Source: Bacteroidota bacterium (GTDB taxonomy: Bacteria; Bacteroidota; Bacteroidia; 2-12-FULL-35-15). From it: DNA of 64,000 nucleotides. The DNA lies in assembly GCA_029237775.1 (NCBI GenBank), contig JAQZBR010000007.1, positions 62,001-126,000 of the forward strand. Direction: 5' to 3'. Position 1 is the first letter of the stretch, and the number at the start of each line of letters is the position of its first letter. The position numbers were made by a program, and so were the translations under genes. A model generated the notes under the pieces. It saw only the letters and a program-made list of their open reading frames with translations, was not told where the DNA came from and searched no databases. This document shows, one piece after another, positions 1 to 64,000 of this stretch.

Positions 1-1317
1 GCATTCCATACCCTCGGCTGTAAGCTGAATTTTTCTGAAACGAGCACTATCGCGCGCCTGTTTCAGGATAACGGTTATGAAAAGGTTGATTTTACACAGC
101 CTTCGGATGTCTATGTCATAAACACATGCTCTGTCACGGCAAATGCAGATAAAGAATGTAAGCAGATCGTAAAATCAGCGTTAAATGTCTCTCCGGATGC
201 ATATGTTGTGGTGGTTGGATGTTATGCGCAGTTAAAGCCGGAGGAGATCGCAAACATTGAGGGTGTTGATCTTGTTCTCGGTGCTTCTGAAAAGTTTAAG
301 CTTCTCAACTACCTGAATGATCTTAGTAAAAAGTCAAAAGCAGAGATTTACAGCTGCGAGATCGAAGAAGCAAACTTCTTTGTGGATTCTTATTCGTTTG
401 GCGACCGCACACGCGTTTTTCTTAAGGTTCAGGATGGTTGCGACTATAATTGTTCTTTCTGTACTATCCCTCTCGCGAGAGGAAGCAGTCGCAGCGACAG
501 CATCACCAATGCTGTTAAGAATGCGTATGACATTTCAAAACAGGATGTAAAAGAGATAGTACTGACGGGAGTTAACCTTGGCGATTTCGGTAATAATGCT
601 TCAAAAAAAGGCAATCGCAAACAGGAAACATTTTTAGATCTTGTTAAAGAGTTGGACAAAGTTGAATCTATAGAAAGATTCCGCATTTCATCGATTGAGC
701 CCAATTTACTTAAGAACGAAACAATTGAATTTGTTTCCAAATCCAGAAGCTTCGTTCCGCATTTTCATATTCCGCTTCAATCAGGAAGCAACAAGACCCT
801 AAAAGCAATGCGCAGGCGTTATATGCGTGAGCTCTACACAGATCGCGTTGCGACTATAAAATCACTAATGCCTCATTGCTGCATTGGTGTCGATGTTATA
901 GTTGGCTTTCCGGGAGAAACTGATGAAGATTTTCTCGAGACATATAATTTCCTCAACGAGCTTGACATTTCATACCTGCACGTATTCACCTATTCAGAGC
1001 GCGATAATACCGATGCTATAAGTCTTCCAAACGCTGTTCCTGTCGCGACAAGAAAGAAGAGAAACAAAATGCTTCGTATTCTTTCTGCAAAAAAGCTTCG
1101 GAGCTTTTATGAAAAGCATTTAGGTGAAACACGTACCGTTCTTTTCGAAGGCGACAACAAAGAAGGCTTTATGCATGGGTTTACAGACAATTACATTAAG
1201 GTAAAAACTCCATTCGATGCTTCACTGGTGAATCAGCTAAGAGATGTTAACCTTTTGTCGCTGGATGCTGATGGGTCAGTGCTTGTTGACGTTCTCACTG
1301 AAGTATTTGCCGGCTAA
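1..1317 (+). CDS. mtaB: tRNA threonylcarbamoyladenosine methylthiotransferase MtaB, 5' truncated
   Basis: Radical-SAM methylthiotransferase that adds a methylthio group to t6A37 of tRNA (family knowledge). The frame is open from base 1, so only a few N-terminal codons are missing. The N-terminal UPF0004 domain starts with TLGCKLN, diagnostic of MtaB rather than MiaB, and has further cysteines in NTCSVT and VVGCYAQ. The radical-SAM cluster is CDYNCSFC at about residues 147-154 of the visible protein. The C-terminal stretch, about 60 residues with FEG and YIKV, fits a TRAM domain. The visible length of 438 residues matches the family. An internal ATG at base 208 is not the real start, because conserved cysteines lie before it. 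Confidence 0.95.
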   Translation, partial: AFHTLGCKLNFSETSTIARLFQDNGYEKVDFTQPSDVYVINTCSVTANADKECKQIVKSALNVSPDAYVVVVGCYAQLKPEEIANIEGVDLVLGASEKFKLLNYLNDLSKKSKAEIYSCEIEEANFFVDSYSFGDRTRVFLKVQDGCDYNCSFCTIPLARGSSRSDSITNAVKNAYDISKQDVKEIVLTGVNLGDFGNNASKKGNRKQETFLDLVKELDKVESIERFRISSIEPNLLKNETIEFVSKSRSFVPHFHIPLQSGSNKTLKAMRRRYMRELYTDRVATIKSLMPHCCIGVDVIVGFPGETDEDFLETYNFLNELDISYLHVFTYSERDNTDAISLPNAVPVATRKKRNKMLRILSAKKLRSFYEKHLGETRTVLFEGDNKEGFMHGFTDNYIKVKTPFDASLVNQLRDVNLLSLDADGSVLVDVLTEVFAG

Positions 1318-1383
1318 TTTCTACCATCTCAATTATTTCTTATAAATTCTTTTTGTACATTTACTGTGCAAAACATCCCATTT

Positions 1384-1782
1384 ATGTCCGATTTAAAAGA
1401 AAACAAACAGGAATTTGACGGTTCCGTGTTGACGCTACGCCCTGATGGCGTGCTTAATATTTATTTAAAGCCAAATAAGATCATTAAACAATCGGATGGA
1501 GAAGATATTGTGAAAGGCCTTGCATCAATGGGTAATGGCAAAAAATTCCTTCTTTTATTTACTGCCGGTGAAGACACATCGGTGTCAACCGAAGCCCGCT
1601 ATTACGCTTCCACTCCGGAAGCTAACAAATACACCATTGCAAGCGCATTTGTTGTTAAAAGCATTGCTCAAAAACTTTTAGGGAATGCTTATGTCACTTT
1701 CAACAAGCCTGTTACTCCAACAAGGATTTTCACCGATGAGCAGGATGCTTTGAGATGGCTGGAAATTTACAGGAACAAGTGA
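1384..1782 (+). CDS. Small conserved-looking protein of unknown function
   Basis: I do not recognise a named family with certainty. The 132-residue soluble protein has no signal peptide or membrane segment. Its pattern of alternating strands and helices (VLTLRPDGVLNIYL, then KFLLLFTAGED, then a helix, then ending in ALRWLEIY) recalls STAS/SpoIIAA-like small domains; this is inference only. A GTG at 1366 would add six residues, but the ATG at 1384 gives the more natural start. An imperfect -7 like TACATTTA lies about 20 bases before it. It sits 66 bases after mtaB and could be cotranscribed or have its own promoter. Confidence 0.75.
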   Translation: MSDLKENKQEFDGSVLTLRPDGVLNIYLKPNKIIKQSDGEDIVKGLASMGNGKKFLLLFTAGEDTSVSTEARYYASTPEANKYTIASAFVVKSIAQKLLGNAYVTFNKPVTPTRIFTDEQDALRWLEIYRNK

Positions 1783-1851
1783 ATGGTTTATTGGTTGATT
1801 GGGGTTTAGTTGATTGGGATATTGGGAAATCCTGCAACCTAAAAATTACAG

Positions 1852-1880
1852 TGTCATCCTGAGCGCAGCCGAATGGATCT
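1852..1880 (+). repeat. Left arm of an imperfect inverted repeat
   Basis: The arm begins TGTCATCCTGAGCGCAG and ends GGATCT. The reverse complement of 2052-2079 begins TGTCATCCCGACCGTAG and ends GGGATCT. The two agree at roughly 23 of 29 positions. Words of this kind are scattered between genes in many bacterial genomes. About 170 bases separate the arms, so a small non-coding mobile unit is possible but unproven. Confidence 0.6.
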
Positions 1881-2051
1881 TATTCGTTTTAATAAACCGC
1901 TCTCCAGGCGCAGCCTGAAATATGATCAAATCATAATTTATCATCATCGCGCAAGCTATCAATAACTACAACATAAAAATCTGCGTAGATCTGCGGTCCA
2001 AAACACAGTATTTAAATCCCGTAAATCTGTGGAAAAAAACTCCTTCGAATT

Positions 2052-2079
2052 AGATCCCTCCGCTACGGTCGGGATGACA
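2052..2079 (-). repeat. Right arm of an imperfect inverted repeat
   Basis: Inverted partner of 1852-1880. On the plus strand it runs from AGATCCCTCC to GGGATGACA. No target duplication is evident beside the arms. Confidence 0.6.
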
Positions 2080-2166
2080 AAACAATTCCAGATGCAGCAA
2101 CAAGTATCTTTTATACCAATAAATCCCCGCAATGTCAAGCTTGTGTGAAAAGTTCTAAAAACTTTA

Positions 2167-2185
2167 AACTTTTGAACAAAAACGC
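2167..2185 (+). repeat. 19-base element shared with 27585-27603
   Basis: AACTTTTGAACAAAAACGC here matches 18 of 19 bases of the copy at 27585. Both copies are followed by GTTATTAACA (2213-2222 here) and lie about 70 bases before a TAnnTTTG -7 element. Regulatory use is inference. Confidence 0.5.
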
Positions 2186-2258
2186 CTTTAAAAACAACAA
2201 AATCAAGGCATTGTTATTAACAGCCCTTTCCCTCAAATAATACCCCAAACCATTAAAG

Positions 2259-2266
2259 TATATTTG
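2259..2266 (+). promoter_or_regulatory. Bacteroidota -7 promoter element for the SMC operon
   Basis: TATATTTG fits TAnnTTTG exactly and ends 26 bases before the ATG at 2293. No clear -33 TTG is seen at the usual distance. Confidence 0.5.
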
Positions 2267-2292
2267 GATTTCAAAACAGAAAACCCCAAAAC

Positions 2293-4986
2293 ATGCTTAC
2301 ACGAATCGCCCTCATTAACTCAAAAGGTTACGGCAAAGCCGAAATGAAACTCGACAATTGTGATTCTATCCAGTTGGTGGGACCAAACAACATCGGTAAG
2401 AGTACTTTGATCTATGCACTGAACTTCCTTTTCGTTGTTGACGGTCAGAAGATGTCATTCTCCGGCCAGCGTAAAGGTGATAAAGAAACTATCCACCACT
2501 ACTTCCCTACTCACAATAAGAGTTTCCTTGTATTTGAGATCAATAAAATGGGATACTACTGTATTCTTGTAAAACGTAATACTGACGGGGAACTTGAATA
2601 TTACCGTATTGAAAGCGAATATACCGAAGACTACTTTTTCGAAAACGAAGGCGCTCACCAACGCTTATTAAGTTTTGATGAAGTTCTTGAAAGACTGATC
2701 CAGAAAGGAATCATCCACAGCAAGTTCGCGACTAAAACAGACGTGTTCAACGCTGTGTATCATCGCGGGAACAAGAACAACGCTGTAGTTTGGTTAGAAG
2801 ATACTGTTAAGGCTGACGGATTGAGCAATAACTTCTCTAAAGTATACCGCTACCTGATCAACTCAAAGCTCATCACAAATAAAACACTTAAAGAATCTTT
2901 GATCATCGCTGATAACCGCGAAAACGAAGGCTTGAATTTCTCTCAGAAGAATAAAAAAGATATCACAGATCTTCTTCGCATCAATGAAGAGATCAAAAGC
3001 ATTAAGTCGGTACGTACCGATTTCCTTGAGTTCCGTGAACTTGTGAAAATGCACAGCTCAAAAACAACAATTGTTTCTGAATTGCTTTATGCATTTAACA
3101 CTGCTTATACTGCAGCGATCCCGGAACTTGAAATTTCATCTGTTGAACGCGGCCGCCACATCGCAGCAGTTCACAACGAGATCAATGAGATCCTGAAGCC
3201 GAAAGAGCTGAACTACGCTTCTTATATCGGTGAAAAGAATGCAGAGATCAAGAACAAGACAAATTACCTTGCCGAAAAGCAACGTGAACTCGATGAGATC
3301 AATAAATTCGAAAGCATTGATTTCCTTCATGAATCTTTAAAAAATCTTGACAAAGAGCGTAAAGAAATTGAGAATCGCATTACTACAATTGAATCTCAAA
3401 AACTTTCAAGCAAGCACTTAGAGTTCCGTCTTGAAAAAGTAACGGATAAGATCGCTTCGATCGAGAACCAGATCGAAAACTATAACAACTTATTGATCCA
3501 CAAGATCTCTGACGATGAAAAAACAAAGCAGTTATTAAATGCTATTTTATCAGAGCAGGTTCTTAGCTTACCAAGCAAGCAGATCAAGAAACAGATCAAA
3601 AAAGCATCAGATAAGCTGATGAATATTTTTGACGGTGAGATCGATATCACAAAAGGACTTGAAATGACTGAATTCAAATCTGTAAAGGAATTGAAGGAAG
3701 AACTAAAAGTTCATTTGTTAGAGAAAAAACAAACTGAAGAGCTTTTAAAAACGGTTGTCGATAAGGAAAAAACAGATTTCAAATTAAAGAGCATTCTTGG
3801 TGAGATCGAAGTGATCAAAGAAAAGATCAAAGGAATTGAAACCAAACCACAGCTTGAAAGACAAATCAAAGGAATTGTTGAGGAGATCAAGAATTTCAAT
3901 GATGACAAAAAAGATCTGGAGAGCCACTTAAATGAACTTGTAAAAGAGATCGCTTCCAAGCAGATCATGCTTGACAAGCTTAATGAGGAAAAGCGTAACC
4001 TAGAGCTTCGCGTTAAGGAACTGAAGGACCGCAAAATGGAAATGGAGGGAATTGACGTTGAGCCTCAGGAATATGAGACCAACGATAATCTCGATTATAT
4101 TTACTCGAAAATCCAGATCCACCAGAAAGATCGTCACGACTTAAAAACAAACAAAGACCTTACTTTCGAAAACCTTAAATACCGCTTGCGCAGCAGCATC
4201 GCTGACGAAGTGGAGTTTATAAAATTCGTTGAAGAGGAGATTGCTTGTTTATCTGACAAGGAAAGAAGTATTGATGGTTTATTACAAAGCATCTCTACAC
4301 AGTTTGCGAATCCCGCATTCACTTTATTGAAGCGTTACGAAGAGTTCAAGCAGTTCGTCTACAATAAATTCAACACGAAACTTGCGACAACACGTATATC
4401 TAACATCGAATCATTAAAGATCGATCTGATCGATAATGAAAGGATTATCGGAGAATTGAAGCAGATCAGCTCGATCCAGGAGTTTAATGGACAAATGAGC
4501 TTTGATTTTGACCAGTCGGAGAACTTAAAGACCCTTAACACATATTTAGATAGCGGTAAGAAAGTTCATTTCGATGAGTTATTCAACATCGAATTATTGC
4601 TTGAGATCAAAGGAACTGAAAAGCGCGTGGATCTTGCAAATCAGGTTGAATCGGACGGTACCGACAGGATGATCCGTCTCGTGATCATCATGGCGATCAT
4701 CAACCGTTTAGCGATCACTGATGAGCAGAATAAGATCACGTTGTTTATCGATGAGGTTGCAACGATCGATAAGCAAAATCGTCCCGAGCTTGTGAAGTTC
4801 TGCAACGCACACAACTTCATTCCGATCTTCGCTGCACCGGATGCAGTGGAAGGTTTCAACAAATACTATTTCATCTACCCTTCAAAAGGCAAGATCAATA
4901 TCAACGAAAAGCAGAATGCAGTAATTGTTGAGAGAAACGGTACAATTGAAAAAGCCGGAAAGAAAAACGCAAAGGACCTGAACTAA
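2293..4986 (+). CDS. SMC-like coiled-coil ATPase, MksB/JetC-type candidate
   Basis: 897 residues. The N-terminal P-loop is GPNNIGKST at residues 30-38. A long charged, heptad-rich helical region covers roughly 270-720. The C-terminal head has a degenerate ABC signature (SDGT at 787-790, then a hydrophobic helix) and Walker B ITLFIDE with D820 and E821. This head-coil-head plan is that of SMC/Rad50-type ATPases. The protein is much shorter than MukB. A less coiled part near 400-475 could be a small hinge. It leads a tight operon with a kleisin-like and a KITE-like gene, which points to an MksBEF/Wadjet-type complex acting on DNA topology or plasmids. No CxxC zinc hook is seen, which argues against Rad50. 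The family is inferred from motifs and gene order, not from a search. Confidence 0.7.
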   Translation: MLTRIALINSKGYGKAEMKLDNCDSIQLVGPNNIGKSTLIYALNFLFVVDGQKMSFSGQRKGDKETIHHYFPTHNKSFLVFEINKMGYYCILVKRNTDGELEYYRIESEYTEDYFFENEGAHQRLLSFDEVLERLIQKGIIHSKFATKTDVFNAVYHRGNKNNAVVWLEDTVKADGLSNNFSKVYRYLINSKLITNKTLKESLIIADNRENEGLNFSQKNKKDITDLLRINEEIKSIKSVRTDFLEFRELVKMHSSKTTIVSELLYAFNTAYTAAIPELEISSVERGRHIAAVHNEINEILKPKELNYASYIGEKNAEIKNKTNYLAEKQRELDEINKFESIDFLHESLKNLDKERKEIENRITTIESQKLSSKHLEFRLEKVTDKIASIENQIENYNNLLIHKISDDEKTKQLLNAILSEQVLSLPSKQIKKQIKKASDKLMNIFDGEIDITKGLEMTEFKSVKELKEELKVHLLEKKQTEELLKTVVDKEKTDFKLKSILGEIEVIKEKIKGIETKPQLERQIKGIVEEIKNFNDDKKDLESHLNELVKEIASKQIMLDKLNEEKRNLELRVKELKDRKMEMEGIDVEPQEYETNDNLDYIYSKIQIHQKDRHDLKTNKDLTFENLKYRLRSSIADEVEFIKFVEEEIACLSDKERSIDGLLQSISTQFANPAFTLLKRYEEFKQFVYNKFNTKLATTRISNIESLKIDLIDNERIIGELKQISSIQEFNGQMSFDFDQSENLKTLNTYLDSGKKVHFDELFNIELLLEIKGTEKRVDLANQVESDGTDRMIRLVIIMAIINRLAITDEQNKITLFIDEVATIDKQNRPELVKFCNAHNFIPIFAAPDAVEGFNKYYFIYPSKGKININEKQNAVIVERNGTIEKAGKKNAKDLN

Positions 4987-5004
4987 GTTTAACATCATAA
5001 TAAC

Positions 5005-6219
5005 ATGAAGGCAGAACCAAAAACAATTCTCCGCTTTTTAGTTGAACACTATGATGTGATCGCTGAATTGTTTGAGACTCAGAAGAACGATGGAATCATC
5101 GCTTACGAGGTGCTGAACAGCATTATTGCAAAGCATGAGCATGATATCAAATCGCAGCTGATAGAATATAAGATCTTAAGTCCGGTTAACGATAATTACG
5201 AGATCCGCACGGTATATTATAACCTGATTGAATTCATCTTAAGTGAGTTCAAGCCGATGCTTCCTGAAACGATTGAAAAATATCATACTTCAGTGGCAGA
5301 ATTATTCCGTAAGATCCGTGAGAACATCAATGGCGATAAGGTAACGCTAAGCCAGCGCTTAAATGATATTGCGATCGAGATCCGTTCATTCTACGAAATG
5401 GTTGAACGCAATACTCAAAGCTTGTTGACTGAAACCCGCGAATTAAAAGCAAATGTAAAGAAGATCGATTACCGTGAAAAGATCGTTCGCGCATCGAGAT
5501 GGATCGATGAATATATCATTCCTCTGAACAAGATCCTTGATATCAATCACTCTTCTTCAATGGCTAACAAGCTTTATGAGATCTCTGAATTTTCAAACAA
5601 ATATCGTTTGAACTTCGATGATGAAGGAGCGCGTGTTCAGTTTGAAAAGCTTTATTTTCAGCTGATCCAGGTGAATGACAATTTACTTCGCCAGTCGAAA
5701 ATTTTGACAAATGAATTATTGCCTTTAATTGAACGTATCCGTACGGAGTCGATCATCCTGACAGGCTGGATCACATTCATGAAGAACCCTTACAAGCGTA
5801 AAGTTCCTAAGTTGTTAAAGCGCAAGGAAGTTTCTGTTTATTCGAACGACACATTCTTCAACGCTGCTGAGATCTTCGAGCAATTCAAAAATGAAACGGA
5901 TGTTTATTTTGAAGAAGAAGAGCATGAATCCGAAAAATGGATCTTCGATAAGGATCATTACACAAAGAAACTTAAAGACAATCTTCCTGTAGAGAACTTC
6001 TTCAGCTGGTGTAATAAAACACTAAAAGAAGATTACAAGAAAGTAGAGATCGAAAAATTCTTTGCACTTACAACGCTTGCCTTTGATGAGGATATAGAGC
6101 GCGAATATGGCGCAAAACCTCAGTTCGACAAGATCAGGATCAATGACCTGACATTAACAGTACCTAAAGTAACGATCAATCAACACACACTAATAGACCC
6201 TAAAGATGGAATTTCCTAA
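5005..6219 (+). CDS. Kleisin-like subunit candidate (MksF/JetA-like)
   Basis: 404-residue soluble protein, 18 bases after the SMC-like gene. The first 80 residues look like a winged-helix domain (TILRFLVEHYDVIAELF, a turn, then YEVLNSII and a strand pair). A long helical middle (about 85-260) is followed by an acidic stretch (EEEEHESEKW, near 305-312). The C-terminal end is strand-rich. Kleisins of MksF/JetA type also bracket helical bundles with winged-helix ends and bridge the two SMC heads. Sequence identity to known MksF cannot be judged by eye. The role rests mainly on position between an SMC ATPase and a small partner gene. It overlaps the next gene by 14 bases, suggesting translational coupling. 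Confidence 0.55.
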   Translation: MKAEPKTILRFLVEHYDVIAELFETQKNDGIIAYEVLNSIIAKHEHDIKSQLIEYKILSPVNDNYEIRTVYYNLIEFILSEFKPMLPETIEKYHTSVAELFRKIRENINGDKVTLSQRLNDIAIEIRSFYEMVERNTQSLLTETRELKANVKKIDYREKIVRASRWIDEYIIPLNKILDINHSSSMANKLYEISEFSNKYRLNFDDEGARVQFEKLYFQLIQVNDNLLRQSKILTNELLPLIERIRTESIILTGWITFMKNPYKRKVPKLLKRKEVSVYSNDTFFNAAEIFEQFKNETDVYFEEEEHESEKWIFDKDHYTKKLKDNLPVENFFSWCNKTLKEDYKKVEIEKFFALTTLAFDEDIEREYGAKPQFDKIRINDLTLTVPKVTINQHTLIDPKDGIS

Positions 6220-6733
6220 TCACCACCGACAAATAGTAGAAGATCTTATGGCAGGCAAATTTGTGCTGCCTCAGGAACGAACATATCAGGTATTAAGAGA
6301 CAACGAGCAATCATATTCGTATTTCTTCAAAGCTTCATTCAACTATGAGCTGAGGCTTACACAGGATTATGCTTATGTTGTGTCAGAAGAGTCGGCAGAG
6401 ATGCTTTCCCGCGACATCTGTATATTCATTGCTTTATTAAGCTATGAGCTTGACCGTGACGGAAAAAACTTCCTTGAGCGTATTCAGTTCAGCGAATTCG
6501 AAATGGAAGAGATCGAGAACTACTTTACAAACTCCTCTTACATCGATCTGATTCTTTCAAACAAACAATTGAAAGATACCGATTCACGCAAAAACTTCAT
6601 CAACACGTTAAACAGAAGAAATATCATTGAAAAAACAGGTGATAATCGTTTTGTATTCACATCAGCCCATAAATTCTTCATGGATTTCGCAAGTGACATT
6701 GTTAAGTATGAGAATGCCGAGAAGGATGAATAA
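6206..6733 (+). CDS. KITE-like small subunit candidate (MksE/JetB-like)
   Basis: 175-residue soluble protein whose ATG lies inside the end of the kleisin-like gene. It is predicted to be mostly helical with two compact halves: one near 20-95 and a second near 100-165 ending in a winged-helix-like FINTLNRRNIIEKTGDNRFVFTS pattern. MksE, JetB and MukE are tandem winged-helix (KITE) proteins that bind the kleisin, and size and position match. No fourth gene of JetD/MksG (toprim nuclease) type follows. The operon closes with a hairpin terminator at 6776-6810, so the set is complete with three genes. Assignment is inference from architecture. Confidence 0.55.
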   Translation: MEFPNHHRQIVEDLMAGKFVLPQERTYQVLRDNEQSYSYFFKASFNYELRLTQDYAYVVSEESAEMLSRDICIFIALLSYELDRDGKNFLERIQFSEFEMEEIENYFTNSSYIDLILSNKQLKDTDSRKNFINTLNRRNIIEKTGDNRFVFTSAHKFFMDFASDIVKYENAEKDE

Positions 6734-6775
6734 TTGATGTTCTCATCTACGGATTTTCTAATTTATTAATCAGTT

Positions 6776-6810
6776 AAAATAAGAATGGGGCTTTGCCCCT
6801 TTTTTATTTT
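6776..6810 (+). terminator. Rho-independent terminator of the SMC operon
   Basis: GGGGC-TTT-GCCCC core stem, extended outward by A-rich and T-rich arms (16 base pairs with two mismatches), followed by TTTTTTATTTT. It lies 43 bases after the last gene. Confidence 0.85.
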
Positions 6811-6902
6811 CTGAAAATCCTTTTTAATCATAAAAATCATAACAATCAGCGTTCTATCCACACAGATTCGTAAATTCGCAGCTTATTCGTTATCCGTATC
6901 TT

Positions 6903-8060
6903 ATGTATCCATCATTATATTACGCCTTTAAAGATCTTTTCAATATCGATCTGCCATTCCTTAAAATGATCCAGATGTTTGGATTTTTTGTGGCAGTCGC
7001 CTTTATTTATGCAGCATACGTCTGGACTAAAGAACTAAAGCGCAAGGAGGAAGATGGATTAATTGGCACAACAACTCAGAAAATACTTAAAGGACAAAAA
7101 GCAACAACGAACGAGCTTGTCACTGCGGGGATCATTGGGTTCATATTAGGTTTCAAGCTTCTTTACATAGCCTTTAACTTTTCAGCTTTCCTGGAAGATA
7201 CTCAGGGATTCATTTTATCTACACAAGGAAATTTACTTGGTGGTATTTTATGTGCTGCTGCGTTCATCTATTTTAAATACAAAGAAAAAGAAAAGACAAG
7301 ATTAGATGAACCTGTTTGGGAACAGGAAATTATTCATCCATATCAGCAGGTTGGTAACCTCACTTTAATTGCAGCATTTGCAGGGATTCTGGGAGCCAAG
7401 ATATTTCATAATCTCGAAAACTGGGACGAATTTATGGCTGATCCAATCGAGGCATTAATGTCGTTCAGCGGATTAACAATGTACGGAGGATTGATCCTGG
7501 CATCAGTTGCTTGTATCTGGTACGGAACAAAACAAGGAATAAAAGTGACTCATCTTATCGATTCAGCAGCTCCCTCTTTAATGTTAGGTTATGGAATTGG
7601 CCGGATCGGCTGTCATGTTTCAGGAGATGGTGACTGGGGAATCCCTAGTTTAAACCCAAAGCCTTTCAACTGGATGCCGGACTGGATGTGGAGTTATGAT
7701 TATCCGCACAATGTAGTAAGTGAAGGAGTTCCTTTACCGGGATGCGAAGGAAGATTCTGTACTCACCTTGACCCGTCTGTTTATCCGACCGCTTTTTATG
7801 AAGTGGTAATGTGCATCAGTTTATTTTTCGTTATCTGGGCGATCCGCAAACGTATTACTACTCCGGGAGTATTATTTTCAATTTATCTTATCTTTAATGG
7901 AGTTGAACGTTTTTTCATTGAGAAGATCCGCGTAAATACTTTATATCATGTAAATGGATTTGGATTCACTCAGGCTGAGCTGATCTCTACATTGTTATTC
8001 TTTACAGGAGTTTTCGGGATCTGGTATTTTAGGAGGAAGAATGTAGTTCGGAGTGTTTAG
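6903..8060 (+). CDS. lgt: Prolipoprotein diacylglyceryl transferase
   Basis: Inner-membrane enzyme that moves diacylglyceryl from phosphatidylglycerol to the lipobox cysteine of prolipoproteins (family knowledge). The Lgt signature is visible as GYGIGRIGCHVSGDGDWG at about 229-246, followed by YPTAFYE and a C-terminal membrane segment pattern typical of the family. About seven hydrophobic segments are present. At 385 residues it is longer than the usual 260-300, with extra sequence in loops (about 110-145 and 250-290), as seen in other long Bacteroidota versions. It appears to stand alone, being preceded by the SMC operon terminator. Lipoproteins encoded here (16591, 33192) are possible substrates. 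Confidence 0.9.
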   Translation: MYPSLYYAFKDLFNIDLPFLKMIQMFGFFVAVAFIYAAYVWTKELKRKEEDGLIGTTTQKILKGQKATTNELVTAGIIGFILGFKLLYIAFNFSAFLEDTQGFILSTQGNLLGGILCAAAFIYFKYKEKEKTRLDEPVWEQEIIHPYQQVGNLTLIAAFAGILGAKIFHNLENWDEFMADPIEALMSFSGLTMYGGLILASVACIWYGTKQGIKVTHLIDSAAPSLMLGYGIGRIGCHVSGDGDWGIPSLNPKPFNWMPDWMWSYDYPHNVVSEGVPLPGCEGRFCTHLDPSVYPTAFYEVVMCISLFFVIWAIRKRITTPGVLFSIYLIFNGVERFFIEKIRVNTLYHVNGFGFTQAELISTLLFFTGVFGIWYFRRKNVVRSV

Positions 8061-8172
8061 TTAGTAGACGGGAAGTATGCTTATGGCTTCTGAAGAAATT
8101 GTATGGTAACAAGATGCTTAATTACAAGTGGAATCACCGTCTGCGAATTACAAACTAAGCACTACAGACTAA

Positions 8173-9039
8173 TTACTCGGTTTGCTTGGTAAAAGTATTT
8201 TCAGTGATGTTTTTTCCGTCACAGTAAAAATATACCCCACCCCAGTTGTACTCTTCCTTTTTATAAACATAGTCTATACCATCAATAGTCACAGTCACAA
8301 CCGTAATCTTTTTACGATCTTCCTGGATAACTTTTTCCACTTTATTTTTAGTAACAGGTTTATAAACTGTTTCCGGCTCTTTTGCCACGGGCTTTGGCTT
8401 TGGTGGTTCAGGTTTATATTCCGGTGGTTTTACAGCAACAGGAATGGGATTACTCGGTGGTAAGGTTTGTGGTGGCGGTGTAGTGGTCACCGGTTTTGGA
8501 TTTGGTGCCGGAGGTTTTGGTTTGGGCTTAGGGTTAGCTTCTGCCTTAGCCACCATTGCCTGGGCAGCTTGTGTATAATCTTTATCGGCATCAAATTCTG
8601 ATTCCATTGTGCTGTATTTAATTCTACCTACCGGCTGAGTATATGTGATTTCCTGATCTTCCGGTTGCTTTGCAAGTTCAACTGTAGCAATGTATTCTCT
8701 GATTTCCTCCTTCTCCCTGCCATTAGGTACACGAGTATCCACTGCAATACTTTTTGTTATATAACCCGGTTTTGTAAATACAAGCAGAAATTCCGCACCA
8801 AGTTCGAGATCTAGCTTATACTTAGCTTTAGAATCAATCACACGATAAGGCGTGCCATTTTTTGTTATGGTAATAAGAGCATTCTCCATTCCTCCACCCT
8901 GTATTGAAAACTTAACCTTTAAACTAAAAGTATTCGCTTCCTGACTGAATGAAGAAAAGGGACCGCACAGACACATCAATACAAACGCTAAGCATCGGAT
9001 ACGCAAAAAGTAGTTGTATTTGTTTTTACCTGCTTTCAT
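8173..9039 (-). CDS. Secreted protein with carboxypeptidase-regulatory-like domain and proline-rich linker
   Basis: 288 residues. The signal peptide ends near FSSFSQ (about residue 33). Residues 38-125 form a beta-rich domain (NALITITKNGTPYRVIDSKAKYKLDLELG) of the kind often annotated as CarboxypepD_reg-like/PEGA in Bacteroidota envelope proteins. Residues 165-230 are a lysine/proline-rich low-complexity linker (repeated PKPKP). The C-terminal 60 residues are a small beta domain (VTIDGIDYVYKKEEYNWGGVYFY). The linker may cross the periplasm or peptidoglycan. Function is unknown. It stands alone, convergent with lgt. Confidence 0.8.
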   Translation of the reverse strand: MKAGKNKYNYFLRIRCLAFVLMCLCGPFSSFSQEANTFSLKVKFSIQGGGMENALITITKNGTPYRVIDSKAKYKLDLELGAEFLLVFTKPGYITKSIAVDTRVPNGREKEEIREYIATVELAKQPEDQEITYTQPVGRIKYSTMESEFDADKDYTQAAQAMVAKAEANPKPKPKPPAPNPKPVTTTPPPQTLPPSNPIPVAVKPPEYKPEPPKPKPVAKEPETVYKPVTKNKVEKVIQEDRKKITVVTVTIDGIDYVYKKEEYNWGGVYFYCDGKNITENTFTKQTE

Positions 9040-9047
9040 TTATCATT

Positions 9048-9055
9048 CAAAAATA
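9048..9055 (-). promoter_or_regulatory. Possible -7 element for the 8173-9039 gene
   Basis: On the minus strand the bases read TATTTTTG, an exact TAnnTTTG, only nine bases before the ATG. The transcript would be leaderless or nearly so. No -33 element is visible, so this may be chance. Confidence 0.3.
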
Positions 9056-9103
9056 CATAATTATTAACATGCAGGCCTTTTCCTCAACTTGTGTTTTAAA
9101 CGT

Positions 9104-9111
9104 AACTTTGT
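9104..9111 (+). promoter_or_regulatory. Possible -7 promoter element for the inositol phosphatase family gene
   Basis: TAACTTTG matches TAnnTTTG, 18 bases before the ATG at 9130. No convincing -33 element. Confidence 0.45.
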
Positions 9112-9129
9112 GTATAAACTTATCTTTCA

Positions 9130-9924
9130 ATGACAGATTTACAAACCCTTTGCCATGACGTTTGCACACTAAGTAAACAAGTTGGGTCTTTTATCAGAAT
9201 TGAACGCTCAAAATTCAGCACTGAAAGGATTGAAGTAAAAGGAAAAAACGACTTTGTTTCGTATGTAGATAAAACATCGGAAATGCAATTGGTAGAAGGT
9301 CTTTCAAAACTATTGCCGGGTTCCGGATTTATTGCGGAGGAAGGAACATCCAGTCATTCAGATGAAACATACAAATGGATCATTGATCCGCTTGACGGTA
9401 CGACTAATTTTATTCATGGAATCCCCTGCTATTCAATAAGCATTGGCCTGATGCGCGAAAACCAATTGGTGATGGGAGTGATCTACGAAATAAACCTTGA
9501 TGAATGTTTTTACGCATGGGAAGGAAGTAAAGCATATTTGAATGGTAAAGAGATCAATGTTTCAAAAGCCCCGGCTCTTGCAGATTCATTGATCGCTACA
9601 GGTTTTCCATATTATGATTACAGTAAAATAGATGAATACTTAGAAGTCTTTAAATATTTCATGAAAAACACGCATGGGCTGCGCAGGCTTGGTTCTGCAG
9701 CAACTGATCTCGCCTATGTAGCATGCGGGCGATTCGAAGGTTTTTATGAATATAGCCTGCAGCCATGGGATGTAGCGGCAGGAGCATTTTTGGTTCAGCA
9801 GGCCGGTGGAAAAGTAACTGATTTTAAAGGCGGAAATAATTATATTTTTGGAAAAGAAATTGTCGCGGGGAATGATTTATGTTTTGCAGAATTTTTGAAT
9901 GCAGTAAATTTACATCTGAAATGA
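9130..9924 (+). CDS. suhB: Inositol monophosphatase family protein
   Basis: Magnesium-dependent phosphatase of the IMPase/SuhB/CysQ superfamily, 264 residues, normal length. The metal-site motif is DPLDGTTNFIHG (about 88-99), preceded by AEEG with the conserved glutamate. The second signature is WDVAAGAFLVQQAGG (about 216-230). The exact substrate (inositol-1-phosphate, PAP or another sugar phosphate) cannot be told from sequence. The TGA stop overlaps the start of a tiny membrane ORF, so the two are probably translated together. Confidence 0.9.
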   Translation: MTDLQTLCHDVCTLSKQVGSFIRIERSKFSTERIEVKGKNDFVSYVDKTSEMQLVEGLSKLLPGSGFIAEEGTSSHSDETYKWIIDPLDGTTNFIHGIPCYSISIGLMRENQLVMGVIYEINLDECFYAWEGSKAYLNGKEINVSKAPALADSLIATGFPYYDYSKIDEYLEVFKYFMKNTHGLRRLGSAATDLAYVACGRFEGFYEYSLQPWDVAAGAFLVQQAGGKVTDFKGGNNYIFGKEIVAGNDLCFAEFLNAVNLHLK

Positions 9925-10037
9925 TGGATCAAAAACCGAAGAACACCTGGGATTATATTAAAATCTACTTTCCCGATATCTGGCAGTACATTGTAATTAT
10001 CATTACAATAATAATTGCAGCTATTTTTATTCTATAG
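9921..10037 (+). CDS. 38-residue single-pass membrane protein
   Basis: Short ORF starting ATG-ATG across the suhB stop codon (stop at 9922-9924). It codes a hydrophilic N-terminus (MMDQKPKNTWDYIKIYFPDIW) and a 17-residue hydrophobic helix rich in isoleucine ending three bases before TAG. The stop-start overlap is typical of coupled genes, and the sharp polar/hydrophobic split is unlike random sequence. Its last 11 bases overlap the 3' end of the convergent patatin gene. Function is unknown. Confidence 0.55.
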   Translation: MMDQKPKNTWDYIKIYFPDIWQYIVIIITIIIAAIFIL

Positions 10038-11037
10038 ATCGTTTGATAAGGATCTCTGCTATTCTATCCAGCTCTTGATCATATTTTTTCACTGTAGCTA
10101 TCCCTGCAAGCCTTAATGCTTCAATATTTTCAGCAGATGCATTATCCAGTTCCGTATCTGCTCCTTCCATAGAGGGATCTATTCGAAAATAATTTTGACC
10201 TGCATTTTGAGAATCAAAGATCTGCTGAAGAGCGAAATCTATAGTGTCGTTCGCACCTGATAATAATATGTCGAGCGATGGTGCTATCCAACCATGATTA
10301 CCCCATCCTTTAGAGGGATCATAATCATATTCTTTTTTAGTTGATCCCGTGCCGATAGATAACATAAAAACATCAGTGCAATTTTTTCCGAATTGTTTAT
10401 GGACTTCCGCATAAGCACACAGGGCAGGATTGTTGGCAAAAACACCACCATCTACCAGTGGAAATGTATCTCCTGACAAAGAGGTGATACGTGCGGGTGG
10501 AAAATAAGCGGGTGCAGCTGATGCCGCCAGGGCAACGTCCTTTAAAACATAATCATAAGACCGAGATGCTTTTGCATCATGCTGGGTAAAGAAGTGGGTT
10601 GAACGTTTAGCAATATTATAAGCCGGAATAATGCAGGGTTTCAATAATTCGCTCAATTTGATATGCTCAAATTTTTTTTTCAATAATCGTTCTAAATGTT
10701 CAGACGAATATTTCTCCTTTATCCCGCCTTCTCCCGGCTGCATATAATCACCTGGATTACTAAAGATAGTCCTGCCATGTCTGCTGTATAGCTTTGCAGC
10801 CGCTTTCGCTGAAAAGCAAGGGAGCTTTGATCCGCTACCGGCCGGACATAAGTATAAACATGTTAAAATACCACCAGTACTTGTTCCTGCAAAAAAATCG
10901 AAGTAATGGGCGAGACGGGCGTTAGAATTATTTGTTTTTGATTGCAGTTTATTCTCAAGAGCTGCCAACACTTCAGCAGATAAAATCCCTCTGATCCCAC
11001 CGCCATCGATAGATAATATTCTCAAAAGCTCAGGCAT
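10027..11037 (-). CDS. Patatin-like phospholipase
   Basis: 336-residue lipid acyl hydrolase. The Ser-Asp dyad and oxyanion hole are all visible: DGGGIRG at 11-17, GTSTGG with Ser53 as nucleophile, and VDGGVFANNP with Asp196. There is no signal peptide or barrel, so it should be cytosolic, hydrolysing membrane phospholipids or storage lipids. The N-terminal LSIDGGGIRG and overall size resemble plant patatins and the CapV effector of CBASS. No CD-NTase or other defence gene lies next to it, so a housekeeping role is equally likely. It is flanked by a convergent gene on one side and the symporter (same strand, 95 bases away) on the other. Confidence 0.9.
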   Translation of the reverse strand: MPELLRILSIDGGGIRGILSAEVLAALENKLQSKTNNSNARLAHYFDFFAGTSTGGILTCLYLCPAGSGSKLPCFSAKAAAKLYSRHGRTIFSNPGDYMQPGEGGIKEKYSSEHLERLLKKKFEHIKLSELLKPCIIPAYNIAKRSTHFFTQHDAKASRSYDYVLKDVALAASAAPAYFPPARITSLSGDTFPLVDGGVFANNPALCAYAEVHKQFGKNCTDVFMLSIGTGSTKKEYDYDPSKGWGNHGWIAPSLDILLSGANDTIDFALQQIFDSQNAGQNYFRIDPSMEGADTELDNASAENIEALRLAGIATVKKYDQELDRIAEILIKRSIE

Positions 11038-11132
11038 ATTTTTCCCTTATAGTCAGGTAAATTTAACCTAAAATAAGAGGAAAAAAAATAATTCGAAAGG
11101 TTTAAAGAAATGGTTGTGATTCTATTAACATA

Positions 11133-12605
11133 CTATTTAGTTGCGGAGCGATCGGATATGATCCATAAACCTAAAAATGTCAGTAACCCATTTAACAGTA
11201 ATAATTCATAACCGAATTTATAGCCGTTAAGCCATTGTTCGGAGTTTTCACGGAGGAGATAACTTATCACAACAGAAAAAACGGACACTAAAGGGACCCA
11301 TTTGTCTTTCACTTTCATCTTTGTAAAAAGCCCGAAAGTAAACAATCCCAGCAAAGGGCCGTAGGTATAAGCTGCAACTGTGAAGATCGCATCCAGCACG
11401 GAAGTCTTCGGAACCATTTCGCACATTACAATTGTAATGAGCAGGACCACCGCAAAACCTATATGAACCCAATGTCTCAATTTCGTTTTCTTTTCTTCTG
11501 AATGTATTGATTCATCCATTTTAAGGAAGTCGATGCAGAAAGACGTTGTAAGAGTTGTAAGCACGGAATCAGCGCTTGAAAAGGTAGCAGCAGTAAGGCC
11601 TATAATAAAAACAATCGCGGCAAAGATTCCCAGATTATTCAGCGCAAGCGAAGGAAATACCTGGTCAGTAATGATCTTTCCGCTTGTAGGATCCACAGGT
11701 AAAGAGATTCCCTGTTTTTCCGCATACAAATAAAGCATAGCGCCCAATGAAACAAAGAAGAGGTTCACAATCACCAGGACTATACTGAACCAATAAATGT
11801 TTTTTTGTGCATCACCTAAGCTTTTACAGCTAAGGTTTTTTTGCATCATATTCTGATCAAGGCCGGTCATAACAACCGCGATAAACGCTCCGCTGAAGAA
11901 TTGTTTGAAAAAATAATTCTTCTCCTTCCAGTCCCAGAAAAAGATCTTTGAAAAACGACTGTTATTTACTTCTGTTACAACATCAGCCAAACCCATATCG
12001 AGCTGCGACATGATCGCTGTAATTGATAAGATAACTCCCAGTAACAACAGGCCGGATTGCAGCGTATCCGTCCACACAAGCGTTTTGATGCCCCCACGAT
12101 ATGTGTAAAGCAACATCAGGATTATTATGATCGCAACGGTAAATACAAAAGGTATACTATCCCTGAAAATAAAAAAATGCAGAACCCCTGCAGCGAGGAA
12201 CAATCTCAATGCTGCTCCAATGATCCTTGATATAAGAAAATAGAAAGAGCCTGTCTTTTGGGAATAATCACCGAAACGACCCTGAAGATAGCTATATATT
12301 GATGTGAGGTTAAGTCGATAATAAACAGGCAGTAAAACTTTCGCAATAATAAAATAACCCATCAAATACCCCAAAACCAATTGCATGTATGAAAATTGGT
12401 TGGTAGTAACTGTTCCAGGCAATGAAATAAAAGTGACCCCTGATAACGAATCACCGATCATGCCGAATGCAACGGCATACCATGGAGAAGCTTTATTTCC
12501 TAAAAAGTATGCTTCATTCCCCGCATTTCTGGATGTATACCATGCGATCATCATCAGAAGACCGAAATACCCGAAAATACTGAGGACAATAATCAATGGC
12601 GACAT
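11133..12605 (-). CDS. Sodium:solute symporter family protein
   Basis: 490-residue inner-membrane transporter with about 13 hydrophobic segments. The first helices (IIVLSIFGYFGLLMMIAWYTSR, then NEAYFLGNKASPWYAVAFGMIGDSLSGVTFISLPG) match the SSS family N-terminus, including the ASPWY and GDSLSG region of the first discontinuous helix. A later ATFSSADSVLTTLTTSF segment is the family's TM8-like sodium-site helix. The substrate cannot be told. It lies divergent from the 12700 gene and may share an operon with the patatin gene downstream. Confidence 0.88.
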   Translation of the reverse strand: MSPLIIVLSIFGYFGLLMMIAWYTSRNAGNEAYFLGNKASPWYAVAFGMIGDSLSGVTFISLPGTVTTNQFSYMQLVLGYLMGYFIIAKVLLPVYYRLNLTSIYSYLQGRFGDYSQKTGSFYFLISRIIGAALRLFLAAGVLHFFIFRDSIPFVFTVAIIIILMLLYTYRGGIKTLVWTDTLQSGLLLLGVILSITAIMSQLDMGLADVVTEVNNSRFSKIFFWDWKEKNYFFKQFFSGAFIAVVMTGLDQNMMQKNLSCKSLGDAQKNIYWFSIVLVIVNLFFVSLGAMLYLYAEKQGISLPVDPTSGKIITDQVFPSLALNNLGIFAAIVFIIGLTAATFSSADSVLTTLTTSFCIDFLKMDESIHSEEKKTKLRHWVHIGFAVVLLITIVMCEMVPKTSVLDAIFTVAAYTYGPLLGLFTFGLFTKMKVKDKWVPLVSVFSVVISYLLRENSEQWLNGYKFGYELLLLNGLLTFLGLWIISDRSATK

Positions 12606-12699
12606 AATGCAGAATGTATATTTATCAAAATAAAGAAATAAAAGCCAGCATTACACTTCAGCCATTTTTAGTATATTAACAAAGTTTTTCACACATATA

Positions 12700-13437
12700 A
12701 TGATTCAGAAAAGAATACTTCCATGCATTTTGGTTTTGCTGATCGTTTCATCGATCCCGGTAACTGTTGCCTTTCAGAAAATATCTTTGGACAGGACAGC
12801 ATTACGGGTGGAAAAACGTAAAGCTACTTCAGGCAATAACTACACTATATTTTATAAAGATGATCTGATGATAGACGTTTCACTGAAACGTCCTCAAAAA
12901 GATGACCCCTCAGTTTTAATGAGTATACCCGCAGCATTCACAGAGGTGGTAACGATTAAACCTGATGGACTTTTCATTGATCATGGAATTGTTTTTAACA
13001 GAAATAAGATCAATCATACATTAGGAGGGGCCGTTAAGATGATAAAAGGAGATTGTGAAATTTTTCCTTCAAATAAAGGAAAACTGCTTAATGATTCTTT
13101 GATCAATCATGTGGCCAGCCTTAAAGGCTCTTTATTTCAGCAGATCCAGCTTATTGAAAAGGGGAAAGGAGCTAGATTCAAGGATGTGAAAGAATTCCAG
13201 AGAAGAGCGATCGTGAAAATAAAAAACAAAACCGCTATCATTGAATCGTTTGAACACATTACGCTTGCCGCCTTTACGTCCGACCTTCTTGGGCTCGGAA
13301 TAACTGATGCTCTTTATACAGACATGGGTTCATGGGATGAAGGCTGGTATAAGAAAAATGGAGAAGTAATTACGATAGGGCGAATCAGAACTCAGACGGC
13401 CAAACAATGTAACTGGGTTATTTTTAAAAACAAGTAG
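12700..13437 (+). CDS. Secreted phosphodiester-glycosidase-like protein
   Basis: 245 residues with an N-terminal signal peptide (hydrophobic to about residue 24). The C-terminal half reads ITLAAFTSDLLGLGITDALY followed by TDMGSWDEGWYK, which follows the layout of phosphodiester glycosidase (DUF2233/NAGPA) domains, where a helix precedes an ALNLDGGGSS-type active-site strand. Here TDMGSWDEG replaces the usual DGG motif, so activity is uncertain. It ends three bases before an AsnB gene in a polysaccharide block, which favours a role on envelope glycans. Family assignment is by pattern only. Confidence 0.55.
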   Translation: MIQKRILPCILVLLIVSSIPVTVAFQKISLDRTALRVEKRKATSGNNYTIFYKDDLMIDVSLKRPQKDDPSVLMSIPAAFTEVVTIKPDGLFIDHGIVFNRNKINHTLGGAVKMIKGDCEIFPSNKGKLLNDSLINHVASLKGSLFQQIQLIEKGKGARFKDVKEFQRRAIVKIKNKTAIIESFEHITLAAFTSDLLGLGITDALYTDMGSWDEGWYKKNGEVITIGRIRTQTAKQCNWVIFKNK

Positions 13438-13440
13438 GAT

Positions 13441-15339
13441 ATGTGCGGAATTACAGGCATTCTTTCATTTAGTGAAAAAGGTAACGACTATTTAAATAAA
13501 ATAAATTCAGCTACCACATGCCTTATCAAAAGAGGGCCTGACGGAGAAGGGATATTTCATGATAAAAATGTTGCGCTTGGTCACAGAAGACTTTCGATTA
13601 TCGACACCAGTGATCTTGCTGCACAACCGTTCTCTGATTTTTCCGGCAGATACACCATCGTTTTCAACGGAGAGATCTTTAATTACAAAGAGCTGAAAGA
13701 AAAGCTCAGTTTAATGGGAATTATCTTTCGCTCCAAAAGCGATACTGAAGTTTTATTATACTTATACATTTCAGAAAAAGAAAAATGCCTTGAGCTACTC
13801 GATGGGGAATTCGCATTCGCGGTTTACGACAAAATTGAAGAAAGCTTGTTTCTCGCACGTGATCGATTCGGCATAAAGCCTCTGTATTACTTTCAGGACA
13901 ATGATCGCTTTGTATTTGGCTCTGAAATTAAATCACTTATGGCGTTTGACATTCCTAAAGTTATTGATCCGACTTCTCTACAGACTTATTTGCATCTTAA
14001 TTACATTCCTGCCCCCCACTCCATTTTCCAGAATGTGTTTAAGTTGGAGGCAGGATCGTGGCTGAAAATAAACCATACACGAAAGTCGGATAAGCAACTA
14101 TATTATAAAATCCCCTATTCGCAACACTTACAAAAATTCACTGATTATCAGGCAGCACAAAAGAAATTAAAAGGCTTACTTGAAGATTCCGTAGTTCAAA
14201 GAATGATCGCGGATGTGCCGCTTGGGACATTTCTTAGTGGTGGAATAGACTCATCAATCATTACCGCTATTGCGGCAAAGCACACAAAGCAGTTAAATAC
14301 TTTTTCCATCGGATATAAAGACGAGCCGATGTTTGATGAAACAAGTTTCGCGCGGCTCGTTGCTAAGAAACACAATACCAATCATACTGTATTTGAGTTA
14401 TCCAACCAGGACCTCTTCGATGACCTTCATTACGTTCTTGACTATATTGATGAGCCTTTCGCGGATTCTTCAGCTTTAGCGGTGAGCATTCTGAGCATGC
14501 GGACTAAAAAACATGTAACAGTAGCATTATCCGGTGATGGCGCAGATGAGATCTTTGCAGGATACAACAAGCATGCAGCTGAATTAAAAGCAAGAAGCGG
14601 TGGATTGAAAGCAGAACTTGTAAAAGCGGCACATCCGCTTTTAAAGCAATTGCCGAAATCAAGAAACACACGAACAGGAAACACAATCAGAAAACTGGAA
14701 AAGTTCGCAGGCGGGATGAAGATGCAACCTAAGGAACGCTATTGGAACTGGGCAAAATGGTCAGGATTTTCTGCATCTAATATTTTCTCAAAAGAATATC
14801 TCAAAAACATAAACGAAGAGAAATATTCAGAAAGGGTTAGTGATGTCGTGAGTGATCTTAACAGTGATTACAATTCAGTTCTACTGACTGACATGAAGCT
14901 TGTGCTTGAAAATGACATGCTGGTTAAGGTTGACAGGATGAGCATGAGCAGAAGCCTTGAAGTCCGGGTTCCATTTCTTGATCACAAAATTGTTGACTTT
15001 GCTTTTTCATTACCAACAGAATATAAGATCGATAAGCACAGCAGAAAAAAAATATTAAAAGATGCTTTCAGGGAAGAGCTCCCGGCTGAATTACTTCAGA
15101 GAGGCAAGCAGGGCTTCGAAGTTCCGCTTTTAAAGTGGTTTCGGACTGATCTAAAGAGTATGATCACCAATGAACTTTTACAGGATGATTTTATTCTTGA
15201 ACAGAATATGTTTAATCCTGAAACAATTCGCGAACTTAAAGCACAGCTATTCAGCAATAATCCGAACGATGCCGTAGAAAAAGTATGGGCGCTTATTGTC
15301 TTTCAATACTGGTGGAAGAAAACCTTTAATGCTGCATAA
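13441..15339 (+). CDS. asnB: Asparagine synthetase-type glutamine amidotransferase (AsnB paralog 1)
   Basis: 632 residues. Class II glutaminase domain with the Cys2 nucleophile (MCGITGIL), RGPDGEG and NGEIFNY. The synthetase domain has the PP-loop LSGGIDSS near residue 265 and SGDGADEIFAGY near 365. In polysaccharide loci such enzymes often amidate sugar acids rather than make asparagine (established trend); the substrate is unknown. It abuts the next glycosyltransferase with no gap (TAA directly followed by ATG), so the pair is cotranscribed. Two further paralogs lie at 49996 and 56861. Confidence 0.88.
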   Translation: MCGITGILSFSEKGNDYLNKINSATTCLIKRGPDGEGIFHDKNVALGHRRLSIIDTSDLAAQPFSDFSGRYTIVFNGEIFNYKELKEKLSLMGIIFRSKSDTEVLLYLYISEKEKCLELLDGEFAFAVYDKIEESLFLARDRFGIKPLYYFQDNDRFVFGSEIKSLMAFDIPKVIDPTSLQTYLHLNYIPAPHSIFQNVFKLEAGSWLKINHTRKSDKQLYYKIPYSQHLQKFTDYQAAQKKLKGLLEDSVVQRMIADVPLGTFLSGGIDSSIITAIAAKHTKQLNTFSIGYKDEPMFDETSFARLVAKKHNTNHTVFELSNQDLFDDLHYVLDYIDEPFADSSALAVSILSMRTKKHVTVALSGDGADEIFAGYNKHAAELKARSGGLKAELVKAAHPLLKQLPKSRNTRTGNTIRKLEKFAGGMKMQPKERYWNWAKWSGFSASNIFSKEYLKNINEEKYSERVSDVVSDLNSDYNSVLLTDMKLVLENDMLVKVDRMSMSRSLEVRVPFLDHKIVDFAFSLPTEYKIDKHSRKKILKDAFREELPAELLQRGKQGFEVPLLKWFRTDLKSMITNELLQDDFILEQNMFNPETIRELKAQLFSNNPNDAVEKVWALIVFQYWWKKTFNAA

Positions 15340-16524
15340 ATGATAAAAGTACTTCGTATCATCAACCGCTTTAACCTAGGAGGCCCTACGTATAATGTTG
15401 CCTATCTGAGCAAGTATATGTCTTCAGATTATGAAACGATGCTCGTTGGAGGCGCAAAGGATAAATCCGAGGAAAGCTCTGATTTTATTGTGGATAATCT
15501 CGGATTAAAACCTGTCATTATTGAGGAGATGATGCGCGAAATTAATCTGAAGAATGATTATACTGCCTATAAGAAATTAAAAAAGATCATAGAAGAATTC
15601 AAGCCGGATGTTGTTCACACCCATGCCTCAAAAGCAGGAACATTGGGCCGACTTGCAGCCGCTTCATGTAAAGTCCCTGTCATCGTTCATACTTTTCATG
15701 GACATGTGTTTCACTCTTACTTTGGAAAATTAACGACTACCTTTTACAAAAACATTGAACGATATCTCGCCCGAAGATCAACAGCCATAATTGCAATAAG
15801 TGATCTGCAAAAAAAAGAATTGAGTGAGATCCACGGGATTTGCCCTGCAGATAAAATTCATGTGATTCCTTTAGGGTTTGATCTTACACGTTTTCAGTTA
15901 AACCTACCAGAAAAAAGAGATGCATTTCGTAAAAAGTATAATGTCAGTGATGATGAGATAGCAATTGGGATTATTGGCCGTCTCGTACCTGTGAAAAACC
16001 ACTCTCTGTTTCTTGAAGCTTTAAAAATCATTTCTTTAAAAACAGATAAAAAACTTCGCGCGTTCATAATTGGCGATGGCGAATCCAGGTCAGCAATTGA
16101 ACAAAAAGCGAGGGATCTCCAGATTCCTTTCACAGAGAATAATCCAGAGTCTAAATCGTTACTGACCTTCACTTCATGGATCAGGGAAATAGACATTGCT
16201 TTAGCCGGAAATGATATTATTGCCCTTACATCATTTAACGAAGGTACGCCCGTAAGCCTGATCGAGGCCCAGGCAGCCGGAAAGCCCATTGTCAGCACCA
16301 ATGTAGGTGGAATAGAAAATGTTGTAATTCCCGGGCAAACGGCCTTTCTCTGTAAGAACAATACTGCTGAAGAATTAGCGAATGGACTTTTACGACTCAT
16401 AGAAAACCCTGAGCTGAGAAGATCAATGTCTGAAAAAGGGTGGCCTCATGTCAGGGAAAAATTCCATTATACCCGTCTTGTTTCAGATATGGAAAACCTC
16501 TATTCGAGACTCCTTAAAAAGTAG
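15340..16524 (+). CDS. Family 4 glycosyltransferase
   Basis: 394-residue GT-B enzyme. The N-terminal acceptor domain starts VLRIINRFNLGGPTYNVAYL, and there is an HTHASKAGTLGR loop near 92-103. The C-terminal donor domain has IGIIGRLVPVKNH near 209 and the EGTPVSLIEAQAAGKPIV element (E-x7-E) near 302-320, with the GT4 hallmark glutamates. It probably adds one sugar to the undecaprenyl-linked unit on the cytoplasmic face. Translationally adjacent to AsnB paralog 1. Confidence 0.88.
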   Translation: MIKVLRIINRFNLGGPTYNVAYLSKYMSSDYETMLVGGAKDKSEESSDFIVDNLGLKPVIIEEMMREINLKNDYTAYKKLKKIIEEFKPDVVHTHASKAGTLGRLAAASCKVPVIVHTFHGHVFHSYFGKLTTTFYKNIERYLARRSTAIIAISDLQKKELSEIHGICPADKIHVIPLGFDLTRFQLNLPEKRDAFRKKYNVSDDEIAIGIIGRLVPVKNHSLFLEALKIISLKTDKKLRAFIIGDGESRSAIEQKARDLQIPFTENNPESKSLLTFTSWIREIDIALAGNDIIALTSFNEGTPVSLIEAQAAGKPIVSTNVGGIENVVIPGQTAFLCKNNTAEELANGLLRLIENPELRRSMSEKGWPHVREKFHYTRLVSDMENLYSRLLKK

Positions 16525-16562
16525 TATTTCGTCAATTTTACAGGCATTTTCGGAATATTTGC

Positions 16563-16570
16563 TAAATTTG
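16563..16570 (+). promoter_or_regulatory. Possible -7 promoter element for the export operon
   Basis: TAAATTTG, an exact TAnnTTTG, 20 bases before the ATG at 16591. The 66-base gap after the GT4 gene leaves room for a promoter. No clear -33. Confidence 0.45.
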
Positions 16571-16590
16571 CTTGTTATATCACGAACATT

Positions 16591-17355
16591 ATGCGTAAAC
16601 TGTTTTTACTTCTTGGATTTTCTATGATCCTGACCGGCTGCGGGTGGTTAAATCCCAACATCATGCTGCAAACCGATAAAGATTTTAAATACACAAAATT
16701 TCCTGATTCAACCAATGTAAAGGAATACAGGCTTTCCTCAAATGACTTTATAGAATTTGGATTGTATTCAAATGAAGGGTTCAAGCTGGTCGACCTTACC
16801 TCACTGAATGCAGCTAATGTGGGTTACAGATTTGAAAACTCCATGCGATATCTTATCGAAACAGACGGCTTCTGCAAGTTGCCTATTCTGGGAAGAATAA
16901 AACTCGGTGGCCTTACAATCAAAGATGTAGAAACCCTCCTTGAAGAAAAGTATGCCGCTTACTATATAAAACCCTACGTTCTGGTTAAAGTGCTTAACAA
17001 ACGTGTAATGGTGTTTCCGGGCAGTGCAGGGGATGCGAAAGTGATTCCACTCGAAAATAATAACACAACATTAATCGAAGCCATCGCTCTTGCCGGAGGA
17101 ATCGCAGATGACGGTAAGGCAAGACAGGTTAAGCTGATCCGTGAAAACAAAGATGCTCATGATGTTTATCTGATCGACCTTTCCAAAATAGAAGGGATAC
17201 AGCAGGCAAGTATGGTTGTTCAGGCAAATGATATCATTTACATTGAGCCAAGAAGAAAGATTAGCTCTAAGGTGGTGCAGGAACTTGCTCCTATTGTCAG
17301 CATCTTAACAAGCATATTTATCATTGTAACATACACCAGGGCCATTTCTAAGTAG
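16591..17355 (+). CDS. Polysaccharide export lipoprotein (Wza-type, SLBB domain)
   Basis: 254 residues. The lipobox LTGC with Cys17 marks an outer-membrane lipoprotein. An N-terminal poly-export domain (YRLSSNDFIEFGLYSNEG, then TDGFCKLPILGRIKLGGLTIKDVETLLEEKY) is followed by an SLBB domain with RVMVFPGSAGDAKVIPL and NTTLIEAIALAGGI. A hydrophobic C-terminal segment (about 230-249) fits the membrane-crossing helix of Wza-family channels. It works with the tyrosine kinase that starts 12 bases downstream to export polysaccharide. Confidence 0.92.
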   Translation: MRKLFLLLGFSMILTGCGWLNPNIMLQTDKDFKYTKFPDSTNVKEYRLSSNDFIEFGLYSNEGFKLVDLTSLNAANVGYRFENSMRYLIETDGFCKLPILGRIKLGGLTIKDVETLLEEKYAAYYIKPYVLVKVLNKRVMVFPGSAGDAKVIPLENNNTTLIEAIALAGGIADDGKARQVKLIRENKDAHDVYLIDLSKIEGIQQASMVVQANDIIYIEPRRKISSKVVQELAPIVSILTSIFIIVTYTRAISK

Positions 17356-17367
17356 TCCCAACCAAAG

Positions 17368-19806
17368 ATGCTTCAGGAAAACATATCAAAGACCAACGAT
17401 AATTTTGAACAATACAAAACACGTATTTCAAATTTTAGCGGTGAGTTTGAATTAGGTCTTTTCATTTATATTGCAAAGAAAAGCCTGGTCTGGATGGGCC
17501 TGTTCTTTTTGCTTGCCTGGGGTTCAGCATTCCTTTACCTTCGTTACACCCAACCTGTATTTGAATCTTCGAGCATCATTCAGCTTCAAACCACCGACAA
17601 TGCGAACAAGATTCTCAATGTAAATAATATCTACGAGAATGATGATGCACTTGCAGAGGCAGTGGAACTCCTTCGCTCTAAAGTTTTCTTTGAAAGGGTT
17701 CTTTCCAAATTGCCTTTGGAAATAGGTTATTATTCTGAAGGAACTTTCAAATCGAACGAGCTTTATTTGGAATGCCCTTTCACTGTTGAAGCAAAGGTTC
17801 TGGATCCGGCCATTAAAGGCTCACGCATTTACGTTGATTTCAGTGATGTTAAGAACGGAGTTGTCAATTACACCCTGGGCGGTAAAAAGTATTCCAAAAA
17901 GTTCAAAACAAATGAGATTCTTAAATTTGAGCAGATCGAATTGAAGATCACAGTTAAGAATTATTCTGAAATTCAGTCGCAGCAGGACCTGGTGAAGCAA
18001 AATGCCTACTATTTTGTGATTAACAATCTTAACAGTATAGTCAGCCATTTATATCCCAGCCTTGAAGTCAAATTATTGAATGGAGCCGCTAAAACCATTC
18101 AGGTTTCATTTAAGGATTTTAATGCACATAAAGCTGCTGACATAGTTAACAAGATCACACTTGAATACACGAATTTCGATACTGAAAGAAAAGGGGAAAG
18201 CTCTAAGAAAGTTCTGGAGTTCATTGAAGAACAGCTGGATATTGCTTACGACAGGCTTAAGAGCTCCGAAAGCTCCATCCAGGATTTTAAACGTGATAAT
18301 AAGCTCAACAGCAATCAGGATGAGTTAAGGGTTGTAAATACCACAAGATTAAATGAGTTTCAGGATAGGATCATTCAGCTTGACCTGGAAGAGAATATCC
18401 TGAAAAAGATTTCCAAAAATATTGCTGAATCAAAAACCCTTGACACTTATAAATTGCTTGCAATGCTTTCGGGTACCGAATACGAAGGCAAAATCGCTTC
18501 TTCATTAGATCAAATAAATAAATTACTCGTTGCAAAAGAAGGGGCGCTTTATGAAGCTACACCGAATAATGAAGCGATAAAAAACATCGATTATCAGATC
18601 TCTATCCAGAAAAAGCTTATGGCAGAGAGTATTGCCGCTGTTCTCGAAACGGTTTCCGACAAAAAAAATGCTCTTATCAATAAAGCCAGTGAATTCGAAG
18701 GCTCTGTTTCCAACAAACCTGAAAATGAAATTGAATACGGCCGATTACAACGCTTGTTTGAAATCAATGAAAAATACTATACTTTATTGCTGGAAAAGAA
18801 AACAGAATACTCCATTTCCATAGCAGGCTTAAGCTCAAGTAATGTCACACTTGAAGTTGCACAGATCGCAACAAGTCCGATATCACCTAATAAGAAAACA
18901 ACATTTATAGTTTATTCTCTGGTTGCTTTGCTTCTTAGTCTGGGACTCATTCTTTTTCGCTATTTATCACACAACCAGATAAGCTCATTAAACGAGATCA
19001 CAAAACACACTCAGGCAACTATTGGTATTCTAGGTATTGTTCCAAAATACAGCCAACACATTCCTGTGTCTCAATTGCTTATTGACAAGAGTCCAAAGTC
19101 TTTAGTTGCTGAGGCCTTCCGGTCCATTCGTACAAACCTTCAGTTTATTTCAAATGTTCCGGGGCCTAAAGTAGTTGCTCTTACTTCAACCATTTCAGGT
19201 GAAGGAAAAACTTTCGTTGCAATCAACCTTGCCGGTATCATTGCCTTTTCAGGAAAGAGGGTGATCATTCTGGATCTTGACATGAGAAAGCCGAAGATCC
19301 ACCTTGGTTTTAATGCCCAGAATTCCAAAGGAATGAGTACCCTTCTTATCAATAAAGACGAACTCAAAGACACTATTCAACAAAGTAGTCTGGAAGGCCT
19401 TGATTTTATCACCGCAGGGCCTATTCCACCAAACCCTTCTGAATTAATCATCAGCCCTAAGATGGAAGAGATTCTTGAATCTCTTAAGAAAATGTATGAC
19501 ATTATAATAGTGGATAACCCACCGGTAGGACTTGTGAGTGACGGTATAGCAATGATTCAGAAAGCTGATTATCCGATCTATATTTTCCGTGCGGATTATT
19601 CGAAACGTAATTTTATCCAGATTGTAGATCGTTTATATAACGAAAGTAATATAAAGAATCTGTCTGTAATTCTTAACGGTGTTGATGTTGAGCGTAAGAG
19701 TTACGGTTATAATTACGGATACGGTTATGGATACGGTTATGGGTATGGTTATGGGTATTATGATGACAGCACAAAAAAAGGCAAAAAGGACAAAAAGGAA
19801 GATTAG
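17368..19806 (+). CDS. Polysaccharide co-polymerase / tyrosine autokinase (Wzc-type)
   Basis: 812 residues. N-terminal Wzz domain with membrane segments near 34-55 and 510-530, and a long periplasmic coiled part between. The C-terminal BY-kinase has Walker A SGEGKT (about 610), Walker A' VIILDLDMRKP (about 632) and Walker B IIIVDNPP (about 712). The tail has 11 tyrosines in a near-perfect Tyr-Gly alternation (20 residues, bases 19702-19761) before a lysine-rich end. Tyrosine-cluster autophosphorylation controls chain length and assembly in this family; a Tyr-Gly alternation this regular is unusual. It follows the Wza-type gene and precedes rfbC. Confidence 0.93.
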   Translation: MLQENISKTNDNFEQYKTRISNFSGEFELGLFIYIAKKSLVWMGLFFLLAWGSAFLYLRYTQPVFESSSIIQLQTTDNANKILNVNNIYENDDALAEAVELLRSKVFFERVLSKLPLEIGYYSEGTFKSNELYLECPFTVEAKVLDPAIKGSRIYVDFSDVKNGVVNYTLGGKKYSKKFKTNEILKFEQIELKITVKNYSEIQSQQDLVKQNAYYFVINNLNSIVSHLYPSLEVKLLNGAAKTIQVSFKDFNAHKAADIVNKITLEYTNFDTERKGESSKKVLEFIEEQLDIAYDRLKSSESSIQDFKRDNKLNSNQDELRVVNTTRLNEFQDRIIQLDLEENILKKISKNIAESKTLDTYKLLAMLSGTEYEGKIASSLDQINKLLVAKEGALYEATPNNEAIKNIDYQISIQKKLMAESIAAVLETVSDKKNALINKASEFEGSVSNKPENEIEYGRLQRLFEINEKYYTLLLEKKTEYSISIAGLSSSNVTLEVAQIATSPISPNKKTTFIVYSLVALLLSLGLILFRYLSHNQISSLNEITKHTQATIGILGIVPKYSQHIPVSQLLIDKSPKSLVAEAFRSIRTNLQFISNVPGPKVVALTSTISGEGKTFVAINLAGIIAFSGKRVIILDLDMRKPKIHLGFNAQNSKGMSTLLINKDELKDTIQQSSLEGLDFITAGPIPPNPSELIISPKMEEILESLKKMYDIIIVDNPPVGLVSDGIAMIQKADYPIYIFRADYSKRNFIQIVDRLYNESNIKNLSVILNGVDVERKSYGYNYGYGYGYGYGYGYGYYDDSTKKGKKDKKED
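19702..19761 (+). repeat. Short tandem repeat coding the Tyr-Gly tail of the tyrosine kinase
   Basis: Iterations of a 12-base unit close to GGTTATGGATAC within the coding frame. Slippage could add or remove pairs of Tyr-Gly codons without a frameshift, because the unit length is a multiple of three. Confidence 0.7.
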
Positions 19807-19814
19807 TATCACGT

Positions 19815-20357
19815 ATGCAGATTAAGGAAACGAACATAGCGGGGCTGTTCATTATTCAGCCGAAAGTTTTTGAAGATCCGAGAGGTTATTTTTTTGAGTC
19901 TTATAATAAAAAGGCATTCCTTGAAAATGGCATAAAAGCTGACTTTGTACAGGATAATCAATCACTGTCGCAAAAAGGAGTTTTACGCGGATTACATTTT
20001 CAGAATCCTCCCCACGCACAAGGAAAACTTGTTAGCGTGACAAAAGGGGCTGTTCTGGATGTTGCAGTTGATCTGAGAAAGGACTCCCTTACTTATGGAA
20101 AACATTTTTCTATAGAGCTTACTGAAAAAAACAAAACGATGTTCTGGGTTCCTGAAGGATTCGCACATGGCTTTTTAACTTTGGAGGATAACACTATTTT
20201 TTCTTACAAATGCACGAATTTTTACAATAAAGAATCTGAAGGTTGCATTATCTGGAATGACGAAACCATTAATATTAGCTGGGGCATAAAAGATCCTCAG
20301 CTTTCTGAAAAGGACAAGCAGGGAGAGAAATTTCGTGATTTCAAAAGCAACTTTTAA
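19815..20357 (+). CDS. rfbC: dTDP-4-dehydrorhamnose 3,5-epimerase
   Basis: 180-residue cupin epimerase of the dTDP-L-rhamnose pathway. Visible hallmarks: FEDPRGYFFESYN near 18-30, VLRGLHFQ with the catalytic histidine near 63, AVDLRKDSLTYGKH, and FWVPEGFAHGFLTL near 117-130. It is of typical length and starts eight bases after the kinase. No rfbA, rfbB or rfbD is in the window, so the pathway's other steps must be encoded elsewhere, or the enzyme acts on another dTDP-sugar. Confidence 0.92.
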   Translation: MQIKETNIAGLFIIQPKVFEDPRGYFFESYNKKAFLENGIKADFVQDNQSLSQKGVLRGLHFQNPPHAQGKLVSVTKGAVLDVAVDLRKDSLTYGKHFSIELTEKNKTMFWVPEGFAHGFLTLEDNTIFSYKCTNFYNKESEGCIIWNDETINISWGIKDPQLSEKDKQGEKFRDFKSNF

Positions 20358-20396
20358 TCTTCTTATATTTATAAAACATAAGACACCTGAAGAAAA

Positions 20397-21467
20397 ATGG
20401 ACGGAAAGATTTATTTAATATTAGTTTACGGATCGTATTTTATCAGTACTGTTATTCTTTCCTTTCTTATTAATGGCCTTTTTTTAAAATTCGCCACTAC
20501 ACTTGGCATCCGTAATACCAACGATACAATTATCAGATGGAGCCCCCAGGCAAAACCTTCTCTTGGTGGGATCTCATTTTATATAATATTTCTTATCTCT
20601 ATTTCCAGCTATCCTATATTCTTTGAGCAGGCTCATATCCTGTTTAGCAGGCCCTTACTTGGAATTCTGGCCGCATGCACGCTTGCTTTCCTGATGGGCT
20701 TATCAGATGACGCCTATAACACAAAACCATTGTTAAAATTCCTTATTCAGATCTGTTGTGGATTAATTCTTATTTCAACAGGAACATACATAAATATTTT
20801 TTCCAACAGTTTTATAAACTACAGCATTACGTTATTCTGGGTAGTCGGATTAATGAATTCTATCAACATGCTGGATAACATGGATGGGATCACCACATTA
20901 GTATCCATTACTATAATTTTGAGCGCCCTGCTGATCCTGTATCTGAATAACGATAATTACAGTATTCACATTCTGCTCCTGATCGGAGTGCTTGCAGCCC
21001 TGATCGGATTTTTATTTTTTAACTGGCATCCCTCAAAAATGTTCATGGGTGATACCGGAAGCCAATTTCTGGGCCTTTTCCTGGCGGCCATGGGCATTAT
21101 TTATTTCTGGAACACTCCAGATGTGCATGGAAATCTTATCCGCTCAAAACAATTCTTTGTAACCATTCTTACATTCGCCATTCCTATTATTGATACAACT
21201 ACTGTAACAATAAACAGACTTAGAAAAGGTAAATCGCCTTTTGTTGGAGGCAAAGATCATACAACCCACAATCTGTTTTTTAGTGGCCTCACAGAAAAAA
21301 GAATCGCGATTTTGTATGTCGGGATCTGCTTTATGTCCATGTTCTTCAATCTTCTGATTATTAAGTATATTGAAAACTGGGGTTACCTTCACATCTTTCT
21401 TTTTTCTGTCTATTATCTTGCCTTGTTCTGGTTTTTATACTCTCCGGCTCTCAAAAACAAAAGATAA
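20397..21467 (+). CDS. WecA/MraY-family undecaprenyl-phosphate sugar-1-phosphate transferase
   Basis: 356-residue inner-membrane enzyme with about ten membrane segments. Catalytic motifs: GLSDDAYNTKP (the DD motif), NSINMLDNMDGITT, FNWHPSKMFMGDTGSQFLG, and GGKDHTTHNL (the histidine motif). This is the initiating step, placing the first sugar-phosphate (probably an N-acetylhexosamine) on undecaprenyl phosphate. It is not MraY, since it lies outside a cell-wall cluster and has the WecA-like GGKDHTTH loop. The stop codon's last base is the first base of the next start. Confidence 0.9.
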   Translation: MDGKIYLILVYGSYFISTVILSFLINGLFLKFATTLGIRNTNDTIIRWSPQAKPSLGGISFYIIFLISISSYPIFFEQAHILFSRPLLGILAACTLAFLMGLSDDAYNTKPLLKFLIQICCGLILISTGTYINIFSNSFINYSITLFWVVGLMNSINMLDNMDGITTLVSITIILSALLILYLNNDNYSIHILLLIGVLAALIGFLFFNWHPSKMFMGDTGSQFLGLFLAAMGIIYFWNTPDVHGNLIRSKQFFVTILTFAIPIIDTTTVTINRLRKGKSPFVGGKDHTTHNLFFSGLTEKRIAILYVGICFMSMFFNLLIIKYIENWGYLHIFLFSVYYLALFWFLYSPALKNKR

Positions 21468-22558
21468 TGCTGCCAGAGAAGCTAAAAAAAATATTCAACT
21501 TGCCTTCTTTAAAAAGGTTTGGACTTGCCTTTGCCGGAGCCGTGGTTCTTCTGAGTGTCATTAAGCTATTCAGTTATTCTGTGACTGATTCTGTCTCCGA
21601 TTCCGAATACCAGGATTATTTTAATGCCAGCTATAAAGTATTAAGCATTCGCATACCGAAGAACCTCAATTTTGCAGGGGAAAAAGTTCCTATCAATGAT
21701 TTTATTGTCAGGGAATCAATGGAAAAAGAACTCATAATCAATACTTACTGGCAATCTCAATCACTTCTCATTCACAAACGGGCAAGCCGCTGGTTTCCTT
21801 TAATAGAACCCATATTAAAGCAACATAATATCCCTGACGATTTCAAATACATCGCAATTATAGAAAGCCAGCTTACCAATGCAGTATCACCACAGGGCGC
21901 TACAGGTTTCTGGCAATTGGTGGAGCCCACAGCAAAAGGATATGGCCTCGTTATAAATGAAGAAGTGGATGAGCGTTATGACGTTGAAAGGGCGACACAG
22001 GCAGCATGTAAATATTTCAAGGAAGCTTACAAGATCTTTAACAATTGGACTCTTGTGGCTGCGTCATACAATCGGGGAATGAATGGAATACAGGCTGCTA
22101 TGGACAAGCAAAAAGTAGATAATTACTACGATCTTCTTCTGACAGATGAAACAGCCAGGTATATTTACAGAATTCTTGCTATAAAAGAAATTATTTCACG
22201 GCCGAAAGTTTATGGCTTTATCCTTCGAAAAAAAGATCTGTATCCACCCTTGAGCACAAAAAAGATCACCGTAGACACAACAATCAATGATCTGGCTGTT
22301 TTCGCTATCTCTCAAAAGATAAACTACAGGATCCTCAAAACATTTAATCCATGGCTTCGTCTGAATACACTTACCAATCCTGAAGGAAAAAAGTACATCA
22401 TCGAAGTGCCTAAAGGAAGCATTAATATCTATGATCTGGATGGTAATTACGAAGGCAGCAATACACTTAGCCCGAAAGATTCAATAAATCTTGTTCTTCC
22501 TCATATACTCAGTGGTGACACCACAAAAAGTGAGGTAGGCAAAACCCCGGCAAACTAA
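21467..22558 (+). CDS. Membrane-anchored lytic transglycosylase (SLT domain, MltD-like)
   Basis: 363 residues. An N-terminal membrane anchor (about 15-38) is followed by an SLT lysozyme-like domain: the catalytic glutamate lies in AIIESQLTNAVSPQGATGFW near 130-150, then ATQAACKYFK and AASYNRGMNGI. The C-terminal part (ITVDTTINDLAVFAISQKINYRILKTFNPWL) resembles a LysM-type binding domain. It cuts peptidoglycan glycan strands in the periplasm. Overlap with the transferase gene suggests it opens the wall for the export machinery; this is inference. Confidence 0.88.
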   Translation: MLPEKLKKIFNLPSLKRFGLAFAGAVVLLSVIKLFSYSVTDSVSDSEYQDYFNASYKVLSIRIPKNLNFAGEKVPINDFIVRESMEKELIINTYWQSQSLLIHKRASRWFPLIEPILKQHNIPDDFKYIAIIESQLTNAVSPQGATGFWQLVEPTAKGYGLVINEEVDERYDVERATQAACKYFKEAYKIFNNWTLVAASYNRGMNGIQAAMDKQKVDNYYDLLLTDETARYIYRILAIKEIISRPKVYGFILRKKDLYPPLSTKKITVDTTINDLAVFAISQKINYRILKTFNPWLRLNTLTNPEGKKYIIEVPKGSINIYDLDGNYEGSNTLSPKDSINLVLPHILSGDTTKSEVGKTPAN

Positions 22559-22591
22559 GGTATTTATACTGCCGATCAGGACCTTTGGAAA

Positions 22592-22622
22592 TTGTTTCCC
22601 ACCCTATATTTCCGTATCTTTG
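22592..22622 (+). promoter_or_regulatory. Bacteroidota promoter of uvrA
   Basis: TTG at 22592-22594, a 20-base spacer, then TATCTTTG at 22615-22622, matching the -33/-7 pattern. The transcript would start about 40 bases before the ATG at 22672. Confidence 0.65.
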
Positions 22623-22671
22623 CCCTCCAAATAATGAAGCATTGTTGCTAATATAAAATTGACTTTTTTTA

Positions 22672-25551
22672 ATGTCTGATAATATTCATAGTGAAAGCGA
22701 ATTCCTGGAAGTTATAGGGGCACGCGTTCACAATCTTAAAAATATTAATGTAACCATTCCTCGTAACCAGCTGGTAGTAATTACCGGCTTGAGCGGGAGT
22801 GGTAAATCATCCCTGGCATTCGATACTATTTATGCAGAAGGCCAGAGAAGATACATCGAAAGCTTTTCAGCCTATGCCCGTCAGTTCCTTGGCAGCATGG
22901 AGCGTCCTGACGTGGATAAGATCACCGGATTAAGCCCTGTAATTTCCATTGAGCAAAAAACGGTGAATAAAAATCCGAGGTCAACTGTTGGAACGATAAC
23001 AGAGATCTACGATTTTCTCCGCCTTCTATATGCCCGGGCATCTGATGCATTCAGTTATGTTACCGGTGAAAAAATGGTTCGCTATTCTGATGATCAGATC
23101 TTAAATCTTATTCAGGAAAACTTCAATGAGCAGAAAGTTTTGATCCTTGCCCCTATCGTTAAAGGCCGGAAAGGACACTATCGTGAGCTTTTCGAACAGA
23201 TAAAGAAATGGGGTTTTTTAAGGGCCAGGGTAGATGGCGAGGTAATAGAGTTGACTAAAAGAATCCAGCTCGACAGATACAAAGTACACGATATTGAAAT
23301 AGTGATAGATCGTTTGTTGGTGAATTCAGAATCACGCCAGAGAATCAACGAATCGTTACAACTTGCGATGAAGCATGGAAAAGGTATCATTATGGTCCAG
23401 CCATTTGAGTCCGGTTCTGTTAACGATAAATACGGAAACGTTAATTATTACAGCCGGCACCTGATGTGTCCTACTTCAGGAATTTCATACGATGAGCCAC
23501 AGCCTAATCTGTTTTCGTTCAACTCTCCATATGGTGCTTGTCCCAAGTGTAATGGCCTTGGAGTCGTTTCCGAAATAGATATAAACAAAATCATTCCGAA
23601 CAAAAAAGCATCCATCCGTAAAGGCGCAATTGCACCAATCGGCCCTTACAAAGGTACCTGGATCTTTAAACAACTGGAAGCGATTGGCGACAAATACGAT
23701 TTTAACCTTGATACTCCGGTTGAAGACATTTCTGATGAAGCAATAAATACGATTTTGTTCGGCTCAGATGAATTCTTTAAGATAAAGGAACACGCTGACA
23801 GTGCAGCTACAAGCTACAGTGTGGCGTTCGAAGGAATTGCAAATTTTATTGTAAAACAAAATGATGAACAAAGCTCTCCGACAATTGAAAAATGGATCCA
23901 GGGCTTTATGAACAAGGTTGATTGTCCTACGTGTCACGGTTCAAGGCTAAAAAAAGAGGCACTGCATTTTAAAATCGATGGAAAAAATATTGCAGAGCTT
24001 TCACTGATGGGAATCATTGAACTCGCACAATGGTTCAAGGGTATTGAAAAGAGGATCGATAATAAACAAAATCTTATCGCAAAGGAAGTATTAAAAGAGA
24101 TCAGGGCCCGGATCGATTTTTTACTGGATGTCGGCTTGGATTATCTTTCACTGAACAGAAGCTCAAGAACTCTTTCAGGTGGGGAAGCCCAACGTATCAG
24201 GCTTGCAACTCAAATAGGTTCACAGCTGGTCGGAGTCCTCTACATTCTCGATGAGCCGAGCATCGGGCTTCATCAACGCGATAATGTCAGACTTATAAAC
24301 GCACTTAAAAATCTGAAAGAGATAGGGAACTCGGTACTGGTAGTTGAGCACGACAAAGAAATGATCCTTGCCGCTGACCATGTGCTCGATATCGGGCCTG
24401 CAGCAGGTATTCATGGCGGACAAGTAATCGCACAGGGAACACCGAAAGAAATTTTAAAATTCCATACCCTTACTTCAGATTATATAAATGGCATTAAAGA
24501 GATAAAAATACCGGAAGTAAGAAGAAAAGGTTCAGGCAAATCACTTCACCTCAAAGGAGCGACAGGCAATAATCTTAAAAATGTTTCTGTTCAGCTCCCT
24601 CTTGGAAAACTAATATGTATAACCGGTGTTTCCGGAAGTGGTAAATCAACGCTGATCAATGAAACCCTTTATCCTATTCTGAACAAGCATTTTTACCGTT
24701 CGGAAAAAAAACCAATGCCTTATAAATCAATTTCAGGTTTAGAGCATATTGATAAGGTTATTGATATTGATCAGTCCCCAATTGGGAGAACACCAAGAAG
24801 CAACCCGGCAACTTATACAAATGTTTTTTCCGATATCAGGAATTTATTTGCAGAAATCCCGGAATCAAAGATCAGAGGTTATAAAGCGGGGCGCTTTTCT
24901 TTCAATGTAAAAGGTGGCAGATGTGAAACTTGCCAAGGAGCAGGATTGCGAACCATTGAAATGAACTTTCTTCCTGATGTATATGTTAACTGTGAAGCAT
25001 GCAACGGAAAACGTTATAACAAAGAGACACTCGAGATCCGCTATAAAGGAAAGTCAATCAGTGATGTTTTGAACATGACCATTGACAATGCAGTAGAATT
25101 TTTCGCCAGTATTCCATCAATTATTCAAAAGATCAGAACCCTGCATGATGTGGGACTTGGCTATATAACTCTCGGCCAACAGAGCACAACTCTATCGGGA
25201 GGTGAAGCACAAAGGGTAAAACTGGCAACAGAATTATCCAAGCGGGATACAGGTAACACCTTTTACATTCTTGATGAACCGACAACCGGTCTTCATTTTG
25301 AAGATATCCGCATACTCCTTGAAGTGCTTGACAAGCTTGTCAACAGCGGAAACACAGTGCTTGTCATTGAACACAACATGGATATAATCAAGGTTGCTGA
25401 TCATATCATCGATCTGGGCCCTGAAGGAGGTAACGGTGGCGGCCGGATCCTTTGTGAAGGCACACCGGAACAGGTTGTTGACAATAAAGAAAGCTTCACT
25501 GCAAAGTTTTTAAAGGACGAATTAAAACCATCAGTTAAAAAGAAAAAATAA
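22672..25551 (+). CDS. uvrA: Excinuclease ABC subunit A
   Basis: 959-residue DNA-damage recognition ATPase of nucleotide excision repair. Two ABC modules: Walker A GLSGSGKSS (about 37-45) and GVSGSGKST (about 653-661), each with its LSGGEAQR signature and a Walker B ILDEPSIGLH or ILDEPTTGLH. Zinc-binding CxxC pairs: CPKCNGLG, CPTCHGS, CETCQGAG and CEACNGKRY. Full family length. It has its own promoter and no operon partner. Confidence 0.98.
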   Translation: MSDNIHSESEFLEVIGARVHNLKNINVTIPRNQLVVITGLSGSGKSSLAFDTIYAEGQRRYIESFSAYARQFLGSMERPDVDKITGLSPVISIEQKTVNKNPRSTVGTITEIYDFLRLLYARASDAFSYVTGEKMVRYSDDQILNLIQENFNEQKVLILAPIVKGRKGHYRELFEQIKKWGFLRARVDGEVIELTKRIQLDRYKVHDIEIVIDRLLVNSESRQRINESLQLAMKHGKGIIMVQPFESGSVNDKYGNVNYYSRHLMCPTSGISYDEPQPNLFSFNSPYGACPKCNGLGVVSEIDINKIIPNKKASIRKGAIAPIGPYKGTWIFKQLEAIGDKYDFNLDTPVEDISDEAINTILFGSDEFFKIKEHADSAATSYSVAFEGIANFIVKQNDEQSSPTIEKWIQGFMNKVDCPTCHGSRLKKEALHFKIDGKNIAELSLMGIIELAQWFKGIEKRIDNKQNLIAKEVLKEIRARIDFLLDVGLDYLSLNRSSRTLSGGEAQRIRLATQIGSQLVGVLYILDEPSIGLHQRDNVRLINALKNLKEIGNSVLVVEHDKEMILAADHVLDIGPAAGIHGGQVIAQGTPKEILKFHTLTSDYINGIKEIKIPEVRRKGSGKSLHLKGATGNNLKNVSVQLPLGKLICITGVSGSGKSTLINETLYPILNKHFYRSEKKPMPYKSISGLEHIDKVIDIDQSPIGRTPRSNPATYTNVFSDIRNLFAEIPESKIRGYKAGRFSFNVKGGRCETCQGAGLRTIEMNFLPDVYVNCEACNGKRYNKETLEIRYKGKSISDVLNMTIDNAVEFFASIPSIIQKIRTLHDVGLGYITLGQQSTTLSGGEAQRVKLATELSKRDTGNTFYILDEPTTGLHFEDIRILLEVLDKLVNSGNTVLVIEHNMDIIKVADHIIDLGPEGGNGGGRILCEGTPEQVVDNKESFTAKFLKDELKPSVKKKK

Positions 25552-25614
25552 ACCAAGCGCAGATCCGCAATTTCGTTTTAAATTCGCGGCTGTATAACAC
25601 TCAAGACAGCGGTT

Positions 25615-26328
25615 ATGATAAACCAGGATGAAGATAAAATACGTAAAGCATTTGCCAACAAGGATTGGAATGATATAAAAGCCACTGACTCCTGGCAGAT
25701 CTTTAAGATCATGAGCGAGTTTGTAGAAGGGTTTGAAAAGATGAGCCGGATCGGACCATGCGTATCCATTTTTGGTTCGGCCAGAACCAAACCGGAGAAC
25801 CCATATTATCAGCTTGCGGAACAGATCGCGTATAAGCTTACAAAAGAAGGTTACGGTGTTATATCCGGAGGAGGACCGGGAATCATGGAAGCTGCAAACA
25901 AAGGTGCGAAGGCTGGCGGAGGGAAATCGGTAGGGTTGAATATTGTACTTCCATTTGAGCAGTCATCCAACCCATTTGTCGACAATGATAAAAATATAAA
26001 CTTCGATTATTTCTTCGTCCGCAAAACCATCTTCCTGAAATATTCACAGGGGTTTATTGCAATGCCCGGAGGATTTGGGACACTGGATGAACTTTTTGAG
26101 GCGATTACCCTCATCCAAACAAATAAGGTTGCTCACTTCCCTATTGTCCTGATAGGCAAAAAATACTGGCAGGGATTATTGGGTTGGGTTAAAGAAACCA
26201 TGCTCATGCAGGAGAGTAATATCAGTGAAAAAGATCTTGAATTATTTCATATAGTTGATGAAGCAGATGAAGCAGTAAAGATCATTACTGAATTTTATTC
26301 CAAATATCTGCTCAAGCCAAATTTCTGA
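25615..26328 (+). CDS. LOG-family protein (nucleoside monophosphate phosphoribohydrolase type)
   Basis: 237 residues with a Rossmann-like fold. The catalytic PGGFGTLDELFE lies near 142-153, preceded by RKTIFLKYSQGF, and GGGPGIMEAANKGAKAGGG lies near 84-102. LOG proteins cleave ribose-5-phosphate from cytokinin-type or purine nucleoside monophosphates; the bacterial role is often nucleotide salvage. The next gene's ATG shares the last base of this stop codon, so they form a pair. Confidence 0.9.
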   Translation: MINQDEDKIRKAFANKDWNDIKATDSWQIFKIMSEFVEGFEKMSRIGPCVSIFGSARTKPENPYYQLAEQIAYKLTKEGYGVISGGGPGIMEAANKGAKAGGGKSVGLNIVLPFEQSSNPFVDNDKNINFDYFFVRKTIFLKYSQGFIAMPGGFGTLDELFEAITLIQTNKVAHFPIVLIGKKYWQGLLGWVKETMLMQESNISEKDLELFHIVDEADEAVKIITEFYSKYLLKPNF

Positions 26329-27431
26329 TGCTTCGCATCTTTACAGCTTTTTTCATCCTCACAGGATCAACTTTTTTTTCGTGTGCACAGGAAGGCATGG
26401 GGTATTTCTATGACTATACGAACCACCTGAATGTGTTCTCAAATGGAAGTGCCAGCGATATAGAAAGCAGCAAGGTGACTAATATACAAGCCGGGGTGAA
26501 CTATATTTCTTATGTTGATAGCAAGAACAGCTTTGTTGTATATGATGGCCGTGAAAAGCATACGCTTGAAGAATTTGCGCCTACAAAAATTTCTGCGACT
26601 CCATATACCCTTGTGTATAAATCCAGAAACCGTTTAATGATCTTTGAAGAGGGCACTAAAAAAATGCTTTCAAAATTTGCAGGTGAATATTATGCCAGCG
26701 ATTCAATGATCATCTGGCAGTCACTGTCGGATCTTAATCTCATGGCATATTATCGCGGAAAAAGTAAAGTCGTGGAGTTTTCTGTTTCAACCAATGTGAT
26801 CAATGATGGAAAGATAGGTTCTAATATTTTTGCTTTCAATACCGTTGCAAACGACTTTATGATCTATTATAATAATAAAGTCTTTGAAACAGGAGGTTCA
26901 AGGATCAGTGATTATCAATGCGGTCAGGATATTGTTGCGTTCACAGATATTTACAAAAACACGCTTAATGTATTTTATAAAGGTGAGATCCGCACGATCA
27001 GCAATAAGATCCCTAAAAGCTTTATAGTTTCAAACGAAACTGTTTCATTTGTTGATGCAGATGATAATTTCAATATTTACTACAGAGGTGGTCTTACGAA
27101 GATCGATTCCTATGCGCCTCAGTTTTATAACGCGAAGGATAATGTTATTTATTATTCCTACAACTCCGCTCTGAAGGCTATATATGAAGGCAAGATCTTC
27201 ACTGATCAGCTTATAGAGGAAGCGAATATTATTCCGGGAAGAAACAGTCTATTGTATTTCACACAAAGCAATACCCCTGTTTACTTCTATAAGGGAAAAA
27301 AAAATAAAACCTTCTACATTCCAAAACCATACACAATGGAATTGAATGGAGATCTGCCGGTATTCTATTATGGAAATAATATTGCTTTTCTATATGATGG
27401 AAGGATCTTTGAATACGGTAACAATAATTAA
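26328..27431 (+). CDS. Secreted repeat protein, probable beta-propeller, unknown function
   Basis: 367 residues. Hydrophobic N-terminus ending SCAQ near residue 21; the cysteine in FFSCAQ could be a lipobox. The rest consists of about eight loosely repeated 40-residue units of the form (hydrophobic)YY(x)GK(x)n(hydrophobic), e.g. LNVFYKGEIRTI, FNIYYRGGLTKI, LKAIYEGKIFTD, VYFYKGKKNKTF and FLYDGRIFEY. Such units suggest beta-propeller blades. I do not recognise a named family. It is translationally linked to the LOG gene, although one acts in the cytosol and this one should be exported. Confidence 0.75.
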   Translation: MLRIFTAFFILTGSTFFSCAQEGMGYFYDYTNHLNVFSNGSASDIESSKVTNIQAGVNYISYVDSKNSFVVYDGREKHTLEEFAPTKISATPYTLVYKSRNRLMIFEEGTKKMLSKFAGEYYASDSMIIWQSLSDLNLMAYYRGKSKVVEFSVSTNVINDGKIGSNIFAFNTVANDFMIYYNNKVFETGGSRISDYQCGQDIVAFTDIYKNTLNVFYKGEIRTISNKIPKSFIVSNETVSFVDADDNFNIYYRGGLTKIDSYAPQFYNAKDNVIYYSYNSALKAIYEGKIFTDQLIEEANIIPGRNSLLYFTQSNTPVYFYKGKKNKTFYIPKPYTMELNGDLPVFYYGNNIAFLYDGRIFEYGNNN

Positions 27432-27584
27432 CTGCTCAACTTCCTCCATCTATTAAATTAATATCCGGTTAATTAATTTTCTTTAACGCCAGATTCCATC
27501 CAATTCCTGCGTCACATCCACCGGCTCTCTTATCCTTTCATATCAACCAGTTCGGGCCATCTAAGCAAATTTCGTTTCTGCAAA

Positions 27585-27603
27585 AACTTTTAAACAAAAA
27601 CGC
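27585..27603 (+). repeat. 19-base element shared with 2167-2185
   Basis: AACTTTTAAACAAAAACGC, one mismatch from the copy before the SMC operon. GTTATTAACA follows three bases later, and a TAnnTTTG element follows 67 bases later. Confidence 0.5.
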
Positions 27604-27670
27604 AGGTTATTAACAAAACCATGTTTGTAATTACAATTAGTCTATGGTATAAACAGGGTTCAAATTAGAA

Positions 27671-27678
27671 TAGTTTTG
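27671..27678 (+). promoter_or_regulatory. -7 promoter element for the barrel gene
   Basis: TAGTTTTG fits TAnnTTTG. The TTG that could be read as a start codon (27676) is part of this element, which supports a start further downstream. Confidence 0.45.
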
Positions 27679-27756
27679 TTCAACACAGGCTGTGAGGAAT
27701 TGAGAGTTGTGTTTAAGAACATGAACAAGCGAATGATCTTACATAAAACAAATGCT

Positions 27757-29073
27757 ATGATAAATAAAATTTTACTCTCCTTCACTTTAGTGCTTGCACT
27801 AGTGTTTAATAGCAAAGCTCAAAAAGCACCGAAACAAAAACAACTCCCTTCTGTAGCGCTTGGTGTAGGGATTCTTTCATTCAACGGTGACGTGGGGAAT
27901 GGTGTTAACCTAAGCTCTTTCAGTCGTATCCGCGGTGGTTATAATCTTGTAATCGAAGAGCGGATCGGCAAATACATTGGTGTATCACTTAACGGTTTAT
28001 ATGGAAAACTTGCAGACAGCGACAACCTAAAATCAAGCAGCAGAAACTTTCAGACAAATATAATTCAGGGAGATCTTAATCTTGTGATCCATTTTGACAA
28101 TGATCTTATTTTCAAACGCAACAGCGCTTTTGCACCATACTTATCTGCGGGCTTTGGCTATCTGATGTTTGACCCTCATGGTGATCTTCAGGATAAAAAT
28201 GGATTAAAATATAATTACTGGTCTGACGGAACCATTCGTGACCTGGCAGAATCTGATACCGCTTCGGCAAGTGCTCAGATCATACAAAGAGATTACACCT
28301 ATGAAACAAAATTAAAAGACTCGGCAGTAAACTATTCCAGAAGCACGTTTGCTATTCCTCTGACTGCCGGCTTTAATCTTAAGCTGTCTGACAAGATCAG
28401 TATGAACCTCGCAGCAACCTATTGCCTGACAATGACTGATTATATCGATAATTACAAAATAGGGAAGAATGATAATTACATCTTCGCTCATGTTGCTCTA
28501 AAATACAGCTTCGGAAAAGCATACGATGATAGTGATCCTGTTTATCAAACCGTTGATTTTACTTCTCTTGAAAAACTTGATACAGATGGTGATGGTGTAA
28601 ACGATGGAGATGACCGTTGTCCGGGAACTCCATCCGGGGTTAAGGTAAGCAACCACGGTTGTCCACTGGATGACGATGAAGATGGTGTTCCTGATTATCG
28701 TGATAAAGAATTAAAAACAGCAAAAGGAATGCTTGTAGATGAAAACGGGGTTACAGTAACTGACAAACAGATAGCAGACAGACAAGCTCAGTGGGATTCC
28801 CTTGCAACTGAAAGAAGTGAATTGTTCAATGAAAATCCAAGCCTGGCTTACCTGAAAAGCGTTGATCAAAAAGCAGCAGAATTAAGAAAATCCAATCCGA
28901 ATGCAGCAGCATACAGCAAGATTCCTGTTGCTTTGAAACCTGCAGATAAGAACAATGACGGATACATTTCATCTGAAGAGATTGCAGCAGCAATTGATTC
29001 ATTCTTCGATGGTGACTCTGCATTCACAGTAGAGAAATTGAATGACCTTATTGATTATTTCTTTGAACAGTAA
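27757..29073 (+). CDS. Outer-membrane beta-barrel protein with thrombospondin type-3 repeat and EF-hand
   Basis: About 438 residues from the chosen ATG, which opens a clean signal peptide (INKILLSFTLVLALVFNSKAQ). Residues about 25-255 alternate short strands typical of a porin-like barrel (AVGVGILSFNGDVG-type openings, SFGKAY end). Then comes a calcium-binding TSP3 segment (DTDGDGVNDGDDRCPGTPSG, then DDDEDGVPDYRD) and, near the end, an EF-hand-like loop DKNNDGYISSEE. There is no OmpA peptidoglycan domain. The protein at 30648 shares barrel and TSP3 design, so the two are paralogs flanking an adhesive-type gene. Confidence 0.82.
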   Translation: MINKILLSFTLVLALVFNSKAQKAPKQKQLPSVALGVGILSFNGDVGNGVNLSSFSRIRGGYNLVIEERIGKYIGVSLNGLYGKLADSDNLKSSSRNFQTNIIQGDLNLVIHFDNDLIFKRNSAFAPYLSAGFGYLMFDPHGDLQDKNGLKYNYWSDGTIRDLAESDTASASAQIIQRDYTYETKLKDSAVNYSRSTFAIPLTAGFNLKLSDKISMNLAATYCLTMTDYIDNYKIGKNDNYIFAHVALKYSFGKAYDDSDPVYQTVDFTSLEKLDTDGDGVNDGDDRCPGTPSGVKVSNHGCPLDDDEDGVPDYRDKELKTAKGMLVDENGVTVTDKQIADRQAQWDSLATERSELFNENPSLAYLKSVDQKAAELRKSNPNAAAYSKIPVALKPADKNNDGYISSEEIAAAIDSFFDGDSAFTVEKLNDLIDYFFEQ

Positions 29074-29103
29074 TTGTAACAATACCCAAAAACCCTTATA
29101 AAT

Positions 29104-30573
29104 ATGTTAAAATACGGAGCACTTTTATTCAACACGATCGCGTTGTTGATCTATCAGTTTTTCTTTGCTGAAGGAGTGACAATCACTCAGAAAGTCCCTT
29201 CAAGTGCAAAACCTGATACTGAATTTACAGTAGAGCTTACTATTAATAAAGGTGCAACTACCGGGTTTGCAAAGCTTCAGCAGGATCTCCCTGAAGGGTT
29301 TACAGCTGTTCAGGAAGAGAACAATGGTGCTTCTTTCACATTCAGCAACCAATCTGTAAAATTCATCTGGATGTCATTACCGAATGACAAAGAATTCAAG
29401 ATAAGATATAAAGTGAAAGTAGCTGCCGGAATGAGTGGTGACAAATCTATCGGAGGAAAGTTTTCTTATGTAACTGACAATGTTAAACAATCGATAGATA
29501 TCGCTCCATCCACTATTAACATCGAATCTTCTGCGGTTGCAGCAAACACAAGTGCTCCGGATAACACTGTGAAAACAGCTGATAATACAACTTCACCAAC
29601 CACAGATAATTCAGCGAATACTGGTACAACAAATACAACTCCTGTTACTCCTGCAAATGAACCATCTTCGGTTGTTTGTACCCGCAAAGTTCCCGATAAT
29701 GCAAGCGGTAATTTCACTGTTGAATTAGTAATAAACAAAGGGAACATTTCCGGTTTTGCCAAGCTGCTTGAAACCTTACCTGCAGGATTCACTGCAACTC
29801 AAGGTGAATCTCAGGGTGCATCTTTCAGCTTTAATGAAGGAAAAGTGAAATTTGTATGGGTGTCAATGCCGGCAGTTCCTGAATTTAAAATCACTTACAA
29901 GGTTGCGGCAGCTTCAAGCACTCCGGCAAATTCAGCGATTGAAGGTGTGTTTTCTTACATAGAAAATGATGAAACCAAAAAATTTGTGATTCCTGCCACA
30001 ACGATTTCCGGTAACGGAGCTATGGCAACTAACACTGACGCTCCGGCAAACACTAACAAAACACCGGAAAACACGACTGGAAACTCTGCGGATAATACCG
30101 CAACAAACAGCACAACAACGGATAATACAATAGCCAACAACACAACGAACAACACTTCAACAGATAATTCTACCAAAACAAATGATACTCCGGTAGCTAA
30201 CAGTAATACTGCCTCAAATACAAACAACAGCTCTAATACAGACAACACAAAGAACAGCCTGTCTGCAACCAATATCCCATCTCCACAAGGTAACGTTAAT
30301 TATAAAGTTCAGATAGCTGCACTAAGAAATGCAGTTGAAGCGGATAAGCTTGCAACAAGATTTAACATAAATCAAAGGATCGAACAGGAAATGGCGGGAG
30401 GTTTTACAAAGTATCTGGTAGGCTCACATCCTGAATATAAATCAGCAAGAGATGCAAGGGAGTCGATTAAATCAAAGGGTGTGAATGATGCATTTGTTAC
30501 TGCATACAACAGTGGGAAACGTATAACTGTGCAGGAAGCGTTGATGATCACAAGCCAGAAATGGTACAGGTAA
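29104..30573 (+). CDS. Secreted protein with duplicated beta domain, Asn/Thr-rich linker and SPOR-like C-terminus
   Basis: 489 residues. Signal peptide to about 24. Two homologous beta-sandwich domains (about 25-140 and 195-305) share FTVELxINKG, GFAKL, LPxGFTA and VKFxWxSxP, so they arose by internal duplication. A Thr/Asn/Ser-rich linker follows (about 310-395). The last 90 residues (NYKVQIAAL, KYLVGSHPEYKSARDARESIKSKGV, AFVTAYNSGKRITVQEA) are a SPOR-like domain, which in other proteins binds denuded peptidoglycan. It lies between two barrel genes. Possible role: bridging wall and outer membrane or surface (inference). Confidence 0.78.
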   Translation: MLKYGALLFNTIALLIYQFFFAEGVTITQKVPSSAKPDTEFTVELTINKGATTGFAKLQQDLPEGFTAVQEENNGASFTFSNQSVKFIWMSLPNDKEFKIRYKVKVAAGMSGDKSIGGKFSYVTDNVKQSIDIAPSTINIESSAVAANTSAPDNTVKTADNTTSPTTDNSANTGTTNTTPVTPANEPSSVVCTRKVPDNASGNFTVELVINKGNISGFAKLLETLPAGFTATQGESQGASFSFNEGKVKFVWVSMPAVPEFKITYKVAAASSTPANSAIEGVFSYIENDETKKFVIPATTISGNGAMATNTDAPANTNKTPENTTGNSADNTATNSTTTDNTIANNTTNNTSTDNSTKTNDTPVANSNTASNTNNSSNTDNTKNSLSATNIPSPQGNVNYKVQIAALRNAVEADKLATRFNINQRIEQEMAGGFTKYLVGSHPEYKSARDARESIKSKGVNDAFVTAYNSGKRITVQEALMITSQKWYR

Positions 30574-30590
30574 ATTAAAAGCACTTAAGA

Positions 30591-30632
30591 AAGCTCAATT
30601 TAGCATCAGGACAGTGTTAAATTGAGTTTTTT
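30591..30632 (+). terminator. Rho-independent terminator after the SPOR-like gene
   Basis: Stem CTCAATTTA (30594-30602) pairs with TAAATTGAG (30618-30626), loop of 15 bases, then TTTTTT. The following gene's -7 element starts two bases later, so one transcript ends exactly where the next begins. Confidence 0.7.
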
Positions 30633-30634
30633 GT

Positions 30635-30642
30635 TATATTTG
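30635..30642 (+). promoter_or_regulatory. -7 promoter element for the second barrel gene
   Basis: TATATTTG, exact TAnnTTTG, ending five bases before the ATG at 30648, which would give a leaderless or nearly leaderless mRNA. No -33 at the normal distance. Confidence 0.4.
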
Positions 30643-30647
30643 TGAAT

Positions 30648-32981
30648 ATGGTCAGTAGATTAAAGGTTTTAACTTTTTTATGTCTGTTGAACTATTCTTG
30701 TTTCGCCCAGAACAGCGAGACCTCCAGTGATAGTATTGCAAAAGCTTCAGCCGCTCAAAGCAAACCTCAGCCGAAAAAGGAATTTGTCTTCAAGCCTACG
30801 ATAGGGCTTGGGGCCGGCCTGTTTTCTTTTTATGGTGACCTTTACGGAAATCATTTTCAAAACCCATCGGTCAGCCGTATCGCTTACGAGCTTAATGTTG
30901 CTCAACGTATGACTGATTATCTTCAGTTTAATTTCAATGTGATCTTCGGCCAGCTTGGTGCCAATGAACGGAATGTTGGTGAAGGCCGAAACTTAAATTT
31001 CAATTCACATATTCGCGCGGGTGGCATAAACCTCCTGTATAATTTCGGTAATTTCCTTCCGAAGGACAGATGGGCTAGTCCATACATCTCTTTAGGCATC
31101 GAGTCTTTTGAGTTCCTTTCTAAAACAGATCTTTATGACGCTGAAGGAAATCGCTATCATTATTGGGCTGATGGCACTATCCGTAACCTTCCTGAAAACG
31201 ACCTTAACGCAATGAATGCCATTGAGCTTCATCGCGATTATACGTATGAGTCCGACATCCGCAGCATGAACCTGGATGGTTTTGGCAAATACTCCGAACG
31301 CTCGTGGGCAGTTCCCGTTGGTGCGGGTGCTTTAATGAAGATCAACGACTACTGGACGTTCAAGATCGGTGCAACGATGCACTTTACCTTTACTGACTAT
31401 ATCGATGGGGTTACCGGCAAAAGTGTTGATAACAGAACCGGAAACAGTAAAAATGATAATTTCATGATGACTTCTTTTTCCCTCCATTATAATCTTGGAA
31501 CAAAGAAAAAGGCTCTTGATACAGTTGACGAGGAGACATTTAGCGATGTTGACTTCTTTGCTTTAGACCTCGAGGATTTTGACAAAGATGGAGTGACCGA
31601 TTCGAAAGATTCCTGCCAGGGTACACCTGAAGGGATGCCAGTAGATGCCAAAGGTTGTCCGCTCGATGATGATAGTGATGGCGTGCCCAACAATCAGGAT
31701 GATGAACCATCAACTCCTCAGGGGGCATTAGTTGACACTCGTGGTGTAACACTGAATGACTCTACAATTGCATACCAATACAGTTTTTACACTGATTCCA
31801 CAGGTCAATTCGCGAAAGTGGAATACCACGATCATAATGGTAATCCCAGAAATAATGTATTGCAAAAGGAATATACTGTTGAGATAGGGGAATTTAAAAA
31901 GGGATTACCACCTGAGACGATGACTAAATTCCTTAGTATTAATGATATTTCCAGCTCGCTTGTAGATGATTCCACCACCGTTTATACTGCAGGTAAGTTC
32001 CCGGACCTTTTATCAGCGGAAAAGCGAAAACAGGAACTTGTGAGCCAGGGCCTTACCGATGCAAAAGTTGTCTACAAGCAAAACGGAAAGTATTATGATG
32101 CTCCTAAATATGGATCATCCACAGAAAAAGGTATAGCCGGAAATAAAAGCGGTTCGAATGACCCAAGCGGAAATAAGAATAATGATCCAATAAAAAACAA
32201 CGATCCACAGACGGGTAACAACGGAAATTCAGGCAACAAAGGAAATGATACAAATTCAAATTCGAATAATGATCCTCTTGCGAATAACAATTCCAATCCT
32301 GATAAAACTGGAAACAAAAGCAACCCGGTAAAAACCAATCCTGAAAATAATAATGACCAAAAGGGAAATCCGGAAGGCGCAATTGCCGGAAATCAAAAAG
32401 GGGTTGTACTACGTGTTCAGCTTGGTGCTTATAGAAATCGTCTTTCTAAAAAGGTATTCAAGGATATCGGGGATCTGATTGAAATTAAAACTGAGGATGG
32501 TTTATATAAATACCTTACAGGTTCTTTCACTGATTTCGATGCAGCGGCAAGACATAAAGTAGAAATGCTTTTAAAAGGCTATAATGGAGCTTTCATTGCA
32601 GCATACAAAGATGGAAAACGTATTTCCCTGACGGAAGCCGGAGCTACAATGCCTAAAAAAGGAGAAGAGAACGAAATCTCTGACAGCAGCGCTGTGAATG
32701 GGGCAAACAAAAATCTGGTTATTTTTAAAGTCCAGGTTGGTGTTTTTAAAAATGAACCACCTGCAGATAAAAAAGTGATGTTCAATTCTATAAATGGCCT
32801 AAGTAAAGAGGTGACTTCAGCCGGACTAACCCGTTATGTTGCCGGATCCTTTCCTGATTATAAGTCAGCAGAGGCTATGAAAGCTTCTTTGATAAAGAGC
32901 GGTGTCACCGATGCTTTTGTTATCGCCTTCTTTAACGGAGAGTATATCACCATCCAGGAAGCTATCGAACTTTCAAAATAA
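30648..32981 (+). CDS. Outer-membrane barrel protein with TSP3 repeat and three SPOR-like domains
   Basis: About 777 residues from the ATG at 30648 (a GTG six bases earlier falls in a promoter-like element). Signal peptide ending FAQ. Barrel region about 50-280, TSP3 calcium segment (DKDGVTDSKDSCQGTPEG, then DDDSDGVPNNQDD) near 310-345. Then SPOR-like domains at about 410-480 (YTVEIGEFKKG), 585-660 (LRVQLGAYRNR) and 690-775 (FKVQVGVFKNE), with an Asn/Gly/Lys-rich linker between the first and second. SPOR domains bind glycan strands lacking stem peptides (established). The combination suggests an outer-membrane protein anchored to the wall. Confidence 0.8.
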   Translation: MVSRLKVLTFLCLLNYSCFAQNSETSSDSIAKASAAQSKPQPKKEFVFKPTIGLGAGLFSFYGDLYGNHFQNPSVSRIAYELNVAQRMTDYLQFNFNVIFGQLGANERNVGEGRNLNFNSHIRAGGINLLYNFGNFLPKDRWASPYISLGIESFEFLSKTDLYDAEGNRYHYWADGTIRNLPENDLNAMNAIELHRDYTYESDIRSMNLDGFGKYSERSWAVPVGAGALMKINDYWTFKIGATMHFTFTDYIDGVTGKSVDNRTGNSKNDNFMMTSFSLHYNLGTKKKALDTVDEETFSDVDFFALDLEDFDKDGVTDSKDSCQGTPEGMPVDAKGCPLDDDSDGVPNNQDDEPSTPQGALVDTRGVTLNDSTIAYQYSFYTDSTGQFAKVEYHDHNGNPRNNVLQKEYTVEIGEFKKGLPPETMTKFLSINDISSSLVDDSTTVYTAGKFPDLLSAEKRKQELVSQGLTDAKVVYKQNGKYYDAPKYGSSTEKGIAGNKSGSNDPSGNKNNDPIKNNDPQTGNNGNSGNKGNDTNSNSNNDPLANNNSNPDKTGNKSNPVKTNPENNNDQKGNPEGAIAGNQKGVVLRVQLGAYRNRLSKKVFKDIGDLIEIKTEDGLYKYLTGSFTDFDAAARHKVEMLLKGYNGAFIAAYKDGKRISLTEAGATMPKKGEENEISDSSAVNGANKNLVIFKVQVGVFKNEPPADKKVMFNSINGLSKEVTSAGLTRYVAGSFPDYKSAEAMKASLIKSGVTDAFVIAFFNGEYITIQEAIELSK

Positions 32982-33136
32982 AAATTTTTTACTCGCTATT
33001 TTGTCTGTTTAGTTTTAAAAATGGAACGTAAGCTTCCCTTCTGCTAATCTCAGCTCACCTAAATCTGCATAAGTAAGAAAACTACAATACCTGGTTTATT
33101 AAACAGATAAACGAAGTCTATATCCTGGTATAATTT

Positions 33137-33167
33137 TTTGTTCCTTCAATCCGGCAGTCTATATTTG
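33137..33167 (+). promoter_or_regulatory. Bacteroidota promoter of msrA
   Basis: TTTG at 33137-33140, 19-base spacer, TATATTTG at 33160-33167: a textbook -33/-7 pair. Transcription would begin about 20 bases before the ATG at 33192. A possible TTG start at 33138 is thus part of the promoter. Confidence 0.75.
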
Positions 33168-33191
33168 CCGTATATAGAGAAAAACTATTCA

Positions 33192-33851
33192 ATGAAAAAA
33201 TTAATCACAATATTTGCCGTTATTTCATTTAATAGTGCTTTCATTTCCTGTGCCCAGAAAACAGAACATAAAAATGAAGCAAAAAATTCTAGTCAAACAT
33301 TGAGTACAAATACAATGAATATGGATACAGCAACATTCGGAGCAGGGTGCTTTTGGTGCGTAGAGGCACAATTTCAACTATTAGAGGGTGTCACATCTGT
33401 CTCATCAGGTTATTCCGGTGGAACAGTAAAAAATCCGGCTTACCGGGAAGTTTGTAATGGTACTACAGGACATGCAGAAGTTACTCAAATAGTATATGAT
33501 AGTTCTAAGATCTCATATGAGGAATTATTGGCCGCCTTCTGGCAAGCTCATGATCCTACTCAGTTAAACAGGCAGGGAAATGATGTTGGGACGCAATACC
33601 GTTCAGTTATTTTTTATCATACCGAAAAACAAAAGGATCTTGCAGAAAAATATAAAAGAGAATTAAACGCATCCGGAGCCTGGGATAAGCCAATAGTTAC
33701 AGAGATAAGTCCGTTTAAAGTGTTTTACAAAGCGGAGGACTATCATCAGAACTATTATAATCAGAACGGAACTGAACCCTATTGCAGCTTTGTAATTCAG
33801 CCTAAAGTGGAGAAATTCAAAAAAGTTTTTAAGGATAAAATAAGACATTAA
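33192..33851 (+). CDS. msrA: Peptide-methionine (S)-S-oxide reductase, exported lipoprotein form
   Basis: 219 residues from ATG 33192. Lipoprotein signal (ITIFAVISFNSAFISCAQ) with the lipobox cysteine near 20, a 25-residue linker, then MsrA: FGAGCFWCVEA with catalytic cysteine, SGYSGG, GHAEVTQIVYD, FWQAHDPTQLNRQGNDVGTQYRS and the EDYHQNYY end. It repairs oxidised methionine in envelope proteins. MsrB is not in the window. A strong promoter lies ahead and a two-way terminator directly after. Confidence 0.93.
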   Translation: MKKLITIFAVISFNSAFISCAQKTEHKNEAKNSSQTLSTNTMNMDTATFGAGCFWCVEAQFQLLEGVTSVSSGYSGGTVKNPAYREVCNGTTGHAEVTQIVYDSSKISYEELLAAFWQAHDPTQLNRQGNDVGTQYRSVIFYHTEKQKDLAEKYKRELNASGAWDKPIVTEISPFKVFYKAEDYHQNYYNQNGTEPYCSFVIQPKVEKFKKVFKDKIRH

Positions 33852-33881
33852 AAAAACACCCCGCGATTGCGGGGTGTTTTT
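33852..33881. terminator. Two-way rho-independent terminator between msrA and the 37-residue ORF
   Basis: Perfect stem CACCCCGC-GATT-GCGGGGTG flanked by A-run on the left and T-run on the right, so it can stop transcription on both strands. It starts one base after the msrA stop codon and lies 15 bases past the stop of the minus-strand small ORF. Confidence 0.92.
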
Positions 33882-33896
33882 GGGAATTTTTATCCT

Positions 33897-34010
33897 TTAT
33901 TTACTTGGCCAGGTATATTCTTTAAACTGACTATAAGAATTGATACTGTAGCTTTTTGCAATTTTCTGCATTATTGCTATCCCAATTAAAACTAACATCA
34001 CCATTTTCAT
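33897..34010 (-). CDS. 37-residue membrane-associated peptide with strong ribosome site
   Basis: Short minus-strand ORF: a hydrophobic start (MKMVMLVLIGIAIM) and a polar tail (QKIAKSYSINSYSQFKEYTW). Upstream on the same strand is AAAGGAGAGG ending six bases before the ATG, a strong Shine-Dalgarno for a phylum that seldom uses one. TAGATTTG, a -7 element, lies about 40 bases before the ATG, and the terminator at 33852-33881 follows. Ribosome site, promoter element and terminator together argue for a real gene. Function is unknown; a toxin-like or regulatory membrane peptide is possible. Confidence 0.65.
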   Translation of the reverse strand: MKMVMLVLIGIAIMQKIAKSYSINSYSQFKEYTWPSK

Positions 34011-34049
34011 AATCACCCTCTCCTTTCGTTTAATGTAATATAAAGATAA

Positions 34050-34057
34050 CAAATCTA
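34050..34057 (-). promoter_or_regulatory. -7 element for the 37-residue ORF
   Basis: Minus strand reads TAGATTTG, exact TAnnTTTG. A TTTG further upstream is spaced at about 26 bases, longer than normal. Confidence 0.4.
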
Positions 34058-34124
34058 AAAACTCTACCCGTAATAAAATCGCCCAAACGCCTTAATTACA
34101 AAGCGAAAGTGCCGATATCAAGGG

Positions 34125-35222
34125 TTAGGATTCGATTTTATTGGAACTTGCATACCCGCGCCACTTCTCTATTACCAGCTGCATATCCTCCGGCAATTCC
34201 GAATCGAAATGAATGTATTCCCCTGAAATAGGATGACTAAACCCCAGCGATTTCGCATGTAGAGCGTGTCGGGGCAATAACTGAAAACAATTTTCAACAA
34301 ACTGTTTATACTTCGCGAAAGTTGTGCCTTTGAGAATTCTGTCGCCTCCATAAGTATCATCATTGAAGAGTGAGTGACCTATATGCTGCATATGTGCCCT
34401 GATCTGATGCGTCCGCCCCGTTTCAAGTTTACATTCTAACAGTGTTACATACCCGAATCTTTCGAGGACTTTATAATGCGTGACAGCATGCTTTCCATGT
34501 TCGCTGTCTTCAGGATAAACATCCATCAGTTTTCTGTCTCGTAAATGTCGCCCGATATTTCCGACAACCGTCCCACTCTCTTCCTGAAAATCTCCCCATA
34601 CCAGTGCAACGTATTTACGATCAAGATTCCTGTCAAAAAAATCCTTTGCCAGCCTTGTCATAGCAAGTTCACTTTTTGCAACTACCATGATCCCGCTGGT
34701 ATTCTTATCCAGCCTGTGAACCAAGCCAGGACGTAAAGCCGGTGTAATTTTCCCTGAAGTCGAACTTTCAGTAACCGTGGCTCCAGATTTACTCACGGGA
34801 AGATTCTGGAAATGGTAAACCAGTGCATTAACCAAAGTACCCTTGTAATTTCCGTAGCCCGGATGGACAACCATTCCGGGCTTTTTATTTATGATGATCA
34901 AAGCGTCATCCTCGTACACTATATCAATGGGAATATCCTGCGGGATAAGCTCAATTTCGCGCGGAGGATGAGAGAAAACCACTGTGATCACATCAAAAGG
35001 CTTGACCTTATAATTCGATTTAACGGGCTTATCATTCACAAGAATATTTCCATTCTCTGCTGCCTGCTGGATTTTTGTACGTGTAGCATTTTCAATCCTG
35101 TTCATCAGGAATTTATCAATTCTTAGAAGGGACTGGCCTTTATCTGTTGTGATCTTAAAATGCTCAAAGAGGCCTTGTTCTTCATCTTCGTGCTCATCTT
35201 GCAAGCCTTGCTCGTCATTCAT
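34125..35222 (-). CDS. rluD: 23S rRNA pseudouridine synthase, RluD-type
   Basis: 365 residues. N-terminal S4 domain (LRIDKFLMNRIENATRTKIQ, about 33-55), then the RluA-family catalytic domain with HRLDKNTSG (catalytic aspartate) near 167-175 and RTHQIRAHM near 273-281. RluD modifies helix 69 of 23S rRNA. The first 25 residues are acidic and glutamine-rich, longer than in E. coli. It starts 26 bases after the T9SS gene, probably in the same minus-strand operon. Confidence 0.92.
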   Translation of the reverse strand: MNDEQGLQDEHEDEEQGLFEHFKITTDKGQSLLRIDKFLMNRIENATRTKIQQAAENGNILVNDKPVKSNYKVKPFDVITVVFSHPPREIELIPQDIPIDIVYEDDALIIINKKPGMVVHPGYGNYKGTLVNALVYHFQNLPVSKSGATVTESSTSGKITPALRPGLVHRLDKNTSGIMVVAKSELAMTRLAKDFFDRNLDRKYVALVWGDFQEESGTVVGNIGRHLRDRKLMDVYPEDSEHGKHAVTHYKVLERFGYVTLLECKLETGRTHQIRAHMQHIGHSLFNDDTYGGDRILKGTTFAKYKQFVENCFQLLPRHALHAKSLGFSHPISGEYIHFDSELPEDMQLVIEKWRGYASSNKIES

Positions 35223-35248
35223 AATTATCGTATTGCTTTTGAAGATGA

Positions 35249-37141
35249 TTATCGGGAAATAATAAATTTCTGTGTACTAATAGTATTTCCGTTGTTCAAC
35301 CGCATAAAATACACGCCATTGGAAAGTGAGGAAACATCTATCGCTTCGTTTAAGGGAACGCTATTTATCAGGACAGTTTTGCCAACTAGATCAGTTACTG
35401 TATAAGATACTGCAGAATATGCTTTGTCAGACCCTATAAATAAACGATCGTTAGAAGGGTTTGGATAAAGTGTAAACGTTTGATTGTTCACCAGATTTTC
35501 ATTAATCCCAACTGCAGCAGCAGCAGTACCAAGTACAGGGTGCATCATAAGAGAGCCCGAAACAGGAGGATGCTGCCACGATCCATTAGTATTATAGTAG
35601 AGGTTATCCTGTGAATCGGTATTAACATCCACACCTATATTGATCGGCTGGCTAGTATTCTGATCAAAACCAATGAAGAATGTAGTTCCTCCGTTCAAAT
35701 AAACAGGCGCATCCAGATAATAACGGGTGAACTGGTCATGCCCACCGTGAGCATACTCCGGAATATCAAGCGTTGGATTTGCGTAGATCAGAGAGCCGGG
35801 TGCACCACCGGAATTAGCCCAGACCTTGAGCTTAAATGTATATTGTGATGCATCAGTCCATTGAGGATTGAAATAAATATCAATGCACCGCAAAGTGTCT
35901 GAAACCCTCAGTGTGAACTTTTCCGCTATCTGCGCATGCAAAAATCCCGCTAAGCCGAAAGAGATCTCCGCAGACCCATCATCGTAAGCATAGTAATTAT
36001 CAAAGATCTGTTTGTGCCTTACTGTATCGTTTATCCCACGTGAATTAGGGAAACCTCCGATATAGGATTCGAAAGTATATTCTGATTTTCCGGTAAGAGC
36101 CGGAATTTTGTAATTAATTAAGGGTTTGGCAAAATTAGGGTATGTGCTATAACCACTGGTGGCAAAGGGAGAGTAATTAAAGTTTCCGCCCGAATAAGTT
36201 GTATCGACCTGTACTCCGTTCTGGTCAAATATCCTGTAGTTAAAAGATCCGAAACTATTTACATTATTATTATTCCTGATGGTTATGTCGTACCTGCTTT
36301 TCATCATGCTGGTATCGTACTGTTGCCAGGGCACAGCATAGTAGTCTTTTAATAAAGACGGAGTGTCATACACGATGGCAAGGTCAGTAAACAATGTATC
36401 GGTATACCCTCTCCCCTTTTTCAGATATACATAGTCAATGTTCCAATGATCTCCGTTCCCGCTTAAAGTTGCCCAATTTGTAAAACGAAACTGAAAACCT
36501 TTTTGTAAAAATTCGGCATCAGTTATATGTATCATAATCAGATCCCAGGTCGAATCAGCGGTTGCAGCGCTAAGCCCACGCTTTGCCCATACATGATGCC
36601 AGGCACCCGTTACAGGCGCTTTGAATTCCAAAATAAGTGAATCGAGTGGATCAGGAAAATTACCTCTTCCCTGCGCCTGGTAATAAAAGCTGAAATAAAC
36701 TGAAGTATCGCCCGGATAATAAAGATCAATAGGCTTCGAAGTTAGTGTGTCAGCACGGCCGGAAGTATACATTCCCGCAGTGAAATCATAGGGATACCCG
36801 CCTTCATCTACGCCATCAAAAGTCGCAACACCCAGGGTTGGCGGTGCGATGCCCAACGTCCGGTTTACAAAAACATAGTTATTGATCCACTTGTTGCTAT
36901 CAGGATACGGGCCTTCATAAGAAAAATCATCAAAGAAGCCACTGGAGTCAAGGATCAGAGTATCCATTATGGAACGGGAGCGCAGGGAAATTCCGCGGTC
37001 CTGCAATTCCATACTTTTTTTTACGAGTGTACTATTGGTAACAAGCGGACTTGATACCCATCCCTGCGAAAATGCCTGAGCGGAAACCATCAGCATAACG
37101 AAAAGGGTAGCGCTTATTTTATTAGTCAACATTTTCATCAT
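35249..37141 (-). CDS. Secreted T9SS-sorted surface protein
   Basis: 630 residues. Signal peptide (ISATLFVMLMVSAQAFSQ). The body is beta-rich with several jelly-roll-like stretches (FYYQAQGRGNFPDPLDSLILEFKAP) and no catalytic motif I recognise. The last 80 residues (FTLYPNPSNDRLFIGSD, then GVYFMRLNNGNTISTQKFIISR) are a type A T9SS sorting domain, directing export across the outer membrane and cell-surface attachment. The start overlaps the PASTA gene's end by 20 bases, linking it to an operon with cell-wall genes. Confidence 0.88.
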   Translation of the reverse strand: MMKMLTNKISATLFVMLMVSAQAFSQGWVSSPLVTNSTLVKKSMELQDRGISLRSRSIMDTLILDSSGFFDDFSYEGPYPDSNKWINNYVFVNRTLGIAPPTLGVATFDGVDEGGYPYDFTAGMYTSGRADTLTSKPIDLYYPGDTSVYFSFYYQAQGRGNFPDPLDSLILEFKAPVTGAWHHVWAKRGLSAATADSTWDLIMIHITDAEFLQKGFQFRFTNWATLSGNGDHWNIDYVYLKKGRGYTDTLFTDLAIVYDTPSLLKDYYAVPWQQYDTSMMKSRYDITIRNNNNVNSFGSFNYRIFDQNGVQVDTTYSGGNFNYSPFATSGYSTYPNFAKPLINYKIPALTGKSEYTFESYIGGFPNSRGINDTVRHKQIFDNYYAYDDGSAEISFGLAGFLHAQIAEKFTLRVSDTLRCIDIYFNPQWTDASQYTFKLKVWANSGGAPGSLIYANPTLDIPEYAHGGHDQFTRYYLDAPVYLNGGTTFFIGFDQNTSQPINIGVDVNTDSQDNLYYNTNGSWQHPPVSGSLMMHPVLGTAAAAVGINENLVNNQTFTLYPNPSNDRLFIGSDKAYSAVSYTVTDLVGKTVLINSVPLNEAIDVSSLSNGVYFMRLNNGNTISTQKFIISR

Positions 37142-37940
37142 CTGTAGTTGTTGTATCCGGGTTAGCTACTTTATTTTTATCTGCAGAAAGAAAAATATCC
37201 ACTACAGATCCTAGATTGATCGATGTTTCTTTCCCACAGGCAGGTGTTTGCCTGTAGACTCTCGCTAACGAAGAATCTCTGGGCGAATCAAAAACTATTG
37301 ATCCGATAGTCAGGGAACTTTCAGAAAGTTTTTCCATAGCCTGCTTTCTGGTGAGTCCGTAAAGGCATGGCACTCCTACTTCTTCGTCACTTAAACCTTT
37401 TCCAACAACCAGATCTATTACTGTACCTTTTTCAATAGGCTCACCTGCTTTTATTTTTTTTCCTTTCACCATTTGCTCAAGAATGCAGTTTGCGCACTGG
37501 TCGGCCACAAATTTTGTCTTTCCCAGTCTCAATCCGTAACTGGTGATCATCGAAGCTGCTTGTCGTAATGAGCGATCAACCAGCTTAGGCATTTGTATTG
37601 TCGGTGGTAAAACCGATGTTACATATAAAAAAACGATTCTGTTCTTCTTCACTTCTGCTCCGGCTTCAGGCTCCTGTTTAACAACTGAACCTTTTGGTGC
37701 CTTCACATCATATATTGAATCAACGATCAGATACCGTACCTCCTTATCTCCAATGAACTTATCCAGCTCTCCGATCTTAACATTGTTAAAGTCGGGTACT
37801 TTTATATACTCACCATGATGAGTGGAAGATTTAAGCCATGATAAAAGAATCCAGAACAACAAGCTCATCAATACTATATAGATGGCCAGGTGCATTAAAA
37901 GTGTCTTGCTTTTTATAAATTGGAAAAGGCCTTTGAACAT
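37122..37940 (-). CDS. PASTA-domain membrane protein
   Basis: 272 residues. A short cytosolic start, one membrane helix (about 15-36), then three PASTA domains: 43-110 (IKVPDFNNV), 113-182 (IQMPKLVDRS) and 187-258 (VGVPCLYGLTRKQA). PASTA domains usually bind peptidoglycan muropeptides or crosslinks. No kinase or transpeptidase domain is fused, so this is a stand-alone wall sensor or scaffold. It lies 161 bases after the D-Ala-D-Ala ligase gene, fitting a role near the wall. A weak hairpin (37994-38000 with 38017-38023) is in the gap. Confidence 0.9.
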   Translation of the reverse strand: MFKGLFQFIKSKTLLMHLAIYIVLMSLLFWILLSWLKSSTHHGEYIKVPDFNNVKIGELDKFIGDKEVRYLIVDSIYDVKAPKGSVVKQEPEAGAEVKKNRIVFLYVTSVLPPTIQMPKLVDRSLRQAASMITSYGLRLGKTKFVADQCANCILEQMVKGKKIKAGEPIEKGTVIDLVVGKGLSDEEVGVPCLYGLTRKQAMEKLSESSLTIGSIVFDSPRDSSLARVYRQTPACGKETSINLGSVVDIFLSADKNKVANPDTTTTDDENVD

Positions 37941-38101
37941 AAAATTACGTACTGGAAATTAGAATACGAATGTACGAATTTTATGGGAACGGGAAAAGGC
38001 AAAGTTAATTGTCTTAGCCTTTTAAACCAAGCAAACAAAGGCAAGGCAACCTTATTTGAAAGGATTCGTCTTGATGTGATTTTTACAGTTATTTCCGAAT
38101 A

Positions 38102-40807
38102 TTACTCTGTTAATGCTTTTTGTTTTTTGAATCCGAAATCAAGAATTCTGTCAATAAAATCATAAGGCTTATACCCGTTGATGGCAGTCTGATGAAAGAT
38201 GCAAGTTGCCGGGGTCATGCCGGGCAATGAATTCACCTCAATAAAAACGACTTCAACTTTATCGGGATTGTAGATCCGGACAAATGCATCGATACGACAA
38301 TAACCATTAACATTAAGAACTTTCGCTGCAGCTCCAAGGGTTTCTTTCACCTTATCGGATATTTTCTGGCGGTCCTCCGGCATTGGTGAATACCTTGCAG
38401 GTGTTATATTTTGGCCTTGCCCGGCTAAAAATTTTTCCTCAAGTGAAAGCACTTCACCTTCACTCAATGCTTCTGAGGCTTCAAAGACTTCATACATCAC
38501 TTTTCCATCAGGTTCATACTTTGTGAGCATTCCACCCGTTATTTCAAGGAAGTGAAAAGCATCGCGTTTACTGATCAGCTCCTCCACAAGAATGACGCGC
38601 TTTTGCGGAAATTCCTCTTTTTCTTTTATATGAAGTAAATTAGCAGAAGCCTGATCCAACTCTTCTTTCTTACGGAATATCAAAGTTGCAAAAGCTTCAA
38701 ACTCTTCAGGAGTTTTGATCTTTCTTACCGCTGAACTGCAACCATCATCCACAGGCTTCGCTATGAAAGGAAAGTGTATCTTATTTTCAATGGTTTTGAG
38801 TATTGCTTTTTTGTCTGCATGCCATTCCTCTTCTGTGACTAATAAGTGTTCGGCAATTAAAAATCCATTCTCTTTTAACAATTCATTTGTGCGGTACTTG
38901 TCAATTGTGATCTGCGAACTATCAACCCCCGATCCGTTATATGGCAAGCCAACACTCTCCAGTTCAGCCTGCACTGCACCATCTTCGCCCGGCCTTCCGT
39001 GTAAAGCAATAAAGACACCTTCCACCATTCGGGAGAGGTCCTCGTAACTTATCCGTTTAGGTTTTGCAAGGCTTTCAGAACTGGAATATTTTGAAGTGAT
39101 ATCAGAACATTCTGAAATGATCTGTTTTATCATTTCATGGATCTTGTAATTATCTATTTTTTCTTTAATGTCATCCGCATTGTCTTTCAAAAGAATATTA
39201 ACAGGGATCTGATACAGGATATGCTCTTTGTCGCTGCCGGTCAGAAATACCGGTATAGGCTCATATTTAGACGATGAAGCGAGCTTCTCATAAATATTCC
39301 TTCCGCTCTCGACAGAAATATGTCTTTCAGAAGAGTATCCTCCGAGAATTACCGCCACTTTTATTTTCTTAGCTGTAGATTCCTTTTCCTGCTTAATTGA
39401 TGCATCAAGCGTTTCAAGCAACATATCGAACTTGCCGCTGTTCCTGCTTCCGGTGATACGTTGCGACAAAGACGTTCTGATTATGTAGGTTAAAAACTGT
39501 GAAGGGTTCAAACCGATTTCCGCGGCCTGATGAAAGAAAAATGACGAAGGCATCATACCTGAAGTAGTGTTTGGATCATTAAGAAAGATCTTTCCGTCTT
39601 TTGAAAGAAAGCCATCGATCCTTGCATATACATCAAAACTTAAGGCCTTGAACAAACGCTCACATTCTCTCCGGATCATTTGTATTTGCTCATTCGGGAG
39701 ATCTATTGGAGTGATCTTTCTCGAGAGCCCCGGTAGATATTTTGAGCGATAATCGAAAAGCTCTTTTCCTTTTCTGATCTCAGTCGGTGGCAATGCAACG
39801 GGATTGCCATCCTCTTTTTGTGCAACAATGCATGAAAACTCTTTCCCCTCAATAAAACCTTCAATAAGCACCTTGCTTTCACCATCAACTGCTGCAAGGA
39901 TCACTCCTTCATTTTCTGTTTTAAAAACGTGATCAAGATGAGCTATAAGATCGGCCGGATGAAAAACAGCTTCTTTACTTTTTAATTTGTCACTTATAAC
40001 CAGCAAAGGCATTCCGATTCCTTCACGGATATCGGCCAATGAGCGTACGAAGCTGATTTTCTGGTCATCTTTCATTGCATTCCATTCAGTTGCATCCTGC
40101 CATTTTGTAAAGAACGCTTTTTCTATCGCTTCCATCAGTGCAAACTTATCTTCTTTATGAAGAATGCTAATCCCTATGGAAGAACCTTGATTAGCGGGCT
40201 TCACGACCAATGGAAAACCAATTTCTGAACCGGCCCTTTCAAAAACATTTTTGCAATTACCACTGATATAATCATCTCTGTCGACAGTAAAAAATTTCGG
40301 ACTGTTAAAGCCGGCATTTACCATGAGCTGCTTCTGTATTCCTTTATCAATACCAATTGCAGACGGCAGTATTCCTGAACCGGAATATGGGATATTAAGA
40401 TATTCACACAAGCCCTGGATCTTACCATCCTCCCCAAAAGGGCCATGCAAGCATAAAAATGCAAAATCGAAATGCTGCTTAAGATCCTCGGGCGCTATCT
40501 TACTGCCAATTTTATTGATCATCGCAAGCTGTTGTTCGGATGATAAATTACCTATCTGCTCTGCATAGACCTGAAAATCCCCGTTCTTTTCAGGAATAAA
40601 CTCAGCAGGAGGATAAAAGTCGCGAACACTTCCTTTGTAAACATACTCCCAGTTAAGAAGCACAAAGTTTCCAAAGCTGTCTACGAAAACCGGAACAGCT
40701 TCAAACAATGATTTATTCAGATTATCATAAACTGTTCTTCCTCCCGCAAAAGATATTTCGCGCTCTTTGGAGAAACCTCCGAAAATTATTCCTACTCTGA
40801 TCTTCAT
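38102..40807 (-). CDS. ddl: Tandem D-alanine--D-alanine ligase fusion (two Ddl units)
   Basis: 901 residues, about twice a normal Ddl. Unit 1 (about 1-455) has EREIS with Glu15, ATP-loop KPANQGSSIG (203-212), ALPPTEI, FDYRSKYLPG, ARIDGF and the metal site as NDPNTTSGM (Asp411, Asn413). It also has an insert of about 80 residues near 218-305. Unit 2 (about 480-901) has GGYSSERHIS, a modified ATP-loop KPVDDGCSSAV, a diverged lid region (FHFLEITGG, EEKFLAGQGQN), CRIDAF and a classical metal site FIEVNSLPGMTP (Glu857, Asn859). Ddl joins two D-alanines for peptidoglycan. One unit may be regulatory, or both may be active. No frameshift separates the units. Confidence 0.88.
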   Translation of the reverse strand: MKIRVGIIFGGFSKEREISFAGGRTVYDNLNKSLFEAVPVFVDSFGNFVLLNWEYVYKGSVRDFYPPAEFIPEKNGDFQVYAEQIGNLSSEQQLAMINKIGSKIAPEDLKQHFDFAFLCLHGPFGEDGKIQGLCEYLNIPYSGSGILPSAIGIDKGIQKQLMVNAGFNSPKFFTVDRDDYISGNCKNVFERAGSEIGFPLVVKPANQGSSIGISILHKEDKFALMEAIEKAFFTKWQDATEWNAMKDDQKISFVRSLADIREGIGMPLLVISDKLKSKEAVFHPADLIAHLDHVFKTENEGVILAAVDGESKVLIEGFIEGKEFSCIVAQKEDGNPVALPPTEIRKGKELFDYRSKYLPGLSRKITPIDLPNEQIQMIRRECERLFKALSFDVYARIDGFLSKDGKIFLNDPNTTSGMMPSSFFFHQAAEIGLNPSQFLTYIIRTSLSQRITGSRNSGKFDMLLETLDASIKQEKESTAKKIKVAVILGGYSSERHISVESGRNIYEKLASSSKYEPIPVFLTGSDKEHILYQIPVNILLKDNADDIKEKIDNYKIHEMIKQIISECSDITSKYSSSESLAKPKRISYEDLSRMVEGVFIALHGRPGEDGAVQAELESVGLPYNGSGVDSSQITIDKYRTNELLKENGFLIAEHLLVTEEEWHADKKAILKTIENKIHFPFIAKPVDDGCSSAVRKIKTPEEFEAFATLIFRKKEELDQASANLLHIKEKEEFPQKRVILVEELISKRDAFHFLEITGGMLTKYEPDGKVMYEVFEASEALSEGEVLSLEEKFLAGQGQNITPARYSPMPEDRQKISDKVKETLGAAAKVLNVNGYCRIDAFVRIYNPDKVEVVFIEVNSLPGMTPATCIFHQTAINGYKPYDFIDRILDFGFKKQKALTE

Positions 40808-40859
40808 AAAATCTATGTTTTGGGTATGCCGGGTTAATAAGGAAAAAACCTTATGCCTA

Positions 40860-40867
40860 CAAATTTA
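40860..40867 (-). promoter_or_regulatory. Possible -7 element for the ddl fusion gene
   Basis: Minus strand TAAATTTG, exact TAnnTTTG, 52 bases before the ATG, in the short gap after rdgB. No -33 element. Confidence 0.35.
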
Positions 40868-40886
40868 ATCTTAAGGGTTGCGATAT

Positions 40887-41465
40887 TTATTTAAGTGATT
40901 GCAAGTATTCAACAAGTTTACTAACAGCAATAGCACGATGAGAGATTTTGTTTTTTTCTGACATCTCCATCTCGGCAAATGATTTGTCATAACCGTTCGG
41001 CTGAAAAATGGGATCGTAGCCAAATCCATTAGCACCTTTTTTCCCCTTCAGTATCCTGCCGTTTACGACTCCTGTAAAGAGCTTTTCCCTCCCGTCAATT
41101 ACCAATGATATAACTGTTTTAAAACATGCTTTCCGGTTTTCGACACGCTCCATTTCTGAAAGGATCTTTTTCATATTATCGTCCGCATTCTTTGCATCAC
41201 CGGCATATCTGGCGGATAAAACCCCCGGGTTGCCATTCAGAGCTTCTATTTCAAGCCCTGTATCGTCTGCAAAACAATTGCAATTATATTTATTATAAAT
41301 ATAAAATGCCTTTTGAGATGCATTGCCTTCAATAGTCGTTTGGGTTTCGGGAACTTCCTCAAAGCACTGAATATCTTTAAGTCCCGATAACGTAACAAAT
41401 GATGGAACTAATTGTTGAATCTCGGCAACCTTATTAGCATTCCCCGTAGCGAAAACCAACTTCAT
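40887..41465 (-). CDS. rdgB: XTP/dITP diphosphatase (RdgB/HAM1)
   Basis: 192 residues from the ATG that gives MKLVFATGNANKVAEI, the standard family start; a TTG nine bases earlier is less likely. Conserved FADDTGLEIEALNGNPGVLSARYAG near 65-90, GYDPIF near 148 and the KNKISHRAIA end. It removes non-canonical purine nucleoside triphosphates. It lies nine bases after the PKD/T9SS gene and precedes ddl on the same strand. Confidence 0.95.
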   Translation of the reverse strand: MKLVFATGNANKVAEIQQLVPSFVTLSGLKDIQCFEEVPETQTTIEGNASQKAFYIYNKYNCNCFADDTGLEIEALNGNPGVLSARYAGDAKNADDNMKKILSEMERVENRKACFKTVISLVIDGREKLFTGVVNGRILKGKKGANGFGYDPIFQPNGYDKSFAEMEMSEKNKISHRAIAVSKLVEYLQSLK

Positions 41466-41474
41466 TATATTCAA

Positions 41475-44400
41475 TTAATTTTTAACTATTTTTTGGATCA
41501 CCGTTTCATCCCTGAAACGGTATTTAAGGATATAGAATCCTTTAGGCAATTCCGATACATCGTAAGTGATCTTATGGAAGCCTCCATCCTTTGTTTCATC
41601 TGATATAACCTTAACTTTTTCCCCTCTTACATCGTAAAGCTCAATTCCAAGGATATCTGTAGAAGGAAGATATAAAGGAAGCGTGAGGATATTACGCATT
41701 GGGTTCGGATATACTTCAAATACAGTAAAATTATCCTTTTCAACACTATTACACAGTTCATTATTGGCAGGATTCTGATCTTCAAAACCATTTGGTTTTT
41801 GGACTGAAACGCATACATAATGATCATCCCCATCCAACTCACTTGAAGCAGTAAAGATGTAATTTACACTGCTGTTCCTCGGTAAAAATCCCCCCCAATT
41901 AATTTTAAGCATCGCATTATCATTGATCTTTAGATATACTTCCATGGTGTAAATATCAGTGCTTCCGAAATTGGAGAACCTGGCAGTGACATTCATAAAA
42001 CCATTTTGTATATCAGTTAACAGATCGGTTACCGCGACATCCATTACTCTGTTACTTACTTCAATTGGATGAGAAACACTATCAGCACATCCAAATATAT
42101 TGGAGGCGATAAGTGTTGTCTCAAACGTTCCTGTATCTGCAAAGGTAAAAGAAGGATTGCTGAGGTTACTTCCATTTACACCATCAAAGTTCCAAACATA
42201 ACTGTCAGCTCCCGTTGAAGTATTTGTAAAATCAACTGCGAGTGGTGGACTGCCATAATCAACGCTTGGATTAAAAGAAGCAACAGGTAAAGGATTTATT
42301 ACAACTGTTTGCTGAACAGTATCAGCGCAGCCCTGGTCGGAAGTCACCACAAGTTTAATATTAGTTAGTCCAGAAAGAGAAAAGACATGCTGAGGATTCT
42401 GAACCATTGATGTCCCATTTGGGAACGTCCAGGACCAACTGCTTACGTTGCCAGGAGCAACTGTAGAAAGATCATTAAACAGGATTGATGAGCCAACACA
42501 TCCACCAGCTGATGTAAATGCGGCCTGTGGAGTGGGCTTGACAGTTATAGTTGATGCTATAGTATCCCTGCAACCATTGGAAGCAGTAACAACATGTATT
42601 ACATTAAAGCCGGAGGCCGCGGAATAAATATGTACCGGGTTGGCAAGTGTAGAAGTCGGACTAGCATCCCCAAAGTTCCAGAAACTGGCGATTAAAGAAG
42701 TTGCAGGAGGAAGGGACGATGCATTTAAGAATTGCGTAGCAAGCCCGCTGCAGGGTATGCTATTTGTGAATCCCGCGACCGGCCTCTGCTTAATGGTAAT
42801 GTTATTCGTCAAGGTATCCGAGCATCCTGCAAATGTGGTAACGATAAGTGAAACAGGGTAAGTTCCAGGCAATGTGTAGTAATGACCCGGATTCTGGACA
42901 AATGAGAAATTATTTGAACCACTGGCAGTATCAGCAAAATTCCAACTCCAGGAATTAATTCCATCATTGAATGTGACTGCATTTGCATTAAACGAAGCGC
43001 CCGCATCCTCACAAAAACCAGAAGCAAAAAATGTTGCAATTGGCAAGGAATATATACGCACATTTTTAACAACAGAAGATGAACAGCCTTCGTTTGTAGT
43101 TACTTTTAGAATTACCTGATACGTACCTGTGTCCGAATACTGATGTATTGGATTCTGAAGCGAGGAAAGACCGGCATCTCCGAAATCCCAGGCCCAGGTA
43201 ACAACGGTATCACCGGACGGTGGAGAGGAGTTATCGGTGAAGCTTGTTAAGCCACCAATACAAACTCCTGATACCAAAAAACCGGATACCGGAGCTTCTC
43301 CCGAAATCGAAATATTTATACTGTCGGTTTTAGTACACCCGCCTACGCTGTTAAGCAGAACCCAATATCCCCCCCCGGGCGAAAAGATCTGTAAAGAATC
43401 ATTGAAGCTGCCATCCTGCCAAAGATAGCTTGACACCTCGGAAGCTCCCGATTGGAGGAACAATGAATTGCCTGCACATAAAGCAGTATCATTTCCAAGA
43501 GATGCAACTACTGGAAAACTGTCAACAGTAACCCAAGCTGTATCGGAAAAAGTAAAACACCCCAGTGTGTCTGTAACCTTAACGTAATATTGACCGGCAG
43601 AAGAAACTACGATTGAAGAATCATTGGAATTATCCTGCCATTGAAAGTTATATCCTTCTGATGACAAGCTTGTGCTTAAAGAAAATGTATTTCCATAACA
43701 GATTGTTGTATCAGAAAAAGAGAGATTTCCAGGATACGTAACAATGATCGTATCTGAAGATTGCTGACCAAAAACATCGGTCACCCTTACCGAATACATT
43801 CCAGGTTCCGTTACAATGGTTGTTTGAGTAGTGTCGCCAGTCGACCAAAGAAATGAGACAAATCGTGAACCTGCATCAAGCACTGTATCGCAGTAGCCGT
43901 ATGGAATAAAAATATTCTTTCCGAGGTTAACAGGCGGGGAATATTTCTGATAAAAATAGCTGTGAATTTTATTGAATTCACTTAGCGTGAGACGTGAATC
44001 AGTAAGAACAATTTCAGAATAATCCCCTTTCCAGAATTCACTTGTCCCTCCTGCACTTCCAATGAACAACTCATTTAATGAGAAAGGATCTGCTGTTGAT
44101 GAGAGGACTTTATTCTGTCCCAAAGGAGCAAAATTATTGGACGGAACCTTGTTAATGAAAAACTGTGAATTAGAAAAGCCCTGCGTGTATAATGCGGTTG
44201 AGCCACTGTTACCGTATAAAAGATAAGGGTTTGCCGAAGAGCTGATCACTGCCGAGTACCCGGAAAAGCTACCCGTGTGACTGCTATTGAGTACTCCAAA
44301 AAAACTGCTGACCGAAATATTTATATTATACATTAAAAAATCATTCGCCCCGTCAAACCGGACAACCGGCAATCCGCCCAAAGAATTTTCGACATATAAG

Positions 44401-44879
44401 GGTCTTTTTGAAGCAATAGGTTGAAATGCAGAGTCGGCACTTACTAAATTTTTCCATACTTCAACATTGGAAGCTGTATCATAAACCACTCCGGAATCGG
44501 CTGCAAACCATACTTTGCAAGAATTGTAACATTCAGGAGTGAAAACTGAAAAAGAGATCACAGACGACCAGACCATTCCGCTTCCTGTATTAGTACCTGT
44601 CCTGCAAAAATAATCAGAACAAAAACTTAATTCAACTGATAAGCTTTCCGCAGCTAAAACCGTATCGATTAAGGTAGTACTGAAATCTGAAACTAACGCG
44701 ACCTGAAGTCTATAGTTTGATACGTCTTTTACATGGTCCCATTCAAACTGAACAGATGAATCATTAAGGATCATTAAATTTTTCGGAAATACAATAGAAG
44801 AAGCCTGTGAAAAAACATGATAGCGACCTGCCAGGCAGATCAATAGAATAAATATGGTTCTTTTATACAAGCCAATCAT
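41475..44879 (-). CDS. Large PKD-repeat surface protein with T9SS sorting domain
   Basis: 1134 residues. Signal peptide ending HVFSQ. A fibronectin-like start (FEWDHVKDVSNYRLQVA), then a LamG/concanavalin-like region (about 130-320), Ig-like units built on (C)xGN(S/T) and YLWQDGS motifs (about 325-520), and five PKD domains between about 530 and 925, each with a WxFGD or WNF core and ending in an x-GC pattern. A CARDB-like unit follows (DVAVTDLLTDI) and a type A T9SS tail (VYPNPMRNILTLPLYLPS, then GFYILKYRFRDETVIQKIVKN). Probably an adhesive surface protein. It leads the minus-strand gene run. Confidence 0.88.
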   Translation of the reverse strand: MIGLYKRTIFILLICLAGRYHVFSQASSIVFPKNLMILNDSSVQFEWDHVKDVSNYRLQVALVSDFSTTLIDTVLAAESLSVELSFCSDYFCRTGTNTGSGMVWSSVISFSVFTPECYNSCKVWFAADSGVVYDTASNVEVWKNLVSADSAFQPIASKRPLYVENSLGGLPVVRFDGANDFLMYNINISVSSFFGVLNSSHTGSFSGYSAVISSSANPYLLYGNSGSTALYTQGFSNSQFFINKVPSNNFAPLGQNKVLSSTADPFSLNELFIGSAGGTSEFWKGDYSEIVLTDSRLTLSEFNKIHSYFYQKYSPPVNLGKNIFIPYGYCDTVLDAGSRFVSFLWSTGDTTQTTIVTEPGMYSVRVTDVFGQQSSDTIIVTYPGNLSFSDTTICYGNTFSLSTSLSSEGYNFQWQDNSNDSSIVVSSAGQYYVKVTDTLGCFTFSDTAWVTVDSFPVVASLGNDTALCAGNSLFLQSGASEVSSYLWQDGSFNDSLQIFSPGGGYWVLLNSVGGCTKTDSINISISGEAPVSGFLVSGVCIGGLTSFTDNSSPPSGDTVVTWAWDFGDAGLSSLQNPIHQYSDTGTYQVILKVTTNEGCSSSVVKNVRIYSLPIATFFASGFCEDAGASFNANAVTFNDGINSWSWNFADTASGSNNFSFVQNPGHYYTLPGTYPVSLIVTTFAGCSDTLTNNITIKQRPVAGFTNSIPCSGLATQFLNASSLPPATSLIASFWNFGDASPTSTLANPVHIYSAASGFNVIHVVTASNGCRDTIASTITVKPTPQAAFTSAGGCVGSSILFNDLSTVAPGNVSSWSWTFPNGTSMVQNPQHVFSLSGLTNIKLVVTSDQGCADTVQQTVVINPLPVASFNPSVDYGSPPLAVDFTNTSTGADSYVWNFDGVNGSNLSNPSFTFADTGTFETTLIASNIFGCADSVSHPIEVSNRVMDVAVTDLLTDIQNGFMNVTARFSNFGSTDIYTMEVYLKINDNAMLKINWGGFLPRNSSVNYIFTASSELDGDDHYVCVSVQKPNGFEDQNPANNELCNSVEKDNFTVFEVYPNPMRNILTLPLYLPSTDILGIELYDVRGEKVKVISDETKDGGFHKITYDVSELPKGFYILKYRFRDETVIQKIVKN

Positions 44880-44940
44880 TCACTAATGTATTTAATCATT
44901 AAAAGAGTCATCCGGTTTGCGACTACGTTCGATGCAATTC

Positions 44941-44948
44941 CAAAGATA
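44941..44948 (-). promoter_or_regulatory. Possible -7 element for the PKD/T9SS gene
   Basis: Minus strand TATCTTTG, exact TAnnTTTG, 61 bases before the ATG at 44879. No -33 TTG at the expected position. Confidence 0.4.
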
Positions 44949-45056
44949 CGAATATCCATCCTGATTCCCGTCCTATTTTAGTATCCGAAGAGATCCTGCA
45001 TTACAATCGATACGCTCCCTAAACCAAAATGAAATGAGTTGATAAACAATAAATAG

Positions 45057-45064
45057 TACTTTTG
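45057..45064 (+). promoter_or_regulatory. Possible -7 element for the flippase gene
   Basis: TACTTTTG, exact TAnnTTTG, 15 bases before the ATG. A TTG at 45039 is spaced at 15 bases, shorter than normal. Confidence 0.45.
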
Positions 45065-45079
45065 TTTTAAGAAGACACA

Positions 45080-46516
45080 ATGAGAATAAGGAAATTACTT
45101 AGTGACAGCGCAGTTTATGGTATTACAGGATACCTGACGATAATTTCCGGAATATTGCTCACGCCACTTTATACCAGAATGTTCACCAAGGAAGAGTACG
45201 GTATAATGGATCTCTTTAATACCTGGAATACCTTCGCGATGGGTATAATCCCAATAGGTTTGATTCCGGCTATCATTCGTTTCTATCCGGATTTTTCAAC
45301 AAATCACCTCGAGAAGAAAAAAAATTTAGGAACCATTCTGACCACCATTCTGACTTTAAACATCATTTATATTATCGTGATGTTGTTACTCCGGAATTTT
45401 TTTATTGGGTATATAAAGGGGGGAAATCTCAACGAGATCTATTTCCACAGTCTTTTTCTGGTGCTGGCGGGTTTACTCTTTACCTATATTACCGCAATTC
45501 TACAAATCCGCTTTAAAAAGTATAGTTACATGATTATTACCATCGTGAACTTTTTAATTCTCAGTGTGCTTGGATTTGTTTTCGTTTATTTCTTTAACAT
45601 GCGACTGGAAGGGTTTTACAGGGCTTCTTCACTTTCAATGATCGTAACTCTTACTATCGGGATCTTAATGGTCAGAAAGGATGTTTTTTTCCATTTTGAT
45701 AAAGCTATCCTGAAAAAACTTCTGAAGTATTCACTACCGTTGCTGTCTGTATTTTTTCTATTTCAGACCACCAATATAATCGATCGGATTTTAATTATGA
45801 GATTCGGTAGTCTGGAAGATGTTGGGATTTATAATATAGGAACTAAAATTTCAGGCATCATTCGAATGATCTTTACAGCATTTGCTACTGCGTGGTTTCC
45901 CCTTGCCATGTCTTTAAAAGAAAATGCTGATGCCAAAGAAACCTATAAAAAGGTCCATAATATATTTGTGCTCGGAGGCCTGGTCGTAACCGCAGGACTG
46001 TTTATTTTCAGAAGAGAACTCATCTTATTTTTTGCGCCCGATTATCTCGAATCTTATAATACTATCGGGATTTTAGGCCTTTTTAACTTCGTTAGCACTT
46101 TTATTTATATATATTCGCTGGGCCTCCATATAAAAAATCAAACAAAATATCTCACCATATCTGCTATCGCATCAATTATCGCGAATGTTTTTTTTAGTGT
46201 ATTATTGATTTCCTTGATCGGTGCGGATGGAATTGCCTGGGGATCCTTGGCGGGCTCTGTGATCTGGGTTGCACTTCAGCTATATTTCAGCCAAAAGCAC
46301 TATTTTATTGATTTTAATTTTACATTAACGATTGGTATTATGGCCACATTGCTTGGTGTAATGTTTCTTACCTCATCCCTGGACTTTATTCTTGGTCCCG
46401 ATCTGATCATCGGTTTTATCTCAAAATCAATCATAATGATGATTTTGATGTTTGGTACCTTTATTTTGATCAAAAAATTTAAATTGCTTGCATTGAAATT
46501 AAAGTCTGAGAAGTAA
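45080..46516 (+). CDS. Wzx-type polysaccharide flippase
   Basis: 478-residue inner-membrane protein with 12-14 hydrophobic segments. It starts LLSDSAVYGITGYLTIISGILLTPLYTRMFTKEEYGIMDLF, the typical oligosaccharide flippase opening with the YG and LLTPLYTR elements. It belongs to the MOP exporter superfamily and would move the undecaprenyl-linked repeat unit to the periplasmic side. It is the first gene of the second polysaccharide block and is separated from the next gene by 195 bases, so it may form its own transcript. Confidence 0.9.
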   Translation: MRIRKLLSDSAVYGITGYLTIISGILLTPLYTRMFTKEEYGIMDLFNTWNTFAMGIIPIGLIPAIIRFYPDFSTNHLEKKKNLGTILTTILTLNIIYIIVMLLLRNFFIGYIKGGNLNEIYFHSLFLVLAGLLFTYITAILQIRFKKYSYMIITIVNFLILSVLGFVFVYFFNMRLEGFYRASSLSMIVTLTIGILMVRKDVFFHFDKAILKKLLKYSLPLLSVFFLFQTTNIIDRILIMRFGSLEDVGIYNIGTKISGIIRMIFTAFATAWFPLAMSLKENADAKETYKKVHNIFVLGGLVVTAGLFIFRRELILFFAPDYLESYNTIGILGLFNFVSTFIYIYSLGLHIKNQTKYLTISAIASIIANVFFSVLLISLIGADGIAWGSLAGSVIWVALQLYFSQKHYFIDFNFTLTIGIMATLLGVMFLTSSLDFILGPDLIIGFISKSIIMMILMFGTFILIKKFKLLALKLKSEK

Positions 46517-46596
46517 TTGGTTTCATCTCACCATTGAATTAATATCAAGACCTCCTTAAAAACCATTAATCATCCCATTTATTGATAAAAAACAGG

Positions 46597-46604
46597 TAAA
46601 TTTG
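46597..46604 (+). promoter_or_regulatory. Possible -7 element ahead of the second polysaccharide operon
   Basis: TAAATTTG, exact TAnnTTTG. The transcript would start near 46611 and carry the hairpin at 46638-46669 in a leader of about 100 bases. No -33 element. Confidence 0.4.
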
Positions 46605-46637
46605 CTATAAGACAATCTTGTGCCTTTATTTAACATA

Positions 46638-46669
46638 TTTTAAGCCCTCGTAGCAGAAAGGGCTTAAAA
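46638..46669. promoter_or_regulatory. Perfect 11-base-pair hairpin in the leader of the polysaccharide operon
   Basis: TTTTAAGCCCT pairs with AGGGCTTAAAA with no mismatch; the 10-base loop is CGTAGCAGAA. No run of T follows the stem on the plus strand, so it is not a standard terminator for the flippase gene. A leader control element or an RNA end-protecting structure is possible. Confidence 0.55.
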
Positions 46670-46711
46670 ATTTAATATTCAATTGCTGTTGTAAAGTACT
46701 CTTATAGAAGA

Positions 46712-47647
46712 ATGAAAGAACCACAATCACTTGAAACTATCGTTTGTCCATTTTGTGATTCTGATAGATCACGCCCTTATGATTCCATGGATGGTTTTAA
46801 CATTGTTAAGTGCAAGGCATGCGGATTCGTTTACACCAATCCCCGCCCCTATATAAAAGACCTCGGCAATTACTATTCTGAAGAATATTATCTTGATGAA
46901 AGGCACAAGAAAAAGTATTACAACCCTGATGGATCTATTATCAATGAGGAAAATGATTCTGAAGCGGGTATTACGCAGATTGAAAATTATGTAAATAAAC
47001 GTGGGAAGATTCTTGAAATCGGAGCAGCGCGAGGAGGTTTTTTAAAAGAGCTAAAGAAAAGAGGCTGGGAAACGTATGGTGTGGAGATATCTGAAAGCGC
47101 TTGCAAAATAGCTAAGGAACAAAACGGAATTGATTTGTTTTGCGGAAGCTTCAAAGAATACGAACCTGATTTTCTTTTTGATGCAATATGCATGTATCAA
47201 ACACTGGAGCACCTGCCAGACCCGAAATTCGTTCTTCAAAAGTGTTTTGATAAACTTAAACCCGGAGGACTGCTTATAATCAGTGTTCCTAATTTACGTT
47301 CTTTTGATCTTAAGCTTAGTAAAGACAGGAGGCGATTGTCTTATGATCTTCCAAGGCATTTAAATCATTTCGATGACCGTTTCTTAAACAAACATTTATC
47401 CGGACTCGGATTTAAGGTTCTTGAGATTGATCTATACTATCCGAAATTTGTTTTTTCGCTTCTCAATACTCTTAGGAAAAGTGCAAACGAAAAAGATATA
47501 AGATCGGTGACGCCTGTCAACAATAATACTTCCGGCAAGTATCCCGAGCTTTTTAAATATAATATCACTGCAAAGGGCCAGCTTCTCAAATCTGTCTCTG
47601 AATTTTTTCCTGGATGGAAGTTAACCCTGATAGCAAAAAAGCCATAA
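46712..47647 (+). CDS. Zinc-ribbon class I SAM methyltransferase
   Basis: 311 residues. An N-terminal zinc ribbon (CPFC at about 12-15, CKAC at about 34-37) is followed by VYTNPRP. The SAM-binding domain has ILEIGAARGGFLKEL near 99-113, VEISESACKIA and ICMYQTLEHLPDP near 158-170. This ribbon-plus-methyltransferase layout is common in polysaccharide loci, where the target is a sugar or lipid-linked glycan. It opens a run of genes with gaps of 1-22 bases up to 58735. Confidence 0.88.
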   Translation: MKEPQSLETIVCPFCDSDRSRPYDSMDGFNIVKCKACGFVYTNPRPYIKDLGNYYSEEYYLDERHKKKYYNPDGSIINEENDSEAGITQIENYVNKRGKILEIGAARGGFLKELKKRGWETYGVEISESACKIAKEQNGIDLFCGSFKEYEPDFLFDAICMYQTLEHLPDPKFVLQKCFDKLKPGGLLIISVPNLRSFDLKLSKDRRRLSYDLPRHLNHFDDRFLNKHLSGLGFKVLEIDLYYPKFVFSLLNTLRKSANEKDIRSVTPVNNNTSGKYPELFKYNITAKGQLLKSVSEFFPGWKLTLIAKKP

Positions 47648-47669
47648 TACGCAGACAAGGAATACAACT

Positions 47670-49994
47670 ATGAATACAATCTATAAAATAGCTTATATCC
47701 TTTTTTTCTGGGCGCTTTTTCTGATTGTTAAGATTCTGACACTTCTGTTTAAAATTTTACCTGTCAGGCTTTTTATTAAATACATAAACAAAAACAATAA
47801 ACGGATTCTCTACCTGGATCCTTTTTTTAAAGAGAGTGCCGGCACCCGCTATCGTATTGACAAATGGATCCCATCAATCGAAAAAAATTCCTATAAGGTA
47901 ATTGTAAAGAACGTTTACAACGAAGAGCTTTTCCTAAAGCTTCTGAATGGAAAAAATGATATTGTAAAATTCCAGGCAGGTTTCATACTTAGCCGCTTGT
48001 TGCATTTGTTTTATGCTGTTACGTGTAAAACCGTTATAGTAAGAAGAACAATTTTACTTTATAATGAATATGGTCAGGGCACCTTTATGGAATCTCTCCT
48101 GAATACTATGCATCCTAACGTCATCCTCGATTTCGATGATGACATGCAAATTCAGGATCAGCGAAAAACAAATAGTTTATTTCCAAAATTGTTGTTGGAG
48201 GATAAAAATAAATTTTACAAAACTCTGAATAAATATGAAAGGTTTATAGTCGGTTCGGAATATCTCAAGAACCTTGTTTTGAAACACAACAACAGGGTTC
48301 TGCTTTCTAACATTCTTACGATCCCGACTTGTGTAGATTATGATAACTTCCCACCAAAGGAGTACAACGACTCCACAGAAATTGCTTTTGGCTGGATCGG
48401 CTCAAATTCAAACCTGGTTTACCTGGATGCTATTATAGCACCGCTAAACAGTATTGCAAAAGAATTCCAAATCAAGCTAGTAGTCATATCAGGAAAAGAA
48501 TATCAAAATTCCTCCGCGAATTTTACAATTGAAAACATCTCATGGTCGCTTGAAACTGAAAAAGAAAATCTGAGGAAAATAGATATTGGTTTAATGCCTC
48601 TGTACAATACTGAAATGGAAAAAGGCAAATGCGGCTTCAAGCTTATTCAGTATATGGGTTTAGGCATTGTCAGTGTCGCTTCCGCAATCACAATCAATAA
48701 GGAGATCATAGATGATAACATTAACGGCTTTTTGGTTAGCGAGCCGGCAGAATGGGAAGCGGTTTTAAGAAAAGTAATATTAAGACGAAAAGAATTTCCC
48801 CAACTTGGTGATTTAGCCCGAAAAAAAGTTTCTTCCAGGTTTTCGTTCCATGCTTTAGCTGAACCCTATTTGCAATTCATTACTACTACTGATTCAAATA
48901 TTACTTTTAAAGAGCGAGTAAGACAGATTGCACAATTACTCAGCTATCACTGTTTTTATATTTTTCTTAGCAAGAATTATGAAAGGACCAGAAATAACAT
49001 CCCTTTAAAACCGGGAGTTTCTGCTGTCGTTTCTGCAAAAGATGAAGAAGTGTCTATCCGCCTTGCTCTTCAGAGCCTGATTGGTTTCGCAGATCAGATC
49101 ATATGTATTGATAATGGTTCTGAAGACAACACGTTGAAGATCATGAATGAATTCAAGGCTGAATTTGGAAAGATATGCGACATTGAAATCTTAATCATGC
49201 CGGATGCTTTGCTCGGTGATTGCAGAGAAGCGGGACTGGAAAAATCCACGCATCAATGGCATTTGAGATGGGACGCTGATATGATATTTAAAACATCCGG
49301 CACTGAATCTTCGAGAAAATTACGTGAATTAGTTTTAAGAACCAAAGAACCAATTGCGTTTCAGCTTGGAAGAACAAATCTCTTCGGGGATTTCTACCAT
49401 TGCTCGAAATTTTATGAGGTCAGTGATCGCGGAGAGCCTTTTCTTGTTCGCTTCAGCAAAGAAATAAAGTATCGTGAATTTGGAAGGTTTGATGCCATCA
49501 AACTGCCGATTTATTACAAGATCGTTAATCTCACGGATAAATATATTTTTCATTGCGATGGGATCAAACCTGATCTTCGGTTAATTTACAGGAATTGTTA
49601 TTTTGACTGGCGTCAGAAATACAATGCGGCCTCCCCTGCCAAAAAGATAGAGCTTTCTGATTTTAGAACATTTGAAAAAGAGTGGCAATTAAAAAGATAT
49701 AAGACCAACGAAACGGGTTCTCTTATCTTCAGGTATCAGAAAGAATCTTTAATGCACCTGAAAAGATACGACCCTGAAACTTATGGTGCTTATCCTGAGA
49801 TCCTTTCTGAATACATGAAAAAAGGGCAAGACAGATTTAAGATTATTTATAGGGATAATAAGCCGTACAAGAGGACGGACGCGTTGAACCCGGCAATTGA
49901 AAATTATGTTCCTACCGGGGAAGACTTGAACTTCGATCCCATTGATTATTTAAAAGAAGTGTTGCCCAAAAAAGATCTTTATAAACTTTTATAG
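47670..49994 (+). CDS. Two-domain glycosyltransferase (GT-B N-terminal, GT2 C-terminal)
   Basis: 774 residues. Hydrophobic N-terminus (about 5-32), then a GT-B-type domain (about 50-410) with ESAGTRYRIDKW, FGWIGSNSNLVYL near 239 and GKCGFKLIQYMGLGIVSVAS near 321, the nucleotide-sugar end of GT4-type enzymes. From about 447 a GT2-type GT-A domain begins: SAVVSAKDEEVSIRLALQSL, IICIDNGSEDNT, and a DxD-like WDADMIF near 533. The two domains are in one frame with no break, so one protein may add two sugars in turn. Starts 22 bases after the methyltransferase and ends one base before AsnB paralog 2. Confidence 0.82.
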   Translation: MNTIYKIAYILFFWALFLIVKILTLLFKILPVRLFIKYINKNNKRILYLDPFFKESAGTRYRIDKWIPSIEKNSYKVIVKNVYNEELFLKLLNGKNDIVKFQAGFILSRLLHLFYAVTCKTVIVRRTILLYNEYGQGTFMESLLNTMHPNVILDFDDDMQIQDQRKTNSLFPKLLLEDKNKFYKTLNKYERFIVGSEYLKNLVLKHNNRVLLSNILTIPTCVDYDNFPPKEYNDSTEIAFGWIGSNSNLVYLDAIIAPLNSIAKEFQIKLVVISGKEYQNSSANFTIENISWSLETEKENLRKIDIGLMPLYNTEMEKGKCGFKLIQYMGLGIVSVASAITINKEIIDDNINGFLVSEPAEWEAVLRKVILRRKEFPQLGDLARKKVSSRFSFHALAEPYLQFITTTDSNITFKERVRQIAQLLSYHCFYIFLSKNYERTRNNIPLKPGVSAVVSAKDEEVSIRLALQSLIGFADQIICIDNGSEDNTLKIMNEFKAEFGKICDIEILIMPDALLGDCREAGLEKSTHQWHLRWDADMIFKTSGTESSRKLRELVLRTKEPIAFQLGRTNLFGDFYHCSKFYEVSDRGEPFLVRFSKEIKYREFGRFDAIKLPIYYKIVNLTDKYIFHCDGIKPDLRLIYRNCYFDWRQKYNAASPAKKIELSDFRTFEKEWQLKRYKTNETGSLIFRYQKESLMHLKRYDPETYGAYPEILSEYMKKGQDRFKIIYRDNKPYKRTDALNPAIENYVPTGEDLNFDPIDYLKEVLPKKDLYKLL

Positions 49995-49995
49995 A

Positions 49996-51831
49996 ATGTG
50001 CGGAATTGCAGGAATATTAGGAGCAGCGTTTACTCCGGATGAAAACATCATCAGGAAAATGACCGGTGCAATTGCCCACCGGGGTCCTGACGGGGAAGGT
50101 ATTTGGTTAAATCATGAACACAAAATTGGTTTAGGACACAGGCGGCTTTCTATAATCGATCTTTCGGACAATGGTAATCAGCCAATGCATTATATGCATT
50201 ATGTGATAACATTTAACGGAGAGATCTATAATTATCTCGAACTGCAGGAACTATTGAAACGAAAAGGTTATACTTTTCAATCGAATAGTGATACTGAAGT
50301 GATCATGGCGGCTTATGACCATTGGGGCATTGATTGTCTTAAAGAATTCGATGGAATGTTTGCCTTTGCTCTGTATAATAAAAATACAAAAGATCTATTT
50401 TGTGCAAGGGATCGTTTTGGAGAAAAGCCTTTTTACTACAACATAGATAACAGCCAACTCACTTTCGCTTCCGAGATGAAAGCACTTTGGTCAATTGGGA
50501 TCCGAAAACAAATTAATGATCATAATGTCTATTTATATTTGAATTTCAACCTTCATGAAGATCCTAATAACCCCACACAAACATATTTCACAGCTATAAA
50601 TAAATTACAGGCAGGTCACTTTTTCATTTATAATGCAGGCGGAACTGTAGTTCAAAAAAAATATTGGGACATTGATCTTACCCAACAGAATAATGAAATA
50701 ACTTTTGAAGCTGCCTGTGATAGTTTCCGTGAGCTGTTTTTCACATCTGTTAAAAGGCGCCTGCGTTCAGATGTATCAGTAGGGACAAGCCTTAGCGGTG
50801 GACTGGATTCATCTTCCGTTGTTGTTACGATCGATCGGCTATTAAATGATCCTAACCAAAAGCAAAATACCTTTTCCGCACGCTTTAATGATCCCAGATA
50901 TGATGAAGGCTCATATATGTCTCAGGTAATAGAAGGAAAAAATATTATTCACCATTGCACCTTCCCTGATCATAATGTAATGATAAATGAACTGCCAAAG
51001 ATCATGTATCACCAGGAAGAGCCCTTCGCTACAGCCAGTATTTTTGCCCAGTGGGAAGTTTTTAAACTTGCGAAAAAAGAAAATGTAGTTGTTCTTCTTG
51101 ATGGACAGGGCGCAGATGAGTATCTGGCAGGTTATACCCACTTTTTTATTCCGTTTCTACGTGAAAAATATTTAATGGGAGGAACCAAACTCTTAAATGC
51201 ATCTATTGCGGAAATGAAGGAACATAACATATTCCAGGAGGAAATAGAATTAGATTTGTTCTTCAAAGCTGAAAGCCACCTCCCCTCTTTATTCAACCAG
51301 ATCAGAAAAGTGAAGCACACTATTCTTGGAGTTTCATCTGATAATGCAATACACCAAAACCTGCTGCAAAATTTCAAGAATAAAAAGGCTCCTTTTGAAA
51401 ATTTCACATCATTGAATCAAGCCTTGTATCACAGCACGTTTAATTCCGGACTCGAAAAGCTCCTTCGCTTTGCCGATAGAAATTCGATGGCATTCTCCAG
51501 AGAGGTCAGATTACCATTTCTCAATCACGAGCTGGTGGAATTTGTTTTCAGCCTACCATCAGATTTTAAAATAAAGGAGGGTTGGACAAAGGCAATAGTT
51601 AGATATAGCTTAAAAGATATACTGCCGGTTGATATTACCTGGAGAAAAAACAAACTTGGATTTCAGCCTCCCCAGGAACAATGGATGGAATCAAAAACAT
51701 GGAAAGACTGGGCCAGCGATTACCATAATATTTCAGTTAGAAAAAGCTGGATAAAAGACACAGCGCCTGTGTCCTGGAAATCGGTTAATCTTGGTATTTT
51801 TGAAGAAATGCTCCAAAACAAATCAATATAA
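49996..51831 (+). CDS. asnB: Asparagine synthetase-type amidotransferase (AsnB paralog 2)
   Basis: 611 residues. Cys2 nucleophile in MCGIAGILG, HRGPDGEG near 30, NGEIYNY near 75, PP-loop LSGGLDSSS near 260 and LDGQGADEYLAGYTH near 370 (the usual SGDG is replaced by LDGQG, as in other polysaccharide-locus homologs). It is flanked by glycosyltransferases with gaps of one and five bases, so amidation of a glycan sugar is more likely than asparagine supply; this is inference. Confidence 0.87.
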   Translation: MCGIAGILGAAFTPDENIIRKMTGAIAHRGPDGEGIWLNHEHKIGLGHRRLSIIDLSDNGNQPMHYMHYVITFNGEIYNYLELQELLKRKGYTFQSNSDTEVIMAAYDHWGIDCLKEFDGMFAFALYNKNTKDLFCARDRFGEKPFYYNIDNSQLTFASEMKALWSIGIRKQINDHNVYLYLNFNLHEDPNNPTQTYFTAINKLQAGHFFIYNAGGTVVQKKYWDIDLTQQNNEITFEAACDSFRELFFTSVKRRLRSDVSVGTSLSGGLDSSSVVVTIDRLLNDPNQKQNTFSARFNDPRYDEGSYMSQVIEGKNIIHHCTFPDHNVMINELPKIMYHQEEPFATASIFAQWEVFKLAKKENVVVLLDGQGADEYLAGYTHFFIPFLREKYLMGGTKLLNASIAEMKEHNIFQEEIELDLFFKAESHLPSLFNQIRKVKHTILGVSSDNAIHQNLLQNFKNKKAPFENFTSLNQALYHSTFNSGLEKLLRFADRNSMAFSREVRLPFLNHELVEFVFSLPSDFKIKEGWTKAIVRYSLKDILPVDITWRKNKLGFQPPQEQWMESKTWKDWASDYHNISVRKSWIKDTAPVSWKSVNLGIFEEMLQNKSI

Positions 51832-51836
51832 TAAGT

Positions 51837-53012
51837 ATGAGCAATATTGCAATTCTTTTAAATGGAGATATTATCAATGATTCCAGAGTTATCAGAATCA
51901 TAAGGACCTTCAGTAAGGATCCAAAAAACAATATTGACCTTTTTTATATTGACGGGACAGATAGTGATAAAAAATTATTTTCTGAAAATGTAAGGCTCTA
52001 CTCCATCCAAAGAGATATAAATTTTAAAACTCAGGTCATCAGACATTCTTTCTTTTATAATGAGTTTATGTTTTTTATTAAAGAGGTTTTGTCAACGAAA
52101 ATTAATTACGACTATATTTATGCGAACGACCTTCCCTGCCTGAAACCTGCTGTTAAATTAAAAAAGTTGCTGTGTGCAAAGGTGATTTATGATTCACATG
52201 AAATATATCTCGAAACAATAAATCAGTTCTTTCCGGTTAGAAGTTCAGGAATAAAAAAATATATTTTTAAATTCTTAATTTCTTTTATGCGTAATGCAGG
52301 GGAAATCGCAGAAAAAAAACTTCTCCAAGATGTTGATTCTTTTATCACAGTTGGACTCGGTTTAAAATTATATTTTGAAAAAAAATATAAAACGAAAAAC
52401 ATCCAGGTCCTGATGAATTTCCCCTCCAGGCCCACATCCAACAAACGGGTCGACATACACGCTATATTACATCTCGACCGTTCTGATTTCATTGTTTTGT
52501 ATCAGGGCGTCTTAAATCTTGGAAGAGGCTTGTTTACCATGATCGAATCAATGAAATATACGAAGGCGAATATCAAACTCGTTGTCCTTGGATATGGAAC
52601 ATTAAAGAACACCCTTCAGGAGTTTGTAGTATCCGAGAATCTTTCAGATAAAGTTTTTTTCATGGAAAAGGTTGATTCATCTGTTCTTCTTGAATATACA
52701 AGGTCCGCGAATTGCGGCATCAGTTTACTGGAACCATTTAACCTTAGCTGTAAATTCGCGGCTCCCAATAAGCTTTTTGAGTATATTAACTCCTCACTTC
52801 CTGTAATCGCGACAAATACTTTTGAAAGTAATTTAGTGTTTAAAAAATACGAAGTTGGCCTTTTGGTTGAAAATGAACCTATAAATATCGCAAAGGCAAT
52901 GGATAAATTATCGGAAAGCAATTTATCTCCATACATTGAAAATTGTAATGAAGCTGCAAAAGAATACCATTGGGAAAATCAGGAGAATATTTTATTTAAT
53001 CTCGTAAAATGA
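51837..53012 (+). CDS. Family 4-type glycosyltransferase
   Basis: 391-residue GT-B enzyme. It starts IAILLNGDIINDSRVIRII (the NDSRV element of this subfamily), has YANDLPCLKPAVKLKK and YDSHEIYLE near 115-125, VLYQGVLNLGRGLFTMIES near 221 and ISLLEPFNLSCKFAAPNKLFEYINSSLPVIAT near 293-324, with the conserved glutamate. It acts on the cytoplasmic side. Its stop overlaps the next ATG by four bases. Confidence 0.86.
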   Translation: MSNIAILLNGDIINDSRVIRIIRTFSKDPKNNIDLFYIDGTDSDKKLFSENVRLYSIQRDINFKTQVIRHSFFYNEFMFFIKEVLSTKINYDYIYANDLPCLKPAVKLKKLLCAKVIYDSHEIYLETINQFFPVRSSGIKKYIFKFLISFMRNAGEIAEKKLLQDVDSFITVGLGLKLYFEKKYKTKNIQVLMNFPSRPTSNKRVDIHAILHLDRSDFIVLYQGVLNLGRGLFTMIESMKYTKANIKLVVLGYGTLKNTLQEFVVSENLSDKVFFMEKVDSSVLLEYTRSANCGISLLEPFNLSCKFAAPNKLFEYINSSLPVIATNTFESNLVFKKYEVGLLVENEPINIAKAMDKLSESNLSPYIENCNEAAKEYHWENQENILFNLVK

Positions 53013-54349
53013 AGACTGTTCTGATTCTGGCTTATGACTTTCCTCCTTATGTCTCAGTAGGGAGTTTACGGCCGTATGCGTGGTATCGGTATTTCAAACA
53101 GTATGATATTTATCCTGTGGTAGTAACACGTCAGTGGAATAATGAACATGGAAATCTATTGGATTATGTATCAGCAAGTGGATCGGATCATGTTATAAAA
53201 GAAGTCACAGATTGGGGCACGATGATTAAAACACCTTACAAACCTAACCTGGCAAACAGGCTCATACTAAAATATGGGCAATCCCGATTCCGCCTCCTTC
53301 GGAGATCAGCTTCCGCATATTACGAATTTATGCAATGGGTAAGCTTATCCGGACCAAAGTCGGAACTTTATTTTGCGGCTGAAGATTACATTAAATCGAA
53401 TAAGATAGATGTTATTGTTGCCTCAGGAGATCCGTTTATCCTTTTTAAATACGCATCTAAACTCAGTAAGCGTTATAATATCCCATGGATTGCTGATTAC
53501 AGAGATCCGTGGTCGGACGACTTTCAGATAAAAGATAAATATTTCCTAAAAAACTGGGCTCTATATCACGAAAGAAATACCGTTTCCAGTGCAGCAATTA
53601 TCACAACCGTTTCTACTTTTTTCAGGCAGAAGTTATTGAAATTATTTCCGCAAAAGGAGGTATGTATTATCCCTAACGGTTTTGATCCTGAGGTTATCAA
53701 AAACAGCTCAGATTTTAAGCAGGATCCATCTGCCCTTAATATTGCATTTACGGGAACTATCAACCCCTGGAATCCGCTGGAAAAATTTTTATCTGTTCTT
53801 GCCGATTTCTTAATTTCCAGTCCGGGTGCAAAGGTCCGACTCAATTTTTATGGAGTTAATATTCCTGAAGAACTAAATGGAATACTCTCGAAATTCCCTT
53901 TGTTAAAAAACAAAGTGTTTATTCATCCTAAAATGTTGAATGAAGAGCTGGTGAAACATCTGGCAAAAAACAGCCTGATGCTATTATTCAATAATTATTC
54001 AATTGTCGGTACAAAAATATATGATTACATAGGCATTAAACGGACGATACTATTTTGCTTTCAAAATGACAATGAAGGTAATGAGCTAAAAAAGAAATAT
54101 TACAACATCAAAGAAGAACCCGGCTCGAGCACTCATTCTCAGGAAGATCTGATTCGTGAAACTAATGCCGGATATATTGTTTCCGATTCAAATGACCTCA
54201 AAACATTATTAAGCAACCTTTGGATAGAGTGGCAAAACAATGGTTCACTGGCGTGTTCCACCACAAATACGGAAAAATATTCCAGAAAAGAGCAAACTAA
54301 AGTGCTTGCAGAAATTATTCAAAGGCTTCCGGTAGCTAAAAATGTTTAA
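53009..54349 (+). CDS. Glycosyltransferase, paralog of the next gene's N-terminal half
   Basis: 446 residues. N-terminus VLILAYDFPPYVSVGSLRPY with the P-P-x-x-G pattern of GT4 enzymes, WIADYRDPWSDD near 168-179, ITTVSTFFRQKL, PNGFDPEVI near 225 and FTGTINPWNPLEKF near 248. The start MKTVLILAYDFPPYVSVG is nearly identical to that of the 54370 gene, and similarity continues for more than 400 residues, so the two arose by tandem duplication. Ends 20 bases before its paralog. Confidence 0.86.
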   Translation: MKTVLILAYDFPPYVSVGSLRPYAWYRYFKQYDIYPVVVTRQWNNEHGNLLDYVSASGSDHVIKEVTDWGTMIKTPYKPNLANRLILKYGQSRFRLLRRSASAYYEFMQWVSLSGPKSELYFAAEDYIKSNKIDVIVASGDPFILFKYASKLSKRYNIPWIADYRDPWSDDFQIKDKYFLKNWALYHERNTVSSAAIITTVSTFFRQKLLKLFPQKEVCIIPNGFDPEVIKNSSDFKQDPSALNIAFTGTINPWNPLEKFLSVLADFLISSPGAKVRLNFYGVNIPEELNGILSKFPLLKNKVFIHPKMLNEELVKHLAKNSLMLLFNNYSIVGTKIYDYIGIKRTILFCFQNDNEGNELKKKYYNIKEEPGSSTHSQEDLIRETNAGYIVSDSNDLKTLLSNLWIEWQNNGSLACSTTNTEKYSRKEQTKVLAEIIQRLPVAKNV

Positions 54350-54369
54350 TATTAATTCATATAATTTAG

Positions 54370-56838
54370 ATGAAAAAAGTCTTAATACTTGCCTATGATT
54401 TCCCGCCTTATGTTTCTGTAGGAGGTTTAAGACCGTACGCATGGTACCGTTATTTTAAAGAGTTTAATATATATCCGATTGTTGTGACCAGACAGTGGGG
54501 AAACAATTATGAAAGCCATCTTGATTACGTGGCTCCAAGCGAATCTTCTCAAACTATAATAGAAAATACCGAATATGGAACAATTATAAAAACTCCTTAC
54601 AGATCTAATTATGGAAACCGGCTCATGTTAAAACATGGTGAGTCGAAATTTAAGCTTGCCAGGAAATTTGTCACAGCATATTTTGAGTTTATACAATGGC
54701 CATTTGCTGTCGGACCTAAATCTGAACTGTATCATGCGGCAAAGGATTATCTAAAAAACAACCAGGTAGATGCGATCATTGCAACCGGAGAACCTTTTGT
54801 TTTGTTCAAGTACGCATCGATGTTAAGCGAGGAGTTCAACATACCTTGGATTGCTGATTATCGGGATCCATGGTCACAGAATGTTAAAAACACAAAATTA
54901 CTTTATAAGATCTGGAACTCACATTTCGAAAAAAAGATTGTAAACAAAGCATCTTCAATAATCACAGTGTCTGAGTTCGTCAAAAGCAAGATTGAGAGTC
55001 TTATACCTGATAAGAAATATTGTATTTTGTCTAATGGTTACGACCCTGAAGTAATTGACAGGATCAAAGACGTAAAGCAACAGAGCACTTCATTCAATAT
55101 TGCTTTTGTTGGGACAATTTATGATTGGCATCCAATTCACAGTTTTTTAACTGTGATAAAAAATTTCATTCGAAAAAATCCGGACGCTAAAATTGCTTTT
55201 AACCTTTATGGTATTAATCTAGTCCGTAAAATACAAGAAATGGTCAGGAATGAATTTCAGGAAATTTCATCCAGCATCCATTTTTTTCCTAAAATGCAAA
55301 ATGACATCCTGTTGAAAAAGCTTGCGGAGGATAATGTGATGCTTCTATTCAATGATTATTCTATAATTGGCACAAAGATCTATGATTACATGGCCGTTAA
55401 GAGATCTATCATACTTTGTTATTCAAATGATCCTGAGTCGCTGGCGTTAAAGAAACGCCATTATAACATAAAGGAAGAAGATAACTTAAGCAGTCATTTG
55501 CAAGCCGATTTAATTAATGAAACCAAATCCGGCCATATTATTTCTGATTCAAAAGATCTTGGACACGTTATAGATAAACTTTATCAGGAGTTCATACAAA
55601 CAGGAGCTGTTCAATGCAACACTGATCAAATTTCTAAATATTCCCGCAGACAACAAACCCAAATACTTGCTGAACATCTGAAACTTATAGGCGTTGGTAC
55701 TACAGCCGCTGAGCGGCAGTACCAACTATGCACGAGATGTGTAATGGATACAAGTGATCCCAGTATACGGTTTAATGAAGCAGGCGAATGCAATAACTGT
55801 AATGAATTTATCAGTAAACGTGCTAAGCACAAATATCACGGTTCTGACAGTGACAAGGAATTTGCAAGCATTATCAACGAAATGAAGGAGGCAGGGAAAG
55901 GAAAGGAGTATGATTGTGTTATCGGTTTGAGTGGGGGAATAGATAGTTCTTATGTAGCATATATCTCTAAAGAACATGGCTTAAGAGTGCTTGCCGTTCA
56001 CATGGATAACGGTTGGAATTCAGACGAAGCGGTCACGAACATAAAGAATATCGCAAATAAATTATCTATCGATTACGAAAGCGATGTATTGGACTGGGAA
56101 GAATTCAGAGATGTTCAACTTGCCTTTCTAAAGGCGTCTGTACCCGAAGCTGAAACACCAACTGACATGGCTATTCTTTCATCTCTGCATAGGATCTCTG
56201 ACAAATACAATATAAAATACATTATTAGCGGGGGTAATTTTGCTACCGAAGGAATCTTACCGAAATACTGGCATTACAATGCCAAGGATATTAAGTACTT
56301 CAATTATATTCAGAAGAAGTTTGGGAATAAAAAGCTCCGGCATTTTCCTGTCTTTGGCTATCGCCAGGAAATGTATTACAAGCTCATTAAGGGAAAGAAA
56401 ATAATCTATTTATTAAACTATATTCCTTATTCAAAATCGGAATCAATGGATTTCTTGCAAAAGAAACTTGATTGGCGCTATTACGGTGGAAAACATTATG
56501 AATCTGTCTACACCGGATTTATTCAATCTTACTATCTATACAAAAAATTCGGCATCGATTATAGAAGAGCAACATTATCGACCCAGATTTGCACCGGTGA
56601 TGTAAGCCGTGAATGTGCTCTTAAAGAGCTGGAGAAACTTCCTTACTCAGACGCAAAAGCACAAACAGAAAAAGAATATATCGCAAAAAAATTAGGCATT
56701 AGCCTCGAAGAGTTTGATCGGATAATACAATTACCTCCAAGGTGGTATAGCGATTATCCAAATGATGAAAAATGGCTTGGCTTTATTTACGATACATACA
56801 GGAAGTTATTTAAAAAAGATAAGCTTGCAAACTTTTAA
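54370..56838 (+). CDS. Glycosyltransferase fused to WbpG-type N-acetyl-sugar amidotransferase
   Basis: 822 residues in one open frame. Residues 1-440 are a glycosyltransferase closely similar to the preceding gene (AYDFPPYVSVGGLRPYAWYR, WIADYRDPWS, LSNGYDPEV). From about 450 the protein matches the N-acetyl sugar amidotransferase family: CTRCVMDTSDPSIRF, a second cysteine pair CNNC, PP-loop GLSGGIDSS near 518-526, ISGGNFATEG near 618, and a C-terminal YYGGKHYES and STQICTGDVSRECAL. WbpG-type enzymes make amidino sugars with HisH/HisF-like partners, which are not in this window. A fusion of these two functions is unusual. Confidence 0.85.
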   Translation: MKKVLILAYDFPPYVSVGGLRPYAWYRYFKEFNIYPIVVTRQWGNNYESHLDYVAPSESSQTIIENTEYGTIIKTPYRSNYGNRLMLKHGESKFKLARKFVTAYFEFIQWPFAVGPKSELYHAAKDYLKNNQVDAIIATGEPFVLFKYASMLSEEFNIPWIADYRDPWSQNVKNTKLLYKIWNSHFEKKIVNKASSIITVSEFVKSKIESLIPDKKYCILSNGYDPEVIDRIKDVKQQSTSFNIAFVGTIYDWHPIHSFLTVIKNFIRKNPDAKIAFNLYGINLVRKIQEMVRNEFQEISSSIHFFPKMQNDILLKKLAEDNVMLLFNDYSIIGTKIYDYMAVKRSIILCYSNDPESLALKKRHYNIKEEDNLSSHLQADLINETKSGHIISDSKDLGHVIDKLYQEFIQTGAVQCNTDQISKYSRRQQTQILAEHLKLIGVGTTAAERQYQLCTRCVMDTSDPSIRFNEAGECNNCNEFISKRAKHKYHGSDSDKEFASIINEMKEAGKGKEYDCVIGLSGGIDSSYVAYISKEHGLRVLAVHMDNGWNSDEAVTNIKNIANKLSIDYESDVLDWEEFRDVQLAFLKASVPEAETPTDMAILSSLHRISDKYNIKYIISGGNFATEGILPKYWHYNAKDIKYFNYIQKKFGNKKLRHFPVFGYRQEMYYKLIKGKKIIYLLNYIPYSKSESMDFLQKKLDWRYYGGKHYESVYTGFIQSYYLYKKFGIDYRRATLSTQICTGDVSRECALKELEKLPYSDAKAQTEKEYIAKKLGISLEEFDRIIQLPPRWYSDYPNDEKWLGFIYDTYRKLFKKDKLANF

Positions 56839-56860
56839 TATTAAGAATACATAGTTCAAG

Positions 56861-58735
56861 ATGTGCGGAATAACAGGGTTTTATAGTCCCAGAAAAAATT
56901 TTAGCGAGCAGGACCTTGTTAAGATGACAGATGCAATCTCTCATCGGGGACCCGATGCATCGGGTTATTTTGTTGATGGGTCAGTGGGGCTTGGCCATCG
57001 CAGATTAAGCATTATTGATCTTTCAGTAACGGCTAATCAGCCAATGACCTCTTCAGATGGCAGATATGTGATGGTGTACAACGGAGAAGTATACAACTAT
57101 ACCGAAATTGCAGATCAGTTAAAAAAAGAGTTCAGATCAACTTTCAAAACAACATCAGACACCGAAGTTATCCTGGAGGCTTTCCTGCATTATGGTATTT
57201 CTTTCACAAAATATCTTAACGGTATGTTCGCCATTGCAATTTTCGACAAGGAGGAGAATGAAATATATATCGTCCGTGACCATATTGGTATCAAACCTTT
57301 ATATTATTTCTGGGATGGCAATGACTTTGCATTTGCGTCTGAATTAAAATCAATTAAAACCCTAAAAAGTTTATCCCTGCAAATAGATAGAAGCGCTGTC
57401 TATCAATTTATGCATATGGGGTTTATAGCGGCCCCGTTAAGTATTTATAAATCTGTTTTCAAACTTGAAGCAGGTAGCTGGTTGAAATTGCGTAATGATA
57501 AATTAACAAAAGAAAAATACTGGTCAGCCGGACAACAGATTAAAGAGAAGACGATTACCGACAAATCAGAAGCTCAAAGGCAATTAAGCGAACTGGTTAA
57601 AAGCGCGGTTCAATACCAGATCAGAAGCGATGTTCCATTCGGTGTCTTTTTGAGCGGAGGTATCGATTCGAGTATAGTTGCAGCAAATGCAGCAAATTTA
57701 TCAAGTGAGAAAATAAGCACCTTCTCGATCGGCTTTGAAGAAAACAAATACAATGAATCGAAATTCGCAAGCAAGATCGCGAATTATTTAGGGACCAACC
57801 ACAATGAATTAATAGTATCGTACAATGATGCCTTGGAATTGTCAGAGGGGCTATTAGAGGTGTATGATGAACCATATGCAGATTCTTCAGCAATACCAAC
57901 CATGCTGGTATCCCGTCTCGCAAGGAAAAGTGTCACCGTTGCATTATCAGGCGATGGGGGCGATGAATTATTTTTAGGATATGGGGCTTATCAGTGGGCT
58001 GAACGCTTAGATAATCCGTTAATTAAGATTTTCAGAAAGTCAATTGCTTCCCTTCTTAAACTATCAGGATCAAAATTTGAAAGGCATTCGGGATATTTTG
58101 AACTTTCGGATACGAAATTGCAATACAGCCATATACTTTCGCAGGAGCAATATTTGTTCAATCTAAAAGAATTGAATAACACTCTGACACCTGAATTTAA
58201 AAATGATTCCGCTTTTAACAAAGAAAGATTCTATCGTTTCTATGATGAAATAAATCATACTTCAAGAAAACTAACTGCGGCTGAAAAGCAGTCCATCTTT
58301 GATCTTAATTACTATCTTCAGGATGACCTGCTGACCAAGGTTGACAGAGCAAGCATGAAGTATTCACTTGAAGCAAGAGTGCCTCTCCTCGATTACCGCA
58401 TCGTTGAATTTGCATTGAATCTTTCTCCTGAATTGAAGAAGCATGATGGGGTCAGCAAATACCTATTAAAGGAGGTTCTTTATCAATATGTACCGAAAGA
58501 AATGTTTGACCGGCCGAAACAAGGCTTCTCAATTCCCCTTGAAAAATGGCTCCGTAATGAATTATTCTTTTTAATTGAAGATAATCTCTCTAAAGAAGTT
58601 ATTGAGAAATATAATTATGTCAAAGTGGAAGAAGTGGAACAACTGAAGAAGGAGTTTCTATCTGGTAAGAATTATTTGTACAACCGGCTTTGGGTCCTAA
58701 TTGTTCTTCATCAATGGTTAATAAAAAACGCCTAA
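56861..58735 (+). CDS. asnB: Asparagine synthetase-type amidotransferase (AsnB paralog 3)
   Basis: 624 residues. Cys2 in MCGITGFYS, HRGPDASGYF near 29, NGEVYNYTEI near 76, PP-loop FLSGGIDSS near 262 and LSGDGGDELFLGYG near 362. It is closer in pattern to paralog 1 (ITGI/ITGF start, YKSVFKLEAGSWLK matching QNVFKLEAGSWLK) than to paralog 2. It is the last gene of the forward run; its stop overlaps the end of the convergent acyltransferase gene by four bases. Confidence 0.88.
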   Translation: MCGITGFYSPRKNFSEQDLVKMTDAISHRGPDASGYFVDGSVGLGHRRLSIIDLSVTANQPMTSSDGRYVMVYNGEVYNYTEIADQLKKEFRSTFKTTSDTEVILEAFLHYGISFTKYLNGMFAIAIFDKEENEIYIVRDHIGIKPLYYFWDGNDFAFASELKSIKTLKSLSLQIDRSAVYQFMHMGFIAAPLSIYKSVFKLEAGSWLKLRNDKLTKEKYWSAGQQIKEKTITDKSEAQRQLSELVKSAVQYQIRSDVPFGVFLSGGIDSSIVAANAANLSSEKISTFSIGFEENKYNESKFASKIANYLGTNHNELIVSYNDALELSEGLLEVYDEPYADSSAIPTMLVSRLARKSVTVALSGDGGDELFLGYGAYQWAERLDNPLIKIFRKSIASLLKLSGSKFERHSGYFELSDTKLQYSHILSQEQYLFNLKELNNTLTPEFKNDSAFNKERFYRFYDEINHTSRKLTAAEKQSIFDLNYYLQDDLLTKVDRASMKYSLEARVPLLDYRIVEFALNLSPELKKHDGVSKYLLKEVLYQYVPKEMFDRPKQGFSIPLEKWLRNELFFLIEDNLSKEVIEKYNYVKVEEVEQLKKEFLSGKNYLYNRLWVLIVLHQWLIKNA

Positions 58736-59874
58736 TCTTTTTCTCCTTTAGTAACGTAAGAAAATCTTTCTTTCATTTTAAGGAATCTCATTTCAAAATA
58801 GTTATAGCTTAGGTAACTCAACATTAAACTTATAAATAAAGAAAGCGGCACTTCTAATAACCACAAATGCCAACTGCTGGTATTTAATCCAGATATTCTT
58901 AACAGCGTAATACTGACAAGAATTGCTATTGGGTGCAGGCAATAAAGGCCATACGTATACTTCCCAAGGCTTGAAATTACTTTAAAATTTGAAATCTTAA
59001 AAAAGGAACGTTCAGAAAAGTTCTGTTCCAACAGAATCCATACAAAGAAAAATGCAATGATCACCCTCTTGAAAACGATGAGTCCATAACTCATAAACAA
59101 TTCATACTTCAAACAGATGAATGCCAATGCCATTAAATAAGGAATCAGGTGCACCGCAGGATGAATAGCTTTTATAAATTCAAGGAACCTCGTTTTGGAA
59201 AAAGCGAGATAAGCCCCTCCTCCACCAATGGCCATATCAGAAATGACTCCAAGTGAATTAAGGTCAATCTGACCATCAAAACAAAAAGTCCTGTATATTA
59301 AAGAGACAAAAATCACAGCAAGAAAGATTAACCCGTAATTTCGTTGCCGGATCAATACAAACAACAACGGCCATATCAGATAAAACTGCTCCTCAATTGC
59401 TACAGACCATAGAACACTTAAAACTGATGAGTCCGGGGGTCCATGAATAATCCTGTCGAAATTATTTAGAAATAACGAGCTGAGCACAGGACTTGCTGTT
59501 TCATCAGGCACCTGGCCAAATTTTGCTTTTAAAATAGGAAAGATTAAAAAACCAAAGAGAACACAAAAGAAATAAAGGGGCCATATTCGTAAAGCTCTTC
59601 TGATATAAAAATTCTTAACATGAATTTTGCCTGTACTTTGTTTTTCCGTGAGTAATAAATATGTTATCAGGAACCCACTCAGGACAAAGAAAAAACTTAC
59701 CCCCAGATCACCATCGGAAAACAACCTTACCTTAATAAAGTTATACCATGCAGTGGCTTTTATTGATGGGTCTTCAGTTACAAAACTATGTGAAAGAAAA
59801 ACTAAAAAAAAAGAAATGAACCTCAAGCCATCGAGATTTGGAAAAAACACTTTAGCTTTCAATTCTTCTTTCAT
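58732..59874 (-). CDS. Acyltransferase family 3 (OafA-type) membrane protein
   Basis: 380 residues with about ten membrane segments. It starts FFPNLDGLRFISFFLVFLSHSF, the family hallmark, with the histidine of the LSHSF motif, then YIRRALRIWPLYFFCVLFGF near 90-109 and SVLWSVAIEEQFYLIWPLLF near 153-172. Such enzymes acetylate or acylate sugars of O-antigen or capsule at the inner membrane. It is in the polysaccharide block on the opposite strand, 10 bases after the polymerase candidate. Confidence 0.9.
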   Translation of the reverse strand: MKEELKAKVFFPNLDGLRFISFFLVFLSHSFVTEDPSIKATAWYNFIKVRLFSDGDLGVSFFFVLSGFLITYLLLTEKQSTGKIHVKNFYIRRALRIWPLYFFCVLFGFLIFPILKAKFGQVPDETASPVLSSLFLNNFDRIIHGPPDSSVLSVLWSVAIEEQFYLIWPLLFVLIRQRNYGLIFLAVIFVSLIYRTFCFDGQIDLNSLGVISDMAIGGGGAYLAFSKTRFLEFIKAIHPAVHLIPYLMALAFICLKYELFMSYGLIVFKRVIIAFFFVWILLEQNFSERSFFKISNFKVISSLGKYTYGLYCLHPIAILVSITLLRISGLNTSSWHLWLLEVPLSLFISLMLSYLSYNYFEMRFLKMKERFSYVTKGEKD

Positions 59875-59884
59875 TCAATAAATT

Positions 59885-61222
59885 TTATAGTCCTAATTTC
59901 TTATTATATTTTTTCTCATAGAGATGTTTCAAAACAAATAAGCTGGAGACAAAAAAAGGAATACACGGTATTTTCAAACGCACTAAAGAACCGAAATTTG
60001 ATGTTGCCAAACCTACTGAAAATGCAAAAAACAATGCAAAAAGCATAGAGAATAAAACCAATGGATTCTGTCCGATGAGGAGAAAAAAGTTCGTGATTTT
60101 TAATTTAAACAGCAGTAGCAGCGATAAAAGCAGGATGTAGGTATTTTCAAGGCCGGACAGGAACATAACGGGATTTTTAGCTTCCCAGAGAAATGGCCTG
60201 TATAAGGTAGCCGTAATAGCCAGATGCGTTTTACTCATAACCCCGCTGAAGGAAGCATCAAAATCACCAATATCAAAGCTGTTTCCACCGTAATATGCCG
60301 ATTTCTGATCCATATTTGACTCGACCGCCTTATCCAATACCTTGTCAATTGCGTATACACCAAGTGTTTCACTCATTTGACCCAGTATAAGCACGCCTAA
60401 TCCAATCCCGGTCGCAATGAATGCAGGTGCAGCAATTGCGCGAAGTAACTTACTTTTCACATTGACCAACCGTTCGTTAGAAAGCCAGATGATCGATCCG
60501 GGAACCAATGCAAAAAAAATATATGGTTTGATGCCAATTAATAAGGCGGAACTGATAAGAATACACATGGCACTGGAAAAGGTAAATTTCTTACGGATAA
60601 AGAAATAATAAAAATGATAAGCATACCAACCCACTGCAGATAAAGTAATAGTGTCTTTTAGCAATCCGGAGCCCCAAAATACAACTGAGGGAATGAATAA
60701 AGTTGAAAGCGCCAGCTGCTTTTCCAACTGAGGGAATTGTTGTTGAAACAATAAGAATAAGCGCCAGATACCTGTATAGCAAACCCAGGATAATAAAATG
60801 GCAGATACAATGAAGGTATGGAAAGACATTATGCAAAAGGGCACAATCAAACGGGAAACAAATATTGCTTTTTCATCATCCCACTGAAATATCGGCCATC
60901 CTGTGGAAAGGTCAAAATAACTATACAACTCTCGGGCATTATCACCCGTCATTATTCTTAAATAAACATCAAAATCTTTAAACGCCATTCTGGAAATAGC
61001 GCTGGAGGAAATAAAATAATTAGTTGTATCACCACCTGGGTAATAAAACTGATAAACCAGACACAAGGCGATCGCCCCGCCTAATTTGGCAAACAACCCT
61101 TTTGTGTACCACTTGTAATGCGGCTCCTTGATCTGTCTTTTTTGCTGAATAAATGAAGAAATAAAATAAATGATCAGCAAATAAATCGGGACCAGCAACA
61201 AGTCGAAAATTGTAAGTATCAT
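59885..61222 (-). CDS. Multi-spanning membrane protein, Wzy-like polymerase candidate
   Basis: 445 residues from ATG 61222 (a GTG at 61264 would add 14 residues but sits beside a -7 element). It has about 11 hydrophobic segments and a large extracytoplasmic loop (near 270-345) with YYGGNSFDIGDFDASFSG. There is no clear family motif. Its place between an acyltransferase and glycosyltransferases, and the absence of any other polymerase candidate in the block, make a Wzy-type O-unit polymerase the best guess. An export or anchoring membrane protein remains possible. The pairing with the acyltransferase on the minus strand suggests cotranscription. Confidence 0.6.
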   Translation of the reverse strand: MILTIFDLLLVPIYLLIIYFISSFIQQKRQIKEPHYKWYTKGLFAKLGGAIALCLVYQFYYPGGDTTNYFISSSAISRMAFKDFDVYLRIMTGDNARELYSYFDLSTGWPIFQWDDEKAIFVSRLIVPFCIMSFHTFIVSAILLSWVCYTGIWRLFLLFQQQFPQLEKQLALSTLFIPSVVFWGSGLLKDTITLSAVGWYAYHFYYFFIRKKFTFSSAMCILISSALLIGIKPYIFFALVPGSIIWLSNERLVNVKSKLLRAIAAPAFIATGIGLGVLILGQMSETLGVYAIDKVLDKAVESNMDQKSAYYGGNSFDIGDFDASFSGVMSKTHLAITATLYRPFLWEAKNPVMFLSGLENTYILLLSLLLLFKLKITNFFLLIGQNPLVLFSMLFALFFAFSVGLATSNFGSLVRLKIPCIPFFVSSLFVLKHLYEKKYNKKLGL

Positions 61223-61252
61223 GAGGAAGCCAGTGAAACGCTTTAATTTAAA

Positions 61253-61260
61253 CAAAAGTA
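61253..61260 (-). promoter_or_regulatory. -7 element for the polymerase/acyltransferase pair
   Basis: Minus strand TACTTTTG, exact TAnnTTTG, 30 bases before the ATG at 61222. The GTG at 61264 lies upstream of it, so a transcript from here could not include that start. Confidence 0.45.
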
Positions 61261-61310
61261 ACACAATGTTTTAAATATTATCTTAAACTTGTAATACAAA
61301 TACTGCACGA

Positions 61311-62546
61311 ATGAATGTATTGTATATTTCTTACGATGGCATGACTGATCCTCTGGGACAGTCGCAGGTGATTCCCTATTTGTGCGGGCTTTCAAAAGAA
61401 GGGTATCGAATCAGCCTGATCAGTTGTGAAAAACAGGATCGCTTTAAAAAGAGTGGAGATTCTATCAGAGAATTATTAAAATCAAATAATATTGAATGGT
61501 TCCCCGTTCCATACTCAACATCTTCCTCTTTCTTATCGAAACAGCTTAACCTTAAAGCCATTCAGAAAGAAGCTTACAGAATTTACGATCTGAATCAGCC
61601 GGTGTTGGTGCACTGCAGAAGTTATATGGCTGCCCTGGTTGGACTGAAATTAAAAAAGCAATTCGGGATAAAGTTTATTTTTGATATGCGCGGCTTCTGG
61701 GCTAATGAGCGAATAGATGGAGGTATCTGGAGAATGGATAACTTCATTCAAAGACGAATGTTCAAGTATTTTAAGAAAAAAGAGATTGACTTTCTTAAAA
61801 ACGCTGATTATGTGATCAGCCTTACAGAAAATGCCAAATCCGAGATGTTATCCTGGGAAACTTTTCGCAACAAGAATCTTAATATAGAAGTTATCCCCTG
61901 CTGTGCGGATCTAAATCTGTTTACGCCTTCCTGCATCGTACAACCGCTGGTTAACGAACTTAAAAAGAAACTAAACATCCAACCCGATGATTTTATGATC
62001 AGTTACCTCGGCTCTGTCGGCACATGGTATATGCTTGATGAAATGCTGGATTTTTTCAAAGAATTACTTTCATTCAAACCCACTGCTAAGTTTCTTTTCA
62101 TTACAGCAGACGATAAGCAAATCATTGTAGAAAAAGGGAAAGAGAAAAACATTCCGGAAGACCGAATTTTAATCCGGGCAGCAGAAAGAAAAGAAGTGCC
62201 TTCACTTTTAAGTCTGAGCACAGTGGCACTTTATTTTATTAAACCTCTTTATTCAAAAAAGGCTTCATCGCCAACAAAAACAGGTGAGATCATGGGAATG
62301 GGAATCCCCCTGATCACAAACACCGGAATAGGCGACAGTGACCTGATCATTAAAAGATCTTCGGCAGGGCTACTTATAAATGAGTTTACCACTGATGAAT
62401 ACCAAAGAATAATTAAACAAATTGATGTACTTTTAACGTCCGATAAAAATGCAATAATGAAAGCTGCAAATGATTATTTTTCCCTTGAGAAAGGAATCGA
62501 ATTATATGCAGAGGTTTATAAAAAAACGCTAAATAATCAGCTTTGA
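61311..62546 (+). CDS. Family 4-type glycosyltransferase
   Basis: 411 residues. It starts VLYISYDGMTDPLGQSQVIPYL, a pattern shared by a GT4 subgroup (GMTDPLGQSQV). Further: HCRSYMAALVGLKLKK near 98, FDMRGFWANERIDGG near 122-136, ISYLGSVGTWYMLDEML near 228 and TKTGEIMGMGIPLITN near 322-337. It shares a divergent 89-base gap with the polymerase candidate and ends three bases before galE. Probably adds one sugar of the repeat unit. Confidence 0.86.
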   Translation: MNVLYISYDGMTDPLGQSQVIPYLCGLSKEGYRISLISCEKQDRFKKSGDSIRELLKSNNIEWFPVPYSTSSSFLSKQLNLKAIQKEAYRIYDLNQPVLVHCRSYMAALVGLKLKKQFGIKFIFDMRGFWANERIDGGIWRMDNFIQRRMFKYFKKKEIDFLKNADYVISLTENAKSEMLSWETFRNKNLNIEVIPCCADLNLFTPSCIVQPLVNELKKKLNIQPDDFMISYLGSVGTWYMLDEMLDFFKELLSFKPTAKFLFITADDKQIIVEKGKEKNIPEDRILIRAAERKEVPSLLSLSTVALYFIKPLYSKKASSPTKTGEIMGMGIPLITNTGIGDSDLIIKRSSAGLLINEFTTDEYQRIIKQIDVLLTSDKNAIMKAANDYFSLEKGIELYAEVYKKTLNNQL

Positions 62547-62549
62547 GAT

Positions 62550-63590
62550 ATGAATAAAAAAACGATTTTGGTAACCGGAGGCGCAGGATATATTGGGTCG
62601 CATACGATCATAGAACTTATTGAGAACACCAATTACAACATAGTTTCGGTTGATAATTTTTCTAATTCATCTCACAAGACTTTTGATCGCATTGAAAAAA
62701 TCACAGGAAAGAGAATTAAAAACTACGCGATCGATCTTTGCGATGCCTCCGAAGTTGAAAAACTTTTTACTTCCGAAAAGGACATTACCGGAATTATTCA
62801 CTTTGCTGCATTTAAATCAGTGTCCGAGTCAGTCGCTGAACCTTACAAATATCATCACAACAACATAGCATCCCTCCTGAATATTCTCGAAGCTTGTTTA
62901 AAACATAATATCAGCAATTTCATTTTTTCATCCTCCTGCTCAGTCTACGGAAACATTGAAAAACTCCCGGTAAAAGAAGATAGCAAACTTGGAAAGGCAG
63001 AATCACCCTATGCATTTACAAAACAAGCAGGAGAAGAGATCATAAAAGATTATGCTCGTGCATTTCCAAAGCTCAATACTGTTGCGCTCCGCTACTTTAA
63101 CCCGGTAGGCGCGCACACTTCCGGCCTCATAGGAGAAGATCCTATTAACAAACCAAGCAATCTGGTACCTGTAATTACAAAAACTGCAATTGGTAAAATC
63201 CCTGAAATGACTGTCTACGGAAAAGATTACCCGACCCGTGATGGCACCTGTATCCGTGATTACATCCACGTTACTGATGTTGCAATCGCTCACATCAAGG
63301 CTTTGGAATACATTTTGAACGGCAAACAAAAAAGTAATTTCTCGATATTTAATCTCGGTTCCGGAGATGGCGTGAGTGTTCTCGAAGCAATCAATGCATT
63401 TGAAAAGGTATCAGGCGAAAAACTAAATTATAAGCTTGGCGACAAGCGCCCCGGTGATGTTATTTCTATATACTCAGACACTTCATACTCCGAAAAGGAA
63501 TTAGGCTGGAAAACAAAGTTCAGCCTGGATGAAATGATGGAAACGGCCTGGAAATGGGAGCTTGAACAAAAAAAGGAAGAGAGATCATAA
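62550..63590 (+). CDS. galE: UDP-glucose 4-epimerase
   Basis: 346-residue extended short-chain dehydrogenase. NAD-binding TGGAGYIGSHT near 8-18, IHFAAFKSVSESV near 86, SSSCSVYG near 127-134 and the YAFTK catalytic Tyr-x-x-x-Lys near 154. The C-terminal RDGTCIRDYIHVTDV and RPGDV match GalE closely. It interconverts UDP-glucose and UDP-galactose (or the N-acetyl forms), supplying galactose-type sugars to the glycosyltransferases. Last gene of the block. Confidence 0.96.
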   Translation: MNKKTILVTGGAGYIGSHTIIELIENTNYNIVSVDNFSNSSHKTFDRIEKITGKRIKNYAIDLCDASEVEKLFTSEKDITGIIHFAAFKSVSESVAEPYKYHHNNIASLLNILEACLKHNISNFIFSSSCSVYGNIEKLPVKEDSKLGKAESPYAFTKQAGEEIIKDYARAFPKLNTVALRYFNPVGAHTSGLIGEDPINKPSNLVPVITKTAIGKIPEMTVYGKDYPTRDGTCIRDYIHVTDVAIAHIKALEYILNGKQKSNFSIFNLGSGDGVSVLEAINAFEKVSGEKLNYKLGDKRPGDVISIYSDTSYSEKELGWKTKFSLDEMMETAWKWELEQKKEERS

Positions 63591-63704
63591 CTCACCTGTT
63601 TCTCATTCGTTAAAGTTTTCAACAATAAAGCGAGGTTCAAATTACCGCAGCCCTATTCCATAAAACGGCATAATTTGCTAACTTTACGCTTTAACTGATT
63701 CTTT

Positions 63705-64000
63705 ATGCAAAAACAATCTACAATTGATCTTGAGGCGGAGAAGAAAGAGATTCTAAAACGTTACAGGGCACTTTTACAAGCGTGTAAAAGAACGCTTGAA
63801 AAAGGGGACAAACTTCTCATCCGTAAAGCGTTTGATATTGCTCTAGAAGCTCACAAAGACATGCGCAGAAAGTCTGGTGAGCCCTATATTTATCACCCTA
63901 TCGCTGTTGCCCACATTTGCGCGGAAGAGATCGGGCTCGGAACGACTTCCGTTGTTTGTGCATTGTTACACGATGTTGTAGAAGACACTGACCTCACTCT
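63705..64000 (+). CDS. RelA/SpoT family (p)ppGpp synthetase/hydrolase, 3' truncated by window
   Basis: The first 98 residues from ATG 63705 are visible. After a 25-residue helix there is KGDKLLIRKAFDIALEAHKD, then GEPYIYHPIAVAHI and CALLHDVVEDTDL. This is the HD hydrolase domain of Rel/SpoT proteins, with the H...HD metal ligands intact, so a bifunctional stringent-response enzyme is likely. It is separate from the polysaccharide block by 114 bases with no clear terminator. Confidence 0.9.
   Translation, partial: MQKQSTIDLEAEKKEILKRYRALLQACKRTLEKGDKLLIRKAFDIALEAHKDMRRKSGEPYIYHPIAVAHICAEEIGLGTTSVVCALLHDVVEDTDLT

What the first reader, a model, noticed from the sequence alone, without database searches (positions are those of the whole stretch)
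2293..6733. Three-gene SMC / kleisin / KITE-like operon without a nuclease gene
Seen: an 897-residue coiled-coil ATPase with P-loop GPNNIGKST and Walker B IDE, followed at 18 bases by a 404-residue winged-helix and helical protein, then, overlapping by 14 bases, a 175-residue helical protein; a terminator closes the set. Known: MksBEF and Wadjet complexes consist of SMC, kleisin and KITE subunits, and Wadjet adds the JetD/MksG nuclease. Inference: this is a reduced, divergent condensin of that class, with gene order SMC-kleisin-KITE instead of the usual kleisin-KITE-SMC, and no nuclease. It could serve chromosome organisation or nuclease-independent plasmid control.
Basis: partly seen in the sequence, partly recalled or inferred. 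Interest (0 to 1): 0.7.

Follow-up and report, generated by a model that had tools for sequence, protein, structure and literature searches.

The report
Nuclease-free core MksBEF condensin operon
Three neighbouring genes in this uncultured Bacteroidota genome encode a condensin of the MksBEF/Wadjet class that lacks the usual plasmid-cutting enzyme and is carried by every well-assembled genome of the genus, none of which has the standard bacterial condensin, so it probably organises the chromosome and seems to share ancestry with an anti-plasmid defence system.

Summary
The KITE passes Pfam MksE. The kleisin model's best PDB match is the JetABCD complex, then MukF. The SMC model's best matches are MukB, then JetC. 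No JetD occurs anywhere in the genome, by Pfam JetD_C or by a profile of the compact JetD found here. The operon is in 26 of 26 genus genomes at least 90% complete, usually with mtaB beside it and often lgt. Its SMC has about one third of lgt's amino-acid divergence. No genus genome has ScpA. The most informative evidence lies in relatives. Sporadic members of the family (Pontibacter, Cyclobacteriaceae, Nonlabens, Mesonia, Arenibacter, a second copy in the genus) carry a ~265-residue gene between SMC and kleisin: a compact JetD (TOPRIM) nuclease. One MAG keeps only its last ~50 codons, direct evidence of one nuclease loss. The order SMC-(nuclease)-kleisin-KITE is a circular permutation of the canonical mksF-E-B-G. 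Best reading: a nuclease-free MksBEF serving as the chromosomal condensin, related to and probably derived from a four-gene Wadjet. Function is inferred, not shown. Nuclease-free MksBEF is already known in Pseudomonas.

The parts
2293..4986 (+). MksB/JetC-like SMC ATPase, 897 aa
   Evidence: AF2 model (pLDDT 77.5); best PDB folds MukB (9gm9_A E 2.5e-17, 7nyw_B), then JetC (9qe0, 9qxx, 8q72, 8dk2)
2380..2406 (+). Walker A, GPNNIGKST (residues 30-38)
   Evidence: N32, N33, G35 and K36 invariant in 21 homologues
4651..4665 (+). degenerate ABC signature SDGTD (residues 787-791; S-x-G-T in place of SGGE/Q)
   Evidence: Q784, S787, G789 and T790 invariant; the same S[DE]GTD in the F-E-B SMCs of L061 and L068
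4741..4755 (+). Walker B LFIDE (residues 817-821)
   Evidence: D820 and E821 invariant
4987..5004 (+). 18-bp SMC-kleisin junction; the slot that holds a compact JetD gene in accessory relatives
   Evidence: gaps tabulated; nuclease ORF in this slot in L223, L225, L227-L230, L085, L211 and L217, remnant in L188
5005..6219 (+). MksF/JetA/MukF-like kleisin, 404 aa
   Evidence: AF2 model pLDDT 78.7; best PDB match 8q72_E, JetABCD complex (E 1e-4, prob 1.00), then MukF 3rpu_B and 1t98_A; MukF and JetABC chains among VIA-align rows; NCBIfam NF040857 E 1e-4
5017..5205 (+). N-terminal winged-helix domain of the kleisin (residues 5-67)
   Evidence: helices followed by a two-stranded hairpin in the AF2 model
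5998..6183 (+). predicted C-terminal helix and strand domain of the kleisin, expected to contact the SMC head (residues 332-393)
   Evidence: AF2 model; the contact itself is inferred from MukF/JetA
6206..6733 (+). MksE KITE subunit, 175 aa
   Evidence: Pfam PF21980 MksE E 1.3e-21, residues 6-161 on model 2-161 of 163
6787..6806 (+). intrinsic terminator closing the operon
   Evidence: GGGGCTTTGCCCC followed by TTTTTT
208..1317 (+). mtaB-like methylthiotransferase, upstream neighbour retained in most genus members (flank, not part of the complex)
   Evidence: synteny; the name rests on reading the sequence
6903..8060 (+). lgt (prolipoprotein diacylglyceryl transferase), downstream neighbour in many genus members (flank)
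   Evidence: Pfam PF01790; synteny

Best explanation
The three genes encode a complete MksBEF-class condensin. Two MukB-like SMC heads are bridged by a MukF/JetA-like kleisin that carries MksE (KITE) subunits; ATP binding and hydrolysis drive DNA loop extrusion. There is no JetD nuclease, and in this genus the complex is core and not patchy like a defence system, so it most likely compacts and segregates the chromosome in place of the missing Smc-ScpAB. It belongs to a family with circularly permuted gene order (B-[JetD]-F-E). Sporadic members keep a compact JetD and are presumably plasmid-restricting Wadjets; the core members lack it. Shown: subunit identities by profile and fold, absence of JetD and ScpA by profile, core status, purifying selection, JetD-bearing sisters, and one truncated JetD remnant. 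Inferred: loop extrusion, a chromosomal role, and loss (rather than late gain) of JetD as the main direction.
For: KITE: PF21980 MksE, E 1.3e-21. Kleisin: the AF2 model's best PDB match is the JetABCD complex, chain 8q72_E (E 1e-4), then MukF. SMC: MukB and JetC folds, with the ATPase motifs invariant. No nuclease: JetD_C is absent from the genome, and the compact-JetD profile finds nothing in the own genome or in eight of the nine other genus genomes sampled; the ninth, G015, has it only in its second, accessory copy. Core: SMC present in 26 of 26 genus genomes at least 90% complete. Fixed locus: mtaB upstream in most genus members and lgt downstream in many, down to 73-78% SMC identity. Constraint: dN of the SMC is 0.05-0.07 against 0.17-0.23 for lgt in the same genome pairs, except 0.197 against 0.270 for L166, with dS saturated. 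No Smc-ScpAB: ScpA in 0 of 36 genus genomes and in 0 of 40 genomes with a nuclease-free relative; no SMC hinge in the own genome or in the genus genomes sampled. Family with nuclease: compact JetD in the B-F slot; hhalign to JetD E 1.6e-4 with the VEN, DxD and LEQE motifs in register. Remnant: the last ~50 codons of that gene in L188, DNA E 3e-27 to the L211 nuclease, with the TOPRIM catalytic residues gone. Displacement: one genus member (G030/L224) carries a distant, also nuclease-free copy of the family instead.
Against: No experiment. The operon could still act on plasmids without a nuclease. Lack of Smc-ScpAB is not diagnostic: 157 of 295 class genomes have neither an MksE nor a ScpA hit, so an unrecognised condensin could exist here too. 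MksF and canonical JetA profiles do not align significantly (hhalign E 0.19); that link rests on fold alone. The predicted models have modest pTM (0.43 and 0.51). Complex formation was not modelled. Two nuclease-bearing members (L211, L217) have nucleases only 30% identical while their SMCs are 60% identical, so some nucleases may have been gained or swapped and not inherited.
Confidence: 0.7

Rival explanations
1. It is still a defence system against plasmids or phages, either acting without a nuclease (sequestering or compacting circular DNA) or borrowing an unrelated host nuclease.
For: The family includes JetD-bearing members with patchy, apparently mobile distribution (L227-L230 in different Flavobacteriaceae with SMCs 83-97% identical). 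A second, JetD-bearing copy occurs in one genus member that also holds other MksE-type systems.
Against: Present in every well-assembled genus genome at a largely conserved locus, slower-evolving than lgt, and no conserved extra gene next to the nuclease-free operons of different families. Defence genes are usually patchy and fast-evolving (general knowledge).
Confidence: 0.15
2. The nuclease-free three-gene form is ancestral and JetD was acquired several times into the same slot by mobile members (an alternative on direction; compatible with a condensin role).
For: Counting changes on the SMC+kleisin tree, five gains need fewer steps than about a dozen losses (counted by eye). The L211 and L217 nucleases are far more diverged from each other than their SMCs are.
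Against: All JetD genes sit in the identical slot, most with overlapping reading frames. Elsewhere nuclease and SMC identities largely track each other (Pearson 0.90, driven by close pairs). F-E-B-X systems with a related compact nuclease lie outside this family. L188 is a clear loss.
Confidence: 0.25
3. A divergent Smc/Rad50-like repair ATPase with two accessory proteins, not a kleisin-KITE condensin.
For: Pfam sees only generic AAA_29 and AAA_21 in the SMC, below the cut-off.
Against: Significant MksE family hit, kleisin fold of JetA/MukF type, and MukB ranked above Rad50 for the SMC.
Confidence: 0.03

Closest known systems
MksBEF of Pseudomonas aeruginosa (nuclease-free, contributes to chromosome organisation)
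   Same: SMC + kleisin + KITE without nuclease; [quoted passage not shown]
   Different: P. aeruginosa also has Smc-ScpAB (PMC7485682, PMC4255302), whereas the genus here has no ScpA; the gene order here is B-F-E, whereas the mks order described for C. glutamicum and Pseudomonas is F-E-B-G (PMC10123090).
Wadjet / JetABCD / MksBEFG (anti-plasmid)
   Same: Same subunit classes; sister operons of this family carry a compact TOPRIM nuclease homologous to JetD.
   Different: No nuclease here; the sisters' JetD is ~265 aa, against ~390 aa with DUF3322 + JetD_C in typical JetD (protein 8); gene order circularly permuted; PADLOC Jet models do not recognise the three window proteins.
MukBEF (gammaproteobacterial condensin)
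   Same: SMC and kleisin folds near MukB and MukF; MukE rings weakly with the KITE profile (E 0.24).
   Different: Short SMC (897 aa); sequence similarity to MukB and MukF not detectable by PDB sequence search.
Smc-ScpAB
   Same: Functional analogue: tripartite SMC-kleisin-KITE condensin.
   Different: No SMC hinge family or ScpA match in this genome.

Membership tests
MksBEF | MksE KITE subunit | tested here: met
   PF21980 78.1 bits, cut-off 27
MksBEF | MksF kleisin with N-terminal winged helix and C-terminal head-binding domain | tested here: met
   Fold match to the JetABCD kleisin, then MukF; NCBIfam NF040857 only 21 bits, far below its cut-off of 750; binding not tested
MksBEF | SMC ATPase with Walker A, signature, Walker B and a short coiled coil | tested here: met
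   897 aa; motifs invariant; MukB/JetC fold
MksBEF | gene order F-E-B | tested here: not met
   B-F-E here and in the whole family; order is a common but not a defining feature
MksBEF | chromosome organisation or segregation activity | not testable with these tools
   needs genetics, Hi-C or biochemistry
Wadjet (JetABCD/MksBEFG) | JetD/MksG TOPRIM nuclease in the operon | tested here: not met
   18-bp gap, no ORF; no JetD_C or compact JetD in the genome
Wadjet (JetABCD/MksBEFG) | plasmid restriction | not testable with these tools
   needs transformation assays
MukBEF | recognisable MukB, MukE and MukF family sequences | tested here: not met
   no Muk family in Pfam or NCBIfam hits; fold similarity only
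Smc-ScpAB | SMC hinge domain and ScpA | tested here: not met
   no PF06470 and no PF02616 match in the genome

The most novel reading that the evidence does not exclude
A branch of a compact, circularly permuted Wadjet (order SMC-JetD-kleisin-KITE) lost its nuclease, repeatedly, and became the only condensin of whole Bacteroidota lineages that have no Smc-ScpAB. That would make the defence-to-housekeeping conversion of SMC complexes visible with a nuclease fossil in place, and would supply part of the missing condensins of Bacteroidota.
Probability: 0.45. Interest if true: 0.75.

Novelty: new variant of a known kind. Interest (0 to 1): 0.6.

Why it matters
A 2023 Hi-C study reported that Bacteroidetes gut species have no recognisable condensin and must rely on unidentified SMC complexes (PMC10197239). 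In the class sample here the Smc hinge is found in 55 of 295 genomes and ScpA in 57, so which complex folds these chromosomes is open. This operon gives a concrete, testable candidate for some lineages, although not for Bacteroides itself. It also bears on the proposal that MksBEF arose from Wadjet by loss of JetD (PMC10586767): close relatives with and without the nuclease, and one with a remnant of it, can be compared directly.

Tried and rejected
PADLOC and NCBIfam do not name the operon. PDB sequence searches with the SMC or with profiles of each protein gave only noise, apart from a weak MukE hit. Hhalign of the kleisin against canonical JetA was not significant. The operon is not a plasmid or phage gene set: no plasmid record covers even half of the SMC and no phage record matches. 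A distant jetD elsewhere in the genome was looked for and not found. The inference 'no ScpA, therefore this is the condensin' was weakened once it appeared that about half of the class has neither MksE nor ScpA. Strict vertical inheritance of the nuclease was not supported between L211 and L217. In the VIA-align second look at the kleisin, MukF and JetABC chains are listed but interleave with unrelated helical bundles, so that list alone is not evidence.

Full report
OBSERVATION. The three ORFs are exactly as described: 897, 404 and 175 aa, with an 18-bp gap and a 14-bp overlap. A GGGGC-TTT-GCCCC-T6 terminator follows. Walker A (GPNNIGKST, residue 30), a degenerate signature (SDGTD, 787) and Walker B (LFIDE, 817) are present, and the catalytic positions are invariant across 21 homologues.

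SUBUNIT IDENTITY. Protein 3 is MksE (Pfam PF21980, E 1.3e-21). Protein 2 has only a weak family hit (NCBIfam NF040857, E 1e-4). Its AlphaFold model, from 22 homologues (pLDDT 78.7), has as best PDB match chain E of the JetABCD complex 8q72 (E 1e-4), followed by MukF; assignment of chain E to JetA is mine, from its length and the MukF hits. MukF and JetABC chains also appear in the VIA-align list, but mixed with unrelated helical bundles, so the Foldseek ranking carries the claim. Protein 1 models as an SMC with MukB first (E 2.5e-17) and JetC next.

NO NUCLEASE. The own genome (4.08 Mb, 12 contigs, 96.6% complete) has no JetD_C match and no match to the compact-JetD profile built here. The genes next to nuclease-free operons differ between families, so there is no hidden conserved fourth gene.

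CORE GENE SET. The SMC is found in 26 of 26 genus genomes that are at least 90% complete; the four genus genomes without it are 64-80% complete. The operon sits next to mtaB in most genus members and next to lgt in many. In the same genome pairs the SMC has dN 0.05-0.07 where lgt has 0.17-0.23, apart from the most distant pair, L166 (0.197 against 0.270), with synonymous sites saturated. One genus member, G030 (locus L224), carries instead a distant copy of the same family (51% identical), without mtaB or lgt in the flanks held and also without the nuclease. That looks like replacement of one copy by another and would fit an important function.

NO Smc-ScpAB. ScpA is absent from all 36 genus genomes and the SMC hinge from the ten sampled. 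Across 295 class genomes, ScpA (57) and hinge (55) occur in nearly the same genomes. Of the 36 class genomes with a full-length kleisin of this type, one also has ScpA, against 56 of the other 259 (Fisher p = 0.006; related genomes are not independent). Of 48 named genomes with this SMC, the two with ScpA (Pontibacter vulgaris, a Cyclobacteriaceae MAG) both carry the nuclease-bearing form. Caution: 157 of 295 class genomes have neither MksE nor ScpA, so absence of Smc-ScpAB alone does not prove that this complex took over its job. A published Hi-C study likewise found no known condensin in two gut Bacteroidetes (PMC10197239).

RELATIVES WITH A NUCLEASE. In nine loci of the same family an extra gene lies between SMC and kleisin, usually overlapping both: L223, L225, L227, L228, L229, L230, L085, L211 and L217. 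Single members match JetD_C, DUF7281 or PADLOC JetD1 weakly. The alignment of nine has an invariant E (VEN/IEN), an invariant DxD (DYD) and an invariant FLEQ. Profile comparison with canonical JetD gives E 1.6e-4 with those motifs in register. It is a compact JetD. The gene order B-JetD-F-E is a circular permutation of the canonical F-E-B-G (order from PMC10123090). The F-E-B systems whose SMC is nearest by profile (L061-L073; 41-83 bits, own-family members aside) carry, in L061, L062, L063 and L067, a downstream gene related to this compact nuclease.

LOSS OR GAIN. On an SMC+kleisin tree of 84 sequences the nuclease-bearing operons fall in five places, and all genus copies at the core locus are nuclease-free. 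In L188 the junction holds only the last ~50 codons of the nuclease gene, 76% identical in DNA to the intact gene of its close relative L211 (E 3e-27), with the catalytic TOPRIM part gone. That documents at least one loss. However, the nucleases of L211 and L217 are 30% identical while their SMCs are 60% identical, so swaps or gains are possible, and simple counting favours gains over losses. Direction is therefore only partly settled.

MECHANISM. By analogy with MukBEF and JetABC: SMC dimers, heads bridged by the kleisin with MksE bound, ATP-driven loop extrusion; without JetD the extruded circle is not cut, and the long-lived substrate is the chromosome. The loop-extrusion step and the chromosomal role are inferred. 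Nuclease-free MksBEF acting on the chromosome is established for P. aeruginosa, and loss of JetD has been proposed there (PMC10586767). What is new here is the permuted family with and without nuclease, the remnant, and the core status in a genus with no ScpA.

VERDICT. A real, new variant of a known kind; moderately high interest because it offers a testable candidate for missing Bacteroidota condensins and a natural comparison for the origin of MksBEF from Wadjet.

Noticed in passing
L085 (G015:C31), L068 (G015:C37), L122 (G015:C52), L088 (G015:C18): One genus member (G015) holds four MksE-type systems: the core nuclease-free copy, a JetD-bearing copy of the same family, and two F-E-B systems of other lineages.
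   Followed up: partly
L061, L062, L063, L067, L068: F-E-B systems whose downstream fourth gene matches DUF7281 (PF23947), JetD models or the compact-JetD profile; DUF7281 looks like an unnamed TOPRIM/JetD relative.
   Followed up: partly
L188:12653-13082, L191:12653-12893, L088:5976-6305: SMC-kleisin junctions of some nuclease-free operons are filled with short repeated intergenic sequence, in L188 beside the nuclease remnant; such repeats may have mediated the deletion.
   Followed up: no
L160:12670-17206: In one genus member the SMC and kleisin genes are separated by about 4.5 kb holding two unrelated-looking ORFs, the larger 1152 aa.
   Followed up: no
class sample, 295 genomes: 157 of 295 Bacteroidia genomes match neither MksE nor ScpA profiles, so their condensin is unidentified by these models.
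   Followed up: partly
window 38102-40807 (-): A 901-aa protein that by eye looks like two D-alanine--D-alanine ligase-type halves in tandem.
   Followed up: no
window 13441-63590: By eye, a long stretch rich in surface-polysaccharide genes with many glycosyltransferase-like genes and three asparagine-synthase-like genes (13441, 49996, 56861), with uvrA (22672) inside it.
   Followed up: no
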